This document shows, piece after piece, positions 1 to 35,110 of a stretch of DNA of 35,110 nucleotides; position 1 is the stretch's first letter, and each line of letters starts with the position of its first letter. The position numbers were made by a program, and so were the translations under genes. This stretch comes from Desulfovibrionaceae bacterium (GTDB taxonomy: Bacteria > Desulfobacterota > Desulfovibrionia > Desulfovibrionales > Desulfovibrionaceae): positions 1 through 35,110 of the forward strand of contig JADFXV010000032.1 of NCBI GenBank assembly GCA_015233395.1, written 5' to 3'. The notes under the pieces are model-generated. The model did no database searches. It was not told the origin of the DNA and saw only the letters and a program-made list of their open reading frames with translations.

Positions 1-24
1 GGCGGCCCGCGGACCGGCGCATAC

Positions 25-100
25 CACCCCTGTCATGGGGGTCTGGGGGCGATTATCGCCCCCAGCGAAGGAGTCCAGAGGAGGCGGAGCCTCCTTTGGC
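25..100. repeat. Family B hairpin repeat, copy 0 (reverse orientation)
   Basis: Contains an 11-bp-arm palindrome at 43-65 (CTGGGGGCGAT, one base, ATCGCCCCCAG) and a second hairpin at about 79-96 (AGGAGGC/GCCTCCT). The CGAT-N-ATCG core and flanking GGTC match the hairpin at 6694-6716 read on the other strand. It lies upstream of the first gene. The stretch 100-185 is GC-rich and has further imperfect inverted repeats (GGCCCCCGGAGGG twice) but no gene. Confidence 0.6.
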
Positions 101-200
101 CCCCGGAGGGCGGGGGTGGGGGGCGGCGCCCCTTGGTTCCGGCCCCCGGAGGGCTAAAATAGCTGTTTCTTTGGCGGCCGCGTTTTTGTAGGGTGGCGGC

Positions 201-2888
201 ATGGCTCTTGGCAATTTGAACGCACTTTTCCGTCCCAACTCCGTGGCGATCGTCGGGGCGGCGGACGAGCCGGGCAACGTCGGCCTTGAGATCATGCGCA
301 ACATCCGCGCCGGGCGGTTTTTGGGTCCGGTCATGCCGCTTGATCCGGGCAAGCGTCCGGTCATGGGGGTCGAGTCCTACCGCGACGTGGACACCTTGCC
401 GCTGACTCCGGATCTGGCGGTGATCTGCAGCCCGCCGGAAGAGTCGCCGGCCTGGATCCGGGCGTTTGGGCGGCGCGGCGCCAAGGGCGCGATCGTGCTC
501 TGCCCGGGCTACGCCAAATTGCCCCGCGAAAGCAAAAAAGAGCTCCAGGTCAAAATGCTCGAGGCGGCCCGGTCCAACGACATCCGCCTGATCGGTCCGA
601 GCGGCATGGGCGTGCAGACGCCGCTGATCGGCCTGAACGCCTCGCTTTCCGAGACCAAGGTCAAGCCCGGCAGGACCGCTTTTCTGTCGCAATCGGCCTC
701 GCTGTTCGCCACGGTTCTGGACTGGGCCAAATCCGGAGGCATCGGCTTTTCCTATGTGGTGTCGCTCGGCGACGCCGTGGACGCCGGTTTTGCCGAGATC
801 ATCGATTTTCTCAGTTCCGACGCCCACACCCGTTCGATTCTGCTGTACATCGACTCCATCACCGACGCCCGCAACTTCATGAGCGCGGCCCGGGCGGCCT
901 CGCGCAACAAGCCGGTTCTGGTCATCAAGCCCGGCCGCAAATTGTCCTACGACGCGGCCAGCCAGTCGATGGTCTCGCGCGGCCTGGACGAGGTGTACGG
1001 CGAGGCCTTCCGGCGCGCGGGCATGCTCAGGGTGCAAGACATCGACACGCTTTTCGACGCGGCCTCGACCCTGGTGCGCACCCAGCCGATCAAGGGCGAG
1101 CGCCTGGCCATCCTGACCAACGGCGGCAGCATCGGCATCATGGCAGCCGACGCGCTTCTGGACGCGGGCGGCAGGCTGGCCGCCTTCACCGAGGAAACCA
1201 AGCGCGCCCTGGAGGAACTGCTCGGCCGCTACTGGTTCCGCCAGGGCGTGGTGGACTTGAGTTTCGATTCCTCGCCGGAAAAATGCGCCGAGGCGGCCGC
1301 CGTTCTGCTGCGCGACAAGCAGACCAACGCCGTCTTGCTCATCAACGTGCCCTTTGCCGGGGTTTCCGGCGTCGAGACGGCCAAGGCGGTGATCGCCCAG
1401 GCGGCCAAGAGCCACCGGCCGCTGCTGACTTGCTGGATGGGTTTTCAGGCCGCCGAACCGTCACGGGCGCTTTTTAACGAGGCCGGGATACCGACCTACG
1501 AGACGCCGGAAAAGGCCGTCCGGGCCTTCATGAACATGGTCGAGCACCGGCGCAACCAGGATCTGCTCATGGAAATGCCCCGGTCCCTGCCGGAGGAGTT
1601 CGTGCCGGACGCGAACAAGGCCAGGGAAGTGATCGAGGCGGCTTTGGCCGAGGGACGTGCCGAACTGACCGAGCCCGAAGCCAAGGCGGTGCTGGCCGCG
1701 TACCGGATTCCGGCGGTCGATTCGAGGCTGGCCCGGGACGCCAAGCAGGCCACGGCCGCGGCGATGGAACTCGGTTTTCCCGTGGCCGTGAAGATTTCCT
1801 CGCCGGATATTCCCCAACCTTTCGACGTCGGCGGCGTCGAACTCGACCTGGAAACGCCGCCGGCCGTGGCCGAGGCCGTGCTGGCCATCATGGGCCGGAC
1901 CCTGAAACTGCGGCCCAAGGCCAAGGTCGCCGGGTTCATCGTCCAGCGCATGGGCCGCATCGCCGGCGCGGCCGAGGTTTCGCTGCAAGCCGAGGTCGAT
2001 CCCGTCTTCGGGCCGTTCGTGCGCTTCGGGCTCGGCGGCATGGCCGGCCGGCGCACGAGGGACAAGGCCGTGGCCTTGCCGCCGCTGAACATGGGCCTGG
2101 CCCGCGAGCTGATCTCGCGCACCCGGGTGTCGAAGATGCTCGAAGGCTTCGGCGGCCAGCCAGGCGCGGACATCGACAAGCTCTGCCTGGCCTTGGTGCA
2201 GCTTACCCAATTGATGACGGACCTGGGCGAACTGACCGGCGTCGATTTGAATCCCGTGCTCGCGGGCGAGGAAGGCGTCCTGGTCATCGGCGCGCGCATG
2301 CGCATCGCCCAAACGCTCGTCCCCGGTCCGCAGCGCCTGGCCGTGCGGCCCTATCCGAGCGAACTGGAGGAATGCGTCACGTTGCGCGACGGCCGCAAGC
2401 TCCTGCTGCGCCCGATCCGGCCCGAGGACGAGACCTCGCACTACGAATTTTTCAGCCACCTCTCGCCCGAGGACCTGCGCTACCGCTTTTTCGGCATCGT
2501 GCGCGAACTTTCCCACCAGGAGATGGCCAAGCTCACCCAGATAGACTATGAACGCGAAATGGCCTTCGTGGCCATCGCCGAGAGCGAGGGCGAGACGCCG
2601 GTGACGCTCGGCGAGGTCCGGGCGGCGAGCAGGCCCGACAACAGTTCGGCCGAGTTCGCGATCATCATCCGCTCCGACGGCAAGGGCCTGGGCCTGGGCA
2701 CGATTTTGATGGACAAGATCATCCGCTACTGCCGCGCGCGAGGGACGAACTGGCTGACCGGCCAGGCGCTGCTCGACAACCAGGGCATGCAGGGCCTGGC
2801 GAAAAAGATGGGATTTTCCGTACACAAGGACGCCGACGACGAGGTGGTGGAAATGAAATTGCAACTCAATGCCGGCGAAAAACAGTAA
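201..2888 (+). CDS. patZ: PatZ-like protein lysine acetyltransferase (degenerate ADP-forming acyl-CoA synthetase fused to GNAT domain)
   Basis: An 895-residue protein, close to the length of E. coli PatZ (about 886). Order of domains: CoA-binding Rossmann fold (about 1-130), succinyl-CoA-ligase-like domains (about 140-460), ATP-grasp domain (about 480-700), and a GNAT acetyltransferase domain (about 725-885) with the acetyl-CoA loop GKGLGLGTIL. Active ADP-forming synthetases carry a phosphorylated His in an SHTG motif after the KAGR stretch. Here KPGRKLSYDAASQSMVSRG has no His, as in PatZ. I infer that the ligase half senses acyl-CoA or is structural and that the protein acetylates lysines of metabolic enzymes such as acetyl-CoA synthetase. 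The ATG at 201 follows AGGGTGG. It ends 11 bases before the protease start, so the two may be co-transcribed. Function as an active synthetase is the less likely alternative. Confidence 0.88.
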   Translation: MALGNLNALFRPNSVAIVGAADEPGNVGLEIMRNIRAGRFLGPVMPLDPGKRPVMGVESYRDVDTLPLTPDLAVICSPPEESPAWIRAFGRRGAKGAIVLCPGYAKLPRESKKELQVKMLEAARSNDIRLIGPSGMGVQTPLIGLNASLSETKVKPGRTAFLSQSASLFATVLDWAKSGGIGFSYVVSLGDAVDAGFAEIIDFLSSDAHTRSILLYIDSITDARNFMSAARAASRNKPVLVIKPGRKLSYDAASQSMVSRGLDEVYGEAFRRAGMLRVQDIDTLFDAASTLVRTQPIKGERLAILTNGGSIGIMAADALLDAGGRLAAFTEETKRALEELLGRYWFRQGVVDLSFDSSPEKCAEAAAVLLRDKQTNAVLLINVPFAGVSGVETAKAVIAQAAKSHRPLLTCWMGFQAAEPSRALFNEAGIPTYETPEKAVRAFMNMVEHRRNQDLLMEMPRSLPEEFVPDANKAREVIEAALAEGRAELTEPEAKAVLAAYRIPAVDSRLARDAKQATAAAMELGFPVAVKISSPDIPQPFDVGGVELDLETPPAVAEAVLAIMGRTLKLRPKAKVAGFIVQRMGRIAGAAEVSLQAEVDPVFGPFVRFGLGGMAGRRTRDKAVALPPLNMGLARELISRTRVSKMLEGFGGQPGADIDKLCLALVQLTQLMTDLGELTGVDLNPVLAGEEGVLVIGARMRIAQTLVPGPQRLAVRPYPSELEECVTLRDGRKLLLRPIRPEDETSHYEFFSHLSPEDLRYRFFGIVRELSHQEMAKLTQIDYEREMAFVAIAESEGETPVTLGEVRAASRPDNSSAEFAIIIRSDGKGLGLGTILMDKIIRYCRARGTNWLTGQALLDNQGMQGLAKKMGFSVHKDADDEVVEMKLQLNAGEKQ

Positions 2889-2899
2889 GGGTCGCGGCG

Positions 2900-4003
2900 A
2901 TGCAAATGCACGGCAAGAGGAACGGGAGCGAAAAATTCCATCTTTTTTCCGCGCCCGGCAAGAAAAATACGCCGCGCCGGCATGTTGCGGCGGTGTTCTG
3001 CCTGCTTGTCTTGGCCGTCTGCACGGCGCGGCCGGCCCAGGCCGCCACCGTCCTGACCGGGACCGGGTTCGTGGTCTCGCGCCAGGGGCACGTGCTCACC
3101 AATTACCACGTCATCGAAGGCACACGCGGCCTGCGCGGCCAGATCGACGGCCGCGAGTTCACGCTCACCGTGCTGCGCACCGACCCGGACCGCGACCTGG
3201 CGCTGCTGCAAATCCAGGGGCAGGCCCCGCCGCCGCTGGCCTTCCGCCAAGGCAAACCCATCCGCCCGGGCGACGCGGTCGTGGCCGTGGGCTACCCCCT
3301 GCAGGGCATCCTCGCCCACGAAGCCAACGTCACCACCGGCGACATGAGCGCCAGCGCCGGTCCCGGCGGCAATAGAAACCTCATTCAGATCACCGCGCCC
3401 ATCCAGCCCGGCAACTCCGGCGGCCCGGTGCTCGACTCCTACGGCCTGGTCGTGGGCGTGGCCGTGGCCCAGCTCGGCGTCAAGGACACCTTCGCCGCGA
3501 CCGGCGACATCCCCCAAAACGTCAATTTCGCCGTCAAAGGCTCCGTGGCCCAGGACTTCCTGGAAAAAAACGGCGTCCTGCTCACCCTGCGCGATCCGGT
3601 CGAGGAAAAAAGACCCGCCGACATCGGCGAAACGGCCCGCCGAAGCTCCGTGTTCATCATCGGCGATCTTACGGGCTCGGCCGCAGGTCCGCCCAGACCC
3701 AGGGACAATGCCCCGAGCCCGCCGGATCACCCCCCCGCCGGACAGCAACAATCGGACCTGCCGCCGGTCATCGACAACCCCGCCGGACGGGGCAAACTCA
3801 ACTACGCCCTGGAATATCTGCGCGACAACCAACCCCAGGTCTGGCAAGACCGGGACTCGGGACAAGACGTCACCGTCAAGGCCACCGCCACCCACGAATA
3901 CAACAACCGCCCGCCCTGCCGCGACTTCTCGGTCGAATGGGGCGACTGGTTCTACGAAGGCCGCGCCTGCCGCCAAGGCAGGGAAAACTGGCGCATAGAG
4001 TGA
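2900..4003 (+). CDS. Secreted trypsin-like (S1C) serine protease with C-terminal 17-kDa-surface-antigen-like domain
   Basis: A 367-residue protein. A basic N-terminal stretch and hydrophobic core (about 29-43) end in AQA at 46-48, a likely signal peptidase I site, so export to the periplasm or beyond is expected. The catalytic triad is visible: H70 (TNYHVIEG), D99 (DRDLALL) and S173 (QPGNSGGPV). There is no PDZ domain, unlike DegP/HtrA. After a Pro-rich linker (about 255-290), residues about 296-367 (NYALEYLRDNQ through RACRQGRENWRIE) resemble the C-terminal domain of 17-kDa surface antigens (RT0821/Lpp0805 type), with its two Cys in CRDFS and ACRQG. That domain call is from memory of the family. 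The start at 2900 has AAGGG about 8 bases upstream, overlapping the patZ stop. An alternative start is the ATG at 2906. Confidence 0.85.
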   Translation: MQMHGKRNGSEKFHLFSAPGKKNTPRRHVAAVFCLLVLAVCTARPAQAATVLTGTGFVVSRQGHVLTNYHVIEGTRGLRGQIDGREFTLTVLRTDPDRDLALLQIQGQAPPPLAFRQGKPIRPGDAVVAVGYPLQGILAHEANVTTGDMSASAGPGGNRNLIQITAPIQPGNSGGPVLDSYGLVVGVAVAQLGVKDTFAATGDIPQNVNFAVKGSVAQDFLEKNGVLLTLRDPVEEKRPADIGETARRSSVFIIGDLTGSAAGPPRPRDNAPSPPDHPPAGQQQSDLPPVIDNPAGRGKLNYALEYLRDNQPQVWQDRDSGQDVTVKATATHEYNNRPPCRDFSVEWGDWFYEGRACRQGRENWRIE

Positions 4004-4004
4004 G

Positions 4005-4195
4005 CCAGGGGAAGGGGCTTCGCCCCTTCCCCTGGACCCCATCCCGCTGGGGCTTTGCCCCAGACCCCACCGGGGGGGGTGCCCCCCCCGGACCCCCTCG
4101 ACAAGGGCCTTGGGTGCGACATTATTCCATTAATAAGGCGTCCGGGCTTGAGCAGGGGGGATTCGCGAATCGCCTTCTTCGCTTTGCCCCGTCTT
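4005..4195. repeat. Family B multi-hairpin repeat, copy 1
   Basis: Starts two bases after the protease stop. Three hairpins in a row: 4005-4035 (14-bp arms, CCAGGGGAAGGGGC with TTC loop), 4047-4063 (CTGGGGC/GCCCCAG, TTT loop) and 4070-4091 (10-bp arms of CC then eight G). Each is followed by GACCCC. Then comes CCTCGACA-GGGCCTTGGG, then AGGCG-CCGGGCT and a palindrome GATTCGCGAATC at 4160-4171. The same order recurs at 6651-6815. The first hairpin may act as a terminator, although no T-tract follows. The rest of 4196-4320 shows no gene. Confidence 0.75.
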
Positions 4196-4320
4196 CCCTG
4201 GTCCTGCCGGACCACCGTATCCGGAACGGCTTGTCTTTCTTTGCGTCCGAGGGTATGCGGCTGCCGTCGGAGGCCGTGGTCCCGTATTCCCGCCGTTCTC
4301 CGCTGAATCGGCAAAGAGCG

Positions 4321-4344
4321 TTTATCATTTTGTAAATGAATAAA
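4321..4344. promoter_or_regulatory. AT-rich near-palindrome upstream of the ferredoxin-AOR operon
   Basis: TTTATCATTT, TGT, AAATGAATAAA forms 10-bp arms with one extra base in the right arm. It sits about 100 bases before the ferredoxin start in an otherwise GC-rich region. It could be an operator or part of an AT-rich promoter. It could also be the outer edge of the adjoining repeat, whose end is AAAGTTTTTTGG. Confidence 0.3.
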
Positions 4345-4426
4345 GTTTTTTGGAGGGGAGGGTCCGGGAGGGGAACCTTTTGTTCACAAAAGGTTCCCCT
4401 CCCGGTTTCTCGCATCCCACTCTCTC
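4341..4426 (-). repeat. Family A hairpin repeat, copy 1
   Basis: A perfect inverted repeat with 20-bp arms at 4364-4383 and 4386-4405, separated by two bases, with centre TTTTGT-TC-ACAAAA. Flanks follow the family pattern read on the minus strand: GAGAA before the palindrome and CCAAAAAACTTTA at the far end. It lies in the presumed 5' leader of the ferredoxin gene, ending about 20 bases before its start codon, so the RNA could fold into a very stable hairpin there. Confidence 0.85.
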
Positions 4427-4445
4427 CCCCTCCAAAGGAGTTTCC

Positions 4446-4916
4446 ATGAAAATTTTGCGAGCGCCGCGCGTCGAGCGCTGCGTGGGGTGCGATTCCTGTT
4501 CGCTGGCCTGCGCGCGGCTGGTGCACAAGCGCATTTCCTGGACCACCGCCGGCATCCGGATCACCTCCTCGGGCGGTCTGAGCACCGGTTTTGAGGCCAA
4601 GATCTGCCTGGCCTGCGATCCCGCGCCCTGCGCGGCCGCCTGTCCGACCGGCTCGTACAGCCAGCGCAAGGGCGGCGGGGTCAGGGTCAAGCCCGACGTC
4701 TGCATCCGTTGCGGCGCTTGCGCCAAGGCCTGTCCGGTGGACGCGATCTACATCGAGCCCGAGACGAACGTTCCCTTCGTGTGCCTGCATTGCGGCCGCT
4801 GCGTGGGGTTTTGCCCGCACCAGTGCCTGGAGATGATCGACGCGCCGGGAACCGCGGACGCGGCGGTCCCGGTCACGGACGCGGCCCAGGAAAAGGAGGC
4901 GTCCCATGCCGGCTGA
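4446..4916 (+). CDS. Four-cluster ferredoxin, electron-transfer partner of aldehyde:ferredoxin oxidoreductase
   Basis: A 156-residue protein with sixteen Cys arranged as four [4Fe-4S] motifs: C12/15/18/22, C54/57/62/66, C86/89/92/96 and C113/116/119/123. The last two form a classic 2x[4Fe-4S] ferredoxin module (CIRCGACAKACP and CLHCGRCVGFCP). The first two are of the DMSO-reductase beta-subunit or HycB type. It probably takes electrons from the oxidoreductase encoded immediately downstream, whose start overlaps its end by 11 bases, so the two are translationally coupled. The ATG at 4446 has AAAGGAG five bases upstream. A reading frame continues upstream through the hairpin repeat but has no Shine-Dalgarno support. 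Confidence 0.9.
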   Translation: MKILRAPRVERCVGCDSCSLACARLVHKRISWTTAGIRITSSGGLSTGFEAKICLACDPAPCAAACPTGSYSQRKGGGVRVKPDVCIRCGACAKACPVDAIYIEPETNVPFVCLHCGRCVGFCPHQCLEMIDAPGTADAAVPVTDAAQEKEASHAG

Positions 4917-6648
4917 ACCGTTTCGCGTGCTCATGGTGGATTTGACCCGGGGCCGGGGCGAATACATTAATTTCGGCGACAAAAACGAGCATTTGGGCGG
5001 TTCCGGTCTGGCGGCGGCGCTGTTTGCCGCGTACGCGGACGTGAGCGCCCCGGCGCTTGCTCCCGAGCAGCCGCTGATTTTCGCCATCGGGCCTTTGACC
5101 GGCTGTTATCCGCTGATGAGCAAGACCGTGTGCGCCTTCAAGTCGCCCTACAACGAGCAGTACGCCGAATCCCACGCCGGCGGGCGTCTGGCCTTGTCCC
5201 TGCGTTTCGCCGGGATCGACGCCCTGGTCATCCGGGGCAGGTCGCCGGTTTTGTCCGCCCTGGCCGTGGGCATCCGCAGGCTCGATTTCGTGGACGTGCA
5301 TTTCCTGCGCGGTTTTGACGTCTTCACCACCGGCAAGCAGCTGCGCAAGCTGCATCGCTCCGGCGCGGGCCACCGCAGCACGCTGCGCATCGGCCCGGCG
5401 GGCGAGAATCAGGTGGCCTACGCCTGCATCAATGTCGACACCTACCGCCATTTCGGCCGCCTGGGCTCCGGCGCGGTCATGGGCGCGAAGAATCTCAAGG
5501 CCATCGTGATCGACGGCGGCAAGAGCCTGCCCGCGCCCGCGGGCAAGGACTACCCCGACGTGTTCAAGGCGATCTACGACCAGGTCGTGGATTCGGGCAT
5601 GATGAAGAAATACCACGACCTGGGCACTCCGGAAAACCTGCTGGCGCTCAACGAACTGTCCGCGCTGCCCTGGAAGAACCTGCAATCGACCAAGGAAGCG
5701 GCCATCGAAAACGTTTCGGGCGAGGCCTTCGCCCGCGACCTGCTTCTGCGCAAGGCGGCCTGCGCCGGCTGTCCGGTCGGCTGCATCCACGTCGGGCTTT
5801 TGCGCGAGAAATACGCCGCCAACAACGACTACCTCTATCGCCAGGTGTCCTACGACTACGAACCGCTGTTCGCCGACGGCACCATGCTCGGCATCACGAG
5901 CGCCTCGGGGATTCTCGCGGTCATGGACGAGATCGAGCGCCAGGGCGTGGACTGCATGAGCGCGGGCGTGGCCCTGGCCTGGGCCACCGAGGCGGCGCAA
6001 AAGGGCGCGATCGGCCTTGCCGAGACCATCGTGCCGCTGGCCTTCGACGACGTGGCCGGCTACCGCGAGGCGGTGCGCCACCTGGGCAACCGCACCAACG
6101 AGTTCTACCGCCTGCTCGGCCAGGGAACCATGGTCGCGGCCGCACAATACAAGGGCGAGGACTACGCCTGCGTGCTCGGTCAGGAAATGAGCGGCTACGC
6201 CACCGGCGAAGTGTTCTACATCTCCCAGGCCATGGGCGTGCGCCATTCGCACCTCGACAGCGGCGGCTATTCCTACGACCAGAAACACACCGACAAGGAC
6301 GCCGTCAAAGCCATCGACTTTTTGGTCGCCGACGAGGCCGACCGGGTGGCGCTGACTTCCATGGTCAGCTGCCTCTTCGCCCGCAACGTCTACACCCCGG
6401 AAACCCTGGGCCGCGCGCTGTCCGCCATGGGCCTGTCCGGCATGGCCGAAAACCTCGGCAAAGCGGCGCGGAACATCCAGAAACTGCGCTGGAAAAACAA
6501 GATCGACTGCGGCTTCAAACCGCGCGAAGTCAAAATCCCCAAGCGCTTCTACGAAGTGACCAACTGGAAAGGCCAAGCCGACCCGGCCTACCTGGAAGAA
6601 CTCAAAACCTACTACGCCTCCCGTATCGAGGCGCTCGTAAGCGCCTAG
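4906..6648 (+). CDS. aor: Aldehyde:ferredoxin oxidoreductase (tungsten/molybdenum pterin enzyme)
   Basis: A 580-residue protein of normal family length, which oxidises aldehydes to acids with ferredoxin as acceptor, in the cytoplasm. The N-terminal pterin-binding domain has GRLGSGAVMGAKNLKAI, a family hallmark. The [4Fe-4S] ligands are C286, C289 and C293 (CAGCPVGC) and C489 (SCLFARN). This spacing is close to that of Pyrococcus furiosus AOR (C288/C291/C295/C494). A DCMSAG motif is also typical. An AAAAGGAGG sequence precedes the ATG at 4906. The gene overlaps the ferredoxin gene, and moaA at 18882-19895 could supply pterin cofactor. The metal (W or Mo) and the physiological aldehyde or acyl substrate cannot be told from sequence. 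Other AOR-family members, such as aromatic acyl-CoA reductases, are possible. Confidence 0.93.
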   Translation: MPAEPFRVLMVDLTRGRGEYINFGDKNEHLGGSGLAAALFAAYADVSAPALAPEQPLIFAIGPLTGCYPLMSKTVCAFKSPYNEQYAESHAGGRLALSLRFAGIDALVIRGRSPVLSALAVGIRRLDFVDVHFLRGFDVFTTGKQLRKLHRSGAGHRSTLRIGPAGENQVAYACINVDTYRHFGRLGSGAVMGAKNLKAIVIDGGKSLPAPAGKDYPDVFKAIYDQVVDSGMMKKYHDLGTPENLLALNELSALPWKNLQSTKEAAIENVSGEAFARDLLLRKAACAGCPVGCIHVGLLREKYAANNDYLYRQVSYDYEPLFADGTMLGITSASGILAVMDEIERQGVDCMSAGVALAWATEAAQKGAIGLAETIVPLAFDDVAGYREAVRHLGNRTNEFYRLLGQGTMVAAAQYKGEDYACVLGQEMSGYATGEVFYISQAMGVRHSHLDSGGYSYDQKHTDKDAVKAIDFLVADEADRVALTSMVSCLFARNVYTPETLGRALSAMGLSGMAENLGKAARNIQKLRWKNKIDCGFKPREVKIPKRFYEVTNWKGQADPAYLEELKTYYASRIEALVSA

Positions 6649-6650
6649 CG

Positions 6651-6830
6651 CCAGGGGAAGGGGTGTTGCCCCTTCCCCTGGACCCCATCCTCACCGGGGG
6701 CGATGATCGCCCCCGGACCCCCTCGACAGGGGGCCTTGGGCGCGACAACACCGCGATGATGAGGCGACCGGGCTGGAGTAGGGGCGATTCACGAATCGCC
6801 CTTCTTCGCGTCGCCTCTTCATTTCTCTCG
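6651..6830. repeat. Family B multi-hairpin repeat, copy 2
   Basis: Begins two bases after the oxidoreductase stop. The first hairpin (6651-6681, 13-bp arms CCAGGGGAAGGGG) is nearly identical to that at 4005. The second (6694-6716) has 11-bp arms around CGAT-G-ATCG, matching 43-65. Then CTCGACAGGGGGCCTTGGGCGCGACA, in two parts, matches 4098-4120. AGGCGACCGGGCT and the palindrome GGCGATTC-A-CGAATCGCC at 6783-6800 match 4136-4175. A reading frame across this repeat is not a gene. Confidence 0.75.
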
Positions 6831-6952
6831 CATCATCGAAACGAATCCATCCACCGGCCGGACATCGGAACTATTGATTTGATTGTTCTCCCGGGCGGTG
6901 TCAAATAATCAAAGAGTATAGGTTGGTTATCAGCGTCAGAAGTCGGGGCGGA
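6831..6952 (+). promoter_or_regulatory. AT-rich leader before the TusA-like gene, weak promoter candidate
   Basis: After the repeat, 6874-6922 is AT-rich and contains TTGATTTGATT and, 15-20 bases on, AAATAATCAAA, an imperfect inverted repeat (TTTGATT/AATCAAA). Candidate promoter boxes are TTGTTC (6883) and TAATCA (6906), 17 bases apart, each a weak match to sigma-70 consensus. Confidence 0.3.
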
Positions 6953-7210
6953 ATGCGTTCAAACTATCCGGAACATTGGCGATTCGACGACGAGTTCGAC
7001 GGCGGCGAGGAAACCTGCGGCCGGGTGATCGTCAATCTGTTCACCTATCTCAAGTCGATCGAGCCCGGAACCCGGGTGTTGCTCATCTCCACGGACGCGG
7101 CCGCGCCGGTGGAGTTTCCCGCCTGGTGCCGCATGACCGAAAACGCCCTGCTGGATCAGGCCCATCCCTTCTATCTCATCGAATACAAACCCAAACTGAA
7201 AAAGGAGTGA
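6953..7210 (+). CDS. TusA/SirA-family sulfur-carrier-like protein
   Basis: An 85-residue protein with the TusA-type layout: EEFDGGEETCGR near the N-terminus (C22), a helix, EPGTRVLLISTDAAAP, then PAWCRMTEN and a final strand. C22 lies where TusA carries its persulfide, but the usual CPxP motif is replaced by CGRV, so sulfur transfer is not certain. It resembles the N-terminal domain of the protein at 8436 (FDGGDLDCGS and PPWCRLTGH) and so the two are paralogous. I chose the ATG at 6953, preceded by GGGGCGG, because family members begin about ten residues before the WxFDxEFDGG block. A TTG at 6923 is an alternative. The DsrE-like gene starts four bases after its stop, so they form one operon. 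Likely role: relay of sulfur or selenium in the cytoplasm. Confidence 0.75.
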   Translation: MRSNYPEHWRFDDEFDGGEETCGRVIVNLFTYLKSIEPGTRVLLISTDAAAPVEFPAWCRMTENALLDQAHPFYLIEYKPKLKKE

Positions 7211-7214
7211 CCCC

Positions 7215-7580
7215 ATGGCCGGAAAATTCTGCGTGACCATCACCCATTGCCGCACCGACGGCGACAAGGCCACCTTGGGCTTCGTCGTCGCCAACGCCGC
7301 CCAGGGCAGCGAAAAGGAAACCATGGTCTTTCTGAGCACCGACGGCGTCTACTGCGCCGTCAAGGGCGAAGCCGAAAAAATCAACGAGGGCGCTCCCTTC
7401 GCACCGCTTAAGGAACTCATCAGCAAATACCAGGCCGCCGGCGGCAAGATCTACGTCTGCACCCCGTGCCTGAAAAAACGCGGCCTGGGCGAAGCCGACC
7501 TGATCGAAGGCGCCACCCCGGCCGGCGGCGCGGCCCTGGTCGAATGGCTTGCGTCCGGCTCGCCCAGCGTCGGCTACTAG
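7215..7580 (+). CDS. DsrE-family sulfur-relay protein
   Basis: A 121-residue protein of DsrE/TusD size and fold pattern: short N-terminal strand (KFCVTITHC), helix, central strand ETMVFLSTDGVYCAVKG, then GGKIYVCTPCLKKRGL. C82 and C85 lie in the loop where DsrE/TusD proteins carry the reactive Cys. The partner is probably the TusA-like protein four bases upstream, as TusA hands persulfide to DsrE/TusD in the E. coli and Dsr relays. ATG at 7215 has AAAAAGGAGTG just upstream. Whether it handles sulfur or selenium is open; DsrE-like proteins are among known bacterial selenoprotein families, but this copy uses Cys. Confidence 0.82.
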   Translation: MAGKFCVTITHCRTDGDKATLGFVVANAAQGSEKETMVFLSTDGVYCAVKGEAEKINEGAPFAPLKELISKYQAAGGKIYVCTPCLKKRGLGEADLIEGATPAGGAALVEWLASGSPSVGY

Positions 7581-7590
7581 GGGGCTAGAG

Positions 7591-7632
7591 CGAGGGTTCG
7601 GAGGAGGAACCCCCGCCTCCGAAAAACTTTCG
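7591..7632 (+). repeat. Family A-like short hairpin, copy 2
   Basis: TTCGGAGG (7597-7604) pairs with CCTCCGAA (7616-7623) and is followed by AAAACTTT, the family A end motif. It is a short derivative of the longer elements. It lies 16 bases after the DsrE-like stop and may terminate transcription or mark the operon break before the cation transporter. Confidence 0.6.
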
Positions 7633-7710
7633 TGGTTGCGCGGGGGCCGGCGCCGGCGTATGCAAGGGCGTTTTGGAAAACGGAAAAAAATCATACGCCG
7701 GGGAAATGTC

Positions 7711-8376
7711 ATGAGTCGTAACGAAACCGGTCAAGCCGCGGCTGCGGCGCCGCATTCCTGCGGATGCGCCCACGGCGGTCGCGCGCAAGACACCCGGGGC
7801 GCTCGGAAGCTCGAATATCTCACTATCGGCTGGAGCCTCGTCGAGGCGGGCGTCGCTCTCGGGGCGGGAATCGTCGCTGGGAGCATTGCGCTCGTCGGCT
7901 TCGGCGCCGACACCCTGATCGAAATCCTGTCGTCCCTGATTCTGTTGTGGCGCTTGGCGTCCGTCCACCCCGACGAGCGGCGCGAACGGATCGCCCTGCA
8001 ACTCGTGGGCGTCTGTTTCTTGCTGTTGGCCGCGTACGTCGGCTACGAGGCCGTTTCCTCGCTCGCTCTCAAAAAACCGCCGGAAGCGAGCTTCGCCGGC
8101 ATGGCGCTGGCCGTCCTCGCCCTGATCGTCATGCCTTTGCTCGCCCGGGCGAAACGGCGCGCCGCCGGACGTTTGCACAGCGCGGCGCTGTCCGCCGACT
8201 CCCGGCAAAGTTCCCTGTGCGCGTATCTTTCCGCCATATTGCTCGGCGGGCTGGTTTTAAACGCCGCCTTCGGCTGGTGGTGGGCCGATCCGGTCGCCGC
8301 CCTGGTCATGCTCCCGATCATCGTCAAAGAAGGGCTGGAAGCCCTGCGCGGCGAAGTCTGCGCGGATTGCCATTGA
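7711..8376 (+). CDS. Compact cation diffusion facilitator (CDF)-family transporter
   Basis: A 221-residue membrane protein with six likely transmembrane segments and the CDF signature GADTLIEILSSLILLW; the A-LSADSRQSSL motif of TM5 also carries a metal-binding Asp. It would move a divalent metal out of the cytoplasm. Unlike typical CDF proteins (about 300 residues) it has no C-terminal cytoplasmic ferredoxin-like domain. Instead both ends are Cys/His-rich: HSCGCAHGG near residue 16 and CADCH at the C-terminus. Start chosen at 7711 with GGGGA upstream; a longer frame reaching back to 7549 runs into the preceding gene and the repeat and is rejected. Substrate is unknown. Its placement between sulfur-relay genes may be incidental or may link thiols and soft metals. 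Confidence 0.8.
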   Translation: MSRNETGQAAAAAPHSCGCAHGGRAQDTRGARKLEYLTIGWSLVEAGVALGAGIVAGSIALVGFGADTLIEILSSLILLWRLASVHPDERRERIALQLVGVCFLLLAAYVGYEAVSSLALKKPPEASFAGMALAVLALIVMPLLARAKRRAAGRLHSAALSADSRQSSLCAYLSAILLGGLVLNAAFGWWWADPVAALVMLPIIVKEGLEALRGEVCADCH

Positions 8377-8435
8377 AAGGCCGGGCTTTTCCCGGGCCGT
8401 TATTGAGAAAAACGCATTGAAACCAAGGCGCCACA

Positions 8436-9203
8436 ATGTCCGGCCCACAAAACACTTTCGATCCGGGCGCCGTCGTCCCGGACCGGACCTTCGACGGCGG
8501 CGACCTCGACTGCGGTTCGGGGTTGATCCTTTTGATCCGCGAGAACCTGATCGCGGTTCCGGTGGGCGGCGTGCTCGAAATGCGCTCGCGCGAACCGGCC
8601 GTGGGCGACGAACTCCCGCCCTGGTGCCGCCTGACCGGCCATGAATACCTCGGCCGCCTGCCCGGCGAGAACTGCGTTCGCTATTTCCTGCGCCGGGGTC
8701 GCGCCCCGGCCGAACACGGCGCCGTCAGCGAAGAAGACGCCCTGGCTGCGGACAAACGCCGGGCGCGCGAGTACGAATGGCGGCTGCGCGTGCGCAGCGC
8801 GGGCCATGCGCACAGCACGGTCTATTGCCGCAATTTCTCCTGGGAGCTTGGCCAGCCGGCCAGTTTCGAAGAAAAAGACGCGCGGCCCTGCGCGGTCGAG
8901 GCCGTGCTCGGGGCGCTCGGCAGCGCGCTCGGCTCCGGTTTCGCCGGGGAATGCGCCAGACGCGGCCTTGAAATCGACGATATCGAGCTGACCGTGCGCG
9001 GCCGGCTGCACAACGTCCTGGCCCATCTGGGCCTGGAGCCGGGCGACGCCTCCTTTGCCGCCATCGAAGTCAAATGCTTCGCCTCCACCATGGAGGACGA
9101 GGCCAAGGTGCGCGAGGCCTGGGAGCGCGCGGCCGCCCGCTCGCCCGTGGCCGCCACCTTGGCCAAGGCGGTTGAACTGACCCTGAAACTCGCGGTGGTG
9201 TGA
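8436..9203 (+). CDS. TusA-OsmC fusion protein
   Basis: A 255-residue protein with two recognisable parts. Residues about 15-85 match the TusA-like protein at 6953 (FDGGDLDCGSG with C26, then PPWCRLTGHEYLG). Residues about 105-250 look like an OsmC/YhfA domain: thiol-reactive barrel with C131 (YCRNF) and C152 (ARPCAVEAVLGALGSAL), then the long helix and the strand pattern IDDIELTVRGRL and IEVKCFAS. OsmC/Ohr proteins normally use two Cys; the second, expected after the ALG stretch, is Ser here, so peroxidase activity is doubtful. I infer that the TusA part passes sulfur or selenium to a Cys of the OsmC part. The stop overlaps the start region of the MetE-like gene, so they are coupled. Confidence 0.78.
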   Translation: MSGPQNTFDPGAVVPDRTFDGGDLDCGSGLILLIRENLIAVPVGGVLEMRSREPAVGDELPPWCRLTGHEYLGRLPGENCVRYFLRRGRAPAEHGAVSEEDALAADKRRAREYEWRLRVRSAGHAHSTVYCRNFSWELGQPASFEEKDARPCAVEAVLGALGSALGSGFAGECARRGLEIDDIELTVRGRLHNVLAHLGLEPGDASFAAIEVKCFASTMEDEAKVREAWERAAARSPVAATLAKAVELTLKLAVV

Positions 9204-9205
9204 CC

Positions 9206-10381
9206 ATGTTCACGACAACTCAGGTGGGCAGTTGGCCCAGATCCAAGGATATGCTGCGCGCCCTGCGCGACCGCCGGCTGGGCAAGATAAGCCGCGCCGA
9301 GTTCGACCGCGCGGCCGACGGCGAAGTGCGCCGCACCGTGCGCATCCAGGAAGAGGCCGGACTCGACGTGATCGTCGACGGCGAGCACCGGCGCGACAAT
9401 TTCTATTCCTTCATCACCGAAAAGGTCGAGGGAACCAGGCTGATGAGCCTGGCCGAAATGCTCGACGAGGTCGAGGACAAGTCCGGCTTCGAGGAGATGC
9501 TCTCCACCCTCGACGTCCCGGCCTCGGCCATCCGCAACCCGACCTGCGTGGGCAAGCTGTCGCGCCGCGAACCCCTGGCCCTGGACGATTTCAAATTCGT
9601 CAAGTCGCTCACGGACAAGCCGGTCAAGATCACCTTGCCCGGCCCCTACCTGCTCACGCGCTCGATGTGGGTGACCAACTACACCAAGAAGGTCTATGGA
9701 ACGCAACGCAAAATGGGCGACGAGGTGGTTCGGATTTTGCGCGAGGAGCTCATCGACCTGGCCCGCGCGGGGTGCGAGTTCGTCCAGTTCGACGAACCGG
9801 TGCTGACCGAAGCGGTCATGAGCGAGGATTGCGGCCGCCGCACCTTCATGTGAGCGACTTTGGCCACCCGCCGGGATGTGGGTGAAGAACTGAAGTACGC
9901 CAGCGAATTGATCAACGCCGTCATCGACGGCGTGACCGGGCCGCGCATCGGCCTGCACATCTGCCGGGGCAACTGGAGCACCAAGGAAGAAGTGCTGCTC
10001 ACCGGCGACTACCGGGCGCTGCTTCCGGCCCTGACGAACATGCGCGTGCACCAGTTCGTTCTGGAATACGCCACCCCGCGCGCCGGGGAGATCGCCGTCG
10101 TGGGCCGCGAACTCTCGGGAAACGTGCCGGGCATGACGCGCCCGCGCGAACTGGGACTGGGCGTGGTCAACCCGCGCACGACCACGGTCGAAACCGTGGA
10201 AGACATCATGGCCAAGGCCGAGACGGCCCTTGAATTCTACACGCCCAAACAGCTTTTCCTGAACACCGACTGCGGCTTCGGCTGCTTCGCCAACCGCTGC
10301 GTCAACGTCGAGGAAGTGGCCGCCGCCAAGATCAAAAACATCGCCGAGGCGGCGCGCAGGCTCAGGGAAAAGTACGCGTAA
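9206..10381 (+). CDS. MetE-like zinc methyltransferase (cobalamin-independent methionine synthase family), probable selenoprotein with Sec at TGA 9851-9853
   Basis: One continuous frame of 391 residues with a single in-frame TGA at codon 216. The residue string before it (CGRRTFM) and after it (ATLATRRD) runs on without frame change, and family members, as I recall them, have Cys at this point. The part after TGA holds the zinc ligands: H251 and C253 (GLHICRGN), E287 (LEYATPR) and C356 (NTDCGFGCF), equivalent to E. coli MetE H641, C643, E665 and C726. A SECIS-like hairpin follows the TGA directly. The first half alone would have no active site. The family includes core methionine synthases and epoxyalkane:CoM transferases; the substrate here is unknown. 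ATG at 9206 is preceded by GGTGG; a GTG at 9200 is possible. Alternatives are a nonsense mutation or a sequencing error (TGC to TGA). Confidence 0.75.
9851..9900 (+). promoter_or_regulatory. Candidate bacterial SECIS element directly after in-frame TGA
   Basis: The upper stem pairs 9865-9871 (CACCCGC) with 9878-9884 (GTGGGTG), seven pairs including one G-U. The loop is CGGGAT, six bases with G at positions 2-4. The loop begins 19 bases after the TGA. The lower stem pairs 9854-9860 (GCGACTT) with 9893-9900 (AAGTACGC) with one bulged A, and there is an internal loop between stems. In E. coli fdhF the apical loop is AGGUCU, also six bases, at nearly the same distance. The fold was made by hand without energy calculation. 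Confidence 0.65.
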
Positions 10382-10472
10382 AAGGGAATCGGCGGGAAGC
10401 CTTTGGTTCGCCCCGGGAGCGCTGCGCGCCCTCTCCTGGAGACAAACGGACGCTCTCCCGCCTCTCTCAAAT
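10382..10472 (+). repeat. Degenerate family A-like element
   Basis: Begins GGGAATCGGCGGGAAGCC and ends CTCCCGCCTC-TCTCAAATTGTAT, with a degraded interior. The end matches the end of the element at 18722-18876 (CCCGCCTCCAAATTGTAT). It fills the gap between two convergent genes. Confidence 0.5.
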
Positions 10473-10473
10473 T

Positions 10474-10495
10474 GTATCGTTTCTCCGGACGATAC
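10474..10495. terminator. Hairpin between convergent genes
   Basis: GTATCGT (10474-10480) pairs with ACGATAC (10489-10495) around an eight-base loop. It lies between the MetE-like stop and the serine hydrolase stop and could serve both strands. T-tracts are weak (GCGTTTTCC on one side). Confidence 0.45.
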
Positions 10496-10510
10496 GCGTT
10501 TTCCTCGGAC

Positions 10511-11701
10511 TTAATGTACTTTGGCGGCGGCGTATTGCGCGTAGAGCGTCCGGGCGATGGCGTGCAGCGCCGCATCCGCTTTTTCGCCGGCGATGTTGGC
10601 CGCGATGACGATCGCCAGGTCGTTTTTCACATCCACCCAGATGTGCGCCAGGTTCTTGTTGTTGGAGCCGCCGTGCTGGAGCAGGGGATGGGACGCGAAA
10701 TCCACGTTCACCACGCCCCAACCCAGGCCGTAGCCGTCGCGCGGATTTTTTCCATCGGACTTGGCCTGCGCCTCCTGAGGCAGGCTCACCACCGGCGCGT
10801 GCAGCGCGCGCATGGTCTCGGGCCGAACCAGGGCCGGCCCGCGTTTGCCTTCGCCTGCGTTCCACGAAGCCCAGCGGGCGAAATCCAAAATGGACAAGTG
10901 CGCGATTCCGGCCGGGCCGAGGTAAGCGGGATTGTCGCAGTTTAGGCCCGCGAGAACCGCCTGCGTTTTCCCCTCGGCCAGGACGTGCCCAAGCGGCGCG
11001 TCCACCCGGCCGAGCGTCGCCTGGCAGCCGAGCCCGGCCGTGGTCAGCGCAAGCGGCGTGAAGACGCGCTCGACGATCAGCTCGTCCCAGGTCTTTGCGG
11101 CGGCCCGCTCGATCATGGCTCCGGCGACGACATACCCCATGTTGGAGTATTCGAACTTGGTCCCCGGCGGCGAGGCGAGCGGTTTTTTGCTCCACTGTTC
11201 GACGATGAAGCAGCGGATGGCGTCGAGGTTTCCGTCCTGAAAGAGGGCTTCTTTCCAGACTGCGGCGACGTCTTCGTTGTCGCGCGGCAGGCCGGCCGAA
11301 TGCGACAGGAGCTGCCGCAGGGTCACGGAGGCGAAGCCCGCGTCCATGCCGGAGGCGAATTCGGGGAAGAGTGCGGCCGGAGTCGAGTCCCAGCGCAGTT
11401 TTCCCTCTTCCACCAGCATGGCCGCGAGCAGCGCGGTCATGGCCTTGGTGTCCGAACCGATGTGGAACCGGTCGTTTGGGGTGACGGGAATGTCCGCCCC
11501 GGCCCGGCGCGAGCCCACGGCCCCGGCGGCGACGATTTTGCCGTTTTTGGCCACGGCCGCGGCTACGGCCGGAAGACCGCTCCCGTCGAGGTACGGTCGC
11601 AGCAAGGAGTCAAGCGAGGTCTGCGCCCAAACCGTTTTGGGCGCGAAGGGCAGGGCGAGGCAGGCGAGAATGAAGAATGGGATGCACTGGGCGATGTTCA
11701 T
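10511..11701 (-). CDS. Secreted serine hydrolase of the class C beta-lactamase/penicillin-binding family
   Basis: A 396-residue protein with an N-terminal signal peptide (hydrophobic core about 8-20, likely cut after VWAQ near 27). The active-site motifs of the family are present: S83-x-x-K86 (SDTK), Y185-S-N and H343-G-G. It therefore should form an acyl-serine intermediate. The family covers AmpC beta-lactamases, DD-peptidases, esterases and D-aminopeptidases; the HGG third motif (instead of KTG) argues for an esterase/peptidase-like member rather than a true AmpC. It is transcribed leftward, about 30 bases after the glycosyltransferase gene, so the two may share a transcript. Confidence 0.85.
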   Translation of the reverse strand: MNIAQCIPFFILACLALPFAPKTVWAQTSLDSLLRPYLDGSGLPAVAAAVAKNGKIVAAGAVGSRRAGADIPVTPNDRFHIGSDTKAMTALLAAMLVEEGKLRWDSTPAALFPEFASGMDAGFASVTLRQLLSHSAGLPRDNEDVAAVWKEALFQDGNLDAIRCFIVEQWSKKPLASPPGTKFEYSNMGYVVAGAMIERAAAKTWDELIVERVFTPLALTTAGLGCQATLGRVDAPLGHVLAEGKTQAVLAGLNCDNPAYLGPAGIAHLSILDFARWASWNAGEGKRGPALVRPETMRALHAPVVSLPQEAQAKSDGKNPRDGYGLGWGVVNVDFASHPLLQHGGSNNKNLAHIWVDVKNDLAIVIAANIAGEKADAALHAIARTLYAQYAAAKVH

Positions 11702-11731
11702 GGCCTGACCCCTTTGCTTTCCGCCTTTCTT

Positions 11732-12580
11732 CTACATCCACGACCGGATGGTCCGCAGCATTTCCTTTGACACGCGCCCGTTCCAGCGCAGGGCGGCGTA
11801 GAGGGAAACGGCCGAGACGGCCAGGCTGAAGCCCGGTTTGTCGCGGCCGTAATGGATTTTCTCCAGCACGGCGTGGCCGTAGTTGAAGAGCCATTTGTCG
11901 GGCGTGCGCCCCAGGATGGCCCGGGTGAAGTCGTTGACCTCGGCGTGGCCGCGCAGCCGTTGGCCCACGCTGTACGCTTGCGCGTGCAGGCGGGTGGCCG
12001 CGGCGATGGCGGGAAAGCGCCCGAATGAGCCCCCGGCCTTGGCCAGGCGCAGCCAGAATTCGTAGTCCATCTGCCTGACCGCCGTGTTCAGCGGTCCCGC
12101 GCGCTCAAACGCCCGCCGCCGGATGAAGCTGGCCGGCTGGCTGATGAAGCACCTGTCTTTCAAGCGCTCGAAATCAAAATCCTCGGTCGGATAGCGTTCG
12201 ATGAAATCGCCGTGCTCGTCGATGTGTTCGGCCTCGCCGTACGCCACGTCGATCTCTGGATGGGCGTTTAAGTACGCAAGCGCCGCCGCGACCGCGCCCG
12301 GGTGGTAAACGTCGTCGGAATTGAGCCAGGCCGCGACCGGCGCGTCCGAAGCGGCCATCCCCTGGATGATCGCGTCGGCCGGGCCCTTGTCCGGCTTGGA
12401 CACCCAACGCACCCGCCCGGAGTATTGCTTGAGGATCTCGATGGTCCCGTCGGTGCTGCCGCCGTCCATGACCACGTAGTCGATCCCGTCGGCGTCCTGG
12501 GTCAGGACGCTTTGGATGGTGCGCTCGATGAACCGCCCCTGATTGAACGAGGGCGTGACGATGCAGATGGAGGACGGCAT
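11732..12580 (-). CDS. Family 2 glycosyltransferase
   Basis: A 282-residue GT-A fold enzyme. The N-terminus has the nucleotide-sugar motif ICIVTPSFNQGRFIERTIQS and VVMDGGSTDGT. A metal-binding acidic motif is at NSDDVY (about residue 86-91), and YGEAEHIDEHGD and QPASFIRR are typical of WcaA-like GT2 enzymes. It probably adds a sugar to a surface polysaccharide or LPS; donor and acceptor are unknown. No membrane segments are evident. The family A element lies between its start and the metF stop. Confidence 0.88.
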   Translation of the reverse strand: MPSSICIVTPSFNQGRFIERTIQSVLTQDADGIDYVVMDGGSTDGTIEILKQYSGRVRWVSKPDKGPADAIIQGMAASDAPVAAWLNSDDVYHPGAVAAALAYLNAHPEIDVAYGEAEHIDEHGDFIERYPTEDFDFERLKDRCFISQPASFIRRRAFERAGPLNTAVRQMDYEFWLRLAKAGGSFGRFPAIAAATRLHAQAYSVGQRLRGHAEVNDFTRAILGRTPDKWLFNYGHAVLEKIHYGRDKPGFSLAVSAVSLYAALRWNGRVSKEMLRTIRSWM

Positions 12581-12596
12581 GGTGGATGTATATATA

Positions 12597-12679
12597 AAAA
12601 AGTTTTTTGGGGAAAGGGGAGGCGGGGGGAAAACCCTGTTTGTTTACAAAAAGGGTCTTCCCTCCGATTCTCTTTACAG
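12597..12679 (-). repeat. Family A hairpin repeat, copy 3, just after metF
   Basis: On the minus strand, following the metF stop: AGAGAATCGGAGGGAAGACC, a T-rich centre TTTTTGT-AAACAAACA, the second arm GGGTTTTCCCCCC, then GCCTCCCC and CCAAAAAACTTTTTT. Arms pair imperfectly. The final run of T on the metF strand gives this copy the form of an intrinsic terminator for metF. Confidence 0.7.
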
Positions 12680-13540
12680 TCCCTTAACGATCTCCAGGCA
12701 GGAACTCGCCTTGTTGAGCGTGTACAGGTGCACGCCGGGCGCGCCGTTGGCCAGCAGGTCCCGGGCCTGGGCCGTGGCGTGGGCCACGCCGAGCGCGCGC
12801 ACCGCCTCGGGGCCTTGCTTGTCGGCCTCTTCCAACGCGGCGAGGTAGGCGGCCGGCACGCTCGCGCCGCAAAAGCCGAGAATGCGCCGTAAACCCGCCA
12901 GACTCGCCACGGGCAAAATGCCCGGCACGATCGGGACGTCGATTCCGGCGGCGCGGGCTTTGGCCACAAAGGCGAAATACAGGGCGTTGTCGAAAAAAAG
13001 CTGGGTGATGGCGAAGTCGCCGCCTTGGCCGAGCTTGAATTTGAGGTGGTTCAGATCGTCCTCGGGCGAGGGCGACTGCGGATGTTTTTCCGGATAGGCG
13101 GCCACGCCGACGCCAAGGCGCGGATGGCGCTCCCGGACGAAGCGCACCAGGTCCGAGGCGTGGGCGAAGGAGGCGTTTTCCGGCACGAAGGCGTCCTGGC
13201 CGGCCGGCGGGTCGCCGCGCAAAGCGAGCACGTTGTCCACGCCGGCCGTTTCGAGCGAAGCGAGGAACGCGTCGATGGCGGTCGCGTCCGCGCCAACGCA
13301 GGTCAGATGGGCCATGGGCGTAAAGCCGCAGCCGCTTCGCAACCGCGTCACGATGTCGAGCGTGTTCTTCTGGGTCGAGCCGCCCGCGCCGTAAGTCACG
13401 GACACGAACAAGGGGTCGATCGCCCGCAATCGCTCGGCCACGGCGAAAAAGTCGGGCCAGCTCGATTCCTGCTTGGGCGGAAAAAATTCCAGCGAAAGAA
13501 ACGGCTCGCTGCGGGCGGCGATCAGATCGATGATGCGCAC
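12674..13540 (-). CDS. metF: Methylenetetrahydrofolate reductase
   Basis: A 288-residue flavoprotein of bacterial MetF length that reduces 5,10-methylene-THF to 5-methyl-THF. Recognisable features: SLEFFPPK near the N-terminus (catalytic Glu), FVSVTYGAGGST, HLTCVGAD, the NVLALRGDPP strand, and FAITQLFFDN in the C-terminal half of the barrel. It supplies methyl groups for methionine synthesis and the C1 pathway. Its stop lies within the first bases of the family A repeat, and its start faces the leucine leader region. It is a possible functional partner of the MetE-like protein at 9206. Confidence 0.95.
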   Translation of the reverse strand: MRIIDLIAARSEPFLSLEFFPPKQESSWPDFFAVAERLRAIDPLFVSVTYGAGGSTQKNTLDIVTRLRSGCGFTPMAHLTCVGADATAIDAFLASLETAGVDNVLALRGDPPAGQDAFVPENASFAHASDLVRFVRERHPRLGVGVAAYPEKHPQSPSPEDDLNHLKFKLGQGGDFAITQLFFDNALYFAFVAKARAAGIDVPIVPGILPVASLAGLRRILGFCGASVPAAYLAALEEADKQGPEAVRALGVAHATAQARDLLANGAPGVHLYTLNKASSCLEIVKGL

Positions 13541-13559
13541 GAAGGCTCCTTGGGGTGGG

Positions 13560-13656
13560 GAGAGTGAGAGTTAGGAGGAATCGGGGGGAGGAAACCCTTT
13601 GTGAACAAAGGGTTTCCTCCCCCCGAGCCCCCCCTCCTTCCCAAAAACTTTATCGG
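13560..13656 (+). repeat. Family A hairpin repeat, copy 4
   Basis: A perfect inverted repeat with 22-bp arms at 13581-13602 and 13605-13626 and a two-base centre (TTTGT-GA-ACAAA). It is followed by GAGCCCCCCCTCCTTCCC and AAAAACTTTAT, the family end. It sits between metF and the leu leader. The remaining 13657-13785 shows no gene. Confidence 0.88.
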
Positions 13657-13785
13657 GGAAGGCGATAGATGGCCTGGGGCCGGTCGCCTGCCTTGAAAAG
13701 CAAGCATAACGAAATGAGCGGGATTGGAAAAGAGGGGGGGCGGCCGTCCGGTCGCGCGCGAGCGTTTCAAAAAATCATTCGGCTC

Positions 13786-13815
13786 TTGACAAGCCCGGGC
13801 GGCTTTGGGTAGCCT
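13786..13815 (+). promoter_or_regulatory. Candidate sigma-70 promoter for the leu leader
   Basis: TTGACA (13786-13791, consensus) and TAGCCT (13810-13815, three of six) are 18 bases apart. Transcription would begin near 13822, that is at or very near the leader peptide ATG, leaving almost no 5' untranslated RNA. The ilvE promoter candidate has the same -35 start and a TAGCTT -10. Confidence 0.55.
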
Positions 13816-13821
13816 CTGTTC

Positions 13822-13908
13822 ATGCGACCAGTTCCGGCCTCTCATCTTTGCTTCGCCGACGCCCGCTTGCTCGGGCTTCTTCTGCTGTTGCCCCTCGCGG
13901 GCAAATAA
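13822..13908 (+). CDS. leuL: Leucine-rich leader peptide upstream of leuA
   Basis: A 28-codon frame with a run rich in Leu codons at residues 16-25 (LLGLLLLLPL) before the stop TAA. It lies 176 bases upstream of leuA and just after a promoter-like pair. Leader peptides of this kind make ribosomes stall when charged leucyl-tRNA is short, altering downstream RNA folding. No clear Shine-Dalgarno is present, so translation may be leaderless. A signal-peptide-like coincidence is possible but the position and length fit a leader. Confidence 0.6.
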   Translation: MRPVPASHLCFADARLLGLLLLLPLAGK

Positions 13909-14072
13909 CGACGAAATTCCCTTTCGACGGCCGAGCGTCGTATCCCCACCCGGGCGGTCCCGCGTCCGGCGGATACCGCGCAAGGGCTCCCCTGTCCTTG
14001 CGCCTTCCCTCGCCGTTGCGATTTGTCCTCGTTGCGATTGATTGAAACGCGCACAGAGAAGCGAAAAACACC
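13861..14072 (+). promoter_or_regulatory. Candidate attenuator region between leader peptide and leuA
   Basis: Possible pairings: GCCCG/CGGGC around 13861-13876 inside the Leu run, ACGACG (13908-13913) with CGTCGT (13936-13941) at the leader stop, and GCGCAAGG (13978-13985) with CCTTGCGC (13996-14003). A nine-base direct repeat GTTGCGATT occurs at 14015 and 14031. No T-tract follows the last hairpin, so termination might be Rho-dependent or the control translational. Hand-folded only. Confidence 0.4.
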
Positions 14073-14084
14073 GTGGAGAAGACC

Positions 14085-15800
14085 ATGAAAGCGCCGTATC
14101 CGGACAAATACCGTCCCTTTCCTCCCGTCGCCCTTGAAAACCGCGCCTGGCCGAACCGTTCGATCGACAAGGCGCCGGTCTGGCTTTCGACCGACCTGCG
14201 CGACGGCAACCAGGCCCTGTTCGAGCCGCTTGACCCCGAGCGCAAGCTGCGTCTTTTTCAACTGCTGCTCGACATCGGCTTCAAGGAAATCGAGGTCGCC
14301 TTTCCGGCCGCCTCGCGGGCGGAATTCGATTTCACGCGCGCGCTCATCGAGGGCGGGCGCGTCCCGGCGGACGTCACCCTGTCCGTGCTGACCCAGTCCA
14401 GGGAGCACATCATCCGCCGCACCATGGAGTCTCTGGCCGGCGCGCGCCGGGCCATCGTGCATCTGTACGTCTCCACCGCCCCGGTTTTTCGGCGCGTGGT
14501 CTTCGGCCTGAGCCGGAGCGAAGTCGCGGCCATGGCCGTGCGCGGCGCGCGCCTGATCCGGGAGATCGCCCGGGACATGCCGGACACGGATTTTCGCTTC
14601 GAATTCACGCCCGAGAATTTTTCCGGCACCGAACTGCCCTTTGCCCGCGACGTCTGCCAGGCGGTCATGGAGGAGTGGGGCGCGTCCGAAAGCAACAAGG
14701 TCATCATCAATCTGCCCTCGACCGTGGAACTGTCCACGCCCAACGTCTACGCCGACCAGATCGAATGGATGGCCGCCAATCTGGCGCACCGCGATGCGGC
14801 GATCATCAGCGTGCACACCCACAACGACCGGGGCTGCGCCGTGGCCGCAGCCGAGTTGGCCATGCTGGCCGGAGCGCAGCGGGTGGAGGGCTGCCTGTTC
14901 GGCAACGGCGAGCGCACCGGCAACGCCGACATCGTCACCCTGGCCCTGAACCTCTACACCCAGGGCGTCGATCCGGGCCTGGATTTTTCGGCGGTCAATC
15001 GCGTCGCCCGCGAGGCCGAAGAACTCACCAGCCTGCCGGTCCATCCCAGGCATCCGTACTGCGGCGATCTGGTGTTCACGGCCTTTTCCGGCTCCCATCA
15101 GGACGCCATCAAAAAAGGCCTGGCCGCCCAGGCGCCGGGAGCGCCCTGGCGCACGCCGTACCTGCCGCTGGACCCCGCCGATCTCGGACGGACCTACGAT
15201 TCCATCATCCGGGTCAACAGCCAGTCCGGCAAGGGAGGCGTGGCCTATCTCATGGAGACCGCGCACGGCCTGATCCTGCCCAGGCGCCTGCAGATCGAAT
15301 TTTCGGGCATGGTGCAGCAGGCCGCCGACGCAAGCGGCGGCGAGATCGACGCCGCCCGGCTGTGGACGCTGTTCTCCGAGAATTACCTGGAAGCGGCCCA
15401 GCCGCTGGAGTACCGCGGCCACCGCCTGTTCGAGCGGGGCGACGCCCAGGGCATTGCGCTCACGCTGCGCGTTTCGGGCCGGACCGTGGTCCTTGAAGGC
15501 CTGGGTAACGGCCCGATCGCCGCCGTCGTGACCGCGCTGAATCTGCCGCTGACTCTGCACGCCTACGAGGAGCGGGCCATGGGCCAGGGCGCCCAGGCCG
15601 AGGCCTCGGCCTTCGTCGAGGTCTCGCTTGCCGCCGGCGCGGCCGCGGCCTTCGGCGTGGGCGTCCATGAAAACATCGCCACAGCCTCGATTCGGGCCGT
15701 GGTGAGCGCCGCGAACCGGGCGCTGGCCAAGGCGGCGCCCGAGGACGGGCGCAGGTTGCTCGCGGCCGCGCTCCAACGCGCCCAAGCGGTCGCGGTTTGA
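14085..15800 (+). CDS. leuA: 2-isopropylmalate synthase (long, yeast/actinobacterial-type LeuA)
   Basis: A 571-residue enzyme that condenses acetyl-CoA with 2-ketoisovalerate, the first step of leucine synthesis. The catalytic barrel begins with WLSTDLRDGNQAL (Asp and Arg of the active site), continues with EFTPENFSGTE and has the metal-binding HxH in SVHTHNDRG. The YDSIIRVNSQSGKGGVAYL linker is typical. Residues about 435-560 form the LeuA dimer regulatory domain that binds leucine. The ATG at 14085 has GGAGA five bases upstream; a GTG at 14073 overlaps that site and is unlikely. Expression is probably controlled by the leucine-rich leader upstream, with feedback inhibition by the C-terminal domain. 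Confidence 0.95.
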   Translation: MKAPYPDKYRPFPPVALENRAWPNRSIDKAPVWLSTDLRDGNQALFEPLDPERKLRLFQLLLDIGFKEIEVAFPAASRAEFDFTRALIEGGRVPADVTLSVLTQSREHIIRRTMESLAGARRAIVHLYVSTAPVFRRVVFGLSRSEVAAMAVRGARLIREIARDMPDTDFRFEFTPENFSGTELPFARDVCQAVMEEWGASESNKVIINLPSTVELSTPNVYADQIEWMAANLAHRDAAIISVHTHNDRGCAVAAAELAMLAGAQRVEGCLFGNGERTGNADIVTLALNLYTQGVDPGLDFSAVNRVAREAEELTSLPVHPRHPYCGDLVFTAFSGSHQDAIKKGLAAQAPGAPWRTPYLPLDPADLGRTYDSIIRVNSQSGKGGVAYLMETAHGLILPRRLQIEFSGMVQQAADASGGEIDAARLWTLFSENYLEAAQPLEYRGHRLFERGDAQGIALTLRVSGRTVVLEGLGNGPIAAVVTALNLPLTLHAYEERAMGQGAQAEASAFVEVSLAAGAAAAFGVGVHENIATASIRAVVSAANRALAKAAPEDGRRLLAAALQRAQAVAV

Positions 15801-15823
15801 TTCGGGAGGCGGGGCAGGGGCGC

Positions 15824-15855
15824 AAGACGGGGCGATTCGCCAATCGCCCCGTCTT
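15824..15855. terminator. 14-bp hairpin after leuA
   Basis: AAGACGGGGCGATT (15824-15837) and AATCGCCCCGTCTT (15842-15855) pair perfectly around CGCC. The GGCGATT/AATCGCC core is shared with the palindromes at 4160 and 6783. It ends in TCTT, so it may be a weak intrinsic terminator. A second inverted repeat (CGGCCGG/CCGGCCG) follows at 15860-15878. Confidence 0.65.
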
Positions 15856-15900
15856 GAAACGGCCGGGCCAACCGGCCGGAAAGGGACGCGAAAAAAGCCC

Positions 15901-15945
15901 CTTGATTTAATATAATTTTCGGATTATTAAAAAGAGATATTATTT
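15901..15945 (+). promoter_or_regulatory. AT-rich promoter region of infA
   Basis: A sharply AT-rich block in GC-rich DNA, with a perfect TATAAT at 15911-15916 and a TATTAT at 15938-15943. No good -35 lies 17 bases upstream of either. It is the only promoter-like block before infA. Confidence 0.5.
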
Positions 15946-16003
15946 GAGGCAATGGTTCCAGCCATGGCGAATCATTGCCCATCCCAGGGGAAACAGTCCG
16001 CTT

Positions 16004-16222
16004 ATGCCCAAAGAAGACGCCATAGAAGTCGACGGTACCGTCCAGGAAGCCCTGCCTAACGCCATGTTCCGCGTGGAACTCGACAACGGCCATCCCGTGC
16101 TGGCCCACATTTCCGGGAAAATGCGCAAGTTTTACATCCGCATCCTGCCGGGCGACAAAGTCAAAGTCGAACTCTCGCCGTACGATCTCACCCGGGGCCG
16201 CATCACCTACCGCATGAAATAG
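16004..16222 (+). CDS. infA: Translation initiation factor IF-1
   Basis: A 72-residue S1/OB-fold protein, the exact usual IF-1 length. It contains [49 protein letters not shown] and ends RGRITYRMK, all family-diagnostic. It binds the ribosomal A site during initiation. AGGGG lies 13 bases before the ATG, a long spacing. The next gene begins 14 bases after the stop. Confidence 0.98.
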
Positions 16223-16236
16223 CGGTCGTTCCCGCC

Positions 16237-17034
16237 ATGCCGCAAATCGACGCCACGGAAGAGTTTCTGCGCGACATGCCGGAACTCGCCATTGGCCAAA
16301 ACTTCCGTTTCCGCTGCCATCCCGGCGTTTCCTGCTTCAATGCCTGTTGCAGCGATTTGACCCTGATGCTCACGCCCTTCGACGTGCTGCGCCTGCGCCG
16401 CGCGCTTGGGCTGCCAAGCCGCGAATGCATCGCCGCCTACGCCGACCAGTTGGCCGCGCCGGACACCGGACTACCCATGCTGCGCCTGCGCATGGTCGAG
16501 GACGCCCCGGGCAAGCCCTGTCCCTTCGTGCGCGCCGCCGGCTGCTCGGTCTATCCCGACCGGCCCGGCGCCTGCCGCACCTATCCGCTCGGCCGGGCCG
16601 CCCGCGTCGGAGACGGCGGAGAGATCGCGGAACAGTTTTTCATCGTGCGCGAAGACCACTGCCGGGGTTTTGACGCGGATTCCCCCTGGACCAGCGCCGC
16701 CTGGCTGGCCGACCAGGAACTCAGGGCGTACAACGCCGCGAACGACCGCTACCTGCGCCTGACCGACCGGGTCAGGCGAACCGGGGCGCGCCTGAGCGCC
16801 GGCCAGGCCAACATGGCCTACCTCGCGCTCTATAACCTGGACGACTTCACCCGCTTCATCCGGGACGTGCGCCTGTTCGACAAGATCGTCGCCGCGCCGG
16901 GCCGGGCGCAGGCCGTGCTGGCCAGCGAGGAAGCGGCCCTGGAATTCGGCTTCGATTGGCTGGAGCTGACCCTGTTCGGAAGCAACCAGGCCATCTCCCG
17001 GCCGGGTAAGCCATGCTCGGCCACCCCAAGATAG
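16237..17034 (+). CDS. YkgJ-family cysteine-cluster protein
   Basis: A 265-residue protein with the Cys pattern of the YkgJ/UPF0153 (CxxxCxxCC) family: [17 protein letters not shown] near the N-terminus, then [25 protein letters not shown] and DHCRGF. These Cys probably bind zinc or an Fe-S cluster. The biochemical role of the family is not settled. The C-terminal half is rich in acidic and Leu residues and has no membrane segment. It overlaps the rfaE2 start by 22 bases, so the two are coupled. Confidence 0.85.
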
Positions 17035-17504
17035 TCGCGCGCGGCGCCCTGGCCGCGCTTTTGCCCGCGGCGCGCCCTGGCAAGACCGTGGTCTTCACCA
17101 ACGGCTGCTTCGATCTTTTGCATCCCGGCCATGTGGACCTGCTCGCCCGGGCCGCCGCCTTGGGCGATCTGCTCATCGTGGGGCTCAACAGCGACGCCTC
17201 GGTCGCCCGGCTCAAGGGGCCCTCGCGGCCGGTGACGCCCTTTGCCGAGCGCGCCTACGTCCTGGCCGGGCTGGCCAGCGTCGATTATGTCGCCGGTTTC
17301 GAGGAAGACACGCCGCTTGCGCTCATAACCGAGCTTGCGCCCGACGTCCTGGTCAAGGGCGGCGACTGGCCCGTCCCGGCCATCGTCGGCGGCGAGGCCG
17401 TCGCCGCGCGCGGCGGCCGGGTCGTTTCCCTGCCCTTGCTCCCCGGTTTTTCGACCACACGGTTGATCGAGAAGATCGCGGGCCGCGCGCGCGGAAGGGA
17501 TTGA
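17013..17504 (+). CDS. rfaE2: D-glycero-beta-D-manno-heptose-1-phosphate adenylyltransferase
   Basis: A 163-residue nucleotidyltransferase matching the C-terminal half of HldE as a separate protein. [13 protein letters not shown] has the HxxH nucleotide-binding motif (H37, H40), with [17 protein letters not shown] and the DVLVKGGDW block that defines the heptose enzymes. It makes ADP-heptose for the LPS inner core, so the cell is expected to have heptose-containing LPS. No kinase half (HldE1) is in the window. It overlaps the YkgJ-like gene by 22 bases and lies three bases before cbiET. Confidence 0.93.
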
Positions 17505-17507
17505 TCC

Positions 17508-18725
17508 ATGCCGGCCGTGCACGTGATCGGGCTGCCCATGGACCCGGCGGACATCTCGCTGTCGGCCGCCAGGCGGATCATGGACGCCTGCGTCCTGGCC
17601 GGGGGACGGCGGCTGCTCGGCCATTTCCCCGACGCCCCGGGACGGCGCATCGTGGTCGCCGCACCGCTGGCCGAGCGCCTGGCAGAGCTCAAGGCGGCGT
17701 ATGCAAACGGAGACAAGGCGGTCGTGATCTGCGGCGGCGACGCGCTGCATTATGGCTTTGGCCGCATGCTCCTTGAGACGCTCGGCCCGGACGCCCTGGT
17801 CTTTCATCCCGCGCCGACCGCGCCGCAGACCCTGGCCTCGCGCCTGAAACTGCCTTTTGAAAACATCCCCTGCGTGTCCCTGCACGGCCGCGACGATTTC
17901 GCCCCGCTGTTCGCCGCTCTGACTACCCATGGCCGGGCGTTCGTCTACACCGACCGGGTCAACACGCCCCCGGCGGTCGCCAAGGCCCTGCTCGCCCGGG
18001 GAGCCCGCGGGGCGCGGCTGTGGATCGCCGAGGATCTGGGGGAAACCGGGGAAAAAATCACCGGACTCAGCCCGGATGAGGCGGCCGGGGGAACTTTTTC
18101 CGATCTGTGCGTTCTGCTCGTGGAGCTGATTGAACCGCCTCTGGCCAGGGCCGGACTGGGCCTGGAGGACGAGCTCTATCGGCGCGAGGCCGGACCGGTC
18201 ACCAAATGGCCGGTGCGGGCGGCCGCGATCGCCGCCTTGCGGCTTTCCCCGGACAGCACGCTCTGGGACCTGGGCGCGGGCTGCGGCGCGGTCGGCATCG
18301 AAGCGGCCTCGCTTCTGCCCCGGGGCCGCGTCGTTGCCGTGGAGAAAAATCCCGCCCGCGCGGCCATGATCGCCGAAAACGCCGCTCGGCTGCACGTCTT
18401 TTGCGTCGAAACCGTGCTTGGCGAGATGCCCGGCTGCCTTGAAAATCTTCCCGCCCCGGACCGCATCTTCATCGGCGGTGGACTCGGCCAAGGCGACGCC
18501 GTCCTGCGCGAAGCCGCCAGGCGCCTCACGCCGGGCGGCCGCCTCGTGGTCTCCGCGGTCCTGCTCTCCACCCTGGAGTCGGCCCGGCGCGCCCTTGCGG
18601 AACTCGGCCTGACCGTGGCCGTCGACCAGATCCAACTGGCCACCGGCGCGCCCCTGGCCGGAGACACGCAACTCAAGGCCCATAATCCGGTGTTCCTGAT
18701 CCGGGCGGACCGTCCGGTGGAGTGA
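17508..18725 (+). CDS. cbiET: Bifunctional precorrin-6Y/cobalt-precorrin C5,15-methyltransferase (decarboxylating)
   Basis: A 405-residue fusion of CbiE and CbiT, as in CobL. Residues 1 to about 195 are a tetrapyrrole methylase (HVIGLPMDP start, VICGGDALHYGFGR, FENIPCVSLHGRDD). Residues about 205-400 are a Rossmann methyltransferase with the SAM motif DLGAGCGAVGIEAA and FIGGGLGQGD. It methylates C5 and C15 of the corrin ring and removes a carboxyl in cobalamin synthesis. cobM at 27222 serves the same pathway. It has ATG at 17508 after rfaE2 and a family A element immediately after its stop. Confidence 0.93.
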   Translation: MPAVHVIGLPMDPADISLSAARRIMDACVLAGGRRLLGHFPDAPGRRIVVAAPLAERLAELKAAYANGDKAVVICGGDALHYGFGRMLLETLGPDALVFHPAPTAPQTLASRLKLPFENIPCVSLHGRDDFAPLFAALTTHGRAFVYTDRVNTPPAVAKALLARGARGARLWIAEDLGETGEKITGLSPDEAAGGTFSDLCVLLVELIEPPLARAGLGLEDELYRREAGPVTKWPVRAAAIAALRLSPDSTLWDLGAGCGAVGIEAASLLPRGRVVAVEKNPARAAMIAENAARLHVFCVETVLGEMPGCLENLPAPDRIFIGGGLGQGDAVLREAARRLTPGGRLVVSAVLLSTLESARRALAELGLTVAVDQIQLATGAPLAGDTQLKAHNPVFLIRADRPVE

Positions 18726-18876
18726 GGAGAGGGGAGAATCGGGGGAGCAACCCTTTGCAGCGAAAAAACGCTTCAAAGCGGCGAGTGTGAAAAGAAGACT
18801 TTTCCATTCCCCGCGCTTGAACAAAGGGACCATTGCCCCACGGCTGCTCCCCAGACCCCCCGCCTCCAAATTGTAT
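18722..18876 (+). repeat. Family A hairpin repeat, copy 5 (enlarged loop)
   Basis: Starts at the cbiET stop with GAGAATCGGGGGAGCAACCC. TTTG pairs with a distant CAAAGGG at about 18831, and TGCTCCCC answers GGGGGAGCA. About 60 bases between the arms are unlike other copies. It ends CCCCCCGCCTCCAAATTGTA, the variant end also seen near 10455-10475. Confidence 0.65.
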
Positions 18877-18881
18877 TGAAC

Positions 18882-19895
18882 TTAGCCGCCGATGGCGCTC
18901 ATGCGTTTGAGGCACACGGAGCGGGCCTGCCGGGCGAGCAGGAGATCGTGGCCGAGGGGCTTGTTTTTGCTGGCCAGGGCGATGATCCGGCGCAGGTGGC
19001 CGTCGCTGAGTTTGGCGTTGCGCAGGACTCCGGCCAGGCGGTATTCCTTGTCCGAGAACAGGCAGGTGCGCAGCCGGCCGTCGCTCGTCACCCGCAGGCG
19101 GTTGCAGGCGTCGCAGAAATGTCCCGAGAGCGCGGTGATCAGGCCGAACCGCCCGGCGCCGCCGGCGATGCGCCACATTTTGGCGGGACCGGCGCACTGG
19201 GCGCGCTCGGCGTCGGGGACAAGTTCGGCCAGTTGGTTCGCTCTGGCCAGGATATCGCCGGCGTTCCAGTAGAGGTTCTCGCTCCAGGCGGACTCGCCGC
19301 CGACCGGCATGAATTCGATCAGACGCACGTCCAGCGGCAGCCGCCGCGCCAGTTCGATAAATCCCGGCAAGTCGTCCTCGTTGACCCCGCGCAGGGCCAC
19401 GGCGTTGATCTTGACGCGCAGCCCGGCTTCGATGGCCTCGTCGATGCCGCGGCGCACGGCGGCAAACCCGTCGTGGCCGGTGATTTCGCGGTATTTTTCC
19501 GGACGCAGCGTGTCAAGCGAGATATTGATTCCGGCGATCCCCGACGCGTCCAGGCGGCGGGCAAGGCCCGGCAGCAAAACGCCGTTGGTGGTCAGGCGAA
19601 AGCTGGCGAGCGGCGCGGCGGCCCGGGCCATGTCCAGAAAATCGAAGAAGCCGCGCCGGGTGAGCGGTTCGCCGCCGGTCAGGCGCACCTTGTCGATGTG
19701 AAGGCTCGCGGCCACCCGGATCAGCCTGGCCAGTTCCTCGTAGCGCAGCACGTTCTCGTGCGCCATGGGGAAAAAATCCTTTCCCCCGCGGCAATAGAGG
19801 CAGCGCAGGTTGCAGCGGTCGGTGATCGACAGCCGCAGGTAACGCACCGTCCGGTTGTGGGTGTCGGTGAGCGTGTCGGAAGTGTCCTGGACCAT
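18882..19895 (-). CDS. moaA: GTP 3',8-cyclase (molybdenum cofactor synthesis protein A)
   Basis: A 337-residue radical SAM enzyme that starts molybdopterin/tungstopterin synthesis. The radical SAM cluster is C28/C32/C35 (CNLRCLYC), followed by VRLTGGEPLTRRG. The second cluster is held by the C-terminal CDACNRLRVTSDG and RTCLF Cys. It ends in GG, as MoaA needs for activity. Start set at the ATG at 19895, which puts the first cluster at the normal distance; a GTG at 20006 would add 37 unrelated residues and overlap the divergent promoter area. Its product is needed by the oxidoreductase at 4906. The gap to the divergent dehydrogenase gene is 125 bases and probably holds both promoters, which I cannot place. 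Confidence 0.93.
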   Translation of the reverse strand: MVQDTSDTLTDTHNRTVRYLRLSITDRCNLRCLYCRGGKDFFPMAHENVLRYEELARLIRVAASLHIDKVRLTGGEPLTRRGFFDFLDMARAAAPLASFRLTTNGVLLPGLARRLDASGIAGINISLDTLRPEKYREITGHDGFAAVRRGIDEAIEAGLRVKINAVALRGVNEDDLPGFIELARRLPLDVRLIEFMPVGGESAWSENLYWNAGDILARANQLAELVPDAERAQCAGPAKMWRIAGGAGRFGLITALSGHFCDACNRLRVTSDGRLRTCLFSDKEYRLAGVLRNAKLSDGHLRRIIALASKNKPLGHDLLLARQARSVCLKRMSAIGG

Positions 19896-20020
19896 CGTCA
19901 AGGGTATAAGGGCGCCGGCTCCCAAGTCAAGGCGGCCGGCTGGAGCGGACGGCTTGATTTGGCGGGTCTTCTCGCGTAAGAGACCGGCTTTGCGAATCTC
20001 CCCCACCTTGGAGCGCCCCC

Positions 20021-21334
<1,314 letters not shown>

Positions 21335-21358
21335 GCGGCCCGGTCGCGGCGACGCCGT

Positions 21359-22060
21359 ATGCCCATCGTCCTTGCCTGCGCCGTGAGCGGCGAAGCGAAC
21401 GCCGTTCGCCGGGGGCTCGGTCTCCCGGAAAACGCGGCGGACGGACGGACCGTCGACGTCTGCGGACGCGAGGCCGTCTTCTTGCTCACCGGCGTCGGAC
21501 CGGTCAACGCCGCCTGGCGGCTGGGCGAATTTCTGGCCAAAACCAACGGCGTCGCCGGGGTGGTCAATCTGGGCGTCGCCGGCAGCTACGACCTTGACCG
21601 CGCGCCCCTGCTCGCGCCGGTCGCGGCCACGGCCGAGGTCTGGCCGGAATTCGGCCTGCGCCTGGGCGAGGACGCCGACCCCTTGGCGCTCGGCTTCCCC
21701 ATGCACCCCAAGGGACCGGTTCACGACACGCTGCCGCTTGATCCGAAAAGCGCCGCCGGGGCCATGGGGCTTAGCCTGCCCGGCTCCTGGCCCGGAGCGC
21801 CGAGCGCGACCGTGGCCGGGGTGAGCGCGGACGCGCGGCGGGCCGCTTTTTTGGCCGGCCGGTGCCGCGCCCTGACCGAAAACATGGAAGGCTTTCCCTT
21901 GGCCCTGATCTGCCACGACCAGAACCTGCCCTTTTTGGAAGTGCGGGTGGTCTCGAACAAAGCCGGTTCGCGCCTGGCCGCCGATTGGCGCCTGAAGGAC
22001 GCCTTGCGCGAGCTTGGCCGCGCGGCCTCGGTCCTTTTTCGCGCCCGGAGCGCGTCGTGA
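21359..22060 (+). CDS. mqnB: Futalosine hydrolase
   Basis: A 233-residue nucleoside phosphorylase-fold enzyme that cleaves futalosine to dehypoxanthine futalosine in the futalosine menaquinone route. It shows LLTGVGPVNAAW, VVNLGVAGSYD, the catalytic region ENMEGFPLALIC and VRVVSNKAGSR, which separates it from MTA/SAH nucleosidase. Its stop TGA overlaps the GTG start of mqnD by three bases, so the two are coupled. The MqnA/MqnC steps are not in this window. Confidence 0.9.
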   Translation: MPIVLACAVSGEANAVRRGLGLPENAADGRTVDVCGREAVFLLTGVGPVNAAWRLGEFLAKTNGVAGVVNLGVAGSYDLDRAPLLAPVAATAEVWPEFGLRLGEDADPLALGFPMHPKGPVHDTLPLDPKSAAGAMGLSLPGSWPGAPSATVAGVSADARRAAFLAGRCRALTENMEGFPLALICHDQNLPFLEVRVVSNKAGSRLAADWRLKDALRELGRAASVLFRARSAS

Positions 22061-22902
22061 ACCGGCTTTTGCGCCTGGCCGTGTCTCCCTGCCCCAACGA
22101 CACATTCATTTTCGGCGCCTGGGCGCTCGGATATCTGCCCCCGATGCAAGGGACGCGCTGCGCCTTTATCCGGCGCGACGTGGAAGAGCTCAACGCCCTG
22201 ACGGAAAGTCCGAAGCCCGCAGCCAAGGTGGTCAAGATTTCGGCGGCCCAGGCCGTCCTGGCGCCTGGACCCTGGACCGTGTTGAACGCCGGGGCGGCCT
22301 TCGGTTGCGGCGCGGGTCCCAAGCTCGCGGTGCCAAGCGGCCTCGGCAAGCCGCTCAAGACCATCGCCGTGCCCGGCCTGCGCACCACGGCCGCGACCCT
22401 GCTCGCGGGCGCGATCGCGCAAGGCGAACTGGCCGGCCTCCTGGACGCGGACTACCGCGTGACGCCGGTGCGCTACGACCTGATCGCCCAGGGCGTGCGG
22501 CTCGGGCTGTACGACGCCGGGCTCTTCATCCACGAGACCGCCCTGGCCGCCGGCCGGCTGGGACTGGAAATCGTCTTCGATCTGGGCCGGTATTGGGACA
22601 AGGTCGCTCCCGGCGTCCCCTTGCCGCTTGGGGTGATCGTCGCTCACGACAGCCTGGGGCCGGAGTTGATCCGGGAAGCGGACGAGCGCATCCGGGACAG
22701 CCTGGCTTTCGCCAGGCGCAATCCCGAAGCGGTGCGCCCGCTGATCAAGGCCCTGGCCCAGGAAATCGACGACGCGGTCATCGGCGAGCACATCCGGGCC
22801 TATGCCGGCGATTTGAGCGGCGATATGGGCGACGCCGGGAAGACCGCCCTGCAAACGCTCGCGCGCCTGGCCGCCCAGGCCGCGCCGCGCATTGGCGCTT
22901 GA
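22057..22902 (+). CDS. mqnD: 1,4-dihydroxy-6-naphthoate synthase
   Basis: A 281-residue periplasmic-binding-protein-like enzyme that cleaves cyclic dehypoxanthinyl futalosine. It starts at GTG 22057 with RLAVSPCPNDTFIFGAW, a hallmark of MqnD, and has VKISAAQAVL and GLYDAGLFIHET (catalytic His expected in HET). The frame stays open back to 21862, but there it overlaps mqnB and shows no homology. It shares a transcript with mqnB and with the polyprenyl synthase downstream. Confidence 0.92.
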   Translation: MNRLLRLAVSPCPNDTFIFGAWALGYLPPMQGTRCAFIRRDVEELNALTESPKPAAKVVKISAAQAVLAPGPWTVLNAGAAFGCGAGPKLAVPSGLGKPLKTIAVPGLRTTAATLLAGAIAQGELAGLLDADYRVTPVRYDLIAQGVRLGLYDAGLFIHETALAAGRLGLEIVFDLGRYWDKVAPGVPLPLGVIVAHDSLGPELIREADERIRDSLAFARRNPEAVRPLIKALAQEIDDAVIGEHIRAYAGDLSGDMGDAGKTALQTLARLAAQAAPRIGA

Positions 22903-22937
22903 ACAATTCCCGAAAAGCGGGCATAGCTCAAGAGATT

Positions 22938-23900
22938 ATGGAACTGACCGCTTTCATGTCCCAGGAATTGCCCCGGATCGAGGGGCTGCTTCGGGAAAAA
23001 ACAGACTCCTTAAGCGAGTACGTGCGTCCGTGCGCCGGCCACGTGCTGGCCGCAGGAGGCAAGCGGCTGCGCCCGCTGCTCACGATTTTAAGCGCCCGGG
23101 CCTTCGGGTACGGCGGGGACGTCCTGCCGCTGGCCTGCGCCATGGAGTTTCTCCACTCGGCCACCTTGCTCCACGACGACATCGTCGACGGTTCAAGGCT
23201 GCGGCGCGGCAAACCGGCGGCGCACACGGTCTTCGACCAAACCGCGGCCATCCTGACCGGCGACGCCCTGCTCGCCCTGGCCAACCGCATGGTCGCCGAA
23301 CTGGGCGACGCCCGGCTGACGCAACTGCTCTCCGAGGCCATCTTGCAGACGGCCACCGGGGAAATCATGGAAGTCGCCCATATCCGCGATTTCGCCATGC
23401 CGGTGGGAAAATATCTGGAGATCATCACCGGCAAGACCGCCCGGCTTATCGAAGCGGCCTGCCTGTGCGGCGCCGTCCTGGCGGGCGCGGGCAGCGAGGG
23501 CGAAGACGCCGCCAAGGCCTTCGGGCTCAATCTCGGCATCGCCTTCCAACTCGCGGACGACGCCCTGGACTACACCTCCGACGCCCTGGTGGCCGGCAAA
23601 ACCACCGGCGCCGACCTGCGCGAAGGCAAGCCCACGCTGCCGCTGCTCCTTTTTTTATGCTCCCTGCCTTCCCGCGAAGCGACCGGTTGCCTCGAAATTC
23701 TGTCCGACGACGGCGAGCGAAACCGCCAGGCCGAAACCCTGCTCAAAGCCGTGACCGAGGGCGGTTTCGCCGAGCAAACCCGCGACCGCGCGCAAGCGTA
23801 TATCGCCAAAGCCGAAGACGCCCTGGCGAAATTCCCGGACGCGCCCCACCGGAAACTCCTTAGGCAATCCCTTTCCGGAGCGGCCAAGCGGGAAAAATGA
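22938..23900 (+). CDS. ispB: Long-chain all-trans polyprenyl diphosphate synthase
   Basis: A 320-residue prenyltransferase. Its Asp-rich motifs are D80-D-I-V-D84 (FLHSATLLHDDIVD) and D207-D-A-L-D211 (FQLADDALDY). GGKRLRPLL, GEIMEV, KTARLIEAA and EGKPTLPLL match octaprenyl synthase IspB. Ala five residues before the first motif leaves room for long chains. It would make the side chain of menaquinone, fitting its place after mqnB and mqnD. ATG at 22938 has only AGAG upstream. Exact chain length is not readable. Confidence 0.88.
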   Translation: MELTAFMSQELPRIEGLLREKTDSLSEYVRPCAGHVLAAGGKRLRPLLTILSARAFGYGGDVLPLACAMEFLHSATLLHDDIVDGSRLRRGKPAAHTVFDQTAAILTGDALLALANRMVAELGDARLTQLLSEAILQTATGEIMEVAHIRDFAMPVGKYLEIITGKTARLIEAACLCGAVLAGAGSEGEDAAKAFGLNLGIAFQLADDALDYTSDALVAGKTTGADLREGKPTLPLLLFLCSLPSREATGCLEILSDDGERNRQAETLLKAVTEGGFAEQTRDRAQAYIAKAEDALAKFPDAPHRKLLRQSLSGAAKREK

Positions 23901-23907
23901 GGCCCGC

Positions 23908-26394
23908 GTGACTGAATTCGTCAAATCGTTGCGCCAGTGCCTGAAACTGACCTTCCCGCCGGTCATGTTTCAACTGCTTGAGGAAATCCTCAAGCCCGAG
24001 GTCGATTTCGACAATCTGGCGGCAATCCTGGCGCTCGATCCCATCCTGACGGCCACCGTGCTCAAGATGGCCAATTCGCCGGTCTACGGGCCGGCCGGGA
24101 AGGTCACCGACCTGCGCCGGGCGGCCACGGTGCTCGGCACCCGCGAACTGCTCAAGCTCGCCGTGTCCATCTCGTTCCAAAAAAATCTGAGCGACGCCTT
24201 CAAAAAACGCCGTATCGATTTCTTCGGAGTCTGGCGCCAGACCATCTGGAGCGCCATCGCCGCCGAACTGCTGGCCCAAAAATCGTGTCCCGCGCAGGCG
24301 GGCGAGGCCTATATCGCCGCCCTGATGAAGGACATCTCCCTGCTCATCGCCGCCTGCCTGCCCTCGTACACGCCGCCTGCGGGCGCCGAAGGCGCCGGTC
24401 TGCTCAACTACCGGCCGGGACAGGCCGAGGAGGAAATCGCCTCCTTCGGCGAACAGCACGAGGTCTTAAGCGCCGAACTGCTGCGCGAATGGGATTTTCC
24501 CGAACATCTGCGCCAGGCCGTGATCCGCCACCACGATTTCGAAGGGGCCAAAGACCACGATCCCCTGAGTACGTGCATCATCCTGGCCACGCGCTGGGCC
24601 GAAAGCGAATTCTCCCAGGCGCAAAACCCCTCGCCGCTGCTCCAATTCAAAGGCGTGCTGACCGTCAAGCTGGGCCTGCTCGATCTCGAAGTCGAGGAAT
24701 TGCGCCTGGCCTGCATCGCCCGCTTCGGGACCATCCTTGGCGCCCTCGGCCTGGAAGAGGGAAAACATTACGACACGGACTACCGGCGTCATTCCCTGGC
24801 CCTGCTCCAGGAGTATTACCTGCTCAGCCAGGAATTGACCCAGATTTCCGGCGGCCTGGAAAACGCGGCCAAGGTCATCGCCCGCCATCTCAAATGGAAT
24901 TGGGGCCTGGAGAATTTTGATCTGGCCCTGTGGGCCGCCGCGTCCCGCGACTGGACGCTTTTTTCGGCCTCCAAGAACTCGGGCCCGGAACTTGCCGGCA
25001 CGGGCCAGCACGCCGCCGGCCTGCCCTGGCGGCGTCATCAGCCCCGGTTCATCCTGAACGCCACGGGCCGGGAAATCGGGGAACTGCGGCTGGAGCAAAA
25101 CACCCTGGACCAGGAACGGCTGGAACAAATCAAACTGTACGTCACCTTCGCCGGGCAGGCGTTCGAACATTACGCCCTGCGCCAGGCCGTTTTGGAACAA
25201 AAAGCCGAAACCCTGGAAGACCTGCCGGTCGGCGTGGCCCGCCTCGACACCAAGGGACGCATCCTGGAACTCAACGCCCAAATCAAAACCCTGGCGGCAA
25301 TCAAGGGCGATCCCGCCGGCCAGGACGCCTGGAAATACATTTTCGAGAAACAAGGCATATCGCGGGACGTCGAATGGACCGCCTTCCTGGACAATCCCGA
25401 GATTCCCTCCCTGTTTAAGATTTTTTGCCTGAAAAAGAAGAAGCCCGACGCCGAGATGTGCGTCTACATGTCCGCCCACCGGCGGGTCTGGCGCGGCCGC
25501 AGCGAAATCATCATGGTGCTCGAAGACGTGACCCTGGTCCCGACCCTGGAAATGCAGGCCATCAAACAGCGCGATTTTCTGGAACGCCTCATGGACTCCA
25601 TGCGCGACCTGGTCATGACCGTGGACGCCTGCGGCCGGGTGATCTACGCCTCTCCGACCGCCTCCAAGGGGCTTCTCGGCCGCGATCTGTTCGTGATCTG
25701 CACGCCCAAACCGCCCTTCGAAGGCCGCTTTGGACCGGAACTTCTGGCCCACCCGCCCGGGGCGATCGAAGTCGATCTCCATACCGGCCCCTCCAAATCC
25801 ATTCCCCTGGAACTGGTCATCTCGCCCCTGAGCCAGCAAGGCGTCGCCGGCCGCAACTATCTCGTGGTCGGGCGCGACTTGAGCGCCATCCGCCGCCTGG
25901 AGGAAAAACTCAAGCGCCAAGCCATGTTCGACGGCCTGACCCAACTGCTCAACCACTTCCAGTTCCACGTGGCCCTGGAACGCGAAGTCCTGCGCGCCAG
26001 ACGCACCGACCGGCCGGTCGGACTCATGTTTCTGGATCTGGACAACTTCAAACGCTACAACGACGCGAAAGGCCACCAGGCCGGCGACGAAGCCCTGCGC
26101 AAAGTCGCCGACATCATGCGGCAAAACAGCCGGCGCGGCATGGACATCCCCTGCCGCTACGGCGGCGACGAATTCACCATCATCTTCACGGAAATCGGCG
26201 CGCCCAATCTGGAAGAAATCGCCGGCCGCATCATCGAAACCTTTGCAGCGCACTGGTCCGGCTACCTGGGCGTGAGTTCCGGACTGGCCATCGTCAAACC
26301 CGGCGAATCGCCCGACCAGCTCATCGGCCGCGCCGACAAAGCCGCCTACGCCGCCAAAACCGCCGGCGGCAACCGCTTCGTCTGGGCGGAATGA
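23908..26394 (+). CDS. HDOD-PAS-GGDEF protein (probable diguanylate cyclase)
   Basis: An 828-residue soluble signalling protein. Residues about 1-220 are an HDOD domain (FPPVMFQLLEEILKPEVDFD, ILTATVLKMANSPVYG, VLGTRELLKLAVS). About 300-450 is a poorly recognised sensor region, perhaps GAF-like. About 430-660 contains two PAS-like segments (RLDTKGRILELNAQ and MTVDACGRVIYASPTA). The C-terminus is a GGDEF domain with intact G752-G-D-E-F756 and an inhibitory I-site R743-G-M-D746, so it should make c-di-GMP with product inhibition. No membrane segment is seen. Start is GTG 23908 with GAGG upstream. It may share the mqn transcript; whether it senses redox or quinone state is speculation. Confidence 0.88.
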   Translation: MTEFVKSLRQCLKLTFPPVMFQLLEEILKPEVDFDNLAAILALDPILTATVLKMANSPVYGPAGKVTDLRRAATVLGTRELLKLAVSISFQKNLSDAFKKRRIDFFGVWRQTIWSAIAAELLAQKSCPAQAGEAYIAALMKDISLLIAACLPSYTPPAGAEGAGLLNYRPGQAEEEIASFGEQHEVLSAELLREWDFPEHLRQAVIRHHDFEGAKDHDPLSTCIILATRWAESEFSQAQNPSPLLQFKGVLTVKLGLLDLEVEELRLACIARFGTILGALGLEEGKHYDTDYRRHSLALLQEYYLLSQELTQISGGLENAAKVIARHLKWNWGLENFDLALWAAASRDWTLFSASKNSGPELAGTGQHAAGLPWRRHQPRFILNATGREIGELRLEQNTLDQERLEQIKLYVTFAGQAFEHYALRQAVLEQKAETLEDLPVGVARLDTKGRILELNAQIKTLAAIKGDPAGQDAWKYIFEKQGISRDVEWTAFLDNPEIPSLFKIFCLKKKKPDAEMCVYMSAHRRVWRGRSEIIMVLEDVTLVPTLEMQAIKQRDFLERLMDSMRDLVMTVDACGRVIYASPTASKGLLGRDLFVICTPKPPFEGRFGPELLAHPPGAIEVDLHTGPSKSIPLELVISPLSQQGVAGRNYLVVGRDLSAIRRLEEKLKRQAMFDGLTQLLNHFQFHVALEREVLRARRTDRPVGLMFLDLDNFKRYNDAKGHQAGDEALRKVADIMRQNSRRGMDIPCRYGGDEFTIIFTEIGAPNLEEIAGRIIETFAAHWSGYLGVSSGLAIVKPGESPDQLIGRADKAAYAAKTAGGNRFVWAE

Positions 26395-26399
26395 AGATT

Positions 26400-26549
26400 G
26401 GGGGAGAGAGGGAGAATCGGGGGAGGAACCTTTTTTATAGTGGAGAGCGCCGGCCAGCGCTTCGCGCCGACGACGCAAGGCGAGAGTGAGAAAATGAGGA
26501 CATTTTCTCACTCTCGCCTTGCCCCGAACCCCCGCCTCCCAAAAACTTT
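26400..26549 (+). repeat. Family A element, copy 6, long form with extra hairpin
   Basis: Starts five bases after the HDOD-GGDEF stop with GAGAATCGGGGGAGGAACC and ends CCTCCC-AAAAACTTT. The interior is about 100 bases and contains a perfect 21-bp-arm hairpin, 26475-26495 with 26502-26522, loop GAGGAC. The whole element is about 85 percent identical by eye to 32485-32618. Confidence 0.85.
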
Positions 26550-26550
26550 A

Positions 26551-26682
26551 GGGGCTGTCCTAGCCAACAAGCGACAATCCACATTTTTCGTAATGTTATC
26601 AGGCTTTTGAAGTGGATTCTTTGTTTTGTCTTCAAGCGGGGCCGGGGGCCGCAGGCCCCCTGGGGGAAAATAGTGGTTTTGG
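26551..26682 (+). repeat. Family C repeat, copy 1
   Basis: About 132 bases beginning GGGGCTGTCCTAGCCAA, with ATTTTTCGTAATGT in the middle, TTCAAGCGGGGCCGGGGGC near the end and a final TGGGGGAAAATAGTGGTTTT. The second copy is at 28015-28147 in the same orientation. The GGGGCTGTCCT beginning resembles the ends of some IS families (from memory). No transposase is present. The rest of this gap, to 26734, shows no gene. Confidence 0.75.
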
Positions 26683-26734
26683 TTTTCTGCTTTCAAGCCT
26701 GAACGCGGCAGCCTTTTGAAGAGCAAAGCCAGAA

Positions 26735-27178
26735 CTACTGGTTTTTCCCAGAGGGCTTCGCCCCCGGCCCCCCCCGCTCCTCCCCGCCCGGCAGCCATTT
26801 GGCCCACAGTTGGCGTGAGCGGGGGCCGTCGAATTCGCAGAAAAAGATTCCTTGCCAGGTTCCAAGCAGGAGCCGTCCCTGCTCCACGAACAGGGTCAGT
26901 TGCGCGCCCGTCAGGCAGGACTTGATGTGCGCGTCGCTGTTGCCTTCGGCGTGGGTGTAGCCGCCTTCGCGCGGCGCGAGGGAGGCCAGCGCGGCGGCGA
27001 TGTCGCGCGCCACCGAGGGATCGGCCGCCTCGTTCACCGCCAGTCCGGCCGTGGTGTGCGGGCAATGCAGCGCCAGAAGCCCGTCCCGCCAGCCTTTGCG
27101 CGCGATCAGCGCCTCCAGTTCGGCGGTGATGTTTTGCATTTCCACGCGCCTGTCCGTGCGTACGTTCAAGGTTTCCAT
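26735..27178 (-). CDS. YjbQ-family protein (UPF0047; secondary thiamine-phosphate synthase-like)
   Basis: A 147-residue protein of the compact YjbQ fold. It shows the family motifs LHCPHTTAGLAVNEAADP, HAEGNSDAHIKS and LLLGTWQGIFFCEFDGPR. The His and Glu of these motifs bind a metal in solved homologues. YjbQ proteins have weak thiamine phosphate synthase activity, but the physiological role is unclear. Transcribed leftward from ATG 27178, 43 bases after cobM, so probably the same transcript. The last residues (about 130-147) run into repeat-like GC-rich DNA and may be a recent extension. Confidence 0.88.
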   Translation of the reverse strand: METLNVRTDRRVEMQNITAELEALIARKGWRDGLLALHCPHTTAGLAVNEAADPSVARDIAAALASLAPREGGYTHAEGNSDAHIKSCLTGAQLTLFVEQGRLLLGTWQGIFFCEFDGPRSRQLWAKWLPGGEERGGPGAKPSGKNQ

Positions 27179-27221
27179 GGCCGCCTCCCTTTGCGAGAAA
27201 AAGACCGGGGGCCGCGCCCCG

Positions 27222-27977
27222 TTACCGGTAGCCGTGGCTGAAATTCGGGTCGTACAGGCGCGAACGCACGGCCGGGAGCGACTCGCCCGGCAGGACCAGG
27301 ATGACGGTTTGCCGGGTCAGGTCGTGCGCGGCGGCCGCGCTCGCCAGTTCGCCGAGCGTGGTGAGCAGGCGTTTTTCGCCGGGCCAGCCGAGCCGGTGCA
27401 CCAGGGCGACCGGTGTTTGCGGGTCGAGTCCGCCCGCGAGCAGTTCGTTTTGGACAAAGCCGGCCTTGTGCACCGAGAGGTAGATGGCGAGTGCGCAGCG
27501 GTGCGCGGCCAGGGAGCGCAAGCTTTCCGCTTCCGGGACCGGGGTGCGGCCCGGGGCGCGGGTCAGGATGAGGGTTTGGCCGGTTTCCGGGCTGGTGAAG
27601 GAGACGCCCAGGGCGGCGGCGGCGGCGGCGGCCGTGGTCACGCCGGGCACGATTTCGTAGGCGATATTGTCGGCGGCGAGAAGCTGCGCCTGCTCGCGGA
27701 CCGCGCCGTAGAGCGACGGATCGCCGGTATGCACCCGGGCTGCGGTTTGGCCCTTGGCGACGGCGGCCTTGATGATCCCGTGGGTCTGCTCCAGGGTGAG
27801 CGCCGCCGAATCGTGCAACTCCGCGCCGCTCTTGGCCAGAGCTGCTATCCCGGGGGATACGAGGGAGCCCGCGTAGACGACCACATCCGCCGAAGCGATG
27901 AGCCGGGCGGCTTTGAGCGTCAAAAGCTCCGGGTCGCCCGGTCCGGCGCCGATGAAATATACTTTGGGCATGGCCAT
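27222..27977 (-). CDS. cobM: Precorrin-4/cobalt-precorrin-4 C11-methyltransferase
   Basis: A 251-residue tetrapyrrole methylase of CobM/CbiF size. It has the N-terminal VYFIGAGPGDPELLTLKA, YAGSLV, HTGDPSLYGAVREQ and EIVPGVTTAAAAAAALG, which identify the C11 enzyme rather than CobI or CobJ. It methylates C11 using SAM in corrin synthesis. Start at ATG 27977 (GAGG eight bases upstream); ATG 27971 is also possible. A longer frame to 28040 enters the family C repeat and is rejected. It is separated from other cobalamin genes, with yjbQ downstream, and both lie between two family C repeats. Confidence 0.93.
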   Translation of the reverse strand: MAMPKVYFIGAGPGDPELLTLKAARLIASADVVVYAGSLVSPGIAALAKSGAELHDSAALTLEQTHGIIKAAVAKGQTAARVHTGDPSLYGAVREQAQLLAADNIAYEIVPGVTTAAAAAAALGVSFTSPETGQTLILTRAPGRTPVPEAESLRSLAAHRCALAIYLSVHKAGFVQNELLAGGLDPQTPVALVHRLGWPGEKRLLTTLGELASAAAAHDLTRQTVILVLPGESLPAVRSRLYDPNFSHGYR

Positions 27978-28014
27978 GGAAACCGCCTCGCGATGCTGGC
28001 TCAAGAATGAATTT

Positions 28015-28147
28015 GGGGCTGTCCTGCCAATGAGCGACAATTTATATTTTTCGTAATGTGATTAAACAGTTGAAGTCTATTCCCTGCGTTGTTTTCAAGC
28101 GGGGGCCGGGGGCGGCAGCCCCCTGGGGGAAAAATAGTGGTTTTGGA
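28015..28147 (+). repeat. Family C repeat, copy 2
   Basis: Direct repeat of 26551-26682: GGGGCTGTCCTGCCAA, GCGACAAT, ATTTTTCGTAATGT, TTGAAGT, TTTTCAAGCGGGGGCC, GCAGCCCCCTGGGGGAAAA and ATAGTGGTTTTGG in the same order. The two copies bracket yjbQ-cobM. Confidence 0.75.
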
Positions 28148-28286
28148 AGGACTTGCAAAATTCATTCGCCGCCATGCCGGACTCGCGACAGGGCTGAGCA
28201 ACTCGTTAAAATCATGAGGGATTCCAAAAGGCGCAGCCTTTTGGCCGCCGAAGGCGCCGCAAACCCGCTATTTTTGCAAGTCCCTC
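28147..28286. repeat. MITE-like element (family D) with 12-bp terminal inverted repeats
   Basis: GGACTTGCAAAA (28150-28161) and TTTTGCAAGTCC (28272-28283) are exact inverted ends about 134 bases apart. Inside is a hairpin CCAAAAGGC-GCA-GCCTTTTGG (28225-28245) preceded by GGATT and followed by CCGCCGAAGGC, which matches the hairpin at 30306-30326 on the other strand. It has no coding capacity. Confidence 0.6.
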
Positions 28287-28331
28287 TGTGGAGGAACTCT
28301 TTATTTCAAAAAAAGTTCTTCCTCCGGTTCT
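28287..28331 (-). repeat. Family A short hairpin, copy after cheV
   Basis: On the minus strand directly after the cheV stop: AGAGAACCGGAGGAAGAACTT, a T-run, then AAAGAGTTCCTCC. The arms GGAGGAAGAACT and AGTTCCTCC pair imperfectly. The T-run lies in the loop, so terminator function is uncertain. Confidence 0.6.
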
Positions 28332-29306
28332 CTATCTTTCCAGTCCCAGCATTTCTTTGATGAGCGCCTTGGCGCGGCGGGCGACCTGGCCGAGTTCGGG
28401 TTTGGAGATTTGGTCGTCCGCGCCCACGGATTCGCCTTTATGGCGCAGCTTGTCGGTGATCAGCGAGGAGAACAGGATCACCGGCAGTTTCTTGAGCACG
28501 TCGTCGCTTTTGATGCGTTTGGTCAGGTTCATGCCGTCCATGCCGGGCATTTCGATGTCCGCGACCACGGTTTGCAGGTATTCGCTGATGGCGCGTCCTT
28601 CGGCCTGAGCCTTGCTTTTGAGGAATTCCAGGCGCTCCCAGGCGTCTTTGCCGTTGGTGTAGAGTTCGACGTCGAACCCGGCCTTGCCGAGCAGGTCGCG
28701 CTGCATTTCGCGAACCAGGGTGGAGTCGTCGGCCACCATGACCCGAAACCGGGAGGAGGAGGACAAGTCGACCTCGGCGTCGAGGTGCAGCCCGAGATCG
28801 GGATTGATGTCGGCGACGATTTTTTCCAGGTCGAGCAGAAAGACGATGCGGTCTTCCAGGCGCACCACGCCGGTGATCGAATCGCCGCTCATGGAGGAGA
28901 CGTAGGGGCTCGGCGGTTCGACCGATTCCCAACTGATGCGGTGGATGCGGGTCAGTCCGGTGACGAGAAAGGCCGTGGTCACCTGGTTGAACTCGGTGAC
29001 GATGACCTTGGGCGAGTCGGTCGCCAGGCGTTTTTTCTCCAGCCACAGGCTCAGATCGACCAGCGGGATGATGTGGTTGCGCAGGTTGAAGGCCCCGAGC
29101 ACCGAGGGGTGGGAGACTTCGGGCAGGGCGGTGATCCGGGGCAGGCGGATGATTTCGAGCACCTTGGCCACGTTGACCCCGTAATAGCCCTTATACGTCG
29201 TCGCCTCTTGCGCGCCGTCCCTGGCGAGGACCTCTTCGTCCAGATAGAATTCGACGATTTCGAGTTCGTTGGTGCCGGCTTCGAGCAAGATGTTGGTCTG
29301 AGACAT
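28332..29306 (-). CDS. cheV: Chemotaxis coupling protein CheV (CheW-receiver)
   Basis: A 324-residue protein. Residues about 35-175 are a CheW domain (YYGVNVAKVLEIIRLPRITALPE in parts, NLRNHIIPLVDL, VVRLEDRIVFLLDLEKI). Residues about 195-320 are a response-regulator receiver with VMVADDS, phospho-acceptor Asp in VVADIEMPGMDG and Lys in SKPE. It links chemoreceptors to CheA and tunes adaptation. Start chosen at ATG 29306 (GGAG about nine bases upstream), where CheV proteins begin; a longer frame includes the nine-base tandem repeat. No other chemotaxis gene is in the window. Confidence 0.92.
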   Translation of the reverse strand: MSQTNILLEAGTNELEIVEFYLDEEVLARDGAQEATTYKGYYGVNVAKVLEIIRLPRITALPEVSHPSVLGAFNLRNHIIPLVDLSLWLEKKRLATDSPKVIVTEFNQVTTAFLVTGLTRIHRISWESVEPPSPYVSSMSGDSITGVVRLEDRIVFLLDLEKIVADINPDLGLHLDAEVDLSSSSRFRVMVADDSTLVREMQRDLLGKAGFDVELYTNGKDAWERLEFLKSKAQAEGRAISEYLQTVVADIEMPGMDGMNLTKRIKSDDVLKKLPVILFSSLITDKLRHKGESVGADDQISKPELGQVARRAKALIKEMLGLER

Positions 29307-29333
29307 GGGCACGGTCTCCGCTGAAGGCTTTTT

Positions 29334-29360
29334 GCGTTGATCGCGTTGATCGCGTTGATC
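29334..29360. repeat. Tandem repeat of nine bases, three copies, upstream of cheV
   Basis: GCGTTGATC occurs three times in perfect tandem (29334, 29343, 29352), followed by a partial copy GCC. It lies 28-54 bases upstream of the cheV start codon, between cheV and ispH. Each unit contains GATC. Confidence 0.85.
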
Positions 29361-29408
29361 GCCGCGCCGGGTTCGTCCAAAGTCCGGGTCCAAGCGCCCG
29401 GCGGCGGA

Positions 29409-30257
29409 TTATAGTTCCGTCAGTGTCCGATAAATGGCGTCGATGATATCTTTGGGTGTCGACGCCCCGGCTGTCAAGCCGATTTTTTTGCCGCGCAAAA
29501 GGTCCGCGTCGAGCTGGTCCGGGGTTTCGACGTGCAGGCAGGGCGTGCCCGCGTCGCGGGCGATTTTGGCCAGCCGCCGGGTGTTGCCCGAGGTAAACCC
29601 TCCGGCCACGACCATGACGTCCACCTGGCGGGCCAGTTCCACGGCCTCGTCCTGGCGTTCGCGGGTGGCCCCGCAGATGGTGTCGAGCACGGGGATCTCC
29701 TTGCCGAGCTTGCGGGACAGGAAGCGGCGCACGTGGACGAATTCGGCCGTGTCCTGGGTGGTCTGGGCGGCCAGGAAATAAGCGCGGTCCGGATCAAGCG
29801 GCAGCGCCTCCAGTTCGTCCAGATCGCCGAAGACCATGGAGCCCTCGCCCCCGTGGCTGAGCAGCCCGCGCACCTCGGGATGGTCGGCCTCGCCGTAGAG
29901 CAAAAGCGTCCGGCCCTCCCCAGCCTGTTCGGCGATCAGGAGCTGGGCGCGCTTGACCTTGGGACAGGTGGCGTCGACGACCTGTATTCCCTTGGCGAGA
30001 AGCGCCGCCACGGTCGCCCTCGGAACCCCGTGGGCGCGGATGACCACGTGCGAGTCCGCCTCGATGGCCTTCGGGTCTTCGGCTATGCGGACGCCCTTGG
30101 CGGCGTACGCTTCGAGCACTTGCGGATTGTGGATGATCGGACCGAAGGTGTAGATGCGGCGGACGCCGCCGTTGTCTTTGAGCAAGGCTTTGAGCTTGCG
30201 CAGGGCCAGGTCCACGCCCATGCAGAATCCGGCCGTCTTGGCGCGCAGTACTTCCAT
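29409..30257 (-). CDS. ispH: 4-hydroxy-3-methylbut-2-enyl diphosphate reductase
   Basis: A 282-residue iron-sulfur enzyme, the last step of the MEP isoprenoid route to IPP and DMAPP. The three cluster ligands are visible: the Cys in GFCMGV near residue 12, in VDATCPKV near 96, and in DTICGATRERQ near 195. FGPIIHNPQV, RAHGVP and AGGFTSGNTRRL are family motifs that bind the diphosphate. The start at ATG 30257 has GGAG eight bases upstream; the frame is open far upstream through the dus gene but without homology. It supplies precursor for the polyprenyl synthase at 22938. Confidence 0.96.
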   Translation of the reverse strand: MEVLRAKTAGFCMGVDLALRKLKALLKDNGGVRRIYTFGPIIHNPQVLEAYAAKGVRIAEDPKAIEADSHVVIRAHGVPRATVAALLAKGIQVVDATCPKVKRAQLLIAEQAGEGRTLLLYGEADHPEVRGLLSHGGEGSMVFGDLDELEALPLDPDRAYFLAAQTTQDTAEFVHVRRFLSRKLGKEIPVLDTICGATRERQDEAVELARQVDVMVVAGGFTSGNTRRLAKIARDAGTPCLHVETPDQLDADLLRGKKIGLTAGASTPKDIIDAIYRTLTEL

Positions 30258-30305
30258 GCGATTGGCTCCGGTGCGGGCCGGGGCTGTAAAGAAAGCCTCC
30301 GGCGG

Positions 30306-30326
30306 CCAAAGGGCGCAGCCCTTTGG
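30306..30326 (-). terminator. Hairpin after the dihydrouridine synthase gene (family D core)
   Basis: CCAAAGGGC-GCA-GCCCTTTGG as read on +, nine-bp arms with a three-base loop. On the minus strand it follows the dus stop and is followed by CCGCCGGAGGC and TTTCTTT. It matches 28225-28245, with one base pair changed on both arms. Confidence 0.65.
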
Positions 30327-30337
30327 AATCCCATAAT

Positions 30338-31354
30338 TTATGGCGTCAATGCGGCGGCGCGCGACTCGCCGGCAGCGTCGATGGCGCCCGGCTCGCTCGT
30401 TTCGATGGTCTCGATCAGCGCGTACAGCGCCTCCCACGAGGTACACGAAGACAATTGCTTGCGCAACGCGCGCGCGCCCGAAAGCCCCCTGGCGAAGCGG
30501 GGGATGACCGTGCGCATTTTCAGCAGGGCGGCGTGGGGATTGCCGTGGCGCGCGGCGAGCGCGGCGTAGCGCCGGGCCAGAGCGGCGACGGACGCGGGAG
30601 TGGCCGCGGCCGGGGTTTCCCCGCGCATAAGCGCGCGCAGCCGGTGAAAGACTCCCGGATCGGCGAGCGCGCCCCGGGCGAACATGACCCCGTCGGCGCG
30701 GGTTTCGCGCAGGGCGTTCGCGGCGTCTTCGGCGGAAAACAGATCCCCGGAATAGATCAGCGGCAGCGTGGTGCGCCGGCGCAGGGAGGCAACCGCCTCG
30801 CGGTCGGCCGCGCCGGAGAAGCCGTCGGAGGCGAAGCGCGGATGGATGGCGAGCCAGGCCGCTCCGGCGTCTTCGAGGCGCGGGAGCAGTTCGTGCAACA
30901 CCGGCTCGTCGCGCCGCCAGCCCAGGCGCAGCTTGACCCCGCAGCGCCCCGGCCCGGCCGAACGCGCCATGGCGCGCGCTATATTCACGAGCAGCCCCGG
31001 GAATTTGAGCAGGGCCGCGCCCGCGCCGGTCTTGACCACCTTGGGCGCCGGACAGCCCGCGTTGAGGTCGAAATACCCCGGTCCGCCGGCCAGAAGAATA
31101 TCCATGGCCCGCGCCATGGTGTCCGGATGCGCCCCGAAGAGCTGCGCCACCAGCGGCGAATCTTCCCGCGTGGTGGCCAGCAGGTCGCGCGATCCCGGGC
31201 TGTCGTAGATCAGCCCCTTGGCGCTGACCATTTCCGTGACGCACGCGGCCGCGCCGTATTCGCGGCACAGCAGCCGGAAAGCCAGGTCCGAAAATCCGGC
31301 CAGCGGCGCGAGCCAGGGGGCGTCCGGGGCGATGGGAAGAGTGGGGGTGGTCAT
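30338..31354 (-). CDS. tRNA-dihydrouridine synthase family protein
   Basis: A 338-residue FMN-dependent enzyme that reduces uridines in tRNA. It begins with WLAPLAGFSDLAFR, has VTEMVSAKG, QLFGAHPDTMA, and the catalytic Cys in FDLNAGCPAPKVVKTGAGAA, written here in two pieces of the motif. GVKLRLGW, IHPR and GVMFARGALADP complete the barrel. It is closest in pattern to DusB-like enzymes, but the subfamily is not certain. Start at ATG 31354 because homology begins just after it; there is no clear Shine-Dalgarno. It is divergent from ilvE. Confidence 0.9.
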   Translation of the reverse strand: MTTPTLPIAPDAPWLAPLAGFSDLAFRLLCREYGAAACVTEMVSAKGLIYDSPGSRDLLATTREDSPLVAQLFGAHPDTMARAMDILLAGGPGYFDLNAGCPAPKVVKTGAGAALLKFPGLLVNIARAMARSAGPGRCGVKLRLGWRRDEPVLHELLPRLEDAGAAWLAIHPRFASDGFSGAADREAVASLRRRTTLPLIYSGDLFSAEDAANALRETRADGVMFARGALADPGVFHRLRALMRGETPAAATPASVAALARRYAALAARHGNPHAALLKMRTVIPRFARGLSGARALRKQLSSCTSWEALYALIETIETSEPGAIDAAGESRAAALTP

Positions 31355-31453
31355 GGGATTGGCGCATGGCGCAGAGGGCGCGGGGCAAGGCATAGCGCAA
31401 GCAGGGGAGGGAGGCAATATTCACGGCGCGTGCAACCGCGCCGCAACCGCTCC

Positions 31454-31482
31454 TTGACCTCCCCTTGTCTTTTGTCTAGCTT
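31454..31482 (+). promoter_or_regulatory. Candidate sigma-70 promoter for ilvE
   Basis: TTGACC (31454-31459) and TAGCTT (31477-31482), spaced 17 bases. The -10 resembles that of the leu leader (TAGCCT). A hairpin GCCCGG-ACG-CCGGGC at about 31505-31519 lies in the leader. No leader peptide with an ATG is seen. Confidence 0.5.
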
Positions 31483-31556
31483 GCCTGTTTGCATCCGGCC
31501 CAACGCCCGGACGCCGGGCTGTTTGCCTGCCGGCGAAGTTGCGACAAGGGGGAGAA

Positions 31557-32483
31557 ATGGCAGCGCGATCCGATTTCATCTGGTTTGACGGCAAACTGGT
31601 CGGCTGGGACCAGGCCAACGTGCATGTGATGACCCACACGCTCCATTACGGGCTGGGCGTCTTCGAGGGCATCAGGGCCTACGAATGCGCCGGCGGCGGC
31701 TCGGCGGTGTTTCGGCTCAAGGAGCACGTGGACCGGCTGTTCGATTCGGCCAAGATCGTCGAACTGGCGATACCCTTCACCCGCGAGCAGATCACCTCGG
31801 CCATCGTCGAGACGCTTAGGGCCAACAAGATGGCCGCCGGCTACATCCGGCCGCTGGTGTTCATCGGCACCGGCGCGTCCATGGGCGTGTTCCCGGGCAA
31901 GAACCCGGTGCAGGTGGCCATCGCCACCTGGCCGTGGGGCGCCTACCTCGGCGCCGACGCGCTCGACAAGGGCATCCGCATCTGCACTTCGAGCTTCACC
32001 CGCCACCACGTCAACGTCATGATGACCAAGGCCAAGGTGTGCGGCAATTACGTGAACTCGGTCCTGGCCAAGAACGAGGCCCTGGCCGACGGCTACGACG
32101 AGGCCCTGCTGCTCGACCCCTCGGGCTACGTCGCCGAGGGCTCGGGCGAGAACGTCTTCATCGTCAAGAACGGGATCATCAAGACCCCGCCCCTGACCGC
32201 GGTGCTGCCCGGCGTGACCCGCGACTGCCTGCTCACGCTCGCCCGCGACCTGGGCTATGAAATCAGCGAGCACCGCTTCACCCGCGACGAAATGTACGTC
32301 GCGGACGAGGCCTTTTTCTCCGGCACCGCCGCCGAGATCACGCCCATCCGCGAACTCGACCGCCGGACCATCGGCGAGGGCCATGCCGGACCGGTGGCCA
32401 AGAGCCTGCAAACCGCCTTCTTCAAGGCGGTCAAGGGCGAAAATCCGAAATACGCCGCCTGGCTGCATAGGTATACCCTGTAA
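31557..32483 (+). CDS. ilvE: Branched-chain amino acid aminotransferase
   Basis: A 308-residue PLP enzyme of fold type IV, of standard IlvE length. It has [40 protein letters not shown], the PLP lysine region [16 protein letters not shown] in two parts, [24 protein letters not shown] and [12 protein letters not shown]. It makes Val, Leu and Ile from their keto acids. ATG at 31557 has GGGGGAG just upstream. leuA at 14085 acts in the same biosynthesis. A family A element starts right after its stop. Confidence 0.96.
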
Positions 32484-32484
32484 A

Positions 32485-32618
32485 GGAATCGGGGGAGGAA
32501 CCTTTTTAATGGAGGGCGTCGGCCAGCGCTTCGCGCTGACGACGCAAGGTGAGAGTAAGAAAATGGGGACATTTTCAACTCTCACCTTGCCCCGAACCCC
32601 CACCTCCCAAAAACTTTA
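32485..32618 (+). repeat. Family A element, copy 7, long form
   Basis: Starts two bases after the ilvE stop. It aligns almost end to end with 26400-26549: GGAATCGGGGGAGGAACC, GGCCAGCGCTTCGCGC, GACGACGCAAGG, ACCTTGCCCCGAACCCCC and CCTCCCAAAAACTTT. The hairpin arms GCAAGGTGAGAGT (32544-32556) and ACTCTCACCTTGC (32578-32590) carry a paired change relative to the other copy. Confidence 0.85.
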
Positions 32619-32702
32619 AAGTTTTTTAGGGAAAGGAGGGGTTCGGGGAGGAAACCCCCTTTTTTTCAAAAAAGGGGGTTTTCCTCCCCGATTCTCTCCT
32701 CG
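32617..32702 (-). repeat. Family A hairpin repeat, copy 8, head-to-head with copy 7
   Basis: Begins at AAAGTTTTTTAGGG, joined directly to the AAACTTT end of copy 7. Its arms span about 32643-32666 and 32668-32691, over 20 bp each with one extra T on one side. It ends GATTCTCTCC, 26 bases before the dnaX start codon, so it would sit in the dnaX leader RNA. Confidence 0.85.
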
Positions 32703-32728
32703 AACGTGCTTTGAAAGCAGGCCACCGT

Positions 32729-34621
32729 ATGTCCATAGCCAACCTTACGGCCAAATACCGTCCGCAGCGTTTCGACGAGGCCGCCGGGCAGGAGGCCATC
32801 AAGCGCATCCTCTCGCGCGCCTCCGTCGAGGACCGCATCGCCCCGGCCTATCTCTTCAGCGGCACGCGCGGCGTGGGCAAGACCACGCTCGCCCGGGTCT
32901 TCGCCAAGGCGATCAACTGCGTCACCGCGCCGACGGGCGAGCCCTGCAACGAATGCCGCAACTGCCGCCAGATCACCGCCGGCATCGCCCCGGACGTGGT
33001 CGAGATCGACGCCGCCACCCACGGCGGCGTGGACGAGGCGCGCAGGCTCAAGGAAGACATCGGTTACGCGCCGCTTGAATCGCGCTACAAGGTGTTCATC
33101 ATCGACGAGGCGCACATGCTCTCCAAGGCGGCCTTCAACGCCTTGCTCAAAACCCTGGAGGAGCCGCCGGGCCGGGTGACCTTCATCATGGCCACCACCG
33201 AGCCGCACAAGTTTCCGGCCACGATCATCAGCCGCTGCCAGCACTATATCTTCAAGCGCCTGACCCAGGCCGAGCTCGAAGCCCACCTGGCCAAGGTGCT
33301 CGGCAGCGAAAGGCTCGATTTCGACCCGGCCGCGGTCGCGCTCCTGGCGCGGCGGGGCGCGGGCAGCGTGCGCGACTCCATGTCGTTGATGGGTCAGGTG
33401 CTGGCCTCGGGAGCGGACCGGCTCGGCGAGCAGGATACCCGCGAGATCCTGGGACTGGCCGGCCAGGACGTGTTTTTTTCGCTGATCGACGCGATCCACG
33501 GCCGCGACTGCCTGGGCATCGACGCCATCCTGCGCCAGATCCTGGACAAAGGCCTGGACCTGGGCTTTTTTCTGCGCGAACTCACCGGCTGCTGGCGCAA
33601 CATGTTCATCCTGGCCCAGGCCGGGGACAAGGCCTTGCCCCTGATCGACGCGAGCGAGGAGGAGGCCGTTGAATGGCTGCGCTGGGCGAGCCGCTTCCCC
33701 CTGGCCCAGATCCACGCCTGCTGGCAATTGTCGCTGGAAGGCCAGCGCCGGGTCATGACCAGCCTGGAGCCGGCCCTGGCCCTGGAGCTTTTGCTGCTCA
33801 ACCTGGCGTACCTGCCTATGCTCGTGCCGCTTGAACGCGCGGCCGGCGGCGGATGCGGCCCGAATTCGCCCAATTCGCCCAATTCGTCCGGTTCGTACGG
33901 ATCGCCAGGCCAGGCTTCCGGGCGCGCGCAATCCAGGCCCCCGGCCCGGCCCTCGTCCGCCCGACCGGCGCCGCCCGCTCCCCCAGTTTCCCCCGATTCC
34001 CCCGATTCCTCGGTCAGGCAGACCGCGCCGCAAAACTACGGGACGCGGCGGCAGGACCGGGATGCATCCGGGGCCGCAATCGATTCCGAATCCGCTTCGC
34101 AACCCGGTTTTGAACCGGGGCATGGAAATGTTTCAGGCTCCGAAGCCGCTTACGGTCCCGAGCCCGGCCGGGGCGTTTCCTCCGGCGCCGCATCCGCCCC
34201 CGCACCCAGGCAGCGTCCCGAGGCCGCCCCGGAGGCCGGACACGCCCCGAGTTCCAAAAACTGGACCGGTTTTCTGCGCCATTACGACGCCCACTGCAAA
34301 CGCTCGGGCCAGCACCTACCCCGGATCAAAAGCCTGGGCGCGCATTACGACGCCGAGGCGGGCCAGCTGACCCTGACCTGCTTAAACGAAATCCACTGCG
34401 AGCAGCTCGGCCAAACCGAGAACCGCGCGCTCCTGGAGACTCTGGCCAGACAATATTACGGCCCGCAAACCGCAGTGGCGCTCGGCGTTCCCGAGTCCGC
34501 CTCCCGCGCCCAGGGGGCCGAGGCCGCAAACGGCCTCAAAAGCCGCGACCTGGTCAAACAGGCGCAGTCCCTGCTCGGCGCCCAGGTCATCGATGCGAGG
34601 CCGGGCAGGACGAACTATTAA
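32729..34621 (+). CDS. dnaX: DNA polymerase III subunits gamma/tau
   Basis: A 630-residue clamp-loader ATPase. Walker A is GTRGVGKTT (45-53), the zinc ligands are C64, C73, C76 and C79 (same numbers as E. coli DnaX), Walker B is IIDEAHML, sensor 1 is FIMATTEPHKFP and the SRC motif is IISRCQHY. Domain III follows to about residue 370. Residues about 375-510 are a Pro/Ser/Ala-rich linker of low complexity, and about 515-600 is a C-terminal domain that in tau contacts the polymerase. No A-AAA-AAG slippery site is seen, so separate gamma is not predicted. ATG 32729 has CAGG upstream; TTG 32711 is less likely. Confidence 0.95.
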   Translation: MSIANLTAKYRPQRFDEAAGQEAIKRILSRASVEDRIAPAYLFSGTRGVGKTTLARVFAKAINCVTAPTGEPCNECRNCRQITAGIAPDVVEIDAATHGGVDEARRLKEDIGYAPLESRYKVFIIDEAHMLSKAAFNALLKTLEEPPGRVTFIMATTEPHKFPATIISRCQHYIFKRLTQAELEAHLAKVLGSERLDFDPAAVALLARRGAGSVRDSMSLMGQVLASGADRLGEQDTREILGLAGQDVFFSLIDAIHGRDCLGIDAILRQILDKGLDLGFFLRELTGCWRNMFILAQAGDKALPLIDASEEEAVEWLRWASRFPLAQIHACWQLSLEGQRRVMTSLEPALALELLLLNLAYLPMLVPLERAAGGGCGPNSPNSPNSSGSYGSPGQASGRAQSRPPARPSSARPAPPAPPVSPDSPDSSVRQTAPQNYGTRRQDRDASGAAIDSESASQPGFEPGHGNVSGSEAAYGPEPGRGVSSGAASAPAPRQRPEAAPEAGHAPSSKNWTGFLRHYDAHCKRSGQHLPRIKSLGAHYDAEAGQLTLTCLNEIHCEQLGQTENRALLETLARQYYGPQTAVALGVPESASRAQGAEAANGLKSRDLVKQAQSLLGAQVIDARPGRTNY

Positions 34622-34656
34622 CGGGAGCGGAAAATTTCTTCCTTTTCGCGCTCCCG
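34622..34656 (+). terminator. Hairpin directly after dnaX
   Basis: CGGGAGCG (34622-34629) pairs with CGCTCCCG (34649-34656). With one bulged G, GAAAA and TTTTC extend the stem. It is followed by CTTATTTG. It begins at the stop codon. Confidence 0.6.
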
Positions 34657-34703
34657 CTTATTTGTACGGCCCCGCTTTTGGCTGGGCCAAGCGGCGGACG
34701 CCG

Positions 34704-34738
34704 CTGGGAGCAAAAAATAAAATACTTTTTGCTCCCAG
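34704..34738. terminator. Second strong hairpin between dnaX and ybaB
   Basis: CTGGGAGCAAAAA (34704-34716) and TTTTTGCTCCCAG (34726-34738) form a perfect 13-bp stem with a nine-base loop, followed by AT-rich TAATAAAATAT. On the minus strand it would be preceded by that AT-rich stretch. It may separate dnaX from ybaB or provide a ybaB promoter flank. Confidence 0.6.
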
Positions 34739-34786
34739 TAATAAAATATCTCAGCCGGCGACAACAATCGGCTCCATGGAGGACGT

Positions 34787-35098
34787 ATGCGCGGAATGAA
34801 CGATCTGGTCAGGCAAGCCCAACTCATGCAGAAGAAAATGACCGATCTGCAAAAGGATCTGTCCGAACGCGAAATCGAGGCCCAAAGCGGCGGCGGCATG
34901 GTCAAGGTCGTGGCCACCGGCGCCCAGGACGTCAAAAGCGTCACCATCGACAAAACCGTGGTCAATCCCGAAGACGTGGAAATGCTCCAGGACCTCATCC
35001 TGGCGGCGGTCAACGACGCCCTGCGGCAAGCCAAGGAAATGAACACCCAGGAAATGTCCCAACTCACCGGCGGCATGAAAATACCGGGACTTTTTTAG
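34787..35098 (+). CDS. ybaB: YbaB/EbfC nucleoid-associated protein
   Basis: A 103-residue protein of YbaB length: N-terminal helix MNDLVRQAQLMQKKMTDLQ, strands with GMVKVVATGAQDVKSVTID, VEMLQDLILAAVNDALRQA and a Met-rich tail ending MKIPGLF. It forms DNA-binding dimers. GGAGG lies five bases before the ATG. Its place after dnaX is the standard dnaX-ybaB-recR order; recR would lie beyond the window edge. Confidence 0.96.
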   Translation: MRGMNDLVRQAQLMQKKMTDLQKDLSEREIEAQSGGGMVKVVATGAQDVKSVTIDKTVVNPEDVEMLQDLILAAVNDALRQAKEMNTQEMSQLTGGMKIPGLF

Positions 35099-35110
35099 AG
35101 GGGACGGGGA

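Follow-up and report, generated by a model that had tools for sequence, protein, structure and literature searches.

A MetE-like gene with a conserved in-frame UGA, very probably read as selenocysteine, beside sulfur-carrier genes in a Desulfovibrionaceae bacterium

The window analyzed here, a stretch of 35,110 nucleotides from a Desulfovibrionaceae bacterium, is the whole of one contig of a 3.37-Mb draft genome (G000; 158 contigs, 98.9% complete). It contains a gene cluster that ends in a MetE-like gene interrupted by a single TGA (Table 1). Both TusA-like proteins encoded between positions 6923 and 9203, one free and the other fused to an OsmC-like domain, have Cys-Gly rather than the usual Cys-Pro, and the N-terminal part of the OsmC fusion resembles the TusA gene of the cluster. 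The two cysteines of the TusA-like protein are conserved in relatives, and its weak Pfam score, which is under the cut-off, suggests an undescribed TusA subfamily. The CxxC motif of the DsrE-like protein is present in 61 of 61 relatives. A first-pass annotation of the window had placed OsmC-like and DsrE-like genes next to the MetE-like gene, and the domain matches agree with it; neither the DsrE (CxxC) gene nor the OsmC gene of the window is itself a selenoprotein gene. The cation-efflux gene was found in no other locus compared, only in this genome, and its product has an N-terminal Cys/His stretch, CGCAHGG. An aldehyde ferredoxin oxidoreductase gene (4906 to 6648) lies 5′ of the cluster and was not found beside it in relatives.

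Table 1. Coordinates of the genes and sequence features discussed, with the evidence for each
Feature	Position	Strand	Evidence
TusA-like sulfur carrier (uncertain start codon), first in the conserved cluster	6923..7210	+	PF01206, 23.6 bits, below cut-off
DsrE-like protein, CxxC motif	7215..7580	+	PF02635, 60.9 bits
Cation-efflux (CDF) family protein inside the cluster	7711..8376	+	PF01545, 47.2 bits
TusA-like domain fused to OsmC-like domain, directly 5′ of the putative selenoprotein gene	8436..9203	+	PF02566, 45.5 bits at 148-251
Putative MetE-like selenoprotein gene, 391 codons, predicted Sec at 216	9206..10381	+	PF01717, 113.5 bits; 28 distinct orthologues with same-column TGA
In-frame UGA, predicted selenocysteine, residue 216	9851..9853	+	Aligned U in 28/28 Sec-clade rows, C in 33/33 other rows
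Predicted bacterial SECIS hairpin	9865..9884	+	7-bp stem, 6-nt loop CGGGAU, loop starts 18 nt past UGA
Codons of zinc ligands H251 and C253 (H-I-C)	9956..9964	+	Invariant; matched to E. coli MetE H641/C643 (PMC7857596)
Codons 356-360 (C-G-F-G-C): zinc ligand C356 and Sec-clade-specific C360	10271..10285	+	Alignment

The MetE-like gene ends in TAA, and its translation agreed with the first-pass claim of a 391-codon frame in which the sole TGA is codon 216. A TGA inside a long open frame is not rare by chance in a GC-rich window; 12 places in this one have a TGA between long open stretches (>150/120 codons), and the claim therefore needs a comparative test. That comparison, which is one of aligned sequences, proved decisive for how the TGA is read. 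First, a scan of 84,980 genomes returned 14 loci at 66 to 83% identity, all of them with a TGA in the same column, and the flanking sequence GRRTFMUATLATRRD is almost unchanged across them. Second, the gene was present in 7 of the 99 genomes drawn from the window's own family, with exactly one TGA each, and in 22 of 348 genomes of its class, again with one TGA each. Third, distant homologues (40 to 51% identity), which come from other classes of the phylum and from two plasmids of Paracoccus, are free of TGA and read FMCA or FMCG at the TGA position. When 61 distinct sequences were aligned, 28 had U at column 216 and 33 had C, with no third residue. The TGA was found in 28/28 close orthologues, which are about 66 to 83% identical and span many genera and several families, and the Cys in 33/33 distant homologues. 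The FMCA that the first-pass annotation gave for homologues was thus right, the proposed check for an aligned Cys or TGA in relatives was passed, and the unrelated residues that would have refuted the reading did not appear. The Sec rows form one clade with support of 98/99, recovered in 98% of bootstrap trees. The root of the tree is unsettled because the outgroup branches are too long, and the Cys-to-Sec direction is therefore undetermined.

The genome is a draft of 158 contigs, and one relative, L096, has decayed to the point of lacking its N-terminal half, so the possibility has to be weighed that a TGC or TGT codon was mutated or misread here and that the gene is dead. What speaks against this is that the same TGA occurs in 28 distinct orthologues from many genera and several families; a local sequencing error is ruled out, as dozens of independent assemblies show the TGA. 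Purifying selection is also evident on both sides of the TGA. In the segment 3′ of it, dN is about 0.16 to 0.30 compared to a dS of mostly 0.57 to 1.6, and by comparison of divergence the constraint there is almost equal to that 5′ of the TGA. A pseudogene or an assembly error is refuted by the conserved TGA, and we assign it next to no probability. L096 (G513:C49), itself one of the 28 Sec rows, keeps the UGA motif as IMUATLSTRRD and is a remnant of a selenoprotein gene, a case of gene decay in one lineage.

An in-frame TGA that is apparently translated might also mean that UGA has been reassigned throughout the genome, for instance to Trp. In the window, however, TGA is the ordinary stop codon of the TusA, CDF, OsmC, LeuA, and HtrA genes, which means that the code has not changed as a whole. 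Furthermore, the homologues have Cys at this position, not Trp, and the genome encodes tRNA-Sec and SelB. Reassignment is refuted by the normal TGA stops and can be set aside with near certainty. The absence of selABCD had been named in advance as grounds for rejecting a selenoprotein, and all four genes were found in the genome: selA (612 bits), selB (340 bits), selC, the gene for tRNA-Sec (85.7 bits), and selD (322 bits), each exceeding its curated cut-off. The selD gene of this genome carries one TGA too. The selA, selB, and selD genes were present in all 13 genomes tested. Since selA occurs in 355 of 395 genomes of the phylum (90%), the machinery is necessary for the selenocysteine reading but gives it no specific support, and co-occurrence with the Sec machinery, considered as a link to selenium, was discarded as uninformative.

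Bacterial SECIS elements follow a simple rule: a hairpin lies shortly 3′ of the UGA at a set spacing and has a G in its apical loop. The predicted hairpin meets this rule, beginning about 11 nt past the UGA, and the 50-nt fold has a z of -2.58. All 26 full-length Sec genes have a complete or nearly complete stem, with 7/7 pairs in 24 of them, whereas a stem with 5 or more pairs is found in only 1 of 31 Cys genes. Covariation of the pairs is weak because the bases are nearly invariant, and depletion of synonymous variation was used in its place. Among all 12-codon stretches within codons 1 to 240, codons 220 to 231 show the least synonymous diversity (0.32 compared to a mean of 0.61). Individual codons are fixed or nearly so, with Thr221 as ACC and Arg222 as CGC in 20/20 sequences and Gly226 as GGT in 19/20. 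The hairpin also bears on whether the TGA is a true stop between two proteins, one of 216 residues and another of up to 173 residues made by reinitiation at TTG 9860. An ORF from this TTG does exist. The codons past the UGA, however, are held by a hairpin that the Cys genes lack, the distant homologues are each one unbroken chain with Cys at the site, and a break here would cut the barrel ahead of every zinc ligand, which leaves two separate proteins very improbable.

We consider it very likely that UGA 9851-9853 encodes selenocysteine and that the product is a full-length protein of 391 residues, a conclusion of comparative genomics with no experiment behind it. The selenoprotein reading of the first-pass annotation is thus strongly supported by the same-column TGA, the hairpin, and selABCD, and there is no protein-level evidence. 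According to this reading, SelA, SelB, tRNA-Sec, and SelD, together with the hairpin, would insert Sec at the UGA.

The predicted product matches the MetE catalytic domain, PF01717, well above the cut-off of 21 bits, whereas its matches to the NCBIfam methionine synthase models, both MetE and core-MetE, are all far under their cut-offs. An AlphaFold2 model (mean pLDDT 85.6, pTM 0.89) had its best structural matches in MesD (3rpd; Z 37.2, rmsd 2.4 over 320 residues, 25% identity) and in MetE (1xdj from T. maritima; Z 36.3, rmsd 2.5 over 331 residues). The family alignment shows no variation at the predicted zinc ligands H251, C253, E287, and C356, all of which lie 3′ of the TGA as had been claimed, and the homocysteine-site residues S9, E60, and D196 are present. 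The catalytic positions of MetE and the core synthases, including H641/C643 of E. coli MetE, have been named (PMC7857596), and every one of them has its counterpart here. The description of the protein as a MetE-type barrel stands as far as PF01717 and the zinc residues go, but it is not MetE proper, as it has no folate domain and scores below the MetE cut-offs. More specifically, it shares with MetE (PF01717/TIGR01371; PDB 1xdj, 1xpg) the C-terminal barrel fold, the four zinc ligands, and the three homocysteine-binding residues, and it differs in being only 391 residues long without the N-terminal folate domain (TIGR01371, 113 bits against a cut-off of 930) and in having an inserted loop of about 14 residues that carries Sec/Cys216. 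The MesA-MesD core (folate-independent) methionine synthases (PMC7857596; MesD = PDB 3rpd) are likewise stand-alone catalytic barrels with conserved functional residues, and MesA, MesB, and MesC also come from anaerobic hosts. Unlike these, the protein described here has a TusA/DsrE/OsmC operon and an FM[U/C] loop, and the core-synthase paper makes no mention of selenium (PMC7857596).

Residue 216 is located within an insertion of 14 to 15 residues after the DEP motif. This insertion falls in a gap of MetE alignments, so that no MetE counterpart of the residue could be assigned. Residues 210 to 221 are the sole stretch of three or more with a pLDDT below 50, from which we infer that the loop is probably mobile over the pocket. 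That U216 is near the zinc is inferred from topology, as the loop is poorly modeled. A further difference between the two groups was found at column 360, where all 28 Sec rows have Cys and all 33 Cys rows have Thr; C114 and C209 are also confined to the Sec clade. C360 belongs to a set of about 30 columns by which the Sec and Cys groups differ. Its link to U216 may therefore reflect shared ancestry, and a coupling between the two is a hypothesis. MetE is known to be redox sensitive, and C360, four residues past the zinc ligand C356, occurs only together with U216; Sec216 and C360 might thus form a redox switch, a selenenylsulfide whose role is to protect or regulate the zinc site and not to transfer a group. 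However, Cys216 is kept in 33/33 relatives that have Thr360, which means that residue 216 must act without C360, and we regard such a switch as rather unlikely.

The genes around the Sec loci are arranged in the order TusA, DsrE, TusA/OsmC fusion, and MetE-like. OsmC was present in 36, DsrE in 35, and TusA in 32 of 37 such loci; some of them are truncated by the end of a contig or of the locus. One of the Cys clades has TusA joined to the barrel itself, and this fusion lies 3′ of DsrE and mostly of TusA too (L072, L073, and Paracoccus L067). In the other Cys clade (16 rows), no TusA or DsrE was seen nearby, only OsmC, located downstream, and a sulfur relay is therefore not shown to be obligatory. 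The TusA/DsrE/OsmC operon suggests a sulfur-linked role. Like known TusA/DsrE sulfur-carrier systems, the cluster has neighboring TusA-like and DsrE-like genes with the conserved Cys and CxxC; in contrast to them, its TusA-like proteins have Cys-Gly and are linked to a MetE-like barrel, an arrangement found in no paper.

On Paracoccus ferrooxidans plasmid pFER4 (L067:1357-9571), the order of genes is SufS, TusA, DsrE, a membrane protein, an exported protein, the TusA-MetE fusion, a true selA, and trxB. The exported protein has 522 residues and no Pfam match. The selA gene (565 bits) and trxB follow the cluster, the cysteine desulfurase is at the opposite end, and selB is about 12 to 14 kb away. 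The plasmid cluster combines Sec synthesis with the sulfur module, and its placement of selA beside a Cys-form gene is a suggestive link to selenium, seen in a single genus only.

The first-pass annotation knew of no established Sec form of this family, and the published inventories bear this out. A 2026 inventory, which covers 119 prokaryotic selenoprotein families, includes no MetE/PF01717 member; the methyltransferase selenoproteins it lists are arsenite methyltransferases, a DNA-repair methyltransferase, and MduS-type families (PMC13188914). A word search of a 2022 review found no MetE-type selenoprotein (PMC9312934), none is named in the deep-Sep paper, and no selenoprotein model in NCBIfam (June 2026) matches the protein. 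A literature search retrieved no paper that joins MetE, TusA, DsrE, and OsmC or that describes a Sec MetE. Within the searchable literature, then, a Sec MetE-type protein is absent from the known selenoproteins; unlisted GenBank annotations are not excluded. In other respects, the gene resembles known bacterial selenoprotein genes in its in-frame UGA, downstream hairpin, Cys homologues, and full SelABCD (PMC13188914).

As for function, the product would be a stand-alone zinc enzyme, with a homocysteine-like pocket formed by S9, E60, and D196 and zinc held by H251, C253, E287, and C356. Sec216, on its family-specific and probably mobile loop after the DEP motif, would serve as a low-pKa nucleophile near a zinc-bound thiol. 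Sec216 or Cys216 may then accept from the TusA relay either a sulfane sulfur or an alkyl group bound to a thiol and pass it to a zinc-activated substrate, with C360 as the partner of Sec216. Because TusA and DsrE are encoded alongside and TusA is fused to the barrel in one Cys clade, a TusA-fed transfer is the most likely chemistry. It remains an inference, with substrate and product unknown, and we put it forward as tentative though plausible. A broader proposal, that this is the founding selenoprotein of a new zinc-barrel class defined by a selenol or thiol on a mobile loop, a TusA/DsrE-fed transfer of sulfur or an alkyl group onto a zinc-activated thiol, and a Sec-Cys pair at the zinc site, is more doubtful still. 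Most known selenoproteins are redox enzymes, often with a thioredoxin-like fold. With a conserved Sec in a MetE-type, zinc-dependent barrel, the use of Sec would extend to a new enzyme fold and chemistry. The gene is also liable to be annotated as a truncated protein of 216 residues in the many genomes of sulfate reducers that have it, so that the enzyme escapes notice. The strict division between Sec and Cys forms, the C360 partner, and the TusA fusion offer testable handles on a sulfur pathway undescribed in the searchable literature.

A simpler function would be that of a plain methionine synthase that needs no folate. It would form a fifth Mes-like family, Sec216 would do no more than improve or protect catalysis, and TusA, DsrE, and OsmC would be incidental. 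All the zinc- and homocysteine-binding residues of MetE are kept, and the closest structures, MesD and MetE, are both methionine synthases. On the other hand, the U/C loop is absent from MetE, the link to sulfur-carrier genes persists between widely diverged relatives and extends to the TusA fusions, and each genome tested has a MetH-type protein. The presence of a MetH-type protein makes a housekeeping role in methionine synthesis less likely, although still open, and we judge this function somewhat unlikely overall. In the seven Sec genomes of the window's family, the MetH match is without the C-terminal part of the model. The MetH-like genes of four genomes (G008, G049, G074, and G093) each have one in-frame TAG inside the matched region, which may be the end of the frame, an error, or a recoding event.
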